Assembly (NCBI RefSeq): GCF_014077625.1
Contig: NZ_JACFXU010000014.1
Location: 806,001-870,000 of the forward strand
From: Sediminihaliea albiluteola
GTDB taxonomy: Bacteria; Pseudomonadota; Gammaproteobacteria; Pseudomonadales; Halieaceae
Reading direction: 5' to 3'
DNA length: 64,000 nt
Below are positions 1 to 64,000 of the stretch, one piece after another. The notes beneath the pieces are model-generated. The model saw nothing but the letters and a program-made list of their open reading frames with translations. It made no database searches and had not been told where the DNA came from. The position numbers and the translations under genes were made by a program. Every line of letters begins with the position of its first letter. The first letter of the stretch is position 1.

Positions 1-1
1 C

Positions 2-832
2 GTTAACGACTCCATTACCAAGTCTAAAAACGACAACAAATACGGCTGTCGTCACAGCTTGAACGACGCTATTAAGCGCGGCACTGACCATCTACTTGCG
101 GGTAAAAAAGCGCTGGTTATCGGCTACGGTGACGTGGGTAAAGGTTCCGCCCAGTCGCTGCGTCAGGAAGGCATGATTGTGCGCGTCACCGAGATCGACC
201 CAATCTGTGCCATGCAGGCCTGTATGGATGGCTATGAAGTGGTATCGCCCTACAAAGATGGCATTAACGACGGCACTGCCGCCTCCATCAATACTGAACT
301 GCTCGGCACGATCGACCTGCTAGTGACTACCACAGGTAACTACAATGTCTGTGACGAGCATATGCTAGCAGCCCTGAAAAATGGTGCTGTAGTGAGCAAC
401 ATCGGTCACTTCGACAATGAAATCGACACTGCCTTTATGCGCCGCAGCTGGGAGTGGGTGGAAGTGAAACCTCAGGTACACAAGGTCTACCGTGACCGCG
501 CTACTAACGATCACCTGATCCTGCTATCGGAAGGTCGCTTGGTTAACCTCGGCAACGCGACAGGTCACCCCAGTCGGATTATGGATGGCTCCTTCTCCAA
601 TCAGGTGCTGGCCCAGATTTATCTCTTTGAGCGCAAGTTCGCCGACCTTGAGCCAGAGCTGAAGCAAGCTGCTCTGACTGTGGAAGTACTACCCAAGAAG
701 CTGGACGAAGAAGTCGCAGCCCACATGGTTCGCGGATTTGGCGGCGTGATCACTCGCCTCACTAAGGAGCAGGCCGAGTACATCAACGTCGATGTTGAAG
801 GGCCGTTTAAGCCGGACAGCTACAAGTATTAA
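2..832 (+). CDS. ahcY: S-adenosylhomocysteine hydrolase, 5'-truncated
   Basis: Hydrolyses S-adenosylhomocysteine to adenosine and homocysteine, closing the activated-methyl cycle in the cytosol. The reading frame is open from base 2, reading [19 protein letters not shown] before an internal TTG, so the gene starts left of the window and only the C-terminal part is present. Visible are the NAD-binding glycine-rich segment [10 protein letters not shown], the GHFDNEID segment and the family ending PFKPDSYKY. metF follows in the same direction after 250 bp, a common pairing because both serve homocysteine/methionine recycling. Family assignment is secure. Confidence 0.97.
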
Positions 833-1082
833 GCCAAGATTTCCCAGCTAGCGTTTTAGCCTGCTGGGCAACAGGCACTCCAGATTATAGAAGCTCAAGC
901 TCTGTCTGCACTAGCAGCTTGAGCTAGCCAAGCTGCGAGCTCGATTCGGGCTCTTAGTATCCGGCTGCCGCTGGTGATTTTAGGCGCGTGCAAGATATTG
1001 ATATCGAGGCTCGCTCTTAGAGCAAAGTGGCAATAGCAGGCATTCAACCAATATTTAGTACAAGACATATAGAGTCAAAACA
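833..1082. other. ahcY-metF intergenic region with inverted repeats
   Basis: This 250-bp gap has no credible ORF. It contains a perfect 10-bp inverted repeat (892-901 AGCTCAAGCT with 916-925 AGCTTGAGCT, 14-nt loop) without a following T-run, and a shorter CCCAGC/GCTGGG pair at 843-868. A direct repeat GATATT-GATATC lies at 994-1005, about 80 bp before metF. These could be a terminator for ahcY or a regulator site for metF; neither is shown by the sequence alone. Confidence 0.4.
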
Positions 1083-1922
1083 ATGGCTAAGCAAAAACCG
1101 AGAATCAGCTTTGAGTACTTCCCCCCTAAAACAGCGGAAGGCAAATCCAAGCTGCTTGAAAAGACCTCTCCGGCACTGCTCGAATTAGAGCCGGACTTCT
1201 TCTCCGTCACCTATGGCGCTGGCGGCTCCACCCGGGACAACACCTTTGGCACTGTCGCAGGGCTGCGCGAACTGGGCGCCGATGTCGCCCCTCACCTGAG
1301 CTTTGGCGGCGACGATGAGGCTGCCATCACCGAGCTGCTCGACCGCTACCAGGCCCTCGGCGTGAAGCGCCTGGTGGCACTGCGTGGGGACATTCCTTCC
1401 GGTATGGGCGGCCTAGGACAGCTCGTTTACGCCAATGAGCTGGTCGAGTTTGTACGCAAGCATAGTGGCGACTACTTCCATATTGAAGTGGCGGCCTACC
1501 CTGAGATTCACCCCCAGGCCGATAGCTACGATGCCGACGTTTACTACCTAAAAAAGAAGCTGGATGCTGGCGCCGATAGCGCCATTACCCAGTACTTCTA
1601 CAACGTCGAGTCGTACTTCTACTTCCTCGATCAGTGCAGCGCTGCGGGTATCGACAAACCGATTTACGCCGGCATCATGCCAATCACTAACTTTCCCAAT
1701 CTGGCGCGCTTCTCACGCAACTGCGGCGCAGAGATTCCGCGCTGGATCTGCCAGCGCATTGAGGGTTATGGCCAAGATCAGGAGAGCATTCGCAAGTTTG
1801 GTATCGAGATTGTTAGCCAACTGTGCCAAACCCTGCTTGAGAGCGGCGCCCCGGGCATCCACTTCTACACCATGAATCAGCTAGAGCCGACGCGCACAAT
1901 ACGCAATAATCTGGGACTCTAA
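1083..1922 (+). CDS. metF: 5,10-methylenetetrahydrofolate reductase
   Basis: FAD-dependent reductase converting methylenetetrahydrofolate to methyltetrahydrofolate, the methyl donor for methionine synthesis. The 279-aa protein has the family length and signatures: N-terminal FEYFPPKT, the VTYGAGGSTR motif near residue 43, LVALRGD, and a C-terminal end with GIHFYTMNQ. The ATG is preceded by an AT-rich leader without a strong ribosome-binding site, but no better start exists. It lies downstream of ahcY and 15 bp before rsmE, so metF may head a short operon. Confidence 0.97.
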   Translation: MAKQKPRISFEYFPPKTAEGKSKLLEKTSPALLELEPDFFSVTYGAGGSTRDNTFGTVAGLRELGADVAPHLSFGGDDEAAITELLDRYQALGVKRLVALRGDIPSGMGGLGQLVYANELVEFVRKHSGDYFHIEVAAYPEIHPQADSYDADVYYLKKKLDAGADSAITQYFYNVESYFYFLDQCSAAGIDKPIYAGIMPITNFPNLARFSRNCGAEIPRWICQRIEGYGQDQESIRKFGIEIVSQLCQTLLESGAPGIHFYTMNQLEPTRTIRNNLGL

Positions 1923-1937
1923 ACTAGGCTGCCCATC

Positions 1938-2675
1938 ATGCGTATTCCACGGTTTTACAGTTCCCAAGTACTCGAGCCCCAGCGCGAGCTGACGCTCGAG
2001 CCCGGTCCTAGCGCTCACATCGCACGCGTGCTGCGCATGACCTTGGGGCAGCCGCTGCGGCTATTTGATGGCGAAGGTAAAGAGTTCTCCGCCAGCATTG
2101 TCGCCTTAGATAAACGTGCCGTCACGGTAAGTCTTGAGACCGAGCTAGAGCGGGATGTAGAGTCGCCGCTAGCTATCGAGCTCGGTATCGGCATCTCTCG
2201 TGGTGACCGCATGGACTGGGTACTGCAAAAAGCCACGGAATTGGGCGTGACACGAGTGGTGCCACTGTTTACCGAGCGCACCGAAGTGAAGCTAAAAGGC
2301 GAGCGGGCGCAGAAAAAACAGCAACACTGGCAGCAAGTGATTATCAGTGCCTGCGAGCAGTGTGGCCGCAATCGACTGCCCGCGCTTGAGTTGCCCACTG
2401 ACGTCAATCAATGGCTACAACACTGCCAAGCTGAGCGCCGCTTTGTCTTGCATCATCGCGGCACAGCTGCCGACAGTGGCTGCCCTGCGCCTACTAGCGT
2501 GGCACTGGCTGTCGGTCCTGAAGGTGGCCTGAGTGCAGTGGAGATTGAGGCCGCACAAGCCCTTGGTTTCGAGCCACTCACCCTAGGGCCCCGTGTGTTA
2601 CGTACTGAGACAGCACCGCTGGCAGCGATTGCTATTTTACAGGCCCGCTGGGGTGATATGAGCCCCGAACAGTAA
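1938..2675 (+). CDS. rsmE: 16S rRNA (uracil1498-N3)-methyltransferase
   Basis: Methylates U1498 of 16S rRNA using SAM. The 245-aa length is typical. Seen in the sequence: N-terminal PUA-like part starting MRIPRFYS, the central WVLQKATELGV motif, and the SPOUT-fold knot with AVGPEGGLS and LGPRVLRTETA near the C-terminus, which form the SAM-binding trefoil. It sits 15 bp after metF and 14 bp before a thioesterase gene, in the same run of genes that leads to gshB, as in many Gammaproteobacteria. Confidence 0.96.
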   Translation: MRIPRFYSSQVLEPQRELTLEPGPSAHIARVLRMTLGQPLRLFDGEGKEFSASIVALDKRAVTVSLETELERDVESPLAIELGIGISRGDRMDWVLQKATELGVTRVVPLFTERTEVKLKGERAQKKQQHWQQVIISACEQCGRNRLPALELPTDVNQWLQHCQAERRFVLHHRGTAADSGCPAPTSVALAVGPEGGLSAVEIEAAQALGFEPLTLGPRVLRTETAPLAAIAILQARWGDMSPEQ

Positions 2676-2689
2676 ACCAAGGATCCGGC

Positions 2690-3151
2690 ATGACTTTTAT
2701 CCAAGATCAGTTAGCAGACAATCACTGTTTTGGCTGTAGTCCAGACAACCCCCATGGCCACCACATCAAAAGTACTTGGGATGGTGAGCGCAGCATCTGC
2801 CACTTTAGCCCCAAACCCTGGCACTGTGCCGGCTCGCCCCACTATGTTTATGGCGGGCTTATTGCCTCTCTGATCGATTGCCACTCTGTGTGCACCGCTA
2901 TCGCCGAAGCCTACCAGCGCGAAGGCCGAGCCATCGGCGAGGGCGAGACTATTTTTTATGTGACCGGCTCACTCAATATTAGCTATTTGAAAGCCACCCC
3001 GATTGCCGGGCCACTAGTCTTAGAAGCGCGACTTAGCGAAGCCGGCAGGCGCAAATCCGTTGTGCTCTGCACGCTCTCGGTCAATGGCGAGCTCTGCGCC
3101 AAAGCTGAACTGGTCGCAATTAGAGTCCCAGCCAGCTGGGGCGAAGCCTGA
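2690..3151 (+). CDS. PaaI-family hotdog thioesterase
   Basis: A 153-aa protein of the hotdog-fold PaaI/YigI thioesterase group, which hydrolyses acyl-CoA thioesters; the substrate cannot be told. It opens with a CFGCSPDNPHG segment, and the hotdog helix is preceded by HYVYGGLIASLIDCHS, the usual G-G-hydrophobic-D-C pattern with the catalytic Asp near residue 65. The strand TGSLNISYLKATP and the C-terminal strands follow. Start ATG has GGAT a few bases upstream. It lies between rsmE and gshB with short spacings, probably cotranscribed. Confidence 0.82.
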   Translation: MTFIQDQLADNHCFGCSPDNPHGHHIKSTWDGERSICHFSPKPWHCAGSPHYVYGGLIASLIDCHSVCTAIAEAYQREGRAIGEGETIFYVTGSLNISYLKATPIAGPLVLEARLSEAGRRKSVVLCTLSVNGELCAKAELVAIRVPASWGEA

Positions 3152-3229
3152 GCTAAGCCACACTGCTTGCACAGCACTGCCGCTTTGCGTAGTTTAACCA
3201 AGCCCATTTATCCAGTTCGGAATTCAAGC

Positions 3230-4183
3230 ATGACAATCAAGCTCGGTGTGGTGATGGATCCCATCGCCAACATCACATACAAGAAAGACACCACTCTCGC
3301 CCTACTCTGGGCAGCTCAAGATCGCGGTTGGGAACTCTATTACATGGAGCCTACCGACCTGTACTTACGACAGGGGGAAGGCCGCGCGAGCGTCGCGCCA
3401 CTCAAAGTATTTCGCGACCCCGAGTGCTGGTATCAACTTGAGGCAGCACAAGATCTGCCACTGGCAGATCTCGATGTCATATTGATGCGCAAAGACCCTC
3501 CCTTTGACAATGAGTTTATCTACAACACTTACATACTCGAAGCCGCAGAGCGCCAAGGCACGCTAATCGTCAACCGCTGCCACAGCCTGCGCGACTGTAA
3601 CGAAAAAGTATTTGCCACCCAGTTCCCCCAGTGCTGTCCACCGGTCTTAGTCAGTGCCGACCCTGAGCGCTTAAAAGCTTTCTACCAAGAGCAGGAAGAC
3701 GTTATCTTTAAACCCTTAGATGGCATGGGCGGAGCCTCCATCTTCCGAGTCAAGCCGGGCGACCCTAACCTCAACGTGATTCTTGAAACACTCACCGGCT
3801 TCGGCAAGTTTTCGATCATGGCGCAGCGCTACCTGCCAGAAATTGTGGATGGTGATAAGCGCATTCTTATGATCAATGGCGAAGCAGTGCCCTACAGTTT
3901 GGCGCGCATCCCTTCTCAGGGAGAAACCCGAGGCAACTTGGCTGCCGGTGGCACCGGCCGGGCACAGCCACTCTCAGACCGAGATCGCTGGATTGCAGAA
4001 CAGGTAGGCCCCTCGCTGCGCGAGCGCGGCTTGATGTTTGTCGGCTTAGATGTGATCGGCGACTACCTCACTGAGATTAATGTGACCAGCCCCACTTGTG
4101 TGCGAGAAATCAATGATCAGTACGACCTCGATATCGGCGCCCAGCTGATGGATGCTATCGAACAGGCCCTGCAAGCAGCATAA
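3230..4183 (+). CDS. gshB: Glutathione synthetase
   Basis: ATP-grasp ligase joining gamma-glutamylcysteine and glycine to make glutathione. The frame is open from 3167, but the internal ATG at 3230 gives MTIKLGVVMDPI, the start conserved in the family, and a 317-aa protein, the usual size. Visible: the DPI loop, FKPLDGMGGASIF glycine-rich ATP loop, VDGDKRILM and the C-terminal LTEINVTSPT metal/ADP site. The next gene, TonB-like, begins 8 bp later. Confidence 0.97.
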   Translation: MTIKLGVVMDPIANITYKKDTTLALLWAAQDRGWELYYMEPTDLYLRQGEGRASVAPLKVFRDPECWYQLEAAQDLPLADLDVILMRKDPPFDNEFIYNTYILEAAERQGTLIVNRCHSLRDCNEKVFATQFPQCCPPVLVSADPERLKAFYQEQEDVIFKPLDGMGGASIFRVKPGDPNLNVILETLTGFGKFSIMAQRYLPEIVDGDKRILMINGEAVPYSLARIPSQGETRGNLAAGGTGRAQPLSDRDRWIAEQVGPSLRERGLMFVGLDVIGDYLTEINVTSPTCVREINDQYDLDIGAQLMDAIEQALQAA

Positions 4184-4191
4184 AGACTTAG

Positions 4192-5064
4192 GTGGCGAGG
4201 GTGCTTTACCTGAGTACTGGACAACCGGATCGCCTCTTTAGGCGAGCGCTATTGATCGCCCTGCTATTACATGCGGGGCTCATCATTGCTATCACTTTCG
4301 ACATCGAGCAAGAGCCCCATTACCGGCCGCAACTCGATGTCACCCTGGCCTACCAGGCAAGCAACACCGCGCCTGAACAGGCCAGCCATCACGCTCAAGT
4401 GAATCAGCTTGGCAGTGGCGATGACTCAAAGCAGCCCGACTTTAGCTCCCAGGGCTCAGCAGCGAAGGTTACAGCTCCGCCGGCAGAAGAACAGGCACTG
4501 CAGCAACAGCAAGATCAGCAAGCTCTGAGCGAACACAGCCTAACGACTCAAGCAGATAGCGAGCGCCAACAAGCTCGCAATAAAGCTTTTAGGGCGCAGC
4601 AAGAATTCACCCTCGATGGCATTAGCCAAGAAGCTGAGCAATACAGTACAGCGCTGCCCGTGATCGACAGCCTGCAAGATGAACAAAGCCAGCCCCATGC
4701 CAAGGAGCCCCGAGTGCGGCGGCTCAACTCACTGTCAGCCCAGGCAGCGGTAGACGCTGCTTACCTCGATGCCTGGCGCCGCCGGGTGGAAACTGTGGGC
4801 AACCAGTACTATCCGGAAGCCTCAATTCGCTACGGAATTTATGGCAGCCTGCGCTTGTTAGTGGTGATCCAAGCCAATGGACAGCTAGAAGATATTCGGG
4901 TGCTGTCGTCTTCCGGCTATGCCATGTTAGATGAGGCAGCCATCAAAATTGTCCGTATGGCGGCACCTTATGCCCCCTTTCCAGCGGAGTTACGGGCCAC
5001 TACGGACCGCTTGGAAATTATCCGTACATGGCAATTTCAACAGAATCGGCTAAGCTCAGGCTAA
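4192..5064 (+). CDS. TonB-like energy transducer
   Basis: A 290-aa protein with a short cytoplasmic N-terminus, one membrane helix at about residues 18-36, a long Gln/Ala/Glu-rich periplasmic linker (roughly 60-190) and a C-terminal TonB domain (about 195-285) ending in IIRTWQFQ. TonB proteins pass proton-motive force from ExbBD to outer-membrane receptors; no exbB/exbD is nearby. The start is a GTG right after gshB. This gshB-tonB-yqgE-ruvX order occurs in Pseudomonas relatives, so the gene is probably housekeeping; which receptor it serves is unknown. Confidence 0.85.
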   Translation: MARVLYLSTGQPDRLFRRALLIALLLHAGLIIAITFDIEQEPHYRPQLDVTLAYQASNTAPEQASHHAQVNQLGSGDDSKQPDFSSQGSAAKVTAPPAEEQALQQQQDQQALSEHSLTTQADSERQQARNKAFRAQQEFTLDGISQEAEQYSTALPVIDSLQDEQSQPHAKEPRVRRLNSLSAQAAVDAAYLDAWRRRVETVGNQYYPEASIRYGIYGSLRLLVVIQANGQLEDIRVLSSSGYAMLDEAAIKIVRMAAPYAPFPAELRATTDRLEIIRTWQFQQNRLSSG

Positions 5065-5113
5065 CACGCTTATTGAACTCCTCTACCTTTGCCAAAAGCT
5101 GAGTAAAATCCTA

Positions 5114-5704
5114 ATGCCCCTGACTAAGAGCGCTAATATAGCCCGCAGCAGTGACTGTCTGCGGGATCACTTCCTACTGGCTATGCCCAGTTTATCGGAG
5201 GGTATTTTCTCCCAGAGCATCACCTACATCTGTGAGCACGGCGAGAGTGGCGCGATGGGTATCGTGATTAATCAGCCGCTGGAACTTAGCGTCGCTGAGA
5301 TCTTCGAACACCTGCAAATTGATGCCGAAAGCGACTTCAGCTCCCTGCCAGTGATGGCGGGCGGCCCAGTGCAAGTCGACCATGGTTTTGTCCTGCACCG
5401 CGATCCAGCAACTGTGTGGGAAGCCAGCATCAAAGTCACAGACTCCATCACGCTAAGCACTTCACGCGACATTCTTCGCGCCATTGCCATGCAAGAGGGC
5501 CCGCGCGACTACCTCATTGCCTTAGGCTACGCCGGCTGGTCCGCTGGACAGCTGGAGCAAGAGTTGGCTGAAAACGCTTGGCTCACGCTGCCGGCAGACA
5601 GCGAGATTATTTTCTCTACTCCCCATGAGCAGCGCTTGCACGCCGCAGCGGCACAACTAGGCATCGACATGAATCTAATTTCAGCCCAGGCAGGACACGC
5701 TTAG
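5114..5704 (+). CDS. yqgE: YqgE/AlgH family protein
   Basis: DUF179 protein of 196 aa. Signatures are HFLLAMPSL near residue 20, GAMGIVINQP near 45, the MAGGPVQ stretch and the LGYAGWSAGQLE segment. In Pseudomonas the orthologue AlgH was linked to alginate regulation, but the biochemical role of the family is not settled. It precedes ruvX by only 5 bp, an arrangement conserved across Gammaproteobacteria that points to one transcript. Confidence 0.94.
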   Translation: MPLTKSANIARSSDCLRDHFLLAMPSLSEGIFSQSITYICEHGESGAMGIVINQPLELSVAEIFEHLQIDAESDFSSLPVMAGGPVQVDHGFVLHRDPATVWEASIKVTDSITLSTSRDILRAIAMQEGPRDYLIALGYAGWSAGQLEQELAENAWLTLPADSEIIFSTPHEQRLHAAAAQLGIDMNLISAQAGHA

Positions 5705-5709
5705 CAGCC

Positions 5710-6153
5710 ATGAGCCAAGTATCACCTAAAGCCGTCATGGCATTCGACTACGGCCTGCGCCAGATTGGCGTGGCGGTTGGTAACTGCGTGCTGAGCACCA
5801 CCCAGCCGCTCACCACGCTAAGCGCACGAGATGGTATACCCGATTGGTCCGCCATCGCTAAGCTAATCGATGAATGGCGACCCGATTTACTGGTGGTCGG
5901 AGAGCCACTCAATATGGACGGCTCGGCCAGTGAGCTGAGTGAGCGCGCCAATAAGTTTGCGCGCCGCTTGCAGGGCCGTTTTGCCTTGCCTATCGCCATG
6001 GCAGACGAGCGCTTAAGTAGCTTTGAAGCAAAAGAACAACAGCGTGAATTGGGTCATCGCGGTGATTACAAAGCTCGGCCTATCGATAGCTATGCCGCCG
6101 AGCTCATTTTGCAAACATGGTTAGCTGAGCACTCAGCGCTCAGCGCGAGCTGA
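5710..6153 (+). CDS. ruvX: Putative Holliday junction resolvase / pre-16S rRNA nuclease
   Basis: RNase-H-like nuclease of the YqgF family, 147 aa, implicated in maturation of the 16S rRNA 5' end. Acidic catalytic residues are visible in AFDYGLRQIGVAVG (first Asp), VVGEPLNMDGS (Glu) and the C-terminal IDSYAAELIL (Asp). It is the last gene of the plus-strand run; pilU converges on it 31 bp later. Confidence 0.94.
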   Translation: MSQVSPKAVMAFDYGLRQIGVAVGNCVLSTTQPLTTLSARDGIPDWSAIAKLIDEWRPDLLVVGEPLNMDGSASELSERANKFARRLQGRFALPIAMADERLSSFEAKEQQRELGHRGDYKARPIDSYAAELILQTWLAEHSALSAS

Positions 6154-6184
6154 GCAGCCTAAACAGCATTTGCGCTGCTGCGCT

Positions 6185-7291
6185 CTACTCGTAAGTCAAG
6201 CTCTGAACACTAGCCTCGCTTTGTCGACCTCGGTCGTACATTTTAATCGCCAGGCGCACATCGTTCTCAGAGTCGGCATAGCGCATTGCATCTTCGGCGC
6301 TAATAAGCCCTTTCCGATAAGCTTCAAGCAAAGACTGGTCGAGAGTTAGCATCCCCAGCTCGGTGGATTTTCCCATCACTTCTTTGATGAGGTGAGTATC
6401 GCCTTTGCGAATGTAGTCTTGAACCAATGGCGAGCCTAAGAGCACCTCGACGATTGGCGTGCGACCACTGCCATCCTTAAGCGGAAGCAGCTGCTGCGCC
6501 ACAATGGCCTTCAGGTTGAGCGAGAGATCCATCCACACTTGGGTATGGAGCTCAGCTGGAAAAAAGCTCTGCACTCGATCGAGCGCTTGGTTGGCATTGT
6601 TTGCGTGCAACGTACACAGACACAGATGTCCGGTTTCGGCAAAAGCCAGGGCCTGGCGCATGGTCTCGGCCGAGCGCACCTCGCCAATTAAAATTACATC
6701 AGGCGCCTGACGCAATGAGTTTTTCAGTGCGACATCAAAGGTTTCCGTATCCACACCCACTTCGCGCTGGGTAACAATACAGCCTTCGTGCCGGTGTAAA
6801 AACTCGATCGGATCTTCGATGGTAATAATATGGCCGCGGCTATTGCGGTTGCGGTGACCTACCATGCTAGCCAAGGAGGTCGACTTACCAGTACCGGTAC
6901 CGCCCACAAAAATGATTAGGCCGCGCTTGGCCATGGCCAAATCTTTAATAATCGGGGGCAGGCCAATCTCTTCAATATGCGGGATATGTGTTTGAATTCG
7001 GCGCAGTACAAGGCCAAAGCTGCCGCGCTGCACAAAAGCACTGATACGAAAACGCCCTAACTGCCCCTTAGAGAGCGCAAAGTTACACTCATTGTGTGCC
7101 AAATATTCGCGCTGCTGATCCTCGTCCATGGTCGATAAAACCAGTTCGCGGGCCTCTTCGGCACTCAGGCGCTGATCGCTAATTGGGTAGAGTTGCCCAT
7201 CGACCTTAATACTTGGGGCAGCCCCAGCAGAGATAAAGCCATCTGAGGCCCCCTCTTTGACGACGCGCTCCAGCAAATACTCAATATTCAT
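6185..7291 (-). CDS. pilU: Type IV pilus retraction ATPase PilU
   Basis: Secretion-type hexameric ATPase of 368 aa that assists PilT in depolymerising type IV pili at the inner membrane. Walker A GGTGTGKST lies near residue 132, with Asp-box, Walker B and His-box motifs following (LIGEVRSAETMRQ, ETGHLCLCTLH). It lacks the AIRNLIRE motif of PilT, replaced by a QDYIRKG stretch, which separates PilU from PilT. It follows pilT after 53 bp in the same direction, the usual pilTU pair. Confidence 0.96.
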   Translation of the reverse strand: MNIEYLLERVVKEGASDGFISAGAAPSIKVDGQLYPISDQRLSAEEARELVLSTMDEDQQREYLAHNECNFALSKGQLGRFRISAFVQRGSFGLVLRRIQTHIPHIEEIGLPPIIKDLAMAKRGLIIFVGGTGTGKSTSLASMVGHRNRNSRGHIITIEDPIEFLHRHEGCIVTQREVGVDTETFDVALKNSLRQAPDVILIGEVRSAETMRQALAFAETGHLCLCTLHANNANQALDRVQSFFPAELHTQVWMDLSLNLKAIVAQQLLPLKDGSGRTPIVEVLLGSPLVQDYIRKGDTHLIKEVMGKSTELGMLTLDQSLLEAYRKGLISAEDAMRYADSENDVRLAIKMYDRGRQSEASVQSLTYE

Positions 7292-7344
7292 GGCTCCAAC
7301 TCCCTGTTGAGCAGAGCGAAGGGCTAGCCCTATAACACTCCAGC

Positions 7345-8379
7345 CTAAAAATCCTCTGGCATGCGGGCTTTTTCGCGCGCCACTTCACGACTAATAATGC
7401 GCTTCTCTACTAGGCCCTGCAAACACTGATCCATCGTTTGCATACCCAGTGCATGACCTGTTTGAATCGCCGAATACATCTGAGCCACTTTATCTTCACG
7501 AATCAAGTTGCGAATAGCTGAAGTGCCACGCATGATTTCATGGGCGGCGACCCGGCCACCCGCGATGCGCTTCATCAAAGTTTGTGACACCACCGCCTGT
7601 AACGACTCCGAGAGCATGGATCGCACCATCGATTTTTCTGCGGCAGGAAAGACATCGACGATTCGGTCAATGGTCTTTGCCGCCGAGGTGGTGTGTAAGG
7701 TACCAAATACTAAGTGGCCGGTCTCTGCCGCAGTCAATGCCAAGCGAATGGTTTCCAAGTCGCGCATCTCACCGACCAAAATAATGTCTGGGTCCTCACG
7801 CAGTGCTGAGCGCAGCGCCTCAGAGAAGCCCAAGGTGTCGCGATGCACCTCGCGCTGGTTAATTAGGCATTTTTTACTCTCATGCACGAACTCAATCGGG
7901 TCTTCAATAGTCAGAATGTGCTCGTACTTATTGTCGTTGATGTAATCCATCATTGCAGCCAGCGTGGTGGATTTACCGGAGCCGGTCGGGCCAGTCACTA
8001 GCACCAAGCCTCGGGGCATCATAGCAATGTCCCGAAACACCTGACCCATGCCCAGATCTTCCATAGTCAGCACTTTAGAAGGAATCGTTCGGAACACCGC
8101 GCCAGCACCGCGGTTCTGGTTGAAGGCATTGACCCGAAAGCGCGCCACGCCTGGCACTTCAAAGGAAAAATCGGTTTCTAGAAACTCCTCGAAATCCTTG
8201 CGCTGCTTGTCGTTCATGATGTCGTAGATCAGCTCGTGCACCTGCTTGTGCTCCATCGGCGGCAGGTTAATACGGCGCACATCGCCATCGACACGAATCA
8301 TCGGCGGTAGGCCTGCCGATAAGTGCAGGTCAGATGCGCCCTGTTTAGCACTGAAGGCAAGTAGTTCTGTGATATCCAA
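7345..8379 (-). CDS. pilT: Type IV pilus retraction ATPase PilT
   Basis: Retraction motor for twitching motility, 344 aa, the family length. Seen: N-terminal ASDLHLSAG, Walker A GPTGSGKST near 130, Walker B region DPDIILVGEMRD, His box TGHLVFGTLHT and the PilT hallmark AIRNLIRE near residue 288. It heads the pilT-pilU pair and is divergent from yggS, sharing a 150-bp promoter region, as in Pseudomonas. Confidence 0.97.
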   Translation of the reverse strand: MDITELLAFSAKQGASDLHLSAGLPPMIRVDGDVRRINLPPMEHKQVHELIYDIMNDKQRKDFEEFLETDFSFEVPGVARFRVNAFNQNRGAGAVFRTIPSKVLTMEDLGMGQVFRDIAMMPRGLVLVTGPTGSGKSTTLAAMMDYINDNKYEHILTIEDPIEFVHESKKCLINQREVHRDTLGFSEALRSALREDPDIILVGEMRDLETIRLALTAAETGHLVFGTLHTTSAAKTIDRIVDVFPAAEKSMVRSMLSESLQAVVSQTLMKRIAGGRVAAHEIMRGTSAIRNLIREDKVAQMYSAIQTGHALGMQTMDQCLQGLVEKRIISREVAREKARMPEDF

Positions 8380-8529
8380 GGATTTTCTCCCCTAGCGCTG
8401 CAGTAAAACTACTGCATCCTGACCCCATAAAAGCTGTGACGAGTTAGCATCAAGGTCAGCGACTGCGGCCTAGTTATAGTCTTTATATAAGGCAAAGGGG
8501 AGTCGCCCGCTTAGCCTGCTTCGGCTACT

Positions 8530-9222
8530 ATGCAGCCCATGAACCAACATCAACTTTCAGACAATATAGCAAAACTGACTTGCAGAGTAAGCCGCGCGGC
8601 CCAGAAAAACCAGCGTGCGCCTGAGGCAGTCAGCATACTAGCGGTAAGCAAAACCCGTCCAGCAGAGGATATCCGCACTGCGGCAGAGTTGGGCCTGACC
8701 CAATTTGGCGAAAACTACCTTCAGGAAGCGCTGGATAAAATCACTCAGCTGCAAGACCTCGATCTCTGCTGGCACTTTATTGGCCCTATTCAGTCCAATA
8801 AAACCCGTGCTATTGCCGAGCACTTCCACTGGGTACACAGCGTCGACCGCTTGAAAATTGCCCGGCGCCTGAGCGAACAGAGACCGCTTAGCCTAGACCC
8901 CTTGCAGATCTGCCTACAGGTCAACATTTCAGGCGAGCCCAGCAAATCGGGCGTCAGCTTGGAGGCATTGCCTGAACTGGCAGCAGCCGTCGCGAGCTTG
9001 CCCAATCTGCAATTGCGCGGACTTATGGCCATCCCCGCAGCTAGCGATGATCCACAAGTCCAGCGCCGAGCCTTCCGTGCTTTGCGGGAAGCTATGTCAG
9101 AGCTCTCGCTGCCTGGACTCGACACCCTATCGATGGGCATGTCAGGGGACCTTGAAGCTGCGATTGCCGAAGGGGCCAGCATTGTCCGTGTAGGGACTGA
9201 TATCTTCGGCCCCCGCGGGTGA
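8530..9222 (+). CDS. yggS: YggS-family PLP homeostasis protein
   Basis: Pyridoxal-phosphate-binding protein (PLPBP/PipY group) that buffers PLP and affects amino-acid balance; it has an alanine-racemase-like barrel but no known enzymatic reaction. The PLP lysine lies in the LAVSKTRP segment near residue 39; FGENYLQEA, WHFIGPIQSNK and the C-terminal LSMGMSGDLEAAI and VRVGTDIFG motifs are all present. A second ATG at 8539 is an equally possible start; neither has a clear ribosome-binding site. proC follows, the usual partner. Confidence 0.95.
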   Translation: MQPMNQHQLSDNIAKLTCRVSRAAQKNQRAPEAVSILAVSKTRPAEDIRTAAELGLTQFGENYLQEALDKITQLQDLDLCWHFIGPIQSNKTRAIAEHFHWVHSVDRLKIARRLSEQRPLSLDPLQICLQVNISGEPSKSGVSLEALPELAAAVASLPNLQLRGLMAIPAASDDPQVQRRAFRALREAMSELSLPGLDTLSMGMSGDLEAAIAEGASIVRVGTDIFGPRG

Positions 9223-9326
9223 TTTTGGCCGGCGGCGGCGTGTATACTGGCGCTTCGTAATACTCGTAACAAACTCACCGCTGCTGGCTAACTATCAGCC
9301 GCAGCCATCAGTTCTGGAGCACTTTC

Positions 9327-10148
9327 TTGAGCACACCGAATATCGCCTTTATCGGCGCCGGCAACATGGCTAGCAGCATTGTCGGAGGGCTGATTGAAAG
9401 CGGTCATCCGGCCAGCGCTATTCGCGCCGCCGACCCCTACCCAGATAGCCTGAGCAAGCTCCGCCGCATCGCGCCGGTAGAGACCTTTGAAGATAATGCC
9501 GCTGCAGTAAAAGGTGCTGACGTTGTTATTCTGGCGGTCAAACCACAGCTGATGACAGAGGCCTTGACTAGCATCTCAGCCGCGGTCAAAGAAGCCGACG
9601 CGCTGATTATCTCCATCGCTGCAGGCGTCACCATTGATAGCATGGCAAAATACCTCGGCGAACAGACTGCTATTGTGCGCTGCATGCCCAATACCCCGGC
9701 GCTGCTCTCTTGCGGTGCTAGCGCCTTATTCGCCAGCCAGCAGGTCAGCGCCACACAGCGTCAATACGCCGAAGATATTTTGGCTGCTGTCGGCATCGTC
9801 AGCTGGGTGGACAATGAAGCTGCGCTGGATGCTATCACCGCACTATCTGGCAGTGGTCCGGCTTACTTCTTCTTATTTATGGAAGCCATGATAGACAGTG
9901 GCTGTAAACTTGGCTTAGACCGTGACACTGCCACCGCCATGGCCCAGCAAACCGCCCTCGGCGCAGCGCGCATGGCCCTCGAAAGCGAGGCCGACCTGGC
10001 CACTTTGCGACAGCAGGTCACTAGCCCCGGCGGTACCACCCAAGCTGCCGTAGAAAGTTTTGAGCGCGACGGCCTGCGAGACATTATTGAGCGCGCCATG
10101 CAGGCCGCGGCAATACGGGCTAAAGAATTAGCCGGCGATACTGAATAA
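9327..10148 (+). CDS. proC: Pyrroline-5-carboxylate reductase
   Basis: Last step of proline synthesis, NAD(P)H-dependent. The 273-aa protein begins with the Rossmann motif FIGAGNMASSI, continues with AVKPQ and the VRCMPNTPA segment, and carries the C-terminal dimerisation signature ALSGSGPAYFF. The TTG at 9327 is the start that places the Rossmann motif at its normal distance from the N-terminus. It is followed 14 bp later by yggT. Confidence 0.96.
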   Translation: MSTPNIAFIGAGNMASSIVGGLIESGHPASAIRAADPYPDSLSKLRRIAPVETFEDNAAAVKGADVVILAVKPQLMTEALTSISAAVKEADALIISIAAGVTIDSMAKYLGEQTAIVRCMPNTPALLSCGASALFASQQVSATQRQYAEDILAAVGIVSWVDNEAALDAITALSGSGPAYFFLFMEAMIDSGCKLGLDRDTATAMAQQTALGAARMALESEADLATLRQQVTSPGGTTQAAVESFERDGLRDIIERAMQAAAIRAKELAGDTE

Positions 10149-10162
10149 AGGAGACTCCCTGC

Positions 10163-10750
10163 GTGAATGCGTTTAGTGACATTTTGGGCTATTTGCTACA
10201 GACCGCTATCAGCCTGTACCTCTTGGCGATGCTGTTGCGCCTAGTTCTGCAACTCGTGCGCGCCGATTTTTACAACCCGATTAGTCAATTTCTAGTCAAG
10301 ATCACCAACCCACTGGTGCTGCCCCTGCGTCGCGTTTTACCCAATGTGGCTAGGCTAGACTTGGCCTCACTAAGCTTGGCATTACTCTTACAAATATTGG
10401 CCATTGCCAGTATTTTACTGCTCAACGGTCTGCCTCTGCCAAACCCTTTTGTACTTATCGTATGGGGCTTTATCGGCTTATTATCACTGCTGGTTAACAT
10501 ATATTTTTTCGCTTTGTTAGCAGTCATTATCCTGAGCTGGATAGCGCCGAACAGCAATAGCCCAGCACTGCTGCTCTTGCATCAAATTACTGAGCCAGTG
10601 ATGGCGCCTTTTCGCAAGATGCTGCCTCCAATGGGCGGCATGGACTTCTCACCGATCATTGTTTTTATCCTAATTAACGTGATTCAAATTGCCCTGCGAC
10701 ACATGGCCGTAGGGGCGGGCCTTCATCCGGCTCTGGTCATCGGTCTATAA
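10163..10750 (+). CDS. yggT: YggT family membrane protein
   Basis: Integral membrane protein of 195 aa with two tandem YGGT repeats, each a pair of hydrophobic segments around an LxxFPNPxxxFxxxxTxPxxxPxRxxxP-like stretch: [24 protein letters not shown] near 30-55 and [23 protein letters not shown] near 130-155. The family has been linked to osmotic-shock tolerance; its role is not firmly known. A GGAG ribosome-binding site precedes the GTG start. It sits between proC and metX. Confidence 0.93.
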
Positions 10751-10761
10751 GGCGGCTAACT

Positions 10762-11910
10762 ATGTCTCAGACCAAAGCTAAATCCTCCGTGGGAATTGTA
10801 GAGCCTCAAAGTGCCTACTTTGATGAGCCCCTACTACTGGCTTGTGGCCGCGAGCTCGCAGGCTACGAACTGGTATACGAGTGCTATGGTCAGCTCAACG
10901 CCGAGGCCTCGAATGCCGTATTGATCTGCCACGCGCTCAGCGGCAACCATCACGCTGCTGGCTATCACAGTGAAGATGATCGCAAGCCCGGTTGGTGGGA
11001 CGCCTATATAGGTCCGGGCAAGCCGATTGATACAGAGCGATTTTTTGTCGTTTGCCTGAACAACCTCGGTGGTTGCCACGGCTCCACTGGCCCGACCTCC
11101 ATCAACCCAGATACCGGCAAGCCCTGGGGCCCTGATTTCCCACCGCTGCGAGTGCGGGACTGGGTTCACAGCCAAAAACGCCTCGCTGAGCGGCTCGGAA
11201 TTACTTGCTGGGCGGCGGTTATTGGTGGCAGTCTCGGGGGCATGCAAGCCATGCGCTGGGCCTTAGAGTATCCCGACATGCTGCAACACTGCGTGGTCAT
11301 TGCCTCGGCCATGAAGCTCAGTGCACAAAATATCGCTTTTAATGAAATTGCTCGTCATGCCATTCAGTCCGACCCCGACTTTGCTGATGGCCACTACTTG
11401 GAGCAAGACTCTGTACCCGCACAAGGCCTAGGCTTGGCCCGCATGGTGGGACATATCACCTACCTATCAGACGATGCCATGGCGCAAAAGTTTGGCCGCG
11501 ATTTACGCCGCGGCACCTTGGATCAGGGCGATGAAAACTCAGTAGAGTTTCAGGTGCAAAGCTATTTGCGCTATCAAGGTAGCCAGTTTTCAAACCGCTT
11601 TGATGCTAACACCTATATTCTGATGACCCGGGCGCTGGATTACTTCGACTTGGCCAGAGAATATGGCGACGACCCAGTAGAGGCTTTCCGTCGGGCCAAG
11701 TGCAGCTTTCTGGTGATATCTTTTTCAACTGATTGGCGTTTTTCACCCCAGCGCTCCCGCGAAATAGTCGATGCATTGATCGCCGCTGACCGGCCAGTCA
11801 GCTACTGTGAAATAGAAGCCCACGAAGGGCACGATGCATTTTTACTGCCGCTGCCGCGTTATATGGAAGTGTTCGACGCCTATATGCAGCGTGTTGGAGT
11901 AAGTGACTGA
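10762..11910 (+). CDS. metX: Homoserine O-acyltransferase MetX
   Basis: Alpha/beta-hydrolase-fold acyltransferase activating homoserine for methionine synthesis; in this lineage MetX enzymes generally use succinyl-CoA, but the donor cannot be read safely here. The 382-aa protein has the oxyanion region [19 protein letters not shown], the nucleophile elbow [10 protein letters not shown] (Ser near 155) and the catalytic His in [10 protein letters not shown] near 355. Its TGA overlaps the metW ATG by one base, so the two are translationally coupled. Confidence 0.96.
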
Positions 11911-12500
11911 TGCGCTTAGATCTCACTCATATTCAACGCTGGATCGCTCCTGGATCCAAGGTATTAGACTTAGGCTGTGGTAACGGCGTGTTTCTCCGCC
12001 AACTGCAGGACACTCGCAATGTACGCGGCATGGGCCTAGAAATTGACCCCGCCAACATTAGCGCCGCCATTGGCCGCGGGCTGAACATTGTTGAGCAAAA
12101 CATGGATCTGGGCCTGGATAACTTCCCCGACCAAAGCTTTGATACTGTGGTAATGGCTCACGCACTCCAAGTGGTGCACTATCCCGACAGGGTCCTCGAC
12201 GAAATGCTGCGTATTGGCCGCGAAGGCGTAGTAACCTTCCCCAACTTTGGCCATTGGCGCTGTCGCATCTACTTGGCATTTCGCGGTCGCATGCCGGTCT
12301 CAAAGTTTATGCCCCATAGCTGGTACGATACCCCCAACATCCACTTTTGTACGGTGACAGACTTTGAAGCACTTTGCCGCGATAAAGGCATACGCATATT
12401 GGATCGTGAAATGGTCGGCAACACCCAGCGACGCCCCCTGCTGGCCCGCCTTTGGCCAAACCTCTTCGCCCTCACTGCGGTCTACAGGATCACCCGCTAA
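11910..12500 (+). CDS. metW: Methionine biosynthesis protein MetW
   Basis: Class I methyltransferase-fold protein, 196 aa, with the SAM motif VLDLGCGNGVFL at residues 19-30. MetW works with MetX in homoserine acylation in several proteobacteria. Other family segments are VVMAHALQVVHYPDRVL and TFPNFGHWRCR. It overlaps metX by one base (TGATG), and the signal-peptide protein gene starts immediately downstream. Confidence 0.96.
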   Translation: MRLDLTHIQRWIAPGSKVLDLGCGNGVFLRQLQDTRNVRGMGLEIDPANISAAIGRGLNIVEQNMDLGLDNFPDQSFDTVVMAHALQVVHYPDRVLDEMLRIGREGVVTFPNFGHWRCRIYLAFRGRMPVSKFMPHSWYDTPNIHFCTVTDFEALCRDKGIRILDREMVGNTQRRPLLARLWPNLFALTAVYRITR

Positions 12501-12501
12501 G

Positions 12502-12945
12502 ATGTCGCGCCCACTATCAGCTGCACTGCTCTTCGCTGCAGCAGTACTTGCCAGTGTCGGAGCTATGGCTCAGCAATCAGAGCGCTTCGGCCCTTACGAG
12601 CTGCATTACAGCGTGGTCAACACCAGCTTTCTAGCGCCTGAAGTCGCCGCCCAGTACGGTATTGTCCGCGGCAAAAAGCGCGCCATTTTAAACCTCGCCG
12701 TTCGCGAGCATGTCGAAGGTGGTGCTAGCGAAGCTAGAACTATGCTGATTAAAGGGCACACCAAGGACCTGATACAAGCTCAGGACTTAAGCTTTCAGGA
12801 AGTGCGCGAGGGCCCAGCTATTTATTACCTAGCACCCTTCAAATTTATCAATCGCGAATGGCGCTTTTTTAAGCTGCACTTCCGCCCCGAAGGGGCGACT
12901 GAAACCTATACTTTCGAATTCAAACATCAACTGTATGTTCACTAA
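12502..12945 (+). CDS. DUF4426 exported protein
   Basis: A 147-aa secreted protein of unknown function. The frame is open further upstream, but the ATG at 12502 begins a clean signal peptide (hydrophobic AALLFAAAVLASVGAMA followed by Q) and sits one base after metW. The mature part matches DUF4426 features such as YELHYSVVNTSFL and AILNLAVRE. Its conserved place between metW and rdgB in Pseudomonas-like genomes supports the call, not a function. Confidence 0.88.
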   Translation: MSRPLSAALLFAAAVLASVGAMAQQSERFGPYELHYSVVNTSFLAPEVAAQYGIVRGKKRAILNLAVREHVEGGASEARTMLIKGHTKDLIQAQDLSFQEVREGPAIYYLAPFKFINREWRFFKLHFRPEGATETYTFEFKHQLYVH

Positions 12946-12948
12946 AGT

Positions 12949-13560
12949 ATGACAGACTCCTCAACCACAGCCGGCACCGTGGTGCTGGCCAGCGGCAATG
13001 CCGGCAAGCTAAAAGAACTGGATCGTATTCTCGCGCCACTGGGTTTCAGGCTGCGCTCACAAGGCGAGTTTGATGTGCCGGAAGTGGCCGAGACAGGTCT
13101 GAGCTTTGTTGAGAATGCCCTAATCAAAGCCCGCGCCGCTGCCGAGCACACCGGCTTGCCCGCCATTGCTGACGACTCTGGACTGGAGGTCGATGCACTT
13201 CAGGGAGCCCCCGGCATCCACTCTGCACGCTACTCTGGCGAAGGCGATGAAGGCAACAACCGCAAGCTACTAGCTGCGCTGGAGGGCCTAGGGCAGGAGC
13301 AGCGCAGTGCCCGCTTCCACTGTGTACTGGTGTTTATGCGCCACGCCAATGACCCCACTCCCATTATCTGTCAGGGCAGCTGGGAGGGCTTTATTCTCGA
13401 TGCCCCCAGCGGTGAACAAGGCTTTGGCTACGACCCTGTGTTCTACGTTCCAGCCGAGGGCTGCAGTGCCGCTGAATTGCCCCGCGACCTAAAAAATCGC
13501 ATCAGTCACCGCGCTCAAGCCTGCGCCTTGCTAGCTGAGGCCTTACAGCCGCAACGCTGA
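12949..13560 (+). CDS. rdgB: dITP/XTP pyrophosphatase
   Basis: Removes non-canonical purine nucleotides (dITP, XTP) from the pool. The 203-aa protein shows [12 protein letters not shown] at residues 13-24, [11 protein letters not shown] near 75, GIHSARYSG and the C-terminal GFGYDPVF and SHRAQA segments, all family signatures. Its stop overlaps the hemW start by one base (TGATG). Confidence 0.97.
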
Positions 13561-14699
13561 TGCTGACAGAATTGCCCCCTCTGGGCCTCTATATTCACCT
13601 ACCCTGGTGCGAACGCAAGTGCCCTTACTGCGACTTTAATTCTCACGAAGCGCAAGTCATACCGGAGCAGGCCTATATCCAAGCGCTGCTACAGGACCTC
13701 GATGGGGAGCTGGCACGGGCCCAAGGCCGCCAACTAAGCAGCCTCTTTATCGGTGGTGGCACCCCCAGCCTATTCAGTGCTGCTGCCATTGCGACATTGA
13801 TGGCAGGCATATCTGCTCGCCTGCCCTTGGCAAAGCACTTCGAAGCCACTATGGAAGCCAACCCCGGTAGTGCCGAAGCGGACAAATTTGCGGGCTTTCG
13901 CGCGGCCGGCATCAACCGCCTGTCACTGGGAGTACAGTCCTTTAATGATGCCCAATTACAGGCTCTGGGCCGGGTGCACTCCGCGGCACAGGCCCATGCA
14001 GCAATCGCGATGGCTGGCCGCGCTGGTTTCGACAACCTCAATATCGATCTCATGCACGGCCTTCCCGGCCAACAAAGTGAGCGCGGCCTAGACGACATCC
14101 GCAGCGCTCTGTCCTACCAACCTACCCACCTCTCCTGGTATCAATTGACCATTGAGCCCAACACGCTGTTCCACAAGCGGCCACCCACCCTGCCAGTAGA
14201 GGACACCCTGGCAGCCATTCAAGAAGGTGGGGAGGATATTTTAGTGGCAGCAGGGCTGAGTGCTTATGAAGTATCAGCTTGGTCACTGCCCGGACGGGAG
14301 TGTCGCCACAACCTCAACTACTGGTCTTTCGGGGATTATTTAGCCATCGGGGCTGGCGCCCACGGCAAAATTACTTGGCCCGATGGCCGCATTGAGCGCT
14401 ACGCTAAGCGCAAGCAGCCCAAGGAATATATGCAAGCTCAAGCGGGTGCTTTCACCGGCAGCCAGCGCTGGCTGTCGGCAGAGGACTTGCCTGGAGAATA
14501 CATGATGAATGCCCTGCGCTTAGCAGAGGGCACTGAACTTCAGGCTTTTACACAGCGCACCGGACTCAGCTTAGAGACTATCGAGGCACCTTTAGCCGCA
14601 CTAAGCCAGCGCGGCCTGATCGAAATTGTTGATGGAAAGTTACGCTGTAGTGCCGTTGGTTGGCGCTTTCTAGATACGGTGGTGGCAGAGTTTTTCTAG
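13560..14699 (+). CDS. hemW: HemW, radical SAM haem chaperone
   Basis: Radical-SAM protein formerly called coproporphyrinogen III oxidase-like, now regarded as a haem chaperone. The 379-aa sequence opens with LYIHLPWCERKCPYCDF, giving the CxxxCxxC iron-sulfur motif, then FIGGGTPSL and a HemN C-terminal domain. It is the last gene of the coupled metX-to-hemW run; trmB converges 11 bp downstream. Confidence 0.95.
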   Translation: MLTELPPLGLYIHLPWCERKCPYCDFNSHEAQVIPEQAYIQALLQDLDGELARAQGRQLSSLFIGGGTPSLFSAAAIATLMAGISARLPLAKHFEATMEANPGSAEADKFAGFRAAGINRLSLGVQSFNDAQLQALGRVHSAAQAHAAIAMAGRAGFDNLNIDLMHGLPGQQSERGLDDIRSALSYQPTHLSWYQLTIEPNTLFHKRPPTLPVEDTLAAIQEGGEDILVAAGLSAYEVSAWSLPGRECRHNLNYWSFGDYLAIGAGAHGKITWPDGRIERYAKRKQPKEYMQAQAGAFTGSQRWLSAEDLPGEYMMNALRLAEGTELQAFTQRTGLSLETIEAPLAALSQRGLIEIVDGKLRCSAVGWRFLDTVVAEFF

Positions 14700-14710
14700 C
14701 AACACTAGTT

Positions 14711-15436
14711 TCAATCGCTGTCTAAGCGCTCAAAGAGCAAATCCCAAACGCCATGCCCTAGTCGCTCGCCGCGCTGCTCAAACTTAGTCAGCGGCCGATG
14801 CGCCGGTCGTGGGGCAAACTGCCCTGGGCCTGCGGTATTGCGCAAAGCTGTATTGGCTGACAAAACCTCCATCATCTGCTCGGCGTAGTTTTCCCAGTCG
14901 GTCGCCAAGTGCAAGCGACCACCGGGTATTAAGCGAGATACCAGTAGCTCGACAAAAGGAGCCTGGATCAAGCGGCGCTTATGATGGCGCTTTTTGTGCC
15001 AAGGGTCAGGGAAGAATATTTGCAGTGTATCCAGTGAATCTGGCGCAATACAGTGCTCTAGCACTTCTACTGCATCGTGCCGGTAGAGCCTCAAATTGCT
15101 CAGCTTGCGCTCATCAATATCGTGCAACAAGCGCCCCACACCGGGGGTGTGCACTTCGATGCCAATGAAGTCCTTTTCTGGCGCGGCAGCAGCCATCTCA
15201 GCCAGAGACTGCCCCATACCAAAGCCAATTTCTAATACCCGTGGCGCCCGGCGGCCAAACACCGCATCAAGGTCTAGAGTCTGAGCTGAGTAATCCAAGC
15301 CCCAACGCTCCCAGCCCGCATCATAGGCGCGCTTTTGCGCTTCCGTCATGCGCCCAGTGCGCAGCACATAACTGCGAATCCGGCGCTCCTTTGGCGCTTT
15401 CTTCTCTGTGTCTAACACGCTTGTCTCATCACTCAC
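14711..15436 (-). CDS. trmB: tRNA (guanine46-N7)-methyltransferase
   Basis: Methylates G46 in tRNA variable loops. SAM motif [11 protein letters not shown] near residue 75 and the TrmB signature [16 protein letters not shown] near 150 are present. The frame is open to 15475, but a GTG at 15436 overlaps the DUF423 stop in a GTGA junction, so I take it as the start, giving 241 aa and coupling to the upstream gene. Convergent with hemW. Confidence 0.94.
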
Positions 15437-15810
15437 TGGGCCATCTTCCAGCCCACGACCATTAAGCAAGCCCAACCTGCAATAAAGGCTAAGCCCCCCA
15501 GTGGCGTGATGGCACCAAGCCAGCGAAGGCCTGTTAAAGCCAGTAGATAAAGGCTGCCCGAAAACAGCAGTAAACCCACTAGAAACAAACTGCCGCTACT
15601 GCGCAGCAGCGTGGTTTGCGGATGATGTAAAGCCAGAACACCCACCGCAAGCAAGGCTAGGGCATGGTAAAAATGGTATTGCACCGCCGTCTCGAATACG
15701 CCCATAGCGTAGTCATCTAGGCGATTGCGCAGTGCGTGGGCGCCAAAGGCACCAAAGGCCACGGCCAAAAAACCAGCTAAGGCACCTAGGGGAAGAAAGA
15801 TATTGTTCAT
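15433..15810 (-). CDS. DUF423 membrane protein
   Basis: Small inner-membrane protein (125 aa) with four hydrophobic segments. The DUF423 signature GAFGAHALR follows the first helix. The ATG at 15810 begins [14 protein letters not shown], the normal family start, rather than the ATG 14 codons upstream. Function unknown; it is coupled by a 4-bp overlap to trmB. Confidence 0.9.
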
Positions 15811-15859
15811 AGGGGAAGTGTAGCGCAAGCTGGGGCGGAGAGCCCGCCCCAAGGTCGAA

Positions 15860-16714
15860 TTAAGCAGCGATTGCGGCGCGCAATTTTTTCATCGCGTTCT
15901 GTTCTAGCTGGCGAATGCGCTCTGCAGATACGCCATAGTGGCTAGCCAGCTCGTGTAGCGTGGCCTTTTCCTCTGCCAGCCAACGCTGGGCTAGGATATC
16001 GCGGCTACGCTCATCTAAATCTGCCAAAGCCATATGCAGCTGCTGCTCGCTATTAGCCTGCCAATCGCTGGATTCCACAGCTTCTGCTGGGTCGGAGCGC
16101 TGATCTTCTAAGTAGTACTGAGGCGCATGCCAAGCATCATCGTCATCACTGTCTACCGGCGAGTCAAAAGCGACATCGCGGCTGCTCAAGCGTCCTTCCA
16201 TACGCTGAACTTCGCTGACATCTACGCCCAAATCTTCCGCCACAGCGCGAGTCTCTTCAGCACTGAGCCAAGCCAGATCTTTTTTGGCACTACGCAGGTT
16301 AAAGAACAGCTTGCGCTGTGCCTTAGTTGTGGCCACTTTTACGATGCGCCAGTTACGCAGAATAAATTCGTGCATTTCAGCTTTGATCCAATGCACCGCA
16401 AAAGACACCAAGCGCACTCCCTTTTCAGGGTTAAAGCGCTTAACGGCCTTCATCAAACCGACGTTACCTTCCTGAATCAAATCGGCCTCAGCCAAGCCAT
16501 AACCGGTGTAGCTGCGCGCAATGTGAACTACGAAGCGCAGATGTGACATCACCAGCTCGCGGGCTGCTTCTACATTGTCGTTGTAGTACAGGTCCTCGGC
16601 CAATTCCCGCTCTCGCTCCGGAGTCAGCAAGGGAATTCTGCTTACGGCCTGCACGTAGGCCCCAAGATTCGCTCCCGGTACCATCTGGTCTACAGGCTGT
16701 AGGGTTGTATTCAT
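15860..16714 (-). CDS. rpoH: RNA polymerase sigma-32 (heat shock)
   Basis: Sigma factor directing RNA polymerase to heat-shock promoters. The 284-aa protein has region 2 with DLIQEGNVGLMKAVKRF and the core-binding segments, the RpoH box QRKLFFNLR near residue 135 that separates it from other sigma-70 proteins, and a region 4 helix-turn-helix at the C-terminus (GVSAERIRQLEQNAMKKL). The ATG has GGAG 8 bases upstream. A perfect CIRCE operator lies 31-57 bp upstream, so HrcA repression is expected. It lies 135 bp downstream of ftsX in the same direction. Confidence 0.97.
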   Translation of the reverse strand: MNTTLQPVDQMVPGANLGAYVQAVSRIPLLTPERERELAEDLYYNDNVEAARELVMSHLRFVVHIARSYTGYGLAEADLIQEGNVGLMKAVKRFNPEKGVRLVSFAVHWIKAEMHEFILRNWRIVKVATTKAQRKLFFNLRSAKKDLAWLSAEETRAVAEDLGVDVSEVQRMEGRLSSRDVAFDSPVDSDDDDAWHAPQYYLEDQRSDPAEAVESSDWQANSEQQLHMALADLDERSRDILAQRWLAEEKATLHELASHYGVSAERIRQLEQNAMKKLRAAIAA

Positions 16715-16744
16715 ATGATGGTCTCCATAATCAAGCCGCCAAGT

Positions 16745-16771
16745 TTAGCACTCCTGATATTAGAGTGCTAA
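16745..16771. promoter_or_regulatory. CIRCE element (HrcA operator) upstream of rpoH
   Basis: Perfect 27-bp match to CIRCE: TTAGCACTC, nine bases, GAGTGCTAA, with both 9-bp arms exact. It lies between ftsX and rpoH, ending 31 bp before the rpoH start codon. CIRCE is the binding site of the heat-shock repressor HrcA, normally in front of groESL or hrcA-grpE-dnaK. No hrcA gene is in the window. Confidence 0.93.
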
Positions 16772-16849
16772 TCCTGCAAAAGTTCCCTGATAGGCTCTAA
16801 ATAAACAGAGAATATTCATTATTTATCAGTGGCTTAAGCTACTAAGGCC

Positions 16850-17827
16850 TCAGCGCGGCTCAATCGCTCCAAGATGGCGCGATACCGCCAGCCAAGCACC
16901 GATCAGACCCAGAGCTCCACCGAGTAAAACCAGCTGTAAACTGCCAATTAAGCCGATCCCACTCAGCTGGAAATTGCTTTGGTATAGGCTAGCTAAATTG
17001 CTCACCGGTTGCTCCAAAAAGAACAGCGCCGCCAGCACTAGCAGGGCAGCAATAAAGCCACCGCCCACGCCATACCATAGACCAGTGTAGAGAAATGGCC
17101 TGCGCACAAAGGCATTACTGCCGCCCACTAGCTTGACGATAATGATCTCATCGCGGCGGTTTTCAATTGCCAAGCGAATAGTATTGCCGAGAATCAGCAC
17201 CACCCCGAGCACTAAAACGCCGGCCAAGCCCAGCACTAGGCGGCGACTCAAATCCATCAGGTTATTTAAGCGCTGTACCCAAGCCATATCGACAACCGCC
17301 TGCTCGACGGGCTGCAGTGCCAGTAGCTCAGCTTGTAAAACTGAAGGCTCAACACCCGTAGCGGGGCTCACTAACAGCAGGTGCGGCAGGGGGTTCTCAT
17401 CGAGACTAGCCACCACATCAGTAAAACCAGAGAGCTCGGCAAACTCTTCCAGCGCGGCAACTTTATCCACCAGTACTGCTTCGGCCACATCGCCGCGCTC
17501 CTGCAGCTCTGCTTGCAGGGCTTGGGCGGCCTCCGCCCCAGTAGATTTCAGCAAAAATAGCGATATTTGCGCCGGACTGTCCCAGCTACCACTGACTTCG
17601 CGGGCATTATCAAGGGCCACACTCAAGGCCGTTGGCAGGGCCATTGCAATCCCAATTACCAGCCAGGTCAGCAGACTTGAACCAAGATTGTCCAGCACTC
17701 GGCGCAAGCTATCGGCGGCCGACAAACTGTGGTGATCGCGCCAGCTGCGATAGCGGTCGAGAAAACGCGCTCGACTCGTGCTAGCACCCTCGCGCCGCTG
17801 GGCCGCACCAGAAGCTTTAGCTCTCAC
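16850..17827 (-). CDS. ftsX: Cell division protein FtsX
   Basis: Inner-membrane partner of FtsE; the complex activates septal amidases through EnvC. The 325-aa protein has a basic N-terminus, a first membrane helix near residues 50-72, a periplasmic domain, and three further helices (about 195-220, 245-270, 290-315). It overlaps ftsE by 4 bp. The order ftsY-ftsE-ftsX-rpoH is the standard gammaproteobacterial arrangement. Confidence 0.96.
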   Translation of the reverse strand: MRAKASGAAQRREGASTSRARFLDRYRSWRDHHSLSAADSLRRVLDNLGSSLLTWLVIGIAMALPTALSVALDNAREVSGSWDSPAQISLFLLKSTGAEAAQALQAELQERGDVAEAVLVDKVAALEEFAELSGFTDVVASLDENPLPHLLLVSPATGVEPSVLQAELLALQPVEQAVVDMAWVQRLNNLMDLSRRLVLGLAGVLVLGVVLILGNTIRLAIENRRDEIIIVKLVGGSNAFVRRPFLYTGLWYGVGGGFIAALLVLAALFFLEQPVSNLASLYQSNFQLSGIGLIGSLQLVLLGGALGLIGAWLAVSRHLGAIEPR

Positions 17828-18486
17828 GAGGCAGCTCCCAGCAAGCGCCCGTCGCGCAGGGTTAAAATCCGATGCTGCATACGGGAAATCAGAGCCAGAT
17901 CGTGGCTAGCAATCAGCACCGTCACCCCCACTTGGTTAAAAGCTTCAAATAGCTGCATAATTTCCGCCGATAGCGCGGGGTCTAAGTTACCTGTGGGCTC
18001 ATCCGCCAACAGAATACGCGGCCTAGCCACTACCGCGCGAGCAATACCCACCCGCTGCTGTTCACCGCCTGACAAGGTAATAGGTAGCGCCCGCTCCCGG
18101 GACAATAAGCCAACTTTATCAAGAGCCGCCCGGGTACGACGGGCCACCTCGCGGTGATCGTAGCCGGCGATGATCAGTGGCAGCGCAACGTTGTCGAATA
18201 CCGTCCGATCAAACAATAATTTGTGATTTTGAAAGACCACGCCAATATTGCGGCGGTGCCGCGGGATACCCCGCGAGGAGACCTTGGCCAAGTCTTGCCC
18301 ATCCACTATCACCTTGCCGCGGGTAGGCCGGTCCATCAGCATGATCAACCTGAGCAGCGTACTTTTACCGGCGCCAGAATGACCAGTGAGAAAAACCAGC
18401 TCGTCACGGGCGATATCTACGCTCACTTCGCGCAGGGCGTCATGGCCCTCCTCGTAGCGCTTAGTTACCCGCTCAAAACTGATCAT
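17824..18486 (-). CDS. ftsE: Cell division ATP-binding protein FtsE
   Basis: ABC-type ATPase, 220 aa, driving FtsX at the division septum. Walker A GHSGAGKST near residue 35, signature LSGGEQQRV near 138 and Walker B ILLADEPTGNLD near 158 are visible. It starts within 4 bp of the ftsY stop and ends over the ftsX start, so the three genes are translationally coupled. Confidence 0.97.
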   Translation of the reverse strand: MISFERVTKRYEEGHDALREVSVDIARDELVFLTGHSGAGKSTLLRLIMLMDRPTRGKVIVDGQDLAKVSSRGIPRHRRNIGVVFQNHKLLFDRTVFDNVALPLIIAGYDHREVARRTRAALDKVGLLSRERALPITLSGGEQQRVGIARAVVARPRILLADEPTGNLDPALSAEIMQLFEAFNQVGVTVLIASHDLALISRMQHRILTLRDGRLLGAAS

Positions 18487-19685
18487 GCTGCCCTGTCGTC
18501 TCGCTCAAATAGTGCGCGAATAAAGGGCTCTGCTTCAAATGGCCGGAGGTCTTCAACCGCCTCCCCAACGCCAATGAAACGGATCGGAAGGCCCAGCTTT
18601 TTGGCGATGGCAAAAATCACCCCACCTTTAGCAGTACCATCCAGCTTGGTCAGCGCAAGGCCAGTCACACCAACAGCCTGCTGGAAATGACCTGCTTGGG
18701 ACAGAGCATTCTGACCGGTACCCGCATCCAGCACTAACATCACCTCGTGCGGAGCCTCCGGATCTAGCTTGCGCAGGACTCGCACCACTTTCTTCAGTTC
18801 TTCCATCAGGTGATCTTTGTTGTGCAAGCGCCCCGCCGTATCGGCAATCAGCACATCTGTGCCTCGAGACTTTGCCGCTTGCAGCGCGTCAAATAGTACC
18901 GAAGCACTGTCCGCGCCGGTGTGCTGAGCAATCACTGGCACATCATTGCGCTCACCCCAAACTTGCAGTTGCTCCACCGCAGCTGCGCGGAAAGTATCCC
19001 CAGCCGCCAGCATCACCGAGCGCCCCTCACTGAGGTAGCGGCGCGCCATTTTACCAATGGTGGTGGTCTTACCTACTCCGTTGACGCCCACGACAAGGAT
19101 CACAAAGGGTTTGTGACCACTTACGTCCAAGGGTTTCTCACAAGCCACCAGCAGATCCTGCAGTTCTTGCTTAAGGGCCTGCTCCAAGGCCTCAGGCCGG
19201 GTCAGTTCCCTGCGCGACACTTGCTGAGTCAAGCGGTCAATAATATCTACCGTGGCATCTACACCCACATCGGCTAACAACAAACGCGACTCGAGCTCTT
19301 CGAGCAGCTCGTCGTCAATTTCTTTGCTGCCCAGGAACATGCTGCCCAGTCCCTGCACCAAATTATCACTGGTGCGACCGAGACCGCGGCGCAGGCGGCG
19401 GAAAAAGCCTGCTTCAGCCTCTTTGTCTTGGGCCTGCTTGGGCTTGGCTTGTGGCTCAGCTGGCGCCTCAATGGGTGGGGGCTCAGCAGGAGGCTGTGGC
19501 ACCTGCGCTGCAGCAGCAGGTACCGGCGCCTGCTCAGGAACTGACTCAGAGGGCCTATGGCCGGGCTCCACCACAGGCTTTTCAAGCGCATCAGTACTAG
19601 CGGCGCTGTCTGCTGTAAGCTTTGAGTCGGACTCAGCGGTGACCGGCGCTTTAGCGGCGGTTTTTTTACGTCTAAAAAACTTCAT
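18483..19685 (-). CDS. ftsY: Signal recognition particle receptor FtsY
   Basis: GTPase receptor for SRP that delivers nascent membrane proteins to SecYEG. The 400-aa protein has an acidic, Pro/Ala/Glu-rich N-terminal A domain (about 1-95), then the NG domain: G1 GVNGVGKTT near 195, DTAGRLHN (G3) near 280 and TKLDGTAKGG (G4) near 345. It is divergent from rsmD, the usual neighbour. Confidence 0.97.
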   Translation of the reverse strand: MKFFRRKKTAAKAPVTAESDSKLTADSAASTDALEKPVVEPGHRPSESVPEQAPVPAAAAQVPQPPAEPPPIEAPAEPQAKPKQAQDKEAEAGFFRRLRRGLGRTSDNLVQGLGSMFLGSKEIDDELLEELESRLLLADVGVDATVDIIDRLTQQVSRRELTRPEALEQALKQELQDLLVACEKPLDVSGHKPFVILVVGVNGVGKTTTIGKMARRYLSEGRSVMLAAGDTFRAAAVEQLQVWGERNDVPVIAQHTGADSASVLFDALQAAKSRGTDVLIADTAGRLHNKDHLMEELKKVVRVLRKLDPEAPHEVMLVLDAGTGQNALSQAGHFQQAVGVTGLALTKLDGTAKGGVIFAIAKKLGLPIRFIGVGEAVEDLRPFEAEPFIRALFERDDRAA

Positions 19686-19761
19686 AATATGTCGCGATAA
19701 AATGCGCAGACGGGGCGTCTGCAGAAGCGTCTATCCTAACATCCTTGCACGGGGCGGAGAA

Positions 19762-20361
19762 ATGACACAGAGAAGAAACAACAATCACTCCAAGACGGCA
19801 AGGCCCTCGCAGCTGCGTATCATCGGCGGCCAGTGGCGCGGGCGCAAGCTCAGCTTCACCCCCGCCGAGGGTTTGCGCCCCACTAGCGACCGAGTGCGAG
19901 AAACGCTATTTAACTGGCTTGCAGCTGATATTCGTGGGGCGCGCTGCTTAGATCTATTTTCTGGCAGCGGCGCTCTTGGCCTAGAGGCCCTGTCGCGGGG
20001 TGCAGCCCATTGTGATTTTGTCGACAACAACCCCAGCAATCTGCGCCAAATTAGCAGCCACCTCAACTCACTGCAGTGTAGTCCTCGGGCTAGCTGCCAC
20101 TCACTGAGCGCCGATGCCTTTCTCGAACAGGCTAAGAGCGGCTGGGATATCGTATTTATCGACCCGCCCTTTGGCCTCAGGCTAGCCACAGGTGTATGCC
20201 ACAGCCTGCAAAAAAATGGGCTGCTATTGGAATATGCCCAGGTTTACCTTGAAACTGGAATGCAGGAAGAGCTGCCGCAAGTGCCAACTAACTGGCTGCT
20301 GCACCGAGATAAAAGGGCGGGAGAGGTGCGCTATCAGCTGTATCACTGCCCGCTAGCTTAG
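19762..20361 (+). CDS. rsmD: 16S rRNA (guanine966-N2)-methyltransferase
   Basis: Methylates G966 of 16S rRNA. The open frame runs far upstream across ftsY on the other strand, but the ATG at 19762 (with GGGGCGGAGA just upstream) gives a normal 199-aa protein. Signatures: RIIGGQWRGRKL, RPTSDRVRETLFNWL, SAM motif DLFSGSGALGLE and the catalytic FIDPPF near residue 135. Divergent from ftsY and upstream of coaD, as in related genomes. Confidence 0.95.
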   Translation: MTQRRNNNHSKTARPSQLRIIGGQWRGRKLSFTPAEGLRPTSDRVRETLFNWLAADIRGARCLDLFSGSGALGLEALSRGAAHCDFVDNNPSNLRQISSHLNSLQCSPRASCHSLSADAFLEQAKSGWDIVFIDPPFGLRLATGVCHSLQKNGLLLEYAQVYLETGMQEELPQVPTNWLLHRDKRAGEVRYQLYHCPLA

Positions 20362-20372
20362 TCTAAAGATAA

Positions 20373-20933
<561 letters not shown>

Positions 20934-20951
20934 GCTAGCTTGGCGAACAGC

Positions 20952-21314
20952 CTAGTCGACTTTAGCTGACTCGCCGCGAGCCCGCTCAATGTCTTTGTAG
21001 GTATAACCCGCCTCTCGACAGCCCAAGCAGCGCATGAAGGTCTCCTTAGCGGGACCTACCATCAGAGTCTCAGCCGCTTCACTAGCATGCCCCGCCAGAA
21101 GAGTAAAAGGCAGACTCACTACAAAAGCGGCAAGCCCACCGGCGGTCATCACTAGGCCGATGGGTCGTGCGACCAGCAAGTCACCCACCATCTCAGCCGC
21201 GTTGGGACTATCATCGATGGCAGATTGCGCCCACAGGGTCTGCGGCGTAGCGACTAGTGTAGCTAACATTGCCGCGACTAGTGCCTGGCGGCGCACGCGA
21301 TATTTTATTGTCAT
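20952..21314 (-). CDS. Hypothetical exported/membrane protein
   Basis: A 120-aa protein I cannot place in a named family. The ATG at 21314 starts a basic stretch and a signal-peptide-like helix ending in WAQS near residue 30. A second hydrophobic segment (about 50-75, IGLVMTAGGLAAFVVSLPFTLLAG) could be a membrane helix, and a CLGC motif follows near residue 97. Convergent with coaD and 64 bp downstream of mutM on the same strand. Confidence 0.6.
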   Translation of the reverse strand: MTIKYRVRRQALVAAMLATLVATPQTLWAQSAIDDSPNAAEMVGDLLVARPIGLVMTAGGLAAFVVSLPFTLLAGHASEAAETLMVGPAKETFMRCLGCREAGYTYKDIERARGESAKVD

Positions 21315-21378
21315 GCTTACTCCCGAGGGCAAGCCCGCCCCTATCGTCAACAGATCTTTACTAGTTAGTGTAGCCTGA

Positions 21379-22194
21379 TCAGCGCTGACAGGTCACGCAA
21401 TACACCGTACTACGCTGGGCCAAGCGCTGTTCCCGCAACACGCCACCACAAGTCTTACAGGCCAAGCCTGCTCTGCCGTAGACATGGAGCTGCTGGGCAA
21501 AATAACCCGGCTTACCATCTCCGCCAACAAAATCCCGCAAGGTAGTGCCGCCCTGCTCTATGGCAGAAGTGAGTACTTGCTTTATATAATCAGACAAGCG
21601 CTCGTAGCGGGCCAGAGATATCCGCCCTGCACTGCGATCGGGGCGAATACCAGCGAGGTACAGTGCCTCATTGGCGTAAATATTACCGACCCCAACCACT
21701 ATACGACCATCCATAATAAAGTTTTTGACTGGGCCACGCCGACCACGAGAGAGGCGGTGGAGCAATAAGCCGTCAAAACTATCAGACAGAGGTTCTGGAC
21801 CCAAATGAGCCAACAGCGGATGCGTCTCACCGGGCTCTGACCACAGAAAACAGCCAAAACGGCGCGGGTCGTTAAAGCGCAAACAGTCGCCACTGCTCAG
21901 TCGCAGGTCAATATGGTCGTGAGGCCCTGCTGCGGGTATAGGCTGACGCAGCACCCGCAGTGATCCGGACATCCCCAAATGCACTAATAAAGTGCCGGCA
22001 GCAGTATGAAATAGCAGGTACTTGGCACGCCGCGAGACACTTAAGACGCGCTGCCCGCGCAACAACTGCGGCAGATCGGCCGGCACCGGCCAGCGCAAGC
22101 GCGACTCGCGCACCAGCAACTCATCCACCTGCTCCCCTTCAACGTAGGGCGCAACTCCTCGGCGGGTTGTTTCAACTTCAGGTAACTCTGGCAC
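21379..22194 (-). CDS. mutM: Formamidopyrimidine-DNA glycosylase
   Basis: Base-excision repair glycosylase/AP lyase removing 8-oxoguanine. The start MPELPEVET provides the catalytic Pro2 and Glu3. The H2TH region includes [12 protein letters not shown] near 168, and the C-terminal zinc finger has CKTCG and CVTCQ cysteine pairs. Length 271 aa is standard. An intrinsic terminator upstream separates it from rpmG. Confidence 0.97.
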
Positions 22195-22241
22195 TGTTAG
22201 CCAAGCCCTCTAGCTATCATCTAGGCACTTTAATCTAGCGC

Positions 22242-22276
22242 AAAAAAAACCCTGATACAGCAGCACCAGGGTTTTT
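22242..22276 (-). terminator. Intrinsic terminator after rpmBG
   Basis: CCCTG at 22250-22254 pairs with CAGGG at 22267-22271, flanked by an A-run on the left and TTTTT on the right, so the hairpin can end transcripts in either direction. It lies just downstream of rpmG and ahead of mutM on the minus strand. Confidence 0.85.
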
Positions 22277-22327
22277 AATAGTACAGATCTGATGACTAGC
22301 CTGCGGCAGACATCAGCAGGAAAATCA

Positions 22328-22483
22328 CTACTTGATTTTGCCTTCTTTGTAGATCACGTGCTTGCGAACAACTGGATCATACTTCTTCATTTCCAGCTTA
22401 TCCGGTGTTGTACGCTTGTTCTTGTCAGTGGTATAAAAATGACCAGTACCCGCTGACGAAATCATTCTGATTTTTTCTCTCAT
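22328..22483 (-). CDS. rpmG: 50S ribosomal protein L33
   Basis: Short ribosomal protein (51 aa) beginning [19 protein letters not shown] and ending with the basic [11 protein letters not shown] tail. It has no zinc-binding cysteines, so it is a zinc-independent L33. It lies 26 bp after rpmB, the universal rpmB-rpmG pair, and is followed by a strong terminator. Confidence 0.96.
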
Positions 22484-22509
22484 CGTATTCTCCCTTGGCT
22501 AACAGCCAC

Positions 22510-22746
22510 TTAGACCTTTTCACCACGGGCGCGAAGCTCACCGAGAACGGTGTCAATGCCCTTTTTGTCGATGATACGCATGCCTTTACTAGAAACTCGC
22601 AAGCTGACAAAACGCTTCTCGGACTCAACCCAAAAACGATGGTGGTGAAGATTCGGCAAAAAACGGCGACGAGTGCGGTTTTTTGCGTGTGATACGTTGT
22701 TACCGGTGACCGGACGCTTACCGGTGACCTGACATACTTTTGCCAT
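22510..22746 (-). CDS. rpmB: 50S ribosomal protein L28
   Basis: Ribosomal protein of 78 aa starting [20 protein letters not shown], the classic L28 N-terminus; the upstream in-frame ATG five codons earlier is not used in the family. A purine-rich site precedes the chosen ATG. First gene of rpmB-rpmG. The 290 bp upstream, to radC, has no gene and should hold the promoter. Confidence 0.97.
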
Positions 22747-23036
22747 GACTGCCTCTCCCACAAAACACGAGGTAATAAAAGAACTGGTGTGGCTTTGTGG
22801 GTCAAAAAATGGGACCCAGCCGCGCGAAGCGCGACTTTATACCAGAACACAAGACCTATAACAAGAAATTTGCAGAAAGAATTTTCAGTCGCAGGCGCGT
22901 GCAAAGTGGGCGTGTTCGCTGCGCTGTTCCCGCTGCCAAGGGGTATTATAAGCGCAAAAGGGCCAGCGCAGCACTGCTTTCGTAATTATTAAAGCTATCT
23001 AGTGCTCTAGCAACACCTTGCAAGCCACTGCCCAGC

Positions 23037-23711
23037 TTACAGCAAACCACTCTCCGCGAAGGAGCAGCTCTGGCCGCGGCCGACAATAATATGGTCCAAG
23101 ACCCGAATATCCAGCAGGGCCAGTGCCTGACAAAGGCGCTCAGTGATGCGCCGGTCAGCTGCGCTGGGCTCGGCCACCCCCGATGGGTGGTTGTGAGCAA
23201 AAATCACCGCCGCCGCGCGATACTCCAAAGCGCGCACCGCAACCTCTCGTGGATAGACCGCAGCGCCGTCGAGTGTGCCAAAAAACAGATCTTCACAGCG
23301 CAGCAGGCGATGCTGATTATCAAGAAATAAGCAGGTAAAGACCTCCCGTGGCTGACTGCCCAGATGGTGGCGTAAAAATAGCTGGGTCTGCTGTGGGCTG
23401 GTTAATAGGTCGCCCCTATGCAAGCCCTCCTGCACGGAGCGTCGAGCCAGCTCTAGCGCCGCCTGCAATTGAGCGTACTTGCTCTCGCCCATTCCGCGGC
23501 AAGCCAACAGCTGCGCTCGCTCGGCACTTAGCACTGCATTGAGCCCGCCAAAGCGCTCTAGCAACTCACTGGCCAATTGCACAGCGGTATTGCCAGGGCT
23601 GCCGGTGCGCAGCAGCACGGCCAATAGCTCAGCGTCTGACACGGCCTGACTGCCGCGCTGCAATAACTTATCTCGAGGGCCCTCTCCGGCCCGCCAGTCT
23701 GATATTGCCAT
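23037..23711 (-). CDS. radC: RadC family JAMM-domain protein
   Basis: A 224-aa protein with N-terminal helix-hairpin-helix region and a C-terminal MPN/JAMM domain: metal motif HNHPSG near residue 172 with the downstream Asp. Despite the name, a DNA-repair role is doubtful and the biochemical function is open. The ATG at 23711 has AGGAGG upstream; a further upstream in-frame start lacks one. Divergent from coaBC, the conserved pairing. Confidence 0.93.
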
Positions 23712-23841
23712 AACACCACTCCTCCTTGAGTGCCCAAACCCTGCCCACAACTGTCAAGCCAAGTCGCGGCGGTGACAAGCTGCAAAGCAGAGTGTTATCT
23801 TGCCGACTCGAATTCTCTAGTGTCGCAATTTGGAAGCCTCA

Positions 23842-25044
23842 ATGGCACATCTATTTAATCGCAATATCCTGCTCGGCATCAGCGGCGGTATCGCCGCCTA
23901 CAAATCCGCTGAATTAGTTCGTCAGCTGAAAACCCTCGGGGCTCAGGTGCGTGTCGTGATGACTCGTGGAGCGCAGGAGTTCATCACTCCTTTAACTCTG
24001 CAAGCGCTGTCGGGCAATCCGGTGCACTGCGAGTTACTGGACGCCGAAGCAGAACTGGGCATGGGCCATATAGAGCTCGCTCGCTGGGCCGACTTGCTGC
24101 TGATTGCACCGGCTACCGCAGACCTCTTGTCCCGGCTAGCAACTGGCCGCGCTGATGACTTACTCAGCACCGTGGCCCTAGCCACCCCAGCCCCGCTGAT
24201 GCTTGCTCCAGCCATGAACCAGCAAATGTGGCGCGACCAAGCGACCCAAGATAATGTGCGGCTCTTAGAAGAGCGCGGTATAACACTGGTTGGGCCTGCC
24301 GCCGGCGAGCAAGCCTGTGGCGATGTGGGACCCGGGCGCATGGCTGAGCCCCCCCTCATAGCCGAGCGGGCCGCCGCTCTCTTTGGCAGCAACCTACTGG
24401 GCGGCAAGCGCGTGATCATAACGGCAGGCCCCACCCGGGAGGCCCTCGACCCGGTGCGCTACCTATCCAACCACAGCTCCGGGAAAATGGGCTTCGCCCT
24501 GGCCCGAGCTGCCGCTGAAGCAGGCGCTTTGACCAGCCTGATAGCGGGACCCGTCAGTCTAGAGACTCCGCCCCATGTGACCCGGGTGAATGTTGAAAGC
24601 GCCCGCGACATGCTAGCAGCCTGTCAAGAGCGAGTGGCGGAGTGCGACATCTTTATCGCCTGTGCCGCGGTCGCCGACTATCGACCAGCCAATATCGCCG
24701 AACAGAAAATCAAAAAAGGGGGGGAGCAGGCCCAACTCGAACTGCTGCGCAACCCAGATATTGTCGCCACCATTGCAGCCAGCGAAGTGCCTCCTTTCAC
24801 CGTGGGCTTTGCAGCCGAAACCCAGGACTTACTGGCTTACGCACGAGATAAGCTGCAGCGCAAAAAACTGGACATGATTGTGGCCAACGATGTCTCCACA
24901 AAGGGTTTAGGCTTTGGTAGTGACGACAATGAGGTCACGGTGGTCTGGGACAGTGGCCAACAAGTCCTGCCCCGCGCCACCAAGCTGGCCTTAGCACAGC
25001 AAATTATCAAGCTGATAGCGAGCCGTGTCAGTGAAAGTAGCTGA
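23842..25044 (+). CDS. coaBC: Bifunctional CoaBC (PPC decarboxylase/synthetase)
   Basis: Two-domain coenzyme A enzyme. The N-terminal flavin-dependent CoaC half has GISGGIAAYKSAELV at 13-27, PAMNQQMW near 125 and the ACGDVGPGRMAEP active-site region. The C-terminal CoaB synthetase half has TAGPTREALDPVR near 193 and NDVSTKGLGF near 350. Length 400 aa is typical. In Pseudomonas-like genomes dut lies between coaBC and algC; here a terminator follows and dut is absent from the window. Confidence 0.96.
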   Translation: MAHLFNRNILLGISGGIAAYKSAELVRQLKTLGAQVRVVMTRGAQEFITPLTLQALSGNPVHCELLDAEAELGMGHIELARWADLLLIAPATADLLSRLATGRADDLLSTVALATPAPLMLAPAMNQQMWRDQATQDNVRLLEERGITLVGPAAGEQACGDVGPGRMAEPPLIAERAAALFGSNLLGGKRVIITAGPTREALDPVRYLSNHSSGKMGFALARAAAEAGALTSLIAGPVSLETPPHVTRVNVESARDMLAACQERVAECDIFIACAAVADYRPANIAEQKIKKGGEQAQLELLRNPDIVATIAASEVPPFTVGFAAETQDLLAYARDKLQRKKLDMIVANDVSTKGLGFGSDDNEVTVVWDSGQQVLPRATKLALAQQIIKLIASRVSESS

Positions 25045-25098
25045 GCTTTAATAGCTGATAACTAGCAATAAAGCCTATTTTCTTAGGCCCAAACCCAG

Positions 25099-25140
25099 GC
25101 ACTGCTGCTGAGCCTGCTCAGCAGCAGTGCTTTTATTTGG
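25099..25140 (+). terminator. Strong intrinsic terminator after coaBC
   Basis: Perfect 14-bp stem GCACTGCTGCTGAG / CTCAGCAGCAGTGC (25099-25112 and 25117-25130) with a 4-nt loop, followed by TTTTATTT. It ends coaBC transcription before algC. Confidence 0.92.
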
Positions 25141-25207
25141 CCCAACAAACGTTTATACCGAGAGCCGCGCATAATATGATAGTTCAAAACAACACAGCTC
25201 GGCTCCA

Positions 25208-27781
25208 ATGGTAAAACCCAACAAACAAAAAATAGGCGCTAAAGCCTCGCAAAATATCGCCGCAGCCGGTGGTGCTCTGGCCCTATTTATTGGCCTTGGC
25301 CTGTCCCTGGCTGTGCTGAGCACTGCTCTTGCCTTTGCTTACTTGGCCAAGGTAGAGCTCCCTGAACAAGAAGCTCGCCAGATCCGACATATTGCGCAAG
25401 CCTACGCCGTCCAAGAGGCTAGCAGCCTGCACAATCTACTGTCGCGCCTGCACTTTCGCATCGCCAGTGCTGCATTGTCGCCTCTGGCCCTTCAGTCCAT
25501 TGCCGATAGCAGCGATATGGATCTTCGCGTGGCTGAAAAAGCCATGATGAACGCTTTCCCAGAGGCACTTAGCCTGCGACTGCTGCCGCTTGATTCAATG
25601 GGCACCGCGAACCTTAGGGAAGGTAAGCACGGACTGCGTAACCACATTGAGATTGACCTGGTACGACGCGCCAGTAAAGGAGAAAAAACAGCGCCTGAGT
25701 CCTTCCAGTTTGACGGCAGGTGGCTCACTTCGCTGGCACAAGTGATCAGTCACCCACACATTCAAGACCGCCAAGCGGTCATCATTGTGAGCTTCGACAA
25801 CGCCGAGTTCAGCAAGCAATTGGGCCTAGTTGAGCCCCATGGAAAGTCCGTATTACAGCAGCTATATACCAGCCACAGCGGTAGCCAAAGCAGCCAGGAC
25901 ATTGCCACTAGCGGCCAAGCCAGCAGCCGTGGTGAAGCTTATCAAGCTTTCGCCACCCTGCCCGACACTCACTGGCGCATCGCCTTTACACCCTCTGACT
26001 CACTACTGGACTCACTGCGCATTAATCGTAAAGCCTTTTATAGCATGGCCGCAGTGACAATAGCTGGCGTTATTCTTGGCCTACTGAGCACCGCGCTATT
26101 ACTGCAAGGCCGCTTACGCAAGGAAAGCAAACTGCTGCTGGCTACTGCCGAATCGCGACGGCCGCTGTCACTGACTCTGGCCGAACTCGCTCCACTTGGC
26201 CGCCAGCTTCGCCGCCTCACCAAGAATATGCATGTTATTAGCGAGACCAAGCCAACTCAGAAGGCAAGCAGCTCCCGAGACAGCTCCGAGCCTAGTAGCT
26301 TGCTGTACCAAAAAATCGACTTCATCGATGAAGCTCAAGCCGATGATGAAACACACAAAACCAGGTCAAATCATGCCGATGATGCAGAGTTTGCCTTCTC
26401 CGAACATGTATTTCGGGCCTACGATATCCGCGGCAATGCCGACGGTGAATTAAGCGACAGGCTAGTACAGGGGATCGGCCGTGCAGTGGGCGAGCTTGCC
26501 TTAGAGCATGGCGAGCAACAGTTCATTGTCGGCTACGACGGACGCCTATCCAGCCCACGCATCCGCGATGGCATTAGCAAAGGCGTATTAGAGGCTGGGC
26601 TCGATATCATCGATATCGGACTAATACCCACACCAGTCATGTATTTTGCCACCCAGCATCTGAATTGCCACTCGGGCATCATGATCACCGGCAGCCACAA
26701 CCCCGCCAGCGACAACGGTATGAAAATTGTACTGCAGCGTGAAACACTCGCCGCTGGCGCTATTCAGGATATTCGTCGGCGCATCAACGCTGCAGCCAGC
26801 ACTAAGCCCCTTAGCAAAAACGGCCAAACCGGGCGTATCATCAAGCAAGATCTCAGACCGGCATACATAGAGCGGATAGTGAGCGATATCGCTATCGCCG
26901 TACCCTTAAAAATAGTTATCGATGCAGGCAACGGCGCAACTAGCGAGCTGGCGCCGCGCTTATTCCAAGAGCTCGGCTGCGAAGTGATACCACTGTTTTG
27001 TGAAATTGACGGCCACTTCCCGAACCATCCACCAGATAGCAGTAACGAAGACAACCTGCACTCACTCGTGTCAGTTGTGCAGGCAGAGAACGCGGACTTA
27101 GGCGTGGCCTTTGATGGTGACGGCGACCGAGTGGCTTTAGTTACCCGCACTGGCCGCATCGTTCGGGCAGACAGCTTACTGATGCTGCTGGCTCAGGATG
27201 TGGTGTCGCGCAATCCCGGTGCCGACGTAGTCTTTGACGTGAAATGCTCGCGCCACCTGGCAGAACTCATTACAGAACACGGCGGCCGCCCCATTATGTG
27301 GAAAACTGGACACGCCCTGATGAAACAAAAGATTAGCGAAACCGGGGCCCTGCTTGGAGGGGAGTTCAGTGGCCATATCTTCTTTGGTGAGCGCTGGTTT
27401 GGTCATGACGATGGCATGTATGCCGCTGCCCGCTTAGCGGAGATACTAAGCACCCAGGACCAAAGTTTGGACGAGGCGCTGGATGCCCTCCCCAGCTCAG
27501 TGAGCACCCCCGAGATATTGCTGCCTGTACCCGAAGAGAAAAAGTTTGCCTTGATGCAAAATTTCGCTCGTGAAGCGCACTTTGAGGATGGTAAAACCAG
27601 CACCATAGACGGGATTCGGGTAGACTTCAGCTCCGGCTGGGGCCTGCTGCGAGCCTCTAACACCAGTGCCGCACTCACAGCCCGATTTGAAGCTGACTCC
27701 CATGAAGAGTTACTGGCGATTCAGCAAGTATTTCGTGAGCAAATAGCCAAGGTAGCCCCAGACCTTCAATTACCGTTTTGA
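25208..27781 (+). CDS. algC: Membrane-anchored phosphomannomutase/phosphoglucomutase
   Basis: Converts mannose-6-P or glucose-6-P to the 1-phosphates for polysaccharide and LPS synthesis. The enzyme occupies the C-terminal ~455 residues: FRAYDIRG near 399, phosphoserine loop TGSHNPASDNG near 497, metal loop DGDGDR near 638 and substrate loop GEFSGH near 718. The N-terminal ~390 residues are an extra region with two membrane helices (about 20-45 and 277-300) enclosing a periplasmic sensor-like domain. The long form occurs in Pseudomonas relatives; what the extra domain senses is not known. Confidence 0.93.
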   Translation: MVKPNKQKIGAKASQNIAAAGGALALFIGLGLSLAVLSTALAFAYLAKVELPEQEARQIRHIAQAYAVQEASSLHNLLSRLHFRIASAALSPLALQSIADSSDMDLRVAEKAMMNAFPEALSLRLLPLDSMGTANLREGKHGLRNHIEIDLVRRASKGEKTAPESFQFDGRWLTSLAQVISHPHIQDRQAVIIVSFDNAEFSKQLGLVEPHGKSVLQQLYTSHSGSQSSQDIATSGQASSRGEAYQAFATLPDTHWRIAFTPSDSLLDSLRINRKAFYSMAAVTIAGVILGLLSTALLLQGRLRKESKLLLATAESRRPLSLTLAELAPLGRQLRRLTKNMHVISETKPTQKASSSRDSSEPSSLLYQKIDFIDEAQADDETHKTRSNHADDAEFAFSEHVFRAYDIRGNADGELSDRLVQGIGRAVGELALEHGEQQFIVGYDGRLSSPRIRDGISKGVLEAGLDIIDIGLIPTPVMYFATQHLNCHSGIMITGSHNPASDNGMKIVLQRETLAAGAIQDIRRRINAAASTKPLSKNGQTGRIIKQDLRPAYIERIVSDIAIAVPLKIVIDAGNGATSELAPRLFQELGCEVIPLFCEIDGHFPNHPPDSSNEDNLHSLVSVVQAENADLGVAFDGDGDRVALVTRTGRIVRADSLLMLLAQDVVSRNPGADVVFDVKCSRHLAELITEHGGRPIMWKTGHALMKQKISETGALLGGEFSGHIFFGERWFGHDDGMYAAARLAEILSTQDQSLDEALDALPSSVSTPEILLPVPEEKKFALMQNFAREAHFEDGKTSTIDGIRVDFSSGWGLLRASNTSAALTARFEADSHEELLAIQQVFREQIAKVAPDLQLPF

Positions 27782-28726
<945 letters not shown>

Positions 28727-28823
28727 GCCTAGTCTCCACCTAGCGATAAAGCCAGGGCTTTGTATTGCAGGGCCCTCGCGTTAGGGCTAGCATGACTTGC
28801 CACACGACGCGACTGTGAGCGAA

Positions 28824-29459
28824 ATGTCACAAAAAAAATCACAACGCCGACAACAAATCCTGCAAGCCCTAGCCCAGATGCTGGAGGCAAACCCTGGCAA
28901 TCGGATCACCACCGCTGGTCTAGCCCAGCAAGTCGGCGTATCCGAGGCGGCTTTATATCGTCACTTTCCCAGCAAATCAAAGATGTTTGAAGCGCTGATC
29001 GAGTTCATCGAAGACACCTTGTTCAGTCGCATCAGTATTATTCTTCATGAAGAAGAGTTTGCTGCCCAGCGCTGCGAAAAAATGCTTTCACTGCTGCTAG
29101 CCTTTAGCGAGCGCAACCCTGGGATAACCCGCATTCTGACCGGCGACGCCCTCGCCGGTGAAACCGAGCGCCTCCACCAGCGGGTGGCACAATTATTCGA
29201 CCGCTACGAAACACAGCTGAGGCAGGTCATTCGCGAAGCTGAAGTCCGCGAGGGGCTGCGCCCTGCGATTCCCTTAGCCGAAGCTGCCAACTTACTAATG
29301 GCCAGCGCTGAAGGGCGAATCTCACAGTTTGTCCGCAGTGGCTTTAGTCGCTCGCCCACTGAGGGCTGGCAAGACCAGTGGTGCTTACTTATGGAAGGCT
29401 TTTTCCGCGAGGCGCTCAGCAAGCCTTTAGCGGGAAGAAACAGCACTTTCGCAGGTTAG
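28824..29459 (+). CDS. slmA: Nucleoid occlusion protein SlmA
   Basis: TetR-family protein that binds chromosomal sites and blocks FtsZ ring assembly over the nucleoid. N-terminal helix-turn-helix [24 protein letters not shown] fragments match SlmA, followed by [13 protein letters not shown] and the conserved [15 protein letters not shown]. The start is uncertain: ATG 28824 (211 aa), GTG 28815 or TTG 28797; I chose the ATG because E. coli SlmA has a similar short leader. Lies between argB and pyrE, its usual place. Confidence 0.92.
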
Positions 29460-29470
29460 GATCGCAGCGC

Positions 29471-30142
29471 TCAGCGCTCAGTTAACTGGCCGCGCTCTTT
29501 GCGACGGCGCAATTCAACCAGCACCAATAACTCTTCAAAGCGCTTAATGTCGCTGTCGTATTCAGCCGCCACCTTAGCTACCTCCTCCTTGCGAGAGGCT
29601 ATATTTTGCTCTGTGCTGCGCAGCTCATGTCGCAAGTCGTCCATCACTTTGAGCAAAGCACTATCCACCTCACGCCCCTGGCGCTCCAAGTCAGCGGCCT
29701 GGACTTGAGAAGCCTCTATTTTCTGCTTCAAACTTCTCAACTTGCCCTGGAGAATACTGATACGAATTCGCAAGTCGCGCAGTGCTCGCGCTTTAGCGGC
29801 CTCTATGTCTTCAACACTGCTATAGCGCAGCAGAAGATTCGAATCTCGTTTCTGCGCTTGCTGCTGCGCCGCTCTGACCTGCTCTTCCTCAATCATCTGT
29901 GCGACTCGCGCTGCGCGCTCATCCGCCGAAAGCAGTCGCGGCACATCTTCTAGTACTGCACCTTTGGCATTAATCACCTGATAGCCATGACCGGCGTAAT
30001 CAGTCGGCACACGGTGATCTATCACTACATTCCCTTCAAGGTTAATGTAGCGATAATAGCGCTGCTCGGACGCCGATAGCGCCGAGCAAAACAGCAGAGG
30101 CAACAATACTAGCTGCCTGACAATAATGCGCTGAATGATCAT
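29471..30142 (-). CDS. DUF4124 coiled-coil exported protein
   Basis: A 223-aa protein with a signal peptide (hydrophobic QLVLLPLLFCSALSAS), a short DUF4124-like domain with YYRYINLEGNVVIDHRVP near 25-45, and a long alpha-helical coiled coil (about 85-215) rich in Glu, Arg and Leu. The ATG at 30142 is chosen because it opens the signal peptide; the frame extends to 30196. Unknown function; its place beside pyrE is conserved in relatives. Confidence 0.78.
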   Translation of the reverse strand: MIIQRIIVRQLVLLPLLFCSALSASEQRYYRYINLEGNVVIDHRVPTDYAGHGYQVINAKGAVLEDVPRLLSADERAARVAQMIEEEQVRAAQQQAQKRDSNLLLRYSSVEDIEAAKARALRDLRIRISILQGKLRSLKQKIEASQVQAADLERQGREVDSALLKVMDDLRHELRSTEQNIASRKEEVAKVAAEYDSDIKRFEELLVLVELRRRKERGQLTER

Positions 30143-30216
30143 AGGCTCAAATATAAGTCGCTCAGTTAGTGGGCACAAGTAGCGACCGCAGAGCATCGCA
30201 GCTGAACAATAGCCAC

Positions 30217-30861
30217 TTAGCTCACGCCGTAGCGCTCGCGATACTGTCTCATCGCAGCTAAAGCTTCGGCAGAATCACCAGCTTGCTCTAAGTATTCAAT
30301 AATATGGCTCATATTAATAATGCTCAGCACAGGGATCTGGTGGGCTTGCTCGATTTCCTGAATAGCGGACAACTCACCGGCGCCCTTTTCTTCCCGGTTG
30401 AGACCTATCGCCACCCCTGCAAGGGTCGCATTGGCGCTCTCAATCATAGCAATCACCTCACGCACGGCAGTGCCAGCAGTGATGACATCGTCAATCACCA
30501 ATACTCGGCCCTTAAGCGGAGCGCCTACCAAGACGCCGCCCTCGCCATGATTTTTGGCTTCTTTACGGTTGTAAGCAAAGGGCACATCGCGATTGTGCTG
30601 CTCAGCCAAGGCAACTGCGGTAACCGCTGCCAGTGGAATGCCCTTGTAGGCCGGCCCCAGTAAGACATCAAATTCCAAGCCTGAATCAACAATACATTGG
30701 GCATAGCAGCGACCCAGTGCCGCCAGCGCTTTGCCGCTGTTAAAAGCACCTGCGTTAAAGAAGTAGGGACTGCTGCGCCCCGACTTCAAAGTGAACTCGC
30801 CAAAACGGAGCACCTCGTAGTGACGCGCCAACTCGATAAACTCAGTCTGATACCTTTGCAT
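30217..30861 (-). CDS. pyrE: Orotate phosphoribosyltransferase
   Basis: Makes OMP from orotate and PRPP in pyrimidine synthesis. The PRPP motif [13 protein letters not shown] lies near residue 120; [14 protein letters not shown] near 22 and [10 protein letters not shown] near 70 are family signatures. The ATG at 30861 gives [12 protein letters not shown] and 214 aa, the normal length; the upstream extension is not conserved. Divergent from crc. Confidence 0.97.
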
Positions 30862-31038
30862 AATAGAGAAATGTCCTTTCGCGAGGTTTGCGGATTCCAC
30901 CAATCCGCTTTTTGCTGTATAAGGTGGGGATTTGAGCGTCTATAATAACAGGCTCGGCAACTAGGCTGTGTTTTTTATCCAGCTCTTTTGTGTGTATCAG
31001 TGTGGGAGTGGGTTTTGTACGTCCCGCAAAGTGCTTTG

Positions 31039-31055
31039 ACCTGAGAGGCTCAGGT
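31039..31055. promoter_or_regulatory. Inverted repeat in pyrE-crc divergent region
   Basis: ACCTGAG, AGG, CTCAGGT form a perfect 7-bp inverted repeat with a 3-bp spacer, ending 32 bp before the crc ATG. A TTGACC sequence (31036-31041) overlaps it, so it could be an operator across the -35 region. This is inference. Confidence 0.35.
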
Positions 31056-31087
31056 ATCATACACCCTCGCCTAATAAGGGATCATGA

Positions 31088-31855
31088 ATGAGGATTATCA
31101 GTTTCAGCGCCGATGGCATCAAAAATGCTGCCAAGCGGGGCTTTTACGACTGGCTGAGCGAGCAGGATGCTGATTTCGTCTGCATCCAAAACCTTCAGTG
31201 CAGTGAATACGATTTACAGGACAGTGTGTATTTCCCTCCGGAATACAACGCCTACTTCTTTGATGACGTCAACGGCAAGGCTAATGGCGTGGCTATTTAC
31301 TGCCGTCAGCTACCCAAAGCCATTATGACCGGCTTGGGCTTTGCCGATTTCGACATGGAAGGACGCTACATCCAGGCCGATTACGAAAACCTGAGTGTAG
31401 GCTGCCTATTAGCGCCCAGTGCCGAGACCGGTAATGCAGAACAACTCGCTCGCAAAGCCGAGTTTTATCAGCTGCTACAAGGCCACTTGTTCAAAATCCG
31501 CAACAAGCGCCGCGAGTTCATTATTTGCGGTGATTGGCAGTTTGCTCACACCGCCGCAGACGTTCAGGACACTGAGCGCAACAGCACTCAGTCTGGCTTT
31601 CTCGCTGAAGAGCGGCAGTGGATGGATGAGCTGATCGAGGGGGGGTATGTCGACGCCTTCCGCGAGGTCAACTCAGACAATGACGAGTTCAGCTGGTGGC
31701 CCGATGGCGAGCGCGGCTCTAATGGCTGGCGCAGCGACTTCCACATTGTCTCCAAAGGCTTGAAATACAATGTGGACTACGGCGTGATTTACAAAGCACG
31801 AGAGTTTGGCAACCACGCCCCAGTCATCATGGATTACGACATCGAGCTGAGCTAA
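31088..31855 (+). CDS. crc: Crc-like catabolite repression control protein
   Basis: A 255-aa endonuclease/exonuclease/phosphatase-fold protein related to ExoIII. In Pseudomonas, Crc acts with Hfq on A-rich mRNA sites to repress translation of catabolic genes rather than cutting nucleic acid. The start MRIISFSADGI, GVAIYCRQLPKAIMTGLGF and FSWWPDGE segments match Crc, and the catalytic Glu of ExoIII (LQE) reads IQN here, agreeing with loss of nuclease function. Location between pyrE and rph is that of Pseudomonas crc. Confidence 0.88.
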   Translation: MRIISFSADGIKNAAKRGFYDWLSEQDADFVCIQNLQCSEYDLQDSVYFPPEYNAYFFDDVNGKANGVAIYCRQLPKAIMTGLGFADFDMEGRYIQADYENLSVGCLLAPSAETGNAEQLARKAEFYQLLQGHLFKIRNKRREFIICGDWQFAHTAADVQDTERNSTQSGFLAEERQWMDELIEGGYVDAFREVNSDNDEFSWWPDGERGSNGWRSDFHIVSKGLKYNVDYGVIYKAREFGNHAPVIMDYDIELS

Positions 31856-31859
31856 AAGC

Positions 31860-32582
31860 TCAGCCCTCTGCTAAGGCCTGCTTCTGCAGGCCGATCAGCT
31901 CGCTGACCCCCGCTGCGGCGAGGTCTAGCATCGCGTTTAACTCTTCGCGCTGAAATGGCGCACCTTCAGCAGTGCCTTGCACTTCGATCAGGCCGCCGTC
32001 CTCGCCCATCACCACATTCATATCGGTATCGGCAGAGGAGTCCTCTGGGTAGTCCAGGTCCAATACTGGCACTCCCTGATACACACCCACTGACACCGAG
32101 CCAATCAGCTGCCGCAAAGGATCCTGTACAATCAGTTTTTTGCGCTGCAAATAGTTAAGCGCATCAACGAGCGCCACACAGGCACCGGTAATTGCGGCTG
32201 TGCGGGTACCACCATCGGCCTGAATCACATCGCAATCAATCGTAATGGTGTGTTCGCCGAGCTTTTTAAGGTCAATCGCAGCACGCAAAGAACGGCCAAT
32301 TAAGCGCTGAATTTCAACCGTGCGCCCACCTTGCTTACCACGAGCCGCCTCGCGCCCCATCCGCGAGCCCGTCGAACGCGGCAGCATGCCGTACTCCGCC
32401 GTGACCCAGCCACTGCCGCTACCACGCAAAAATCGCGGCACCCCAGCTTCCACCGATGCGGTACAAATCACTCGGGTGGCGCCAAAGTCGACCAGCACTG
32501 AACCCTCGGCGTGGCAGGTAAAGTTGCGAGTAATCTTTATATCTCGAAGTTGATTGGGCGCTCGGCCACTGGGACGCTGCAT
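31860..32582 (-). CDS. rph: Ribonuclease PH
   Basis: Phosphorolytic 3'-exoribonuclease trimming tRNA precursors. The 240-aa protein begins [13 protein letters not shown], the family start, and has [42 protein letters not shown] and [14 protein letters not shown] motifs. It converges with crc (4 bp apart) and is divergent from yicC. Confidence 0.97.
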
Positions 32583-32726
32583 GAGGGGCTAACTCCTATT
32601 GGTAAAGGGGGCGAAGTATACGCCAGCGGGATATCACTTGCAGGATAGTCTGCGCAGCCGCTGTGAGGGGCGATATCAAACTGCTACACTCATTCGTTTA
32701 CTTATGTCAGAGATGTTTGTTTGCCA

Positions 32727-33596
32727 ATGATCCACAGCATGACCGCCTTTGCTCGAGAGTCGATGAGTACCGATATGGGCACCCTCACCGTAGAAATTCG
32801 CACGGTCAATCACCGCTATTTGGACTGCAACTTTAAACTTCCCGACAGCCTGCGCTCACTGGAGAGCGGCTTCCGAGAGCAGGCCAGCAAAGCCCTGGCC
32901 CGAGGTAAGCTCGATTGTTTCGTGCGCCTGCAGAGCCAGGGGGTAACCGCCAGCAGCGCACTCAATATTGACTCGGCACGACTTCAGCAAGTGCTGAGTG
33001 CGGCGCAGCAGATCGCCGAGCTCTCTCCAGAGAGCCAAGCTCTGAACCCGCTGGAGGTCTTGGCTTTCCCCGGTGTCTGCACAAGCCCCGAAGACAGTGA
33101 AAAGGCACTGCAGCAGTCGGCAACAGCGCTTTTTAAGCAGGCCCTAGATAGCCTGCGCGAAAATCGAGCCCGAGAGGGGGAGAAGCTCGAACAAATGATT
33201 CTAGAGCGGCTTGAGCAAGTCGCTAGCGAGCTCGCCCAATTGCGTCAGCAGTTGCCACAGCTAATGGAGCAGCAGCGCCAACGGGTGATTAAGCGTATTC
33301 AAGACTTAGAGGTGGACATTGACCAGGGGCGTTTAGAGCAAGAGCTTGTCTTTATGGCTCAAAAGGCTGACGTCGACGAAGAGCTCGACCGCCTAGATGC
33401 CCATATCGCAGAAGTTCGCCACAGCCTCAACAAAGGCGGCCCCTGCGGCCGGCGGCTCGATTTTTTGATGCAAGAATTTAACCGCGAAGCCAATACACTC
33501 AGCTCCAAATCAACGGCGATCAGCACCACTCAGAGTGCGGTGGAGCTCAAAGTGTTGATTGAGCAGATGCGGGAGCAGGTGCAGAATATTGAATGA
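32727..33596 (+). CDS. yicC: YicC family protein; 3' end is the island attachment site
   Basis: YicC/YloC endoribonuclease-family protein, 289 aa from the ATG at 32727 (MIHSMTAFARES), as in the family; an upstream TTG is rejected. Family signatures are VEIRTVNHRYLD, FMAQKADVDEELDRLDAH and GRRLDFLMQEFNREANTLSSKS near the C-terminus. Its last codons (EQVQNIE) lie in the left copy of the island's direct repeat. The stop TGA comes from island DNA; the empty chromosome would end in TAA (see the right copy at 58675-58696). The protein is therefore intact. Confidence 0.96.
   Translation: MIHSMTAFARESMSTDMGTLTVEIRTVNHRYLDCNFKLPDSLRSLESGFREQASKALARGKLDCFVRLQSQGVTASSALNIDSARLQQVLSAAQQIAELSPESQALNPLEVLAFPGVCTSPEDSEKALQQSATALFKQALDSLRENRAREGEKLEQMILERLEQVASELAQLRQQLPQLMEQQRQRVIKRIQDLEVDIDQGRLEQELVFMAQKADVDEELDRLDAHIAEVRHSLNKGGPCGRRLDFLMQEFNREANTLSSKSTAISTTQSAVELKVLIEQMREQVQNIE
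33573..33594 (+). repeat. attL (left direct repeat)
   Basis: GAGCAGGTG followed by the 13-bp core CAGAATATTGAAT, matching the right copy at 58675-58696 except at two positions before the core. It encodes the last residues of YicC. Crossover should lie inside the 13-bp identical core. Confidence 0.88.
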
Positions 33597-33693
33597 TGTT
33601 CTTGGCTGTTCAGAAGTGTTCTTTGTTGTCTTTAAATTCAGAGACTTAATAAATTTTGATGACCAACGTGTTCGTGTAAGTTCTGCCAAGTTT

Positions 33694-33710
33694 GGGTAGT
33701 GGTGGGTAGT
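33694..33710 (+). repeat. Paired TGGGTAGT repeats, left end
   Basis: TGGGTAGTG and TGGGTAGTA occur in tandem, starting at 33693 and 33703 (10-bp period), about 100 bp inside attL. The same ordered pair recurs inside attR. Probably integrase or excisionase arm-type binding sites; inference. Confidence 0.55.
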
Positions 33711-33712
33711 AG

Positions 33713-33764
33713 ATTGGGGAGTATTTTCTCGCTATATTGTGTCGGCGAGATTGTACTCCCCAAT
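33713..33764. promoter_or_regulatory. Two-tier inverted repeat before the integrase
   Basis: ATTGGGGAGTA (33713-33723) pairs exactly with TACTCCCCAAT (33754-33764), and nested inside CTCGC (33728-33732) pairs with GCGAG (33745-33749), with 4-bp spacers on both sides. The element ends 18 bp before the integrase GTG and has TATATT in its centre, so it could be an operator over the int promoter or a long RNA hairpin. Confidence 0.5.
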
Positions 33765-33782
33765 TTGTTTTGAGGCAGGAAG

Positions 33783-35024
33783 GTGGGCAAGCTACACGAC
33801 AAAACCGTCAAGAAATTAATCAAAGAGAAGCCATCCGTGCGGCATGCCGATGGCAACGGCCTCTATCTCATGACCCCCAAGCGTGGCGACGCCTACTGGA
33901 TGCTGCGCTACACCACAACAGCGACCAAGCTTCGGCGTGAATACACCATCGGGAAAGTAGAAGACTGGTCACTGGCAGACGCCCGCGATGAGGCGGCGAA
34001 GCTGAGGTTGGCGATTAAGCGGGAGGGGGCCGATCCGGTGCAGGAGCGGCAGAAGGTCAACCAGAACCCCTTCAAAACACTCAATGACCTTTACGCCGAC
34101 TACTACGAGCTTCGCAAGCGCGAGATAGCGTCCCACCAGAAAGAGAAGAGCCTGTACGAGCGCGAGGTCGCCTGGCGTATTGGGAAGGTGGAGCTGGATA
34201 AAATTCGGCCAGTGGATGTCAGTGAGATCCTGCGCGATGTCGCCAACGGCTATGACGACAATAAGCCTCGCCCGACCATTTCAAACGACCTGATGCGCCT
34301 GCTGAGGAACCTGTTCGACCATGGCATCAAACTGGATGTCACCAGGTTCAATCCCGCCTCGCCATTTCGCCCCAGAGATGCCGGTGGGGAGGAGAAGGCC
34401 GCCAACTACCCAATGACGGAACCAGAGGTTATCGAGTTCTTCACCAGGCTTCGGGTGATTCCGGCGCAGTTCAGCCGAGAGAATTACCTGGCCTGCGCCC
34501 TGTTGATAGCGACCTGTACACGAAAGATGGAGCTTCTGGCAGCACCCTGGTCGGAATTCGACCTGGAGAACCGCATCTGGTATCTGCCCGAAGAGAGGAC
34601 AAAAAAGAGAAGAGCCATCGATATTCCGCTCACGGAGCCTGCAGTGGAATGGCTGAACGAACTGAAGGTGCGCTCATGCGGTAGTGAGTGGGTCTTTCCA
34701 GCCCGCAGGATCAGCAAAAAGGCCCGGACTCCGCACGTGTGTGAAAATACGCTTAACCACGCGCTCAAGAAACTCTTTGAGAAGAATTTCTTCTCATTCG
34801 ACAAGCGCCGTGTCCACGATTTGCGTGGTACGGCCAGAACGAAGCTGGGGGAACTTGGCTTTGATGACAATCTGGCCCAGCGCTGCCTGAATCAGTTACC
34901 CGGCAACCGGACGGACCGTGTGTATAACAAGCATGCATATTTTGAAGAACGGAGGGCAGCTCACGAGGCGCTCTGTGAATGGTTAGCGCCCATCGTGAGA
35001 GGTGAGGTCAGTTCTGGAGAGTAA
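33783..35024 (+). CDS. int: P4-type tyrosine integrase
   Basis: Site-specific recombinase, 413 aa, for insertion at yicC. N-terminal DUF4102 arm-binding domain (about 1-90, with HADGNGLYLMTPKRGDAYW), core-binding domain (about 95-190) and catalytic domain with Arg247 (TCTRKMELL), His345 and Arg348 (HDLR) and the nucleophile Tyr386 (NKHAYFEERR). The position normally held by the second conserved His (LxH) reads Gln371. The GTG start has GAGG 7 bases upstream. Immediately inside attL, as expected for its own element. Confidence 0.93.
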   Translation: MGKLHDKTVKKLIKEKPSVRHADGNGLYLMTPKRGDAYWMLRYTTTATKLRREYTIGKVEDWSLADARDEAAKLRLAIKREGADPVQERQKVNQNPFKTLNDLYADYYELRKREIASHQKEKSLYEREVAWRIGKVELDKIRPVDVSEILRDVANGYDDNKPRPTISNDLMRLLRNLFDHGIKLDVTRFNPASPFRPRDAGGEEKAANYPMTEPEVIEFFTRLRVIPAQFSRENYLACALLIATCTRKMELLAAPWSEFDLENRIWYLPEERTKKRRAIDIPLTEPAVEWLNELKVRSCGSEWVFPARRISKKARTPHVCENTLNHALKKLFEKNFFSFDKRRVHDLRGTARTKLGELGFDDNLAQRCLNQLPGNRTDRVYNKHAYFEERRAAHEALCEWLAPIVRGEVSSGE

Positions 35025-35044
35025 AGGGGCCACTCAGGCCCCTT
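35024..35044. terminator. Hairpin at convergent int / AlpA-like gene ends
   Basis: AAGGGGCC (35024-35031), loop ACTCA, GGCCCCTT (35037-35044): an 8-bp GC-rich stem spanning the stop codons of both converging genes. T-runs after the stem are short, so termination is plausible but not certain. Confidence 0.55.
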
Positions 35045-35276
35045 GCTGTTCAATCCAGGCCAGCAGATCGGATAATCGCCAGGCTACCGAATTACAGCCC
35101 AGCTTTAGTCGCGCCGGAGCAATTTTCTTTCGTTCCAACGACCACCATTGAGTGCGGCTGACGCCGGTAATCGCGCGGCGATCTGGTTCCCGGACCAGTC
35201 GTTCGCACTGCCCGGAACGGGCCAGCAACTTGGTTCGCAGTTCTTCCGGGGGCGGGCAGAAGCTTTTATCACTCAT
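35034..35276 (-). CDS. AlpA-like DNA-binding protein
   Basis: An 80-aa helix-turn-helix protein of the AlpA/phage-regulator type: RREPDRRAITGVSRTQWW-like core region and the ending CNSVAWRLSDLLAWIEQQG, the usual recognition-and-wing pattern. AlpA-type proteins act as excisionases or transcriptional activators of integrases. It overlaps the 3' end of the DUF927 gene by 8 bp, last gene of a three-gene operon converging on int. Confidence 0.72.
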   Translation of the reverse strand: MSDKSFCPPPEELRTKLLARSGQCERLVREPDRRAITGVSRTQWWSLERKKIAPARLKLGCNSVAWRLSDLLAWIEQQGA

Positions 35277-37005
35277 CCTCTGCTACCTCCGAATCATCAG
35301 TGGGAATACTGGGAAACTGGGAAAGCTCGTCAGTATCGGGTAGCTCCTTCCAGAATGCTCGTACCCGATCAGGCCATAGTGCAAAAAATCTCTCGGAGCG
35401 ATCCCGCAACTTAATTTTCACGGTTCCGCGACTTTCTTCATTTGTTTCCAGGAAGCCCTTCTGAAAGAGCGGTGCGATGTGCCGCATATAGCGACTTGGT
35501 AAGCCCAGCTCTTCTAGAAAGGTATTTTTCGGAATCAGCCACTGTCTTTCGCCGTTCACGTCACGCCTAAGGCCGATCATTCTTCCGTAATCCCCAAGCT
35601 CGATTTTGGCGAAGCGATGGGTCCAGCCAACAACTGCGCGATGTAGGCGGGTTAGTACACGATGTTCTTCGGTATCAAAAAAGTGGCCACGATTCTGTAA
35701 CCAAGCCGCTATGACCTTCTCCACGGCCTGCACTGAGCTTGCTTCCGTCCAGGGCACGATATAGTTCCTGCATGCGAGGCACAGTGCTACGGCTACGAGT
35801 GCAAAGCGCTTGAGCACACGGATTACCTGAGAGGCCATATGTGGGGTAACCCACAAATTCAGCAGTTTCCTGGTTTCCCGCTGGATGTAAGCGGGCAGCT
35901 CATCAATGTCGTCGGTCAGGCGCTCGACCCATTCGCGAAATAAAGTGCCGTAGTATTGTCTGGTGTGGCTTTTTAGCGTATCGACCAACTCCTGAGAGCT
36001 TGAAAGCCCATGCAAATCATCAAATGCGCCAAAGCGCCCGAAAACGGGAATTTCAACAAGGCGGTTTTCTTGCCCCGCTTTCACCTGCTTCCCAAGTTGC
36101 TGAAAAATATCTGAAAGACAGATTTCACCTGAGCTTAGTACCAACGTGCGCCAGTGAGTCTGAGGCGCGAGGTCTCCGGTGATTTTAGCGCGAAGTTTAC
36201 TTGCGCCATTCATGATGTGGTATGTGGCTGTATCGACGTCTTCGGGCTTGGCCAAGCCGATTTCATCGAGTGCCAGCAACATATCATTATGCTCAGCAGA
36301 AACTGCCGCCAGGCCGTTAGAGGTCGATATCCAACTTCGCATGAACGTCGGTGCACCACAAACGCTGGTGGCCACCTGAAGCATTGTGGTTTTCCCAGAT
36401 CCGGAGGGGCCTGCAAGGTGGAAGGCACCGTTCTCCAGGTCGGCGGGCTGCAGCATTGGCGCAGCCAGAGCCACGCCGACACTGAACATCGCCAGGGGAT
36501 TTCCCGCACAGAGCCGGCCTACGTGGACTTGCCAGTCCTGCAGAGAGCCCATTTCTTGCAGAATGGGTGACGTTAAGAGTTGCCCGACAAAATGATGTTG
36601 CTCATTCGCCTGACCTGCCGTCCAGCCGCTCGTCGCGAAGACGGTATCATGCCAGCCTGTGCGATCAACCGTGATCGCGGGCGGCGCTTTTGCCATCTCC
36701 TCTAGTAGGTAGTGTTGCAGTCGTGTCCAGCTAAGGTTGCCGGGTTCCAGCGGGTAACCGGTATCCACCAGCAGTTCTCGTATTTGGCGCGCGTTGTCCC
36801 CATTCAAATTCCGTGCATAAACCACCTCTCTCAGCAGAACGCTGTCCATGTTTTTCCACTGTAGCAGCGCACCGTGACCGTGAGTCTTATTCGAGAGGCG
36901 CGTTCTGGCAATAACCTCAATCCACCCGCCAACGCGCTGCCACTGCTCCGAGCTATAGCAGTACAAGCCCGAATCCCTCAACTGAAATGTCATTTGTGCC
37001 CCCAT
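35269..37005 (-). CDS. DUF927 ATPase (helicase-like)
   Basis: A 578-aa DUF927-type P-loop protein common on phages, plasmids and islands. Walker A GPSGSGKTT lies near residue 200, with MLLALDEIGLA (Walker B) about 70 residues later; the C-terminal part has a winged-helix-like region. It may be an SF3-like helicase in element maintenance or replication; this is inference. ATG 37005 overlaps the upstream AlpA stop (TGATG); a GTG at 37008 is the alternative. Residue WKNMDSVLL shows the DUF927 N-terminal region. Confidence 0.75.
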   Translation of the reverse strand: MGAQMTFQLRDSGLYCYSSEQWQRVGGWIEVIARTRLSNKTHGHGALLQWKNMDSVLLREVVYARNLNGDNARQIRELLVDTGYPLEPGNLSWTRLQHYLLEEMAKAPPAITVDRTGWHDTVFATSGWTAGQANEQHHFVGQLLTSPILQEMGSLQDWQVHVGRLCAGNPLAMFSVGVALAAPMLQPADLENGAFHLAGPSGSGKTTMLQVATSVCGAPTFMRSWISTSNGLAAVSAEHNDMLLALDEIGLAKPEDVDTATYHIMNGASKLRAKITGDLAPQTHWRTLVLSSGEICLSDIFQQLGKQVKAGQENRLVEIPVFGRFGAFDDLHGLSSSQELVDTLKSHTRQYYGTLFREWVERLTDDIDELPAYIQRETRKLLNLWVTPHMASQVIRVLKRFALVAVALCLACRNYIVPWTEASSVQAVEKVIAAWLQNRGHFFDTEEHRVLTRLHRAVVGWTHRFAKIELGDYGRMIGLRRDVNGERQWLIPKNTFLEELGLPSRYMRHIAPLFQKGFLETNEESRGTVKIKLRDRSERFFALWPDRVRAFWKELPDTDELSQFPSIPTDDSEVAEDE

Positions 37006-37205
37006 CACAGCTGGTCCAGCCAGTCACGAACATCCTGGATCCGGAATCGGACAGCTCGTCCCTGTGGGTTAGGTTTAATGGGAGACGGAAAACGACCGGC
37101 CTGTACATACCTCCGCAGCGTGGCCTGAGAAAGCTGGGTGACGGCGCAAACTTCCTCGTAGGTGAGTAAGCGTTCGTTGGTTTCACTGGAAAACATGGGT
37201 CTCAT
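37005..37205 (-). CDS. AlpA/excisionase-like HTH protein
   Basis: A 66-aa protein with a MerR/AlpA-type winged helix-turn-helix: LTYEEVCAVTQLSQATLRRYVQAGRFP and a C-terminal GRAVRFRIQDVRDWL. Such proteins direct excision (recombination directionality factor) or regulate the integrase, as rdfM does in yicC-targeting islands. It heads the operon with DUF927 and the second AlpA-like gene. Its SD CAGGAG sits inside an inverted repeat (37208-37243). Confidence 0.78.
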   Translation of the reverse strand: MRPMFSSETNERLLTYEEVCAVTQLSQATLRRYVQAGRFPSPIKPNPQGRAVRFRIQDVRDWLDQL

Positions 37206-37956
37206 TGAATACTCCTGGTGCGTTTTTAAATTTCAGGAGTATTGTGAGTAATCCGCAGTCTGGACCAGAACTCTGGAGTTGCCCAATTCGGGCGCAAAGA
37301 GAAATATATCTGTAACCAGCTGAATTTAAATACTAAATATTCTTAGTTTGAGCTTTTTTTCGTTGGAATAGGCGGTTTTCAATGCATTTCTGATGAAAAC
37401 TTGAGCAGTATTTGGTGCCCGATACCATCACGGTATCGGTTCACGGAACGGTAACGTCGAGTGACTTTCACATGTGAAAGTTTTTGGCGTCAGCTACCGC
37501 GCACTGATCAGGACAGCCTCACAAAGTCGCTTTTCGAGACCCGGTAAACCTGCCACATGCTCCCGAATCGTAAACAACCTTCGAAAGGTCCTTTCCAAGC
37601 CCCTTTGCGTTAACCGATGTGGTTGAGGAATCGTTCCACAGCCATGGGGGGATGTGTGGCCCATGCTAAATAGTGGTGAGTAAAGGCCTGGTCGCGGCGG
37701 ATAGCTTAAGGTCCCAAATGAATTATGGTAACCGGCACTCAAAGCCCAGGCGGCCAATGACGGGCCGTCTGGGAGCGAATCGGGAAGGTCCCAAATCAGA
37801 TAGTTATGTGGAAAGAAACTGGAAAGTCCCTTGGCAACGGAAGACGTTTTTTCATTCAGATGCTTGTTGCGCCCGAAAAAGGCAAAAGCACGGCCCATCA
37901 AAATGACCAAGTCCGGTTAGCATCATTCATGCGTTCAGAACGAGAGGAGTAAGCAA
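37206..37956. other. Non-coding 750-bp region: candidate origin of transfer and xis-operon promoter
   Basis: No credible gene is present; the longest ORF inside (37494-37910, minus) looks like chance. It is unusually structured: inverted repeats at 37208-37243, 37419-37439 (CCGATACC/GGTATCGG), an 18-bp palindrome at 37464-37481 (ACTTTCACATGTGAAAGT, then a T-run), and an 11-bp stem at 37745-37773 (one G-T pair) framed by two copies of AAGGTCCCAAAT (37708-37719, 37785-37796). In SXT/R391 elements oriT lies directly upstream of mobI, as this region does here. Confidence 0.5.
37208..37243. promoter_or_regulatory. Inverted repeat over the xis-like SD
   Basis: AATACTCCTG (37208-37217) and CAGGAGTATT (37234-37243) are exact inverted copies. 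On the minus strand the left arm is the ribosome-binding site CAGGAG of the AlpA-like gene, so the repeat could be an operator or a hairpin hiding the start. Confidence 0.45.
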
Positions 37957-38559
37957 ATGACGCGAATGAACAAACGGCAAGTGGTCGAACAGTGGTGTAA
38001 GGTAAGTCGGTTAGAAGGGGTTGACCACACCCGAGGCACGCAGGCCGCGATTAAGCAATCTAAAGCATTTTTGCAGACGCTTATTGACTTGATTGACGTT
38101 GAGCAAGCCAGGTACCGATACATCGCCCAGCGCATCTGTGATGTGCATTGGGAGCACAATATTGCCCACCGGACGGACCAGACGGAGGGTTACCCGGGCC
38201 ATCATGGCTGCCGGGTAAGGTTAAGGGGAAGAAAACTGGAACTGTCCTGGTTTTACAATTCATTCGTGCTAAAGAAAAACGGAACCGGATACGCCGTTTA
38301 CAGCGAACATATTTCTAAACAAGGTCGGTACCGCCATTTCAAGTCGGCATTCGTGCGTGCCCAGAACTGGGAAAAACCCGTCATTGCAGATATCGAAGAT
38401 GGTTTTGAACTGATTCGCAGGCTCAACGCTAATCTGACGCAACTCAGGAGAACACTGAAATCCAGCGCCCACCTAGTGGCTGAACTGGAGGCTTATCTGG
38501 AGGAAACACTGGCCCCGCTTGCCAAGGCTGCCAAAACTGAGGGTACCTCTAAAAGGTAG
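37957..38559 (+). CDS. MobI-like conjugative mobilization protein
   Basis: A 200-aa protein matching the MobI family pattern: a GCRVRLR segment, ELSWFYNSF, a SEHISKQGRYRH turn, AQNWEKPVI and a C-terminal helical LIRRLNANLTQLRRTL. MobI is the oriT-associated auxiliary factor needed for transfer of SXT/R391 and IncC elements. Start ATG has GAGGAG 8 bases upstream. It lies beside the structured region and transcribes toward the defence operon, meeting it at a hairpin terminator. I recall the family from memory, so a profile search should confirm it. Confidence 0.62.
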   Translation: MTRMNKRQVVEQWCKVSRLEGVDHTRGTQAAIKQSKAFLQTLIDLIDVEQARYRYIAQRICDVHWEHNIAHRTDQTEGYPGHHGCRVRLRGRKLELSWFYNSFVLKKNGTGYAVYSEHISKQGRYRHFKSAFVRAQNWEKPVIADIEDGFELIRRLNANLTQLRRTLKSSAHLVAELEAYLEETLAPLAKAAKTEGTSKR

Positions 38560-38575
38560 GATCAGGAAGACACGA

Positions 38576-38606
38576 AAGGCCGCACCCGAAAGTGGGTCAC
38601 GGCCTT
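38576..38606. terminator. Hairpin between mobI-like gene and DUF499 gene
   Basis: AAGGCCG ... CGGCCTT outer stem (38576-38582 / 38600-38606) with an inner ACCC/GGGT pair and a GAAA-containing loop. It sits between two converging genes and could stop both transcripts. Confidence 0.65.
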
Positions 38607-38620
38607 CACGATTTACTGGA

Positions 38621-41476
38621 TCAATCCTCTTCAAACTCCGAAGAGTGGAACCTCAGTACGTTGCAGTTTTCCTTAATGGTTCGCTGCAATGATTCGTCGA
38701 AACCATCTTTCTTCTTGGCTTCGATTTCGACCGAGATTGTCACCTCAACACCCAGTTGCGCAGTGAACTGCTGAACCACTTCATCCACAATGGTGGCAAA
38801 ATCCATTTTAGCCTTAACGGGGTCGAGCGCGGTGGTCCCGTAAAAGTGGGTTTTTACCGCGTCGGAGCCGGTGGCGCCAGTACTCCCATTGTCATCAACA
38901 ACGCTAGGTGGAGTACAGACAGGAACGCCACCACCGGTTTGTATGCCGCCGCTTCCGCCTGCACTGCCTGTGTTGCTCCCCGTGTCTTCTCCAGGCTGAG
39001 GCTGTTGCGCCTGACGTTGCTTCTCAGCATAGGAAGCTGCTGCCTCACGCTCTATCAGTAGCGATGAATCGTCCAACGGGGCAATTGATCCTCGTCCGAA
39101 GCTAAAGCCCAGGTATCGATCCCCTTCCTTTCCGGAGGCGTACGCAAAATAATCTTCGGTTTCCACACCCTGGCTGATGGCGTTGCGAAACACCTGGTCG
39201 TTGACCAACCGGGGCAGGTAGAGATAGTGACAGCTGTCTTGCCAGACTTTCAGCGCACTGACTTCTGTCACACCGTCCTTCAGGTACCAGTCATTTAGCA
39301 CCTTGCGTAGATGAATCGGCGACCATTCGTACACCAGCCACTCTTCTTCTCGCAGTTTATCTTCAATACTTTGAATGAGATTCGGAGCGGTCGGCGGAAT
39401 AGACACCACTTCCCAGTTCAACTCGGGGCGTCCCTTCAAAAAGTTTTCAACAGGAGCCAGCAGCCATTTCCAGGTTTCGCGGATGAGCTGGGTAAGCGAT
39501 TGTTCTGCTCCGTCACGATTGCGCTTGGCCTGGTTCAGATGCGACAGATCCTGATTGAGCGTACCGCTTTCAATATCTGCCACGATTGAACGCCAGGCGA
39601 GGAAGATCCGGCCCTGTTCCTTCAGGCGGCTGACCACGTCAAAGTCGGGTGCCAGGAAGATCAGGCGGTTTTGCTTCTGGCGGGGTTGCTCGCCACGGTT
39701 GCGCAGAATTTTTTCCGCCTCGCCAAAGGCCTGGTTGGTGTCAGTGCGGCTATAACCAGCCTGAGCGGGCAATACCACCAAGCGAGGGCCTGAGCCGTAG
39801 TCATCGGGCACATCCACGGACGGCGTGAATACATGGATGCCGCCGAAGTGGTGATTTCTCCCGAACGATCGATGCACTCGTTCTTTCAACAGGGGAATCA
39901 GATCGTCGCGCTCATTGATGTTTTGTTTGCGGCTTTCCATCTCTCGGCGCAGGTTGGGCTTGGTGTCCAGCCAATAGCGGTCCTGCTCGGCGTACAGGTA
40001 GTGCAAACGGTCCCGTAGCCGCTTGAGTACATCCTCAAACACACCGATAGTTTGTCCCGGCTGCACAGTGCCCAGTAAAACCCGCTCGGCCTGTATGCCG
40101 CGTATCATCTGTTCCTGGCTGGAAGGGGCACTGCCCAGAAAAATACTGCGTGCAGTGCGCCGGGCAGCCTGGACTCCACCGAACAAGGTGTGGTGGCCAT
40201 CAATGTCAGCGGGGATAGAACGCGGCCCATCCACTTCTTTTTCAATAACCGGCTCCCAGCCTTGGGGCAGATAGTGAATGCTCTTGTTGCGCACATTGGT
40301 GTCTTCCAGCGGCAACGAACCGGGCATGATAAGCGCGTCCCGATTGTCGGAGTTCCACAGGCGATGAATTACGATCGCCATGTACTGCAGCACACCACGG
40401 GTTCGCTGAAACTTGTCCAGAGTGGACCAGTCTTCATAAAGTCTATCGAACACCTCAGGGTGAATCGGGTATGAAGAGCACAGTCGCTCAAAGTATTCGT
40501 TGGATTGGGTCTCCACCGGAAACTTGTCGGCGTGCTGCCGGTAGAAGTCTGAAAACTGTCGACTGATGCCTTCGATCTCGGCTCGCTCACCAGAACTCTC
40601 GAATAATCGGCGGCGAACAATCTCGAAGGCCTCACGAGAGCCCACCGGCTTCCAAACAGACTCCACACGGGCAAAATACGTTTCCAGCGACTCCAGAGCA
40701 CGCTGACCCATGGTACCGCCCACCTCCAGCTCAGATTCGGGCAGAGAGGCAAGCAGAATTGCATTGGGTACGGCCTTGAGTGCCTCCGTAAGTCCTTGAA
40801 TGAAACTGATGTTGCTATCAAAAGTGCCGGCTTTATATTGCTTGCCCAGCTCCAGCTGTCGGGTAAACGCCACCAGTTCGTCGATCAGAATGACGCAGGG
40901 CGCGGCGCGGCTTAGCAGTTCTTTCAGCACGTCCTTGCCCGGTGAGGTCCCGTCGGTGTCACTGTCGGCGACCAGGGCAAACCCTTCCTCGCCGAGCAAC
41001 TGCCAGGCCAGTTCGCCCCAAATTGTATTTACAGTTATAGAGCCGTAGGTGCGGGCCTGGCTGGGCGACAGGCGAATACCATCGATCACCGCTATACGCG
41101 CTCGGGGTAACTCGCTGATGCCAGCTTCATCCAGCACTGGGGGAATGCCCATCAGTTTGTCGGTGCTGACTTCACGGCTGGCCAGGTGGTAAACGGCCAG
41201 CATGGTGTGTGTTTTGCCGCCACCGAATGCCGTTTGAAGCTGAATGACTGGATCACCACCATGACCTGCCAGACGCTGGGCCACGGAGATCAGCAAAAGG
41301 CGCATCCCCTCAGTAATATAGGTCCGAGAGAAAAACTTCTCGGCATTCTGATACTCGTCAGGTGCGGTTCCACCGGCTACCTGTGAGATGTCGGCGGCGA
41401 ACTCAGACTGTTTAAAAGAGCCTTCCAGAACATCTTTATGAGGTTGGGCGATTTCGCGCCAGGGTTTCAGGCTCAT
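38621..41476 (-). CDS. DUF499 AAA ATPase
   Basis: A 951-aa ATPase. Walker A reads GGGKTHT near residues 85-91 (in [12 protein letters not shown]), Walker B with the sensor [11 protein letters not shown] near 195, matching DUF499 (COG1483) proteins that travel with DUF1156 methylases in defence islands; the BREX protein BrxC/PglY is a related large ATPase. A low-complexity Gly/Ser/Gln linker near residues 845-880 precedes a C-terminal domain. Last gene of the operon, overlapping the AlbA_2 gene by 4 bp. Confidence 0.85.
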
Positions 41477-42744
41477 AGCTCGCTCTCCATCTGTGCACTG
41501 TATATCGTCAGCTTCAGCTCACTCTCGTCATTAAGCTGATATTCCGGGCGTCTTCCGGATAGACGCTCACTGATTTCAAGAATAATGGGGACACCCTCAC
41601 CACGTTTATCCATGATGTGTTGTCGGTGTGATGACAAGGTGTCATCGTCGATAGGGCAGCGAGCCAATAGGCTGGTAAGCGCCTCATTTCGTGCGGCCTG
41701 ACGGAATGGCAAACTCTCAGGCGTCATGGTATTGGGCAGCATACCGGGTGAGTACAGCTCCAGCCGGTCATCAAACAAGCGAAGCCGTATTTTGGCACCG
41801 CCCATTGAGTAATCCCGGTGGGCGACGGCGTTGGTAACCGCTTCAAAGATGGCGAGGAGATCGAACTGGGGCAAATCTTCACGTCCGCGCTCAGCGCGCT
41901 TTCGAGCCGCAACCCGCATGTTCTTACGCACAAAAGCGCAGGCACCCAGTATTTGCTGGTCCAGTGGCCCCGTGATGTCTTGAGCATCCCGCTGATAAGC
42001 CTTTTCGGCTTCAGGCAGGGCGTGTGTGCCTTGATAAGCCACGGCCTGAATAAAAGCCCCCGGCAAAAAACGTTGCGGTTCATGGCTAGCCATCAGCAAT
42101 CCCGCAACGGTGGGCCGCCATACTTCCTGATCATCACGAGCGGCCATCGCCAGCTTATCCAGCACAGTCTCGGGCGCGTTGTGGTGTTGCGCCGGTACAA
42201 ACCGCTTCCAAAGGATTTCATCCAGGTCCGCCATTGCTGCTTTGGTCACCGGTGTTTCGTCGAAACGGATCAGGCGGGACTGGCTGCGTTGCTGAAACAG
42301 TCGCGCAAGTTGGTCCGGCGGAATCGGGCGTTTCGACGACCCCACTCGCTGCATATAGCCGCAAGGGCTTTGATGCACGAACAGGCTGCGAGAAACATCA
42401 ATACGAATGACTGGCTGTTCACTACCGCCGGTATCCGGCAACGTCATGCGTTCAATAATAGGGGCCAAGGGTGGCTTGATGGATTGTTCGCATGCTTCAC
42501 GCACCAACGTTTCCACAGCATCCAGCCGTTCCAGTGGAATGCCTACAACTTCACGGCTTCTGTCCTCAACGCCGAGCATCACCACACCGCCGGCGCTGTT
42601 CGCAAAGGCTGCCATTTCGTCGGCAAGGTCTGCCTGCGAAGGTCCCCGGATTTTGTCGCCCGCAAAACGGACCTCTTTAAGCTCAAGAAAGCCGTCTTCG
42701 CCCAGCCGGATTTTTTCAAGCAATTCGCTACGTGTGCCAAACAT
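41473..42744 (-). CDS. AlbA_2/Schlafen-like protein with GHKL-type C-terminus
   Basis: A 423-aa protein. N-terminal AlbA_2 (Schlafen-like) domain at about 10-130 ([28 protein letters not shown]), then a C-terminal HATPase_c_4-like region with [21 protein letters not shown] near 290. This pairing is common in putative ATP-binding transcription or defence regulators. It starts one base after the PHP-ATPase stop and overlaps the DUF499 start (ATGA). Role in this operon unknown. Confidence 0.8.
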
Positions 42745-42745
42745 A

Positions 42746-45526
42746 CTAAAACTCCGCTCCTAATCGCTTCCAGCGCCGAGAAAAGGCCTCGTGCCCCCCT
42801 TCCATCACCCTGCATACCTCATTGCGCAGTTCGACCTCCTGGAGAGCGCCGCTTTGCTGCACGTAACACTGCCCGCGCCCAAATTCCATCACATGCACCA
42901 GTTCGGCATCGCCATTTACAACTACGTTGGGATTGTGGGTGATAATAATGAGCTGACGACGCAACTTGTTTTCGCGAATCTGTCGCACGATCAGGTCGTA
43001 TATCAAGTGGTTGTCGAGGTCATCTTCAGGCTGGTCGAGAACAATGGGTTCCTCACCAAACGCAAGTAAGAATGCCAATAATGCTGCAGAGCGTTGACCC
43101 TGTGACCCTCGGCTAATCGGGTGCCAGCTGCCTTCGCGCTGATACTCGATGCGCAGGTCATCTTCTGGAAACCAGGCCTCAATATGGTCTGCGAATTCTG
43201 GCTTTTCGTGCTTACGTTGCAGCGCATTCCGAAAGTGTCCACCCACACCATCCATATTGATTAATCGCTCCTTGACGGCTTCAACGGCGGATTCTTTTTC
43301 AGCTTCAACCGCTTTCGCCAGATCAAACGCGAGCCCCCCGGAAGGCTCTTCGTTATCAAATCTCAAAATATCTTCCGCGAAGCGATCATTTCCTACGTCG
43401 ATCAATTCGCGCACCTCGCGCTCCAGCTGACGTTCGTCATAACCATAAGGCACGACAGCGATTTTCACATGGGTGTTGTTGGCCAGAGTATGTTGCACGA
43501 AGGTGTTGCGCGCCTGAGTGAGAGCCACCCGTTTCTCGCTCAACAATGTTTGTTGCGCACCTATTTGACGGGACAACTCCTCACGGTCGCTACGCATTTT
43601 CGTGAAAGCCTTGCACTGCAATTCAAGTTGCTGCTTCTCGTGCGTCAATCGGGCAAAAGCTTGCGGATCGCTAACACCCTGGGCTGCGAGTTTCTGCTGT
43701 AATTCTGTATGTGCTTGCTGCGTAGCCTGAACACGTGCGGTCCATTGCGAATAGCGTGGGTCTTTCTCAACGGACTCAACAATGGCACTGACCTTTTTTG
43801 CCTGCTCCTGCAACCCAGTGCGAACCTGTACGATCTGGGCGTCAATTTCCTTGCGCAGAGCCAGGATATCCGTGTCCTGCTCTGTGAAGTATTGCGTCGG
43901 CCAATCATCCAGTATGATTTGCTCGGCCAGCGCGGAGATACGGCCTGCGTCATCCTGCAACTGCTCGAACAGGGTTTTTACCTCCCGGGACTGGTGTTGC
44001 GATTGACCATAAGCCTTTAGTACGGAAGCCTGGTCCGTCTGCGACAGAGCGGCCAACTTCTTGCTGGTTTCCTCCAGCTTGCGTTTAACCTCAGGCTCTC
44101 CGGCGAGTTTGCCATCCAACTCGCGCAGCCGGGCGCGTTGGGTAAAGAAGGTGCGTTTTGCCTCCTCAAAGGCCTGCTTCAAAGGCTCCACATTGGCGAC
44201 TTCATCAATAATCGACAATAAGGTTTGCCGACCACTTCCGGCCATTGCCGCTATTTGCCCCTGAGAGAAAATGCGCAACGGAAAGCGTGCCGCGTTCACA
44301 CTCTGGCTACTTGATGCTTGCCATTGGTCGCCATCCTTTTCCTCAACGACGACGCCCTCGCCATCGGCACGCCACCGCAAACGTAACTGGGCCTCATCGT
44401 GTTTCCATTCCACGCGAATTTCGGTGTTGTCCCGCAACGCCCCCTTGTCATCGCGTCCTTTGGCAGTTTTGCGAAAATCGTCAAACTGGGCACGGGGTTC
44501 GCTATCTGGCCCGAGTTGCGTTAATTCCTGTTCGCGACGTGCAGCCAGGCGTAAGGCATGCACCACGCTGGATTTTCCCGTACCCCGGCCACCCACAATG
44601 GCATTGAAAAAAGGCGAGCATTCAAGTCGTGCGATCCGGCCATTGCCAATATAGCGGCCCCCTTCAATATCTATGGCGGTAATTGCATGAGGTGGCACCC
44701 GGAACGGGTTAAACTCACCGTCATCGCTGCGCCGAATCGACACACCATTACCGTCAAGAAGTGCCAGGCGCAGCCCTTCGAGAGTGGGACTAGCCATTTT
44801 GACCCAGGTAAACCGACTGCCCGGTACGGCGTTGCCCTGGAAGCTGTGACAGTCACTACCCACCACACGGGCGAGACGATTTTCTGCATCTGCCACACAC
44901 TCCGGCCAGGGGCTGCTGCCGTCACACCACTCCACGGCCAACAGTCCTTTTACACCAATGGCCTGGCGAAGTGTATTGGCGTCAAGCTGGCTCTTTTTGC
45001 ACTCTGGCTGACATCTTAGTAGTCCCTTTTCTTGATCGGCATGAGCCGGAATCGGGACAGCGCCTGCGGTTAGTATGGCGCTAAGGACCTCGGCGATGCC
45101 CTTGCTTGTAACACCATTGCTGTCACCTTTCGTACCTTGGTATCCAACAGCACCGAGCAGGGAGTCGACATCGCTGGTTGATGCGGCAGGATCAAACAAC
45201 GCCAGCATGTGTACGCCGCCCTGTGTTGAGATTTCGACGCCTGGAAATAACGTCAGCTCCCGAAATCCCTCGGGCGGTTCTCCCTGATCCGCCTGAGCCT
45301 TCATCCGCGCGTAGGCAGTTTTCAGGGTATCGATCCAGGCACCAGAGTTATGGTCTGTAACGGCGACGCAATCGATCCCCGCTGACATATAGCGCAGAAG
45401 CCAGTCCTCGGGAGTGAAGGATAGGCGTTGTTTATACCAAGGCGTATCGTGGGACTGTGGTGTATGGGTGTGAAAATCAAATTTCCACCAACGCGAGCCG
45501 GGATAGGGCCAATCAGTGCTTGTCAT
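42746..45526 (-). CDS. PHP-domain SMC-like ATPase (TrlF-like)
   Basis: A 926-aa protein with an N-terminal PHP metallohydrolase domain (HTH at 19-21, DHN at 58-60, PGVEIS near 95, HAD near 162, SDCH near 225) followed by an SMC/Rad50-type ATPase: Walker A GGRGTGKSS near 312-320, a long coiled-coil stretch, and a C-terminal signature GSQGQRSAALL with LDQPEDDLDNHL near 845-865. The domain order is that of TrlF-family ATPases. The ATG at 45526 is preferred over a TTG at 45541 because GAGGA lies upstream. Confidence 0.86.
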   Translation of the reverse strand: MTSTDWPYPGSRWWKFDFHTHTPQSHDTPWYKQRLSFTPEDWLLRYMSAGIDCVAVTDHNSGAWIDTLKTAYARMKAQADQGEPPEGFRELTLFPGVEISTQGGVHMLALFDPAASTSDVDSLLGAVGYQGTKGDSNGVTSKGIAEVLSAILTAGAVPIPAHADQEKGLLRCQPECKKSQLDANTLRQAIGVKGLLAVEWCDGSSPWPECVADAENRLARVVGSDCHSFQGNAVPGSRFTWVKMASPTLEGLRLALLDGNGVSIRRSDDGEFNPFRVPPHAITAIDIEGGRYIGNGRIARLECSPFFNAIVGGRGTGKSSVVHALRLAARREQELTQLGPDSEPRAQFDDFRKTAKGRDDKGALRDNTEIRVEWKHDEAQLRLRWRADGEGVVVEEKDGDQWQASSSQSVNAARFPLRIFSQGQIAAMAGSGRQTLLSIIDEVANVEPLKQAFEEAKRTFFTQRARLRELDGKLAGEPEVKRKLEETSKKLAALSQTDQASVLKAYGQSQHQSREVKTLFEQLQDDAGRISALAEQIILDDWPTQYFTEQDTDILALRKEIDAQIVQVRTGLQEQAKKVSAIVESVEKDPRYSQWTARVQATQQAHTELQQKLAAQGVSDPQAFARLTHEKQQLELQCKAFTKMRSDREELSRQIGAQQTLLSEKRVALTQARNTFVQHTLANNTHVKIAVVPYGYDERQLEREVRELIDVGNDRFAEDILRFDNEEPSGGLAFDLAKAVEAEKESAVEAVKERLINMDGVGGHFRNALQRKHEKPEFADHIEAWFPEDDLRIEYQREGSWHPISRGSQGQRSAALLAFLLAFGEEPIVLDQPEDDLDNHLIYDLIVRQIRENKLRRQLIIITHNPNVVVNGDAELVHVMEFGRGQCYVQQSGALQEVELRNEVCRVMEGGHEAFSRRWKRLGAEF

Positions 45527-45537
45527 CGAATGCGTCC

Positions 45538-48429
45538 TCAAAAGTCCAGACCGCGTTGTTCATTTTTGTGCCCCACATCATGAGAGGCGGCGACGATGGC
45601 GTGCCAGGAGCCGATCAGTTCGTTGTAGGCGCGTGCCTCCTCGGCCCACTTCTTGCGCTCGCACAGGGTATAAAGGTGATAGGCCAGTTGGCGGATGGCT
45701 TCGCCTTTTTCCGGCATTTTGGCCAGCGATTCACCTGCAGCGGATTCGCCTTGGTTATTGAGCCGGCGGATCATTTGGTGGCAAGCTTCCCACACGGGCG
45801 TTCGGGCGTCGCTGGTGGGGTCCCAATCGGATTCGTACTCGGACCATTTCAGCAAACGTACTTTGCCGCTCCCGGATTCGGCTACACCAGCGGCTTTGAC
45901 GCCATCCACGCTGGTGCCCTTGGCGCGCGCTAGGGTATCGGCCTCGCCAAATTGGCCTGCACTCCAGCCATACTGTTCGAACCAACTGGAGCAGAACTGA
46001 GTATCGGCATCGAAACTGCCGGAATCTGGACTCAGATACTCGGTTATGGCGCGGTTGATCAGTACCAGGGCATCGTGAACACTCATACGGGTGCCGTCCT
46101 GGTTTAGCACCGCTTCGTATTTGGAATAGATGGCCATGCCGGGGCCGATGGCGGCCTGGGCCAGGTCCACCGGCGCGATGGGCGTTTGGCCGGTTTGGCC
46201 GCCGATCATGGTCTCCAGGGCCTCGGGCATTTCTTCGCGCAGTTGACGCTGAAAATCGCGACGGGAGATGGACTCGGCGTTGGTTTCGCGTTTGCGGCAG
46301 ACTAGAACCACTGAAGACGCCAGTGCGTTGGTGCCATTACCGATAACCCGACCCTGTTTCTCTGTTCGTACGGGCCATGTGCCGTCAATAGAAAATCCAG
46401 CCTGAATAACTGCCTCTAGGAAGGTCACCCACCCAGTACTGGTTGTGCTGCCATCCTGGGTTTCCGACTGTTTGAACGCGTAATAAATAGTTGTTGGAAA
46501 GGAGGGGTGGGACTTCTCCGCCATGTTGTGGATAGCGCGTGTCATGCCATCCATGAAGAAAGTTTCGGCCTTGTCCCGCCCGCCATGGCGATATGGTGTT
46601 GCAACGAGTTCTTCCGCTTTTGGTACAGCCATGGTCGCGAACAAGCTCGGATAAACGCCGCGCAGTGCTCTTCGCATCCAAACATAAAAAAAGTCTGAAA
46701 GATCAGCATAGCCAATATTGTCGTAGTAAGGCGGGTCTGTAGAAATAACCTTATGGCTTGAAATGTCCTGAACAGCCGCATCCGCTTGTTGAGCAATTCC
46801 TGGATGGCCACATCCCAAAGCGACAAAGCCCTTGATCATTCTTTCGAATAGATTGTTGAAGCTTCCTGAAGAAGAGCAGAAAATATTACTTTCGGCATAA
46901 TCCCACGTCATCGGAATCGCTTGACGTGCAAAAACACTCCGCATTTGTGTATTCGCTGAATTCCAACCACAAACAGTTGAACTGTGATTTGCAACCTGCT
47001 CTATTACGAACGCTAAATACACAGCCACAGCCTCCCCATAAGCCGTAGCCCCTGAGCCGCCTTGGGCCAGACCTTGGCCGTCATTCGGCAGGCCGTCGGC
47101 TTTAGCGTCGGCAATGGCTTTTTCACGGGCTTCTTGCACCAGATCGGAAAAGGTGGTTAAGGCCACCAGTTGGCGAGGGGTAAAGAGGTCGCCGAAAGTG
47201 TTAAGTCCGTAGTTCGGTGTTTTGAAGTCCCGTGGGTTCACCGGCAGTTTGTGTTCTGGTTTCCAATCGGGCTGAGCTGATCGGGCGACCTGAATCATCT
47301 CGTCAGTTGGCGAGAGGTAAACCCGACCTCGAGTACCCTCCGCCACGATGGCCATCAACCGCTCGCCCATGCGACCGGCTTTACCTTCTTCCCTGACATA
47401 TTTAAATGGCATCGCTGTCTGTGACATGATGCAAGTCGCGCCGGTGCGCTTCACCGTGCCCTCAATTGCTCCGGCGGGTTGCAGTCCCATCCTGACTTCA
47501 AAGCGATAATTGTTATCCTTGATAACCGGCTCCACCCAAGCCTCCTTGCCCTTTTTGGAAGAAAGCACAAACGAGCGCACCAAGGGGACATCCACATCGC
47601 CAAATGCAGGGTTGGGACTTTTCACCGTTCTGGCCCATAACCAGGCGATTACGGTCAGTTCTTCGCCTTCATAGGCTTTCAAGTCGGGTCGCTCTGACAC
47701 CATCTCCGGGGTGATCGCAACCTTTGGGTAGAGGTGACCAATGCGCTTAAAGGCTTCTTCACGCATCCAGTGGCCATAGCGGCGCACGTCTTCAGCCAGG
47801 CCCTTGGCACCGGCCCAGTTCTCCATCATCTTTTGTTGCTTTTCGCCCTCCGGCAAGGGGCCTACGGGCGGCTGCCCAGCAAACTTGGGCGGAATCTCGA
47901 TCATCGCCTTGTTGATCATCACCGCCACCGGGTTCAGGTCACTGGCGTAGCTTTCCAGCCCCAGACGCTGGGCCTCCAGCGGTATGGCACCGCCTCCGGC
48001 AAAAGGGTCGTGGAAAGCGGGCAGCTTGTCGGGGTTGAACAGCTCCGCAGCCTGCGGGTGGTTGCGGTTGAGGTGGCAGGTCTCTCGCCAGCTTTCCCAG
48101 ATCGCTTCACGGGCGCGGTTCAAGACCTCTTCGTTGTTGGTGTTCTCCCACTTCACCAGGTCGCGAATGATCTGGAACAGCTTCTCCCGCTTGATCTCCG
48201 CCTCTTTTTTGTTCACCCCATAACCCAACTCGCGCTGATAGCCGGGGTCATTCACCAACTGGGCAAACAACACCGCCCGCGCAGCAGCTAAAGGCCGGCG
48301 CGCCCACCACAGATGCAGCGTGCTGGGGTGGCCGTGGCGGATGGATTTCTCGCGAGCGGCAGCGACATTTATGTCATCGAGCGGCAGCGCTACTTCTATT
48401 AATTTTCTAGGAGATTTAACTTGAACCAT
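45538..48429 (-). CDS. DUF1156 adenine-specific DNA methyltransferase
   Basis: A 963-aa SAM-dependent DNA methylase (COG1743). N-terminal DUF1156 with [14 protein letters not shown] and [16 protein letters not shown] at 8-50, SAM motif [10 protein letters not shown] at 141-150, and catalytic DPPY at 565-568 followed by FFYVW. It likely marks host DNA so that the partners spare it; the recognition sequence is unknown. Its ATG overlaps the stop of the OLD-like gene by one base (TAATG). Confidence 0.9.
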
Positions 48430-50105
48430 TATTTATCCTGTATTCTCAAAGGTGCCAATACCGCTTCAGCCAGCTCTTCATAAACGGCCATTCCGGGTTG
48501 AATCAACGGTGCAAGCTTTTCTATAGAAAAGGCTTCCGCTGTGTTTCCGCAACCGTGCAGGTTGAGTACTCGCTTGCACTTGTTGTATAAACTATCGGAT
48601 ATGGCCTTAATGTCATCAGCGGGCTTGCCTCGCCCTGGGAGAGACTGAATCTGTGACTGTTTCTCTAGCTGTATTTCTGAAAAAGCTTCAGGCGAGTTGT
48701 GAATTTCGCAAAGTTTCAGTAAAACTTCGTCATCCCACAGAAAACTTTCGATATCCCTGCGAGATAGGACGTATGTTTCTTCATCCTTTAATTGATCAAT
48801 TTCGACTGAATTTCGATCATCTTGGTCAAGAACTTTCCAGGTTTTTATGCCAGGGGCGAGTTTGGTAAGTAGATAGTCAAACGCCTTCCCATCAAGTTGA
48901 ACTTCATTGGTGCCGCCTAAAGGAATAAACTCAATCTGTGGATGCCAGGGGCTAAATATCTTTTGATATACAGCTGCGTCAAAGCTTGGCTTTTTTCCCG
49001 TTTGATTAACTTTTCGGCCTTCACAAAAAACGACATACTCAGGTACAACAAGCTCTGCCAAATCATCAAGGGCAGTGTGGAACATTTGTTGCCAGAACTG
49101 CCTGCCAGGTTTTATTGGTTCTAACCTCACGGGCTGATCAAAATTTTGTTCATGGAAGTCAATGAACGCTACTTGCCCTGGGTTGGCTGAATTGAGTTCA
49201 GCGGCCTTGCGGGCCATGCCGATAGAGTGCGTTGAGAGCCATAGCTGGCAGTTGTCTGGGATTAAATCGAACATTGCTTCGAGTAGTGTCGCTTGAAGCT
49301 TCGTGTGCATATGCAACTCTGGCTCATCAACACAAAATATGGTGTCGTCAAACTTTTTACGTTTAACAATGAAATCTAGAAGAAGATCGAATGCAGCTTT
49401 TTCTCCACCTGACAAATTTTTATAGTGGAAATTTGAAGAGTCTCCTTTTGTGAAACGAAATGTGCCACCCTCTAATGGATTACCAGGTCCTTCAAGAACT
49501 AGTCCATCAAAAACTTTGAGCATGGCTTTCTTTACTTCGCCGATTAATTCATCAGTAATCTGTCCGGCTGTTCTATCTCTTTGCTCATTGTCGTATAAAC
49601 TTTCCAAACTCATGCCGACAAGGCGTTGATAGTTGTCCTGAACTCGGGACTCGGAGAGCACTAGCTTCGAAGCTCTACTTGAGTCATTGAGGATGTCATC
49701 AAGCTTTTGAAGCCCATCGATAGTAAAATCCGGAGAATGTCGATACGCTGATCGGATATAAAAAGCTTTTCTGCAAGCCTCTTGATCGTGCTTTATTTCC
49801 TCATTCAATCCATGAAAATTCGGAGTAATCTTGTCCCACGTTTCCTGAGCCAAGTTTCTAGTTCTTTTCGCCCTTTCTGGAGTCAGCGCAAGACTGTCTA
49901 TTGGTCTCAGATAGTAGTCAGGATCGTAGTTCCAGTCTTGGCGCGCTGATATTTTCATCCAATAATTAAAGGCTTCAAAAAGCGAGGTTTTCCCACTTCC
50001 ATTTGGTCCGGTAAGTAGTACCAATTTGGCGGTCGAAGGAATATTCGAAATTTCAAGATTCGCGAAGCGCTTGAAATCTCTAATAGTAATTTTTTCTAGC
50101 TTCAT
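48429..50105 (-). CDS. OLD-like ATPase with TOPRIM-like C-terminus
   Basis: A 558-aa ABC-type ATPase: Walker A GPNGSGKT at 33-40, signature LSGGE at 231-235, Walker B/D-loop [12 protein letters not shown] near 257-268 and H-loop STHS near 291. The C-terminal ~200 residues start with YVVFCEG (358-363), a TOPRIM-like Glu, and contain a VLDQDDRN segment, as in OLD-family or DUF4435 nucleases. It could cut DNA or RNA, but no activity can be assigned. Coupled to the helicase by 4 bp. Confidence 0.8.
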
Positions 50106-53100
50106 AAGCCTGTCTCCTGCTGCTCTGCCTTTGATAGCAGGTATTTGAGCTCGTAATTCACCGAAGGCACGCCAAAATCCGGTTCGGTTGTAAATGGGTT
50201 TTTTACGTAAAAAGGGCCTTCATGGCTGTCGCCGTCCACAATGACGATGGCGAGCCAGAATTTGTCGGCCTGATTGAGGGCGTACAGAATCTCGTTACGG
50301 CTGACAGTAATGGTTTCCTGTCCCTTGGCGCGGCCTTTGACCTCGATATGCCGATCCGGCACCAATGAACCATCTGGCTTCGCTGGGAGCCTGGCCGTAA
50401 TGTCCCAGCCGCATTTCTCGGCTGAGACATCCTTGACTGTGTGTCCCAGTGCCCGCTCATGATCTGTAACGGCCTTCATGGCCACCTGTTCAATGCGAGC
50501 GCGGGCCTGCGCATCGGCGGTAAAGGTGGTTTCGCCCTTGCGCATGGCCAACAAGCCCTGGGGGATAACCAAAGCACCGCCGATTACGACCGGGGTGCTG
50601 GAGACCACGCTTTTCATGGCTTCCAGTTCCCGCTTGCGCTGGTTCAGGCGCTCGGTCAGCTCATCCACCCGGCGGCGGGCCATCTCTGGCTGCATGCGGG
50701 GCTGTTTGCCTGCGGTTACATCGTCGGTGAGTTTGATGTAGCGATCAGACCAGTAGCTGATTTCCTTAACCAGCCGCTCGTGTACGGCGGCCAGCACTTT
50801 GTCGGCTTGCCGCTCCCGGCGGGTTTTTACTTCCTGATAGTGCTCCGGCACCAGATGCTGGGAGGCATGATTCAGGGCCAGGCCTTCGAGGTTGCCAGTG
50901 ACCCAGGGGGCGTTCAGGATGTCTTGAACCAGCTTGTGGTCGTAGTCGTCGATGGGCTGTAAGTCGAGATGAGGCGCCCAGCCGGCATGGGTAGTATTGC
51001 CATGCTGATCAATCGCCACAAACTGCAGTCGGCGGGAGGCAACAGTGGACTTACCGCTGTCTTTGTCGCCGCCGTCGCTCATGCTCTCGCGAATGGTGTG
51101 ATCCACCATAAACAGAATTTTTGGCTCAGTGCTCTCGTCGTTCGGATCTACAAGCACGGCACCCTGCTTGAGTTTGCTGCGGTGCGCCTGAAGAATCAGG
51201 TCCGTTGCAGCGTGCATCAGCGGATGACTTGGGTGGATTAAATCGGCCATGGGCTTGCCCGGCACCCGGACAAGCTGCTTTTCAAAACAGATTCGTTCGT
51301 ACTTTTTCAGTACCGGAGTACGGCTCTCGCCAATAATACGGTCCCGCTCACGTATAGCTGCCGGTACATGGCGTACCTCGTAGCGACCTGCTTCTCTGGG
51401 GCGCATTTCTCCGCTCAGTGTCTGAAACGCCTCAGTGAAGAAAGCGCGGATGAAGTAGGGCTGGAGCTTGCGGGCTTCGGCCTTCTCCATCTCCTCTTTC
51501 ACAGCGTAAAGGTCTTCCAGTGACATATGCTGCTCGACGAGGGCATTGCGGCGTAGGATTTCCTTCAGATGATCAGTATCCAGTGCCCCGTCAATCACCT
51601 GGTTGAGCTTGTCTTTCACCTCGGGCGACTCGCCATAGCGAATTGCCTCGATGAGCAGATCTTTCAGGGATTTGTTTTCGAAGGCTTCACCAAGAATATC
51701 GAAGACCTTGCCGCCCAGCGCCTGTTTTTCGATTTCCAGCTTGTCGAACAGCTTCTGAAATACATCGCCTTCCCGGGTTTCATTGGCGACCAGATTCCAC
51801 AGATGGCAGACTTCGGTTTGTCCAATTCGGTGAATGCGGCCAAAGCGCTGTTCCAGCCGGTTGGGGTTCCAGGGCAGGTCGTAATTGACCATAAGGCTGG
51901 CGTTTTGCAGGTTCACGCCTTCACCGGCAGCATCGGTCGCCACCAATACCAGCACGTCTGGGTTGTTGCGGAACTCTTCCTGCGCTTTGCGCCTGGCGTC
52001 GCGGTTGGTACCGCCATGAATGGTGAGCACGGCACCGGGGTCACCCAATAATCCACTGATGCGCTGTACGAGGTAATTCAGGGTGTCTTTGTGTTCGGTA
52101 AAGATGATGAGCTTGCGGCGGTTACCGCCGGAGGTGTACATCTCCGGCCGGTCTTGCAGCAGGTGGGAAAGTTCTTCCCATTTTTTGTCATTGCCAGACT
52201 GCACCACGGTCATTGCCTGATATTCCAGGTCTTTGAGGATGACGATTTCGGCTTCCAGTTCGGGAATGGTCTCGGCGGCGGTGGCTTGGTCTACGACTTG
52301 ATCGGCGATGAGTTCGTACTCTTCCGCGCTCAGCTCTTCATCCATCTCATCGATGTTGTCTGGCACATCGATTTTCTTCGTGACTTGGTACTCGCCAAGG
52401 GTTTCCGCCACGCCATTCTGGCCAGCTTTTTTAAGCCCTTCGCCCCGTGCAACCAGCTTCATTTCGTCCAAACGGGCTTCCAGGCGCTTGCGGCGGCGTT
52501 TCAACGACTGATAAATAGCCTCGGGGCTTGACGCCAAACGACGTTGCAGCATGGTCAAAGCGAAGCCAACTGTGCCTTTGCGCTTGCCGTCGAGATTGTC
52601 CGCACGGTTCATTTCGTTGCGGACGTAGTTGGTCACTTCGGCATAAAGCTCGGCCTCGGCATCGGACAGCTCATAGTTGGCGGTATAGGCACGCCGCTCC
52701 GGGAAGAGCGGAGTGCCATCGAACTTGAGCAGCTCTTCCTTGACCATGCGACGCATCATGTCGGAGACATCGACCTTGTGTGCGCCTTCACGGAATTTGC
52801 CGTAGAAGCGGTCGCCATCCAGCAGAGAGAGCCAGATCTGGAAGTCTTCCTCCTTACCGTTGTGGGGCGTTGCGGTCATCAGTAGGAAATGGCGGGTTAT
52901 GGAGCCCAGCATTTCACCGAGTTGGAACCGCTTGGTTTTGTTGACCTTGTTGCCAAAATAATTGGCGGAGAGCTTGTGTGCTTCGTCAACAATGATCAGA
53001 TCCCACTCGGTATTCTTGAGCTTTTCCTGGAAGTCTTCGTTGCGGGAAAGCTGGTCCAGGCGGCAGATAAGCTGGTTGGCTTCATCAAAGAAGTTGCCGG

Positions 53101-53674
53101 AGGCACATTGTTCCTGTTTTTCGCGACTGAAAATCTCGAACTGGACGCTAAATTTCTCTAGCAGTTCGTCCTGCCACTGTTCGGTGAGCCCGCCAGGAGA
53201 AACGATGAGGATCCGCTTAGCATCCGCACGCATGAGCAGCTCACGAATCAGCAAGCCAGCCATGATGGTTTTACCCGCACCGGGATCGTCTGCCAGTACA
53301 AAGCGCAGGGGCTGACGGGGCAGCATGGCCTCATACACTGCTGAAATCTGGTGCGGCAACGGCTCGACGTTGGAGGTATGCACGGCCATCATGGGATCGA
53401 ACAGTGCGGCCTGGGTGATGCGATAGGCTTCCAGGCCAAGCTTGAAGTCAGCGCCCGGAGCGTCAAAGGCCCAGGGGCGGCCTGCTTCCGCTAGTTCCAG
53501 GCGTGCTTCGTCGGAACGGAAAAGCATCTGCTCGTTCAGGCGGCCCTGGCTGTCCTTGTAGTAGATCGTGAGCGCATGCTCACCGACCGGTTCAGTTTGT
53601 ACCACCCGGACAATTTCGTTGCCTTGTATGCCGCGAATTTGGGCATCTTTTTTGATGTCTTCCAGTTTGATCAT
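50102..53674 (-). CDS. SNF2-type helicase with C-terminal DUF3883 nuclease-like domain
   Basis: A 1190-aa protein. Superfamily 2 motor: Walker A DPGAGKT near 130-136, DEAH at 230-233, TATPHNG near 268, and motifs [14 protein letters not shown] to [11 protein letters not shown] at 579-620. Residues ~1085-1190 look like DUF3883: D1091, E1111 and K1113 in an IEVKG context followed by SRNEILYAL, the PD-(D/E)XK-like arrangement. The nuclease activity is inferred. It starts inside the last codons of the WYL gene (ATGA). Confidence 0.88.
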
Positions 53675-54621
53675 TCAACGTCTCCCCATTCCATGGTTGT
53701 CAGTACAGCTTCTCCATGACTGCCTGTCGCTGTGTCGGTGGTTCGCTTAAAGCCGGGCGCAATGAGCAGGTTTTCCACCCCATATAACGTCTGATGATTT
53801 TTGAGCCAAAGGTGGTATTCGGCACCGTTCAGTTCGTGGTTCTCAGAGCAGTCGATATTCCAGCGACGCAGGACGTAGCCAGCAACGGCAGCGCGGACTT
53901 GCACCTTTAATATCCCTTTTTGCATACCGTATTCTTGCTCGATGGTTTCTGGGTGCTTGAGCTGCGGATGAGGGACCAGGTGCATCTCCACAATGCGGTT
54001 CCACTGAATATCAGCTTCTTTGCTTTCGTGATTGCCTAGCAGTTTGCCTTTTAGCAGGCGAGGCTTGGTGATGCGGTTAATGACGAAATCGGTAAAGCGC
54101 TCCCGTTTGCGGTCAAACGCTCGAACGTGCCATCGCAGGCCGTTGTCCACCAACGCAAAAGGCGATATTTCTCGGCTGGTTAGTCCGCTGGAGAGAGAGC
54201 GATACTGAATATGCAGTGCTTTTTTTTGATGAATCGCCTGGCTAACGGTGGCCAGAACATCAAGTTGCGGAGGATTGAGCTGAGTGGGAGATTCCGCTGT
54301 AACCAGTGGGCGATGGGTGCCAACATAATCATCTCCCAAGCCCTGGCCAAGCGCGGCTAATACCTGGTTTTGCGAATAGCTGAACAGAGGTGTGAATTCC
54401 AGCGATGGATTGTAGATTTTGGCCTTGGTGTCGTATTTAAGGTTGTCGGGTGCCAATTCTTTATACAGCGACAGATCTCTTGTTGCCGCAGCTGCCTTGA
54501 CGCCAAACCGGTTTGCCAAGTCAGCACGGGACACCGTACCGAGGAAACGGAGTTTAAAATCAATATGAAACAGGCGTTCCTTCTGGGCCTGGCTGATGTC
54601 TTCCAGTTTGGCCTTGGCCAT
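53671..54621 (-). CDS. WYL-domain regulator (BrxR/CapW-like)
   Basis: A 316-aa protein with an N-terminal winged-helix ([19 protein letters not shown] near 33-51), a WYL domain at about 130-220 ([19 protein letters not shown] with the typical ligand-binding face) and a C-terminal WCX-like extension. BrxR/CapW proteins repress the defence genes they precede, releasing them upon an unknown signal. It is the first gene of the operon and its stop overlaps the helicase start, so it should be made together with the effectors; the 220 bp upstream should carry its operator. Confidence 0.87.
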
Positions 54622-54841
54622 CTACGCACCTATCAGTGAATGAGGTATAAAGGCATTGCAAAACACACAATGGTAGAAAGTGTGCCATATCAGACCGTTT
54701 TTGGATATAGGTTATCATCAAAAAGATGCTGAGGTTCATTCAGGTTATTGAAAAATAACTAATTATATGTTGTTTTCACATTATTCTGGCTTTTGGAGCT
54801 TAACAAGCGCGGGCTGAGGCATCTGAGTGAAAGGAGGGATT
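54622..54841. promoter_or_regulatory. Divergent promoter region of the defence operon
   Basis: This 220-bp AT-rich gap lies between the WYL gene (minus) and a small plus-strand ORF. Short inverted repeats are visible (CACAC/GTGTG near 54663-54683; GTTATT-GAAA-AATAAC near 54744-54759). No promoter hexamers are assigned with confidence. Confidence 0.45.
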
Positions 54842-55000
54842 ATGGCGAAGACGCTGGAAGAAGTTCTCGAGGAGGAAAAGCCGGAAGTGGTCTTACGCGC
54901 CTTTCGGCGGGCGAATGAGATACTGAGAGAGCTGGAGCACGGCGCCGCGCAACAGGCAGAGGGTTGTCAGGCTTCCGATTCCCGCTCCCACCAAGACTGA
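54842..55000 (+). CDS. Small hypothetical protein
   Basis: A 52-aa ORF with a strong AAAGGAGG ribosome-binding site 5-8 bases before the ATG. The protein starts MAKTLEEVLEEEKPEVV, an acidic helix reminiscent of the N-terminus of small antitoxin/regulator proteins, but it ends early in a Ser/His-rich tail that overlaps the convergent DUF7673 gene. It may be a truncated gene. No function assigned. Confidence 0.5.
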   Translation: MAKTLEEVLEEEKPEVVLRAFRRANEILRELEHGAAQQAEGCQASDSRSHQD

Positions 55001-55323
55001 AACAACGCGTCACCATCTGGCAAATAGGTATGAACCTCCCGGCCATTCCAATCCAGCGCCAGAACCCGCAACGCAGCCTGTTGCAGTTCGGTATCCAATG
55101 CCCTCAGTCGGTCCAGCTCGAACGGCCAGTGGCTGGCGTTATAAAGGCCAAGCAGGAAACGGCGGATATGGCGACCTTGGCCGCCACCGCTGTGAGCCGC
55201 GTCTACCAATACCCGGAGGGCCGGAAGCCCCAACTGTTATCTTTGCTGCCTGAGTTTTTCCTGCTCTTCCAAGGAGGCGAGAAAGCAGTCGGGGAGCACC
55301 ATTGGTCTGTCCATCGTGGGCAT
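54967..55323 (-). pseudogene. DUF7673-like gene interrupted by a stop
   Basis: The C-terminal 88 codons (54967-55233) read like DUF7673: GLPALRVLVDAAHSGGG, RRFLLGLYNASHWPFEL and a C-terminal WWERESEA. In frame upstream is a coding-looking segment (MPTMDRPMVLPDC..., from 55323) ended by TAA at 55237-55239, right before the conserved part. That suggests a nonsense mutation in a once continuous gene; translation from the TTG at 55233 without a clear SD is possible but weak. Confidence 0.45.
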
Positions 55324-55421
55324 TACCTCGTTGTGAGTTCGTGGTTATGCTGCCACGGGGCCACAGGAAGGCACGGGTCTCTAATTGCCCAATTTGGGCA
55401 AGAACGCCGGTTTGCCCCAAT

Positions 55422-55580
55422 TTATTTCGGACCGCCATTGTGGCGAGCTGCTCTTTTCCGGAACTTGCGCTCTAAGAACACTTCCAGGCGGTCAGCGTTG
55501 CGGTAGGCCATGACGCAGATAAAAAGCACAACTGCGACAAAGCTCAGGAATGCAATCAGGGTGGCGGATAAGTTCAGCAT
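55422..55580 (-). CDS. Small single-pass membrane protein
   Basis: A 52-aa ORF: N-terminal hydrophobic helix (about residues 6-26, TLIAFLSFVAVVLFICVMAY) followed by a basic tail RKFRKRAARHNGG. GGAG lies 8 bases before the ATG. Below the usual ORF-length cut-off, so easily missed. It lies between DUF7673 and the serine recombinase on the same strand. Function unknown. Confidence 0.6.
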   Translation of the reverse strand: MLNLSATLIAFLSFVAVVLFICVMAYRNADRLEVFLERKFRKRAARHNGGPK

Positions 55581-55628
55581 GTTCAGATCTCCAATCGTTG
55601 TTTGTCCTACCAGGGCATTTTGTTGTTT

Positions 55629-56261
55629 TCAGGCCGCAGCGTCGGCCTGTCTTTGTTCTTTGGCGACAGACGCGATCAAGTGCCGCGAGCAGCTCAGCAT
55701 CTCCTGGATCTCGCTGTAGCTGTGGCCGCTGCGCAGAAGGCTGGCGATGTGCTGCCTGCGCTTCAGATCTGGCTGCCGCCCTTGATACTTGCCCTCCGTT
55801 TTGGCTTTGTTGATGCCTTGGAACTGGCGGCGCCGGCGATCTTCGTAGTCTTTTCGGGCCACCGCAGCCAGCATGTCGAGCATCATGGCGTTGACTGCCT
55901 GAAGAATAGAGTCCGTAAAGCCGGTGTTGTCTTTCTTCTCCAGGGCGAGCCAACTAGTCGGCAATTCCGGCGAGACAATGGCCAGCCGTTTGGTGGCCAG
56001 CTTTTGCTTGAGGGAATCCCAATCATTCTGTTTGAGGCGAGCCAACCGGTCGATCTGTTCGACCAGCACTATGTCGCCCTCGCCGGAATCCGCAATCAGC
56101 TTCATTAGCTCGGGGCGGTGCAAGGTGGCTCCGGATACGTTCTCCACATAGAAAGCTGCAATGCGCTGATCGTGGTTGGCTGCGAACTGTACCAGTGACT
56201 CCCGGGCTCGCTCCGCATTCTGTTCCTGAGTGGATGCTCGCAGGTAGGCTCGAATAAACAT
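55629..56261 (-). CDS. Serine recombinase (resolvase/invertase family)
   Basis: A 210-aa protein with the resolvase catalytic domain: YLRASTQEQ places the nucleophile Ser at residue 10, followed by DRLARL near 72-77, and a C-terminal helix-turn-helix (HSYSEIQEMLSCSRHLIASV near 180-200). It may resolve or invert DNA within the island; no invertible genes are obvious. Repeated GGTTCT half-sites and a palindrome lie immediately upstream (56288-56382). Confidence 0.88.
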   Translation of the reverse strand: MFIRAYLRASTQEQNAERARESLVQFAANHDQRIAAFYVENVSGATLHRPELMKLIADSGEGDIVLVEQIDRLARLKQNDWDSLKQKLATKRLAIVSPELPTSWLALEKKDNTGFTDSILQAVNAMMLDMLAAVARKDYEDRRRRQFQGINKAKTEGKYQGRQPDLKRRQHIASLLRSGHSYSEIQEMLSCSRHLIASVAKEQRQADAAA

Positions 56262-56287
56262 CGTCCGCTCCTCGGTCTGTTATAAAT

Positions 56288-56382
56288 GGTTCTCTCGGGC
56301 CGGTCTGGTTTAGGTGGTTCTGGTGGCCGTTACCGGGTTCGAACCTCTGGTTCTCCTGATCTGTACCGAAAAGGAACCACCT
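56288..56382. repeat. GGTTCT repeats upstream of the serine recombinase
   Basis: GGTTCT at 56288-56293, 56316-56321 and 56349-56354, the 10-bp palindrome GGTTCGAACC at 56336-56345, and a 9-bp inverted repeat AGGTGGTTC/GAACCACCT (56312-56320 / 56374-56382). The cluster lies between the recombinase start and the next gene's stop, the place of a res or crossover site. Inference. Confidence 0.4.
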
Positions 56383-56777
56383 CAAAAGCCGTAAAGCTCC
56401 CCGAACGGGTCCTTCTCCGGACAAATCGGAATGATTATGTCGTCATCAATGAAATTCTCAGTACCATTTTGATTTCCGTTGCCGAAAGTATTCCTACTGC
56501 TTGGACCTTTATCTTCCCTGTTACTAGTTCGAGCAAACGACGCCATCTTTTTCTCGTACTCAGGTAGGGCAATGGCCCCATCTGGTCCCATAGCGAAAAC
56601 AGCTTTAAAAGCATCAACTCCTGCCAGGATAAAACGGATGAAAAGTGCCATCACCCAGAGCGCGAGCAATAGATACCAGCCGTAAAGCCCTGCACCCGCG
56701 CCCATAAAGGCAATTTCTACAATGCCTACAACGAGAAGCCCAACCGACACGATTCTTGTCATTTTCATCATGACCAT
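56382..56777 (-). CDS. Hypothetical two-TM membrane protein
   Basis: A 131-aa protein with two hydrophobic segments (about 8-30 and 35-55), then a polar, Asn/Asp-rich cytoplasmic tail ending near DPFGELYGF. Several in-frame ATGs cluster at the start; AGGG lies 9 bases before the third one. No family recognised. Same strand as the recombinase and the two genes upstream. Confidence 0.6.
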   Translation of the reverse strand: MVMMKMTRIVSVGLLVVGIVEIAFMGAGAGLYGWYLLLALWVMALFIRFILAGVDAFKAVFAMGPDGAIALPEYEKKMASFARTSNREDKGPSSRNTFGNGNQNGTENFIDDDIIIPICPEKDPFGELYGF

Positions 56778-56841
56778 AGTCCCTAATAGTTGTTTACTTC
56801 GATGCTATCAATGCCTGAGGAAATGCAAGGTCTGCTCAGCG

Positions 56842-57255
56842 TTAGGCCGCAGTCGCTTGCTCAGCCAGCCACGTTAGCTTCACCTTGCTGTAGGTATCGT
56901 TTGTCATCGCCATCAGGTCTTCCAGATCAAAATGTGGGGTCAGCAATGCCGTGCCCTGGTATCGCACCCTTGGATAATCGGATGGCTGGAATACACCGTG
57001 AGGAAGGTCGTCTTCATCGCCCAGCCACTGTCTGATTCGTAAATCAATACACCAGCCTTGTTCGAGTTCAATCCAGCAATGGGGAGAAGTGATCATGCCG
57101 CTCAGCCGGTCCTCGGCGTATCCGATCCGGCACTGATGGAAAGTGCCATGCTCTTGCAGAATTCTGCTGATTATATAAGTCATGCAGTCGCTATCGATTC
57201 TGGCGTCCTCCAGCTGTAACAATGTGAATTCAAGCTCATCGTGCCAGTCGCTCAT
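56842..57255 (-). CDS. Hypothetical protein, possible Cys-His-Asp hydrolase fold
   Basis: A 137-aa protein. Cys24 (DSDCMTYIISRI), His59 (SPHCWIEL) and Asp71 (WCIDLRIR) appear in the order and context of the transglutaminase/papain-like triad. The resemblance is by eye only, and no family name can be given. It overlaps the lipoprotein gene by 4 bp (ATGA), so the two may work together. Confidence 0.55.
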   Translation of the reverse strand: MSDWHDELEFTLLQLEDARIDSDCMTYIISRILQEHGTFHQCRIGYAEDRLSGMITSPHCWIELEQGWCIDLRIRQWLGDEDDLPHGVFQPSDYPRVRYQGTALLTPHFDLEDLMAMTNDTYSKVKLTWLAEQATAA

Positions 57256-58097
57256 GACTGTGGCTCCTTGAACAACAGTTGGTTGCCCTGTTCGTACAAC
57301 ACCGGGTAGGGGACGGGTTTACCATCCTGAATCACTGTGTTCGGCGGAAAGTACATCACCATCCAGGACGGCATCGCGGCACTGACAGCGCCATAGAATT
57401 CACCTGAGGGAAAGGCGGGCTCTTGTCCCGACTGCCGGAATATCAGGCGTGAGTACTCCTTCGGATGGTTGGCAGTAATGTTGTGACTGGCTGCTTCGCC
57501 ACCGATGACGTAGTCGGGCGTCTTCCAGTGATTCGGCTGCTGGATGTTGTAGGCGATGATGCAGTTATCGTCGCTGCAGCCATATCGCTCCGCTTTTACT
57601 GACCACAGCATGAGCGGATGCCCTTCAATCTCTGGCGTCTTCACGTCTGTAAGTTTCGTCGCCGTAATTGCCAACGATTCGGCGGCCTGAGTGATGGCTT
57701 CATCCACGATGGCGACATAACGGTCGTAGGCTGCATCCTCGTTCGCCGCCAATGACTCCGGCATCCAGCCCATCAGGCTGGGTCGTGCCGATGGCTTATC
57801 CGGGGACATCATGATGTCGGTGGCGTTGAATAGCAGTGTCTGGGTGCCGCTAAGGTGACGAAGCGGCGCATCTAATGAGGTGGCGAGACTGGTCAGGTTG
57901 AGGGCGCTCATCAACAGGCTCTTACGATAAGAGCGCGTTCCGTCTGGCGAGTCCCGTAAGTCCTGATCGTAGATGCCCCCGGCACGGGCCAGGTTCAGTG
58001 CGAGGGATGATTTCTCGTCATAGTGTCGAGGCGTAGCAGCGCAACCCGCGAGTGTGGCGGTAATTACAACAAAACTAATGGTCTTCAATTTGGTCAT
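57252..58097 (-). CDS. Hypothetical lipoprotein
   Basis: A 281-aa protein with a lipobox (TLAGC, Cys19) after a short signal peptide, so it should be anchored in the outer or inner membrane. CAGGAG lies 6 bases before the ATG. No known family; a conserved-looking MLWSVKAERYGC segment and Trp-rich C-terminal part are visible. Paired with the downstream Cys-protein gene. Confidence 0.65.
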   Translation of the reverse strand: MTKLKTISFVVITATLAGCAATPRHYDEKSSLALNLARAGGIYDQDLRDSPDGTRSYRKSLLMSALNLTSLATSLDAPLRHLSGTQTLLFNATDIMMSPDKPSARPSLMGWMPESLAANEDAAYDRYVAIVDEAITQAAESLAITATKLTDVKTPEIEGHPLMLWSVKAERYGCSDDNCIIAYNIQQPNHWKTPDYVIGGEAASHNITANHPKEYSRLIFRQSGQEPAFPSGEFYGAVSAAMPSWMVMYFPPNTVIQDGKPVPYPVLYEQGNQLLFKEPQS

Positions 58098-58284
58098 TTT
58101 GAACTCCTGAGTTTTCTAAGATACTCGCACGAAGTTTCAAATATGCAAGAGGGGAGTTCAAAAATAACTAATAAAATCAATAGTTTGTGCTATCGGTACA
58201 AACTTGCCCTCTATCAGCGTGTCTACACCCGTATAGCCAACTGGTAGACTTATCAGCAGAATTTTTCTGGCGCGAGGCGCGGGC

Positions 58285-58506
58285 ATGAGTACCTACACCA
58301 TTACTTTCCAAAGCAGGGAGACGCTGCCTGATCGGCTTGAAGCGATTGCCAGAGAGTTGGACCTGACACCGGAACAACTCATCAAACGATTCATCAGCGC
58401 TGGTATGGCAAAACTGGAAAGTAATATTGGGCCGAGTGTTCCTGGAGAGACGCTGGAGGACTTCCTGGTCAAGAATGGCGTCTGGAAACCGGAAAACAGT
58501 CAGTGA
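58285..58506 (+). CDS. Small hypothetical protein
   Basis: A 73-aa protein starting MSTYTITFQSRETLPDRLEA with GAGG 7 bases before the ATG. The helical middle (LDLTPEQLIKRFISAGM) resembles a ribbon-helix-helix, but this is weak. Last gene before the right end of the island; divergent from the lipoprotein gene. Confidence 0.55.
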   Translation: MSTYTITFQSRETLPDRLEAIARELDLTPEQLIKRFISAGMAKLESNIGPSVPGETLEDFLVKNGVWKPENSQ

Positions 58507-58585
58507 TTCCCAGTTTCCCATCTATCCCAGTTTATAATCAGTGGCGGTAATGTGAGGTCTACTCAGACCTAAAGGTTTTGTCTCT

Positions 58586-58604
58586 GGGTAGTGAAATGGG
58601 TAGT
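58586..58604 (+). repeat. Paired TGGGTAGT repeats, right end
   Basis: TGGGTAGTG and TGGGTAGTA begin at 58585 and 58597 (12-bp period), about 80 bp inside attR, in the same order and orientation as the pair at the left end. Candidate recombinase arm sites. Confidence 0.55.
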
Positions 58605-58674
58605 AACTGCTGCTGATACGCCGGAAATTATTGTTAACCAGTTGTTTTTATTAAATAAAATCTTTGCACTCTTT

Positions 58675-58696
58675 GAGCAGATCCAGAATATTGAAT
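58675..58696 (+). repeat. attR (right direct repeat)
   Basis: GAGCAGATC then CAGAATATTGAAT, encoding EQIQNIE followed by a TAA: a displaced copy of the yicC end brought by the island. Flanking DNA to the right returns to chromosomal sequence. Confidence 0.88.
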
Positions 58697-58778
58697 AAGC
58701 CTTTGGGCATTTGAAAATAACCGCGCTTGATACTTTGCAGGGCCCAAGCTCCACTGTCGCTAAGGCCCCAGCACAAAC

Positions 58779-59168
58779 TTACTCTTCTTCTACGGCATCA
58801 ACCGACACAATACGCAGGCTGCGGATTGCACCACCAGGCATTGGCCAATCGATGCTATCGCCTTCACGCAGACCGATCAGTGCACTGCCTACTGGCGTCA
58901 ATACACTGATCTTCATCTGCGCTACATCTGCATCAACCGGATATACCAGGGTGACTGTGGTCTCTTTTCCGTTCACATCAGAGAAAGTGACTTTACAGCC
59001 CATGGCAACGGTATCTTCCGGCAAGCTAGCATCATCGACCAGCTCTGCTCGGCTTAACTCGTCGTCGAGCAAGTCTGCAGCGGGTGCAGTGCTGTTATTC
59101 TCCAGCAGGGTCGACAAACGGGCGTAATCACTTTCCTTGAGATAAATAGTACTGCGTTCAGTGGCCAT
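58779..59168 (-). CDS. rnk: Nucleoside diphosphate kinase regulator Rnk
   Basis: A 129-aa GreA/GreB-C-terminal-fold protein that binds RNA polymerase secondary channel and affects Ndk levels. Start at ATG 59168 (MATERSTIYLKESDYARL) with GGAAGGAT upstream; the frame is open to 59225. VTLVYPVDADV and GSALIGLREGDSIDWPMPGG are family features. It lies alone on the minus strand between yicC and gmk. Confidence 0.92.
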   Translation of the reverse strand: MATERSTIYLKESDYARLSTLLENNSTAPAADLLDDELSRAELVDDASLPEDTVAMGCKVTFSDVNGKETTVTLVYPVDADVAQMKISVLTPVGSALIGLREGDSIDWPMPGGAIRSLRIVSVDAVEEE

Positions 59169-60173
<1,005 letters not shown>

Positions 60174-60262
60174 CAGCAACAAGGCTCTAAGTCTATCCCT
60201 ATCGGCAATATTCACGCCCTGAGCCGCGCTACAAGGCTAGACTAACCCCCACCCCGATGGGG

Positions 60263-60268
60263 TATAAT
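60263..60268 (+). promoter_or_regulatory. Candidate -10 box for rpoZ
   Basis: A TATAAT hexamer 145 bp upstream of the rpoZ start. No clear -35 is seen at 17-18 bp, so the promoter is only suggested. Confidence 0.3.
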
Positions 60269-60412
60269 AATCGGTCAACCCGCGTGGCTCCGCCGCTCGG
60301 GCAGCGAGCAGCGAGTCTTAGCAGGCTGCTCCCCTTTACTCAATTCGGCCACATCAGTTGGCCTGCAGCTCGACATTAGCGCAGCTGCATACGGCATGGG
60401 AAAAAAGCATAG

Positions 60413-60673
60413 ATGGCACGCGTTACAGTTGAAGATTGCTTAGAAAACGTAGACAACCGCTTTGAGCTGGTGATGGTTGCCAGCAAGCGCGCGCGACAAA
60501 TTGCTACCGGCGGCAAAGAGCCTATGGTAGAGGAAGAGTCCGACAAGCCCACTGTTATCGCTCTGCGAGAAATCGCCGAGGGTTTTGTCACAGCCGACAT
60601 CCTTACCCGCGAAGAAGAAATGGACGCGGAAGACGAGCTGGCTGAAGTAATGGAGTCCAGCGAGTCGGTGTAA
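60413..60673 (+). CDS. rpoZ: RNA polymerase omega subunit
   Basis: Small subunit (86 aa) stabilising beta' and needed for full ppGpp response. [21 protein letters not shown] is the family start; the acidic C-terminal tail follows. Lies just before spoT (40 bp). Confidence 0.97.
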
Positions 60674-60712
60674 TTCCGCCCGCGGCATCCCCGGTCCGTT
60701 CGCAGCCCCTTT

Positions 60713-62827
60713 ATGCAAACCATTGATGCCTTAGATTCCACTCTACGCAGCTACCTGAATCCCGAGCAGACGCAGCAGGTCCGACGGGCCTACTACTTCG
60801 CCGAGCAAGCACACTACGGGCAGCTGCGCCGCAGCGGTGAGCCCTATGTGACCCACCCCTTAGCTGTAGCGAGCATTCTCGCCGAAATGCACATGGACCA
60901 TCAGAGTCTGATGGCAGCCATGCTGCACGACGTTATTGAAGACACCAGTATCGACAAGTCAGCCATTGGCAGCCAGTTTGGCGCCACCGTGGCAGATCTA
61001 GTTGACGGCGTCAGCAAATTGACCCAGATGGAGTTTGACTCCCTCGCCGAAAAACAGGCGGAAAACTTCCAGAAGATGGCCCTCGCCATGGCCCGCGATA
61101 TTCGCGTCATTCTGGTTAAGTTGGCTGACCGCCTGCACAACATGCGCACCTTGGGTGTGCTGGCACCGAAAAAAGCTCGGCGCATTGCCCGAGAAACCCT
61201 AGAAATTTACGCTCCCATCGCCATGCGTCTGGGCATGAATACCGTGCGCATGGAATTTGAGGATCTTGGCTTTCGCGCCCTGCATCCAATGCGAGCACGC
61301 CGCATTGAAGCGGCTAGAAACGCCTCGCGAGGGAACCGTAAAGAGCTGATCGACAAAGTGCGCAATCAGATTGAATCCACCCTAGCCCAAGAGGGCCACG
61401 TGGCCGAGGTCACAGGACGCGAAAAGCACCTCTATTCAATCTATAAAAAAATGAAGTCCAAGAAGAAATCCTTCGCGGAAATCATGGATATCTACGCCTT
61501 TCGCATCATTGTCGACTCCGTGGACACTTGCTACCGCGTACTCGGTTGCATCCACAGCCTCTATAAACCAGTCCCTGGGGAATTCAAAGATTACATCGCC
61601 ATCCCCAAGGCCAATGGCTACCAGTCACTGCACACTATCACCATGGGCATGCACGGTGTGCCAATCGAAATCCAGATCCGCACCCAAGAAATGGAAGAGA
61701 TGGCCAACAATGGCATTGCCGCCCACTGGCTTTACAAAAGCAACGGCCAGAGTGCTAATGTCAGTCACGCTCGGGCCCGCCAATGGGTCCAAGGTCTGCT
61801 GGAAATGCAGCAGCGGGCCGGCAACTCCTTAGAGTTTATCGAGAGTGTCAAAATTGACCTCTTCCCAGATGAGATTTACGTATTCACGCCCAAGGGCGGC
61901 ATTCTTGAGTTACCCCGTGGTGCCACGCCAGTGGATTTCGCCTACGCCGTGCATACCGATGTCGGCAACAGTTGCGTCGCCTGTCGCATCAACCGGCGTC
62001 TAGCGCCGCTGTCCGAGCCTTTGGAAAGTGGCCAAACCGTTGAGATTCTTACCGCTCGAGGTGCACAACCCAACCCCAGCTGGTTTAACTACGCGGTTAC
62101 CGCCAAGGCGCGAACCAATATTCGCCACTTCCTCAAGCATCAGACTCGCGACGACTCCGTGACCTTAGGTCGGCGCCTATTAGATAAGGCCTTGGTCGCC
62201 AATGGCAGCAGCCTTGATAAGCTGCCCAAGCAGCAGCTGCAAGACTACTTAGGCCGCAATGAATACCCCAGTTTGCAGGATCTACTGGTTGATATAGCTA
62301 GGGGCAACCGCCTGCCACCGATCACGGCTCAACAGCTCTTAGGCAGCTCCTTCGATCCCCAGCCCAACAATGTCGACGATCGTTCACCCATGTCTATTTG
62401 CGGCACAGAGGGCTTTATGGTGAGCTACGCCAAGTGCTGCCACCCAATACCCGGTGACCCGATTGAGGGCTACCTGAGTTCGGAAAAAGGCATGGTGGTA
62501 CACCGTGAAATCTGCCGAAACTTAGGTGAGATGCGTGAAAACCGCGAGCGCCTTGTGGCACTGCGCTGGGACGAACAAGTCGAGGGCGAGTATCTCACTC
62601 ACTTGCGTATTGAAGTTGAAAACCGCCGCGGCATGATCGCCGTCTTGGCCACCCGCATGAATAGCATGGGGATCAATATAGAACGCATTTCAACTGATGA
62701 CAAAGACTATCAGTTCACCTTGGTCGACCTTGAGTTCATGGTTAAAAACCGAGTACACCTAGCCAATATCATCAAGCGACTGCGCGGCATCACCTCCGTG
62801 CGTCGCGTAATTCGAAGTAAAAACTAA
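60713..62827 (+). CDS. spoT: Bifunctional (p)ppGpp synthetase/hydrolase SpoT
   Basis: Sets ppGpp level in the stringent response. The 704-aa protein has, in order, the HD hydrolase domain (HPLAVASILAEM and MLHDVIEDT near 45-80), the synthetase domain (YSIYKKM, GYQSLHT near 230-310), TGS (VFTPKGGILELPRGATPVDFAY region near 390), and a C-terminal ACT domain (about 625-700). Hydrolase residues HDxxED are present, so it should be active. Confidence 0.97.
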   Translation: MQTIDALDSTLRSYLNPEQTQQVRRAYYFAEQAHYGQLRRSGEPYVTHPLAVASILAEMHMDHQSLMAAMLHDVIEDTSIDKSAIGSQFGATVADLVDGVSKLTQMEFDSLAEKQAENFQKMALAMARDIRVILVKLADRLHNMRTLGVLAPKKARRIARETLEIYAPIAMRLGMNTVRMEFEDLGFRALHPMRARRIEAARNASRGNRKELIDKVRNQIESTLAQEGHVAEVTGREKHLYSIYKKMKSKKKSFAEIMDIYAFRIIVDSVDTCYRVLGCIHSLYKPVPGEFKDYIAIPKANGYQSLHTITMGMHGVPIEIQIRTQEMEEMANNGIAAHWLYKSNGQSANVSHARARQWVQGLLEMQQRAGNSLEFIESVKIDLFPDEIYVFTPKGGILELPRGATPVDFAYAVHTDVGNSCVACRINRRLAPLSEPLESGQTVEILTARGAQPNPSWFNYAVTAKARTNIRHFLKHQTRDDSVTLGRRLLDKALVANGSSLDKLPKQQLQDYLGRNEYPSLQDLLVDIARGNRLPPITAQQLLGSSFDPQPNNVDDRSPMSICGTEGFMVSYAKCCHPIPGDPIEGYLSSEKGMVVHREICRNLGEMRENRERLVALRWDEQVEGEYLTHLRIEVENRRGMIAVLATRMNSMGINIERISTDDKDYQFTLVDLEFMVKNRVHLANIIKRLRGITSVRRVIRSKN

Positions 62828-62853
62828 GACCATTACCTTCCCTAGGAGCAGCT

Positions 62854-63237
62854 GTGAAAAACCGCGCCATTATTTCCACCCCCGATGCGCCCGAGGCAAT
62901 CGGCCCCTACTCCCAGGCCGTTAAAGTTGGCAACACTGTTTGGCTATCAGGCCAGATTCCGCTAGTGCCAGCCACCATGGAAATAGTTGAGGGTGACATT
63001 AGCGCTCAGGCGGAACAGGTATTTCGCAACCTAGCTGCTGTAGCAGAGGCCGCCGGCGGCGATCTGAATAAAGCGGTCAAACTGAACATCTCACTGACTG
63101 ACATGAACGATTTCGCTGCTGTGAATGAAGTTATGGCGCGCTTCCTTGAGCAGCCTTACCCCGCTCGAGCCTGCGTGCAGGTGGCCGCTTTGCCAAGAGG
63201 CGTGGCCATTGAAGTCGAGGCTATTCTCGCGCTGTAA
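62854..63237 (+). CDS. ridA: RidA enamine/imine deaminase
   Basis: YjgF-family protein (127 aa) removing reactive enamines such as 2-aminoacrylate. VWLSGQIPLVP near residue 30 and the catalytic Arg in PARACVQVAALP near 105 are present. GTG start preceded by AGGAGC. The usual partner downstream of spoT; a minus-strand gene converges 5 bp later. Confidence 0.96.
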   Translation: MKNRAIISTPDAPEAIGPYSQAVKVGNTVWLSGQIPLVPATMEIVEGDISAQAEQVFRNLAAVAEAAGGDLNKAVKLNISLTDMNDFAAVNEVMARFLEQPYPARACVQVAALPRGVAIEVEAILAL

Positions 63238-63241
63238 GCGT

Positions 63242-64000
63242 CTACTTGCCCTCTGCGCCACCGAACTTTGCCAATAGCGCCCTGTATCCACTGCGGTAAT
63301 TGGGGTGACGCAACACATAAGCACTGGCTTTAAGCGCCGCGTTACTGCAGCGCTTATGCCCTTTACTGGCTGCTCTCTCGCTCTTAGGCTTCACACCTAA
63401 GTGCTCCGCCAGCCACTGCTCCACCTCGTATTGAGGTACCACAGCATCATCGACACAGTTGAAGCACTGCCTAGGGCTTTCACCCTGCTCCACTTGCTCT
63501 ATTAGATGCTGTAAAAAGCCCACCACGTCCTCACGGTGAATTCTATTGCTGTAGCGCAGCGGTTCCGCTGCGCACAACTCACCTGCCGCGATACGGGACA
63601 GTAAACGGCTATTCGCTGCGCCGTAAATTCCGCCACAGCGCAATATCAGGGCACGCTGCGCTGACTCCAGTAGCAAGTTTTCCGCTGCTACAATGGCCGC
63701 CGCCGCAGGCTCAACCGTGTCCACGGCACTGTCTTCATCGACCCAAGCGCCCTCTTGCTCGGCATACACTCGAGTGCTCGATACCATCAATATCGCTTTC
63801 GGCCGGTGCCCACCAAGACCTTGCAGAACATGCTCTGTGGCCTGTAAAAAACCTCTGCGATAGCCCGCCGCATCGCGTCCGAGCGGCTTTAAGGTAGTGA
63901 TGAGATAGTCCGGCGCCAAGTCTTCCAATACAGATAAGGCGCCAGGCTCAGTATAATCCACCGAGTAGCCTGCAATCCCCGCCGGCAGAGCCGCTGTGTT
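63242..64000 (-). CDS. NAD(P)-dependent epimerase/dehydratase-like protein, 5'-truncated by the window
   Basis: YeeZ-like extended SDR. The frame is open to the window edge beyond the GTG at 63961, so its N-terminal Rossmann motif lies outside. Visible are ILMVSSTRVYAEQ (catalytic Ser/Tyr region), LILRCGGIYG and the C-terminal FNCVDDAVVPQYEVEQWLAE. Substrate unknown. Confidence 0.8.
   Translation of the reverse strand, partial: NTAALPAGIAGYSVDYTEPGALSVLEDLAPDYLITTLKPLGRDAAGYRRGFLQATEHVLQGLGGHRPKAILMVSSTRVYAEQEGAWVDEDSAVDTVEPAAAAIVAAENLLLESAQRALILRCGGIYGAANSRLLSRIAAGELCAAEPLRYSNRIHREDVVGFLQHLIEQVEQGESPRQCFNCVDDAVVPQYEVEQWLAEHLGVKPKSERAASKGHKRCSNAALKASAYVLRHPNYRSGYRALLAKFGGAEGK

Follow-up and report, generated by a model that had tools for sequence, protein, structure and literature searches.

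The 64,000-nucleotide stretch of Sediminihaliea albiluteola DNA under study (the window) carries, in one direction on the minus strand, ftsY (18483–19685, TIGR00064), ftsE (17824–18486, TIGR02673) and ftsX (16850–17827, TIGR00439), followed by rpoH (15860–16714). The last of these encodes a sigma-32 protein of 284 amino acids (TIGR02392 equivalog, 401 bits against a cut-off of 323) that was 91% identical, over the best segment, to RpoH of Parahaliea mediterranea, and a likely ribosome-binding site for it, GGAG, was read from the sequence at 16723–16726 on the same strand. Within the 135 bases that separate ftsX from rpoH, a pattern scan of the window detected a palindrome at 16745–16771, TTAGCACTC-CTGATATTA-GAGTGCTAA, that matched the operator pattern TTAGCACTC-N9-GAGTGCTAA with 0 mismatches (i.e., at 18 of 18 arm bases), which makes rpoH a predicted member of the HrcA/CIRCE regulon. 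The CIRCE consensus used was the form printed in PMC545781. This predicted HrcA operator, which is not assigned to a strand and is conserved before rpoH, was the sole site with three or fewer mismatches in the window (shuffle mean, 0.01). It lies 31 to 57 bp before the rpoH ATG, and the exact CIRCE that a previous, sequence-only reading of this DNA had placed there was recovered at agreeing coordinates, ahead of an rpoH gene supported by TIGR02392.

Three places with three or fewer mismatches to CIRCE were noted in a scan of the whole genome (3.3 Mb, 98% complete), i.e., those before rpoH (0 mismatches) and groES (1 mismatch) and one that lay inside a coding sequence (C5:1130680, 3 mismatches) and was treated as a chance match; the reversed-pattern control gave no place in the genome. 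Credible CIRCEs were found only at rpoH and groES, the latter site marking groESL as a CIRCE-bearing operon. The hrcA gene was present and complete (TIGR00331, 336 bits, cut-off 197; PF01628, 210 bits) and was followed by grpE and dnaK, both named by eye, but had no CIRCE of its own, the best candidate there having nine mismatches; an operator at hrcA itself is common in this regulon but not essential. Since CIRCE occurs at rpoH and groES and not at hrcA, the predicted regulon consists of rpoH and groESL. The sequence-only reading had named absence of hrcA as the finding that would overturn its proposal of an HrcA brake on sigma-32; the genome search that it suggested instead returned hrcA and, before groES, a further CIRCE. 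Also present was rpoE (TIGR02939, 318 bits, cut-off 236), so that the genome encodes the sigma factor expected for the sigma-E type rpoH promoter described below; the frames after rpoE were judged by eye to resemble rseA and rseB.

Conservation of the operator before rpoH was evident in the family, the order and the class. In the family sample of 140 genomes, CIRCE at two or fewer mismatches was detected in 136 and rpoH at E ≤1e-70 in 132. The places of sites were available for 41 listed family genomes, that of S. albiluteola included, 40 of which had rpoH; one of these (G037) was left out since only 25 bases of contig precede its rpoH match, and CIRCE preceded rpoH in all 39 assessable genomes among the matches listed. 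Of 293 genomes from the order, 75 carried hrcA, including 63 from outside the family, 61 of which had rpoH. Among the matches listed, CIRCE lay before rpoH in 55 of these 61 genomes and in 17 of 18 families, with 39 sites exact, 11 having one mismatch and five having two. The class sample comprised 166 genomes, mostly one per family; CIRCE at one or no mismatch was found in 121 of these, with places listed for 35, and among the matches listed rpoH was identified in 33 of the 35 and was CIRCE-linked in 30 of the 33. Thus, comparison of rpoH promoters among relatives, another step proposed in the sequence-only reading, indicated that CIRCE is kept. The accompanying statement that HrcA/CIRCE and sigma-32 usually form separate circuits fared less well, as the present locus does not stand as an exception; a CIRCE at rpoH was the rule among those examined relatives that carry hrcA.

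No listed CIRCE preceded rpoH in six of the 61 order genomes and three of the 33 class genomes. Degenerate sites were recognised in four of these exceptions, with two mismatches in G573 (L242), three in G167 (L194), three in G205 (L243) and four in G352 (L246), and no CIRCE before rpoH was seen on reading the sequences of G242, G292, G445 and G570, while the region upstream of rpoH in G319 was cut by a contig end. Genomes G242 and G292, which belong to the same genus, both carry hrcA and a single CIRCE located elsewhere, and here the rpoH site seems to have been lost alone. Two rpoH-like genes each were noted in G090, G142, G352 and G451. In a further set of 80 named loci, kept from at least 592 confirmed stretches and labelled by record title, CIRCE with 0 or 1 mismatch was present in all 12 of the loci kept that had Halieaceae-type labels, including records of Luminiphilus and Halioglobus, which we take to belong to the Halieaceae. 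CIRCE was likewise present in a record of Ketobacter and in another titled 'Gammaproteobacteria bacterium', a Pseudomaricurvus record had a site with three mismatches and a Gilvimarinus record one with four, and a credible rpoH CIRCE was present in none of the 38 records labelled Pseudomonas among the named loci kept.

The distribution of CIRCE followed that of hrcA. Thus, with kinship ignored, CIRCE was found in 73 of 75 order genomes with hrcA (PF01628) as opposed to 17 of 218 without it, as counted by eye from genome lists, and, again with kinship ignored, in 113 of 119 as opposed to 8 of 47 class genomes. The discordant genomes were those with CIRCE-like sites and no PF01628 match (17 from the order and eight from the class) and those with hrcA and no CIRCE within the mismatch limit (two and six, respectively). 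Eleven of the 17 order genomes in the former group came from families with hrcA elsewhere, and five of these 11 were under 90% complete. Four genomes with CIRCE and no PF01628 match (G224, G276, G328 and G347) were 92 to 97% complete, and hrcA may be lost, split or unassembled in these.

Closer reading of the palindrome showed that it shares bases with two putative promoter signals. Sigma-E promoters have the consensus elements GGAACTT and TCtaA or TCtgA with a spacer of 15 to 17. On the minus strand of the window, a -35 element of this type, GGAACTT, was noted at 16780–16786 and, after a spacer of 15, a -10 element, TCTAA, at 16760–16764, the TC of which lies in the left arm of CIRCE and the TAA in the CIRCE spacer. 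This GGAACTT-N15-TCTAA was the only strict sigma-E type match in the window, and the same scan picked up TGAACTT-N16-TCTGA before E. coli rpoH as a positive control. A scored form of the motif (at least five of seven bases of GGAACTT with AAC fixed, a spacer of 15 to 17 and TCnnA) was sought in 134 of 140 rpoH loci (30 from the family, 80 named and 30 from the order), the six left out being five that could not be placed by the RpoH codon motif and one that was too short. It was found in 62 of the 70 rpoH-linked CIRCE loci versus 2.0 expected from shuffles that, here and for all motif expectations below, keep base composition only, related genomes not being independent. The motif began 15 nt before CIRCE in 44 of the 62 loci and 16 nt before it in 18, and this fixed offset places the -10 at the border between arm and spacer in all 62. 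The remaining eight CIRCE loci lacked the motif and were counted against reading the site as a composite promoter.

In an alignment on the rpoH strand, the GGAACTT element just ahead of the left arm was common to the loci, and the CIRCE spacer began with TAA in 46 of 65 distinct loci (i.e., the 70 minus those with identical promoter sequence) and with nAA in 55 of the 65, as compared with none of 10 groES-linked CIRCEs. These 10 groES loci, which were recognised among 31 examined and all came from the family, also contained no sigma-E type motif at CIRCE (0/10). In a class set of 40 stretches, 30 of them linked and the others unlinked or without a listed CIRCE, with some from the order or family, CIRCE at two or fewer mismatches was present in 32; of these, 24 contained the sigma-E type motif versus 1.8 expected, at the overlapping register in 17 and elsewhere in seven, and eight lacked it.

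The second signal, TGCTAAACT at 16742–16750 on the minus strand, consists of bases from the right arm of CIRCE plus the three that follow and resembles an extended -10 element of the conserved form TGCTA[AG]nnT. This form occurred in 64 of the 65 distinct rpoH-linked CIRCE loci as opposed to 0 of 10 groES-linked ones. Because TGCTA belongs to CIRCE itself, only the bases after the arm count as independent evidence, and the third of these was T in 64 of 65 rpoH-linked loci. A sigma-70 promoter scan of 16600–17000 found no promoter, the scan being blind to extended -10 promoters that lack a -35 element. The sequence-only reading had recognised the operator but had missed the two promoter-like signals, one of sigma-E type and one an extended -10, that have bases in common with it.

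Loci lacking CIRCE often retained one or both promoter signals. The sigma-E type motif was present in 40 of 64 such loci versus 1.4 expected, and TGnTAnnnT in 28 of 58 versus 5.0 expected, its position falling within one narrow range in 24 of these; that no more than 28 of the 58 keep the extended -10 was counted against the composite reading. At a stricter threshold, 25 of the loci without CIRCE had the sigma-E type motif; measured from a codon shared by the RpoH genes, it lay 238 to 247 bases upstream in 20 of these 25 and 239 to 247 bases upstream in 46 of 51 CIRCE loci. In four loci without CIRCE (L079, L080, L084 and L113), CAGTGCTAGACT, a sequence close to the right half-site plus extended -10, was retained. 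The simplest reading of these results is that the loci would share one homologous rpoH promoter region and that the palindrome would accompany HrcA. Retention of part of the right arm by some loci without CIRCE, along with the sharing of arm bases with the sigma-E type -10 and the extended -10, might also be expected if the match consisted of promoter elements only, with HrcA uninvolved and the palindrome coincidental. This is barely conceivable, however, as the needs of the promoters cover only TC and TGCTA rather than all 18 bases, and as CIRCE tracks hrcA and has its other copy at groES.

Scarcely more credible is that the inverted repeat folds into a hairpin in the rpoH leader RNA, acting in stability or as a thermosensor, and does not serve as a DNA operator. 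Pairing of the arms was seen when a leader fragment of 116 nt was folded (MFE, -31.1 kcal/mol), but the fold was unexceptional (z, -1.35), 19 of 200 shuffles being as good, and the association of CIRCE with hrcA also speaks against a leader hairpin. Moreover, both predicted promoters would start inside or after CIRCE, near 16753 for the sigma-E promoter and near 16735 for the extended -10 promoter, which would leave the left arm outside the transcript.

A different promoter context was noted at groESL. A sigma-32 type site followed the groES-linked CIRCE in nine of 10 loci versus 1.2 expected, including that of S. albiluteola itself (L002, 1501–1570), where the site starts 33 bases after the start of CIRCE. 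HrcA would thus be paired with sigma-32 at groESL, and its partners at rpoH would be sigma-E and the housekeeping form. CIRCE was found before hrcA in none of the 27 placed loci from the window's order (L004 and L147–L176; four of 31 were unplaced), and in the class it was found just before hrcA in 12 of 32 genomes among the matches listed. In the window's order, HrcA seems, from these sequences, to lack autoregulation or to have lost it, while the rpoH site persists. General control of hrcA by sigma-32 was not supported (4 of 27 loci versus 2.5 expected); S. albiluteola hrcA had one weak sigma-32 type site (10/13).

These findings make it likely that the palindrome functions as an HrcA operator and overlies two rpoH promoters that themselves overlap, one dependent on sigma-E and the other a housekeeping promoter of the extended -10 type. 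The sigma-E -10 would straddle the left arm and spacer, and the housekeeping -10 would start in the right arm. In S. albiluteola and in most of the sampled relatives with hrcA, the HrcA site lies on the predicted rpoH start signals, so that two stress circuits commonly depicted as separate are probably wired together. The GroE chaperonin is described as keeping HrcA active until it is titrated by misfolded protein, and HrcA as binding over core promoters (PMC6032397). In P. aeruginosa, the AlgU-driven promoter P3 is described as the sole promoter from which rpoH is transcribed during heat shock (PMC13104619) and, in Vibrio alginolyticus, sigma-E binds the rpoH promoter (PMC4890791). In the predicted circuit, GroEL would keep HrcA active as long as chaperonin is free, and HrcA would block RNA polymerase at rpoH and groESL; occupation of GroEL by misfolded protein would lead to release of HrcA, whereupon sigma-E-dependent and basal transcription of rpoH could proceed; and sigma-32 would then raise chaperone levels, re-arm HrcA and close a negative loop. 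If HrcA occludes the rpoH promoters in this way, synthesis of sigma-32 would be gated by sigma-E or basal drive together with chaperonin load, i.e., sigma-32 output would need envelope or basal drive plus loss of the cytosolic brake. The serial link put forward in the sequence-only reading, in which HrcA brakes rpoH and a shortage of chaperone releases it, holds as the best inference, backed by conservation of the site and its co-occurrence with hrcA.

Sigma-32 is also under translational control, and HrcA might conceivably bind yet matter little, with translation, chaperone sequestration and proteolysis setting sigma-32 levels and CIRCE only trimming basal rpoH mRNA. That the activity and stability of sigma-32 in E. 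coli depend on GroELS and DnaK (PMC6032397) fits such an arrangement, which is nonetheless unlikely here, as the operator has few or no mismatches in many families and is tied to hrcA, and such conservation argues for a selected effect.

Extension of the operator-over-promoters reading to the class is less secure, although we lean slightly toward an ancestral, class-wide HrcA brake on sigma-32 synthesis. Operator and rpoH promoter would have merged into a single composite element and, with the arms supplying bases of both the sigma-E -10 and the extended -10, one repressor would exclude two forms of polymerase. Lineages that lost hrcA would have lost the palindrome and kept the promoters, so that the textbook circuit would be derived. 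We know of no hrcA in Pseudomonas. Sigma-32 control is usually modelled on organisms that lack HrcA; should HrcA gate rpoH in hrcA-bearing bacteria throughout the class, a single promoter would receive input from both cytosolic chaperonin load and envelope stress, and many of these bacteria would possess, in their heat-shock response, a transcriptional layer that is missing from current models.

What is new here is the anatomy, i.e., a palindrome that shares bases with promoter signals; first sight of a link between CIRCE and rpoH is not claimed. A survey of gamma proteobacteria by Permina and Gelfand in 2003 may already list some rpoH CIRCEs from this group, and a study of Geobacter sulfurreducens RpoH is said to have appeared in 2007. 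In the portions available of PMC3989490, PMC3224663, PMC11764788, PMC3135505, PMC13104619, PMC4890791 and PMC6032397, CIRCE at rpoH was not reported, and no overlap of CIRCE with a sigma-E signal or an extended -10 was found in the accessible HrcA, CIRCE and rpoH literature, in which subscription journals were thinly covered. The closest parallel is G. sulfurreducens, one of the genomes surveyed in PMC545781, in which an exact CIRCE was predicted at -51 of rpoH (Table 8 of that paper). As in the genome studied here, an exact CIRCE at rpoH is accompanied by a groESL operon with CIRCE and by hrcA. This organism differs in being a Deltaproteobacterium and in that its hrcA gene has a CIRCE of its own, as opposed to 0 of 27 placed loci in the window's order, and the available text of PMC545781 describes no overlap of the Geobacter rpoH CIRCE with a sigma-E promoter.

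The promoter itself is of a familiar type. A sigma-E promoter of the same kind precedes rpoH in E. coli, where the motif also lies in the gap between ftsX and rpoH, and in P. aeruginosa (sigma-E/AlgU, P3; PMC13104619). In contrast with S. albiluteola, E. coli has no CIRCE at rpoH, the best match there having eight mismatches and the control genome containing no PF01628 match, and the 38 Pseudomonas-labelled loci among the named loci kept likewise contain none. Finally, the proposed mode of repression resembles that of Bacillus subtilis and Helicobacter pylori, in which the core promoters are covered by CIRCE, or by operators resembling it, and HrcA is tuned by GroE; the targets described for HrcA in those bacteria are chaperone operons (PMC6032397), whereas the predicted target here is the heat-shock sigma factor itself.
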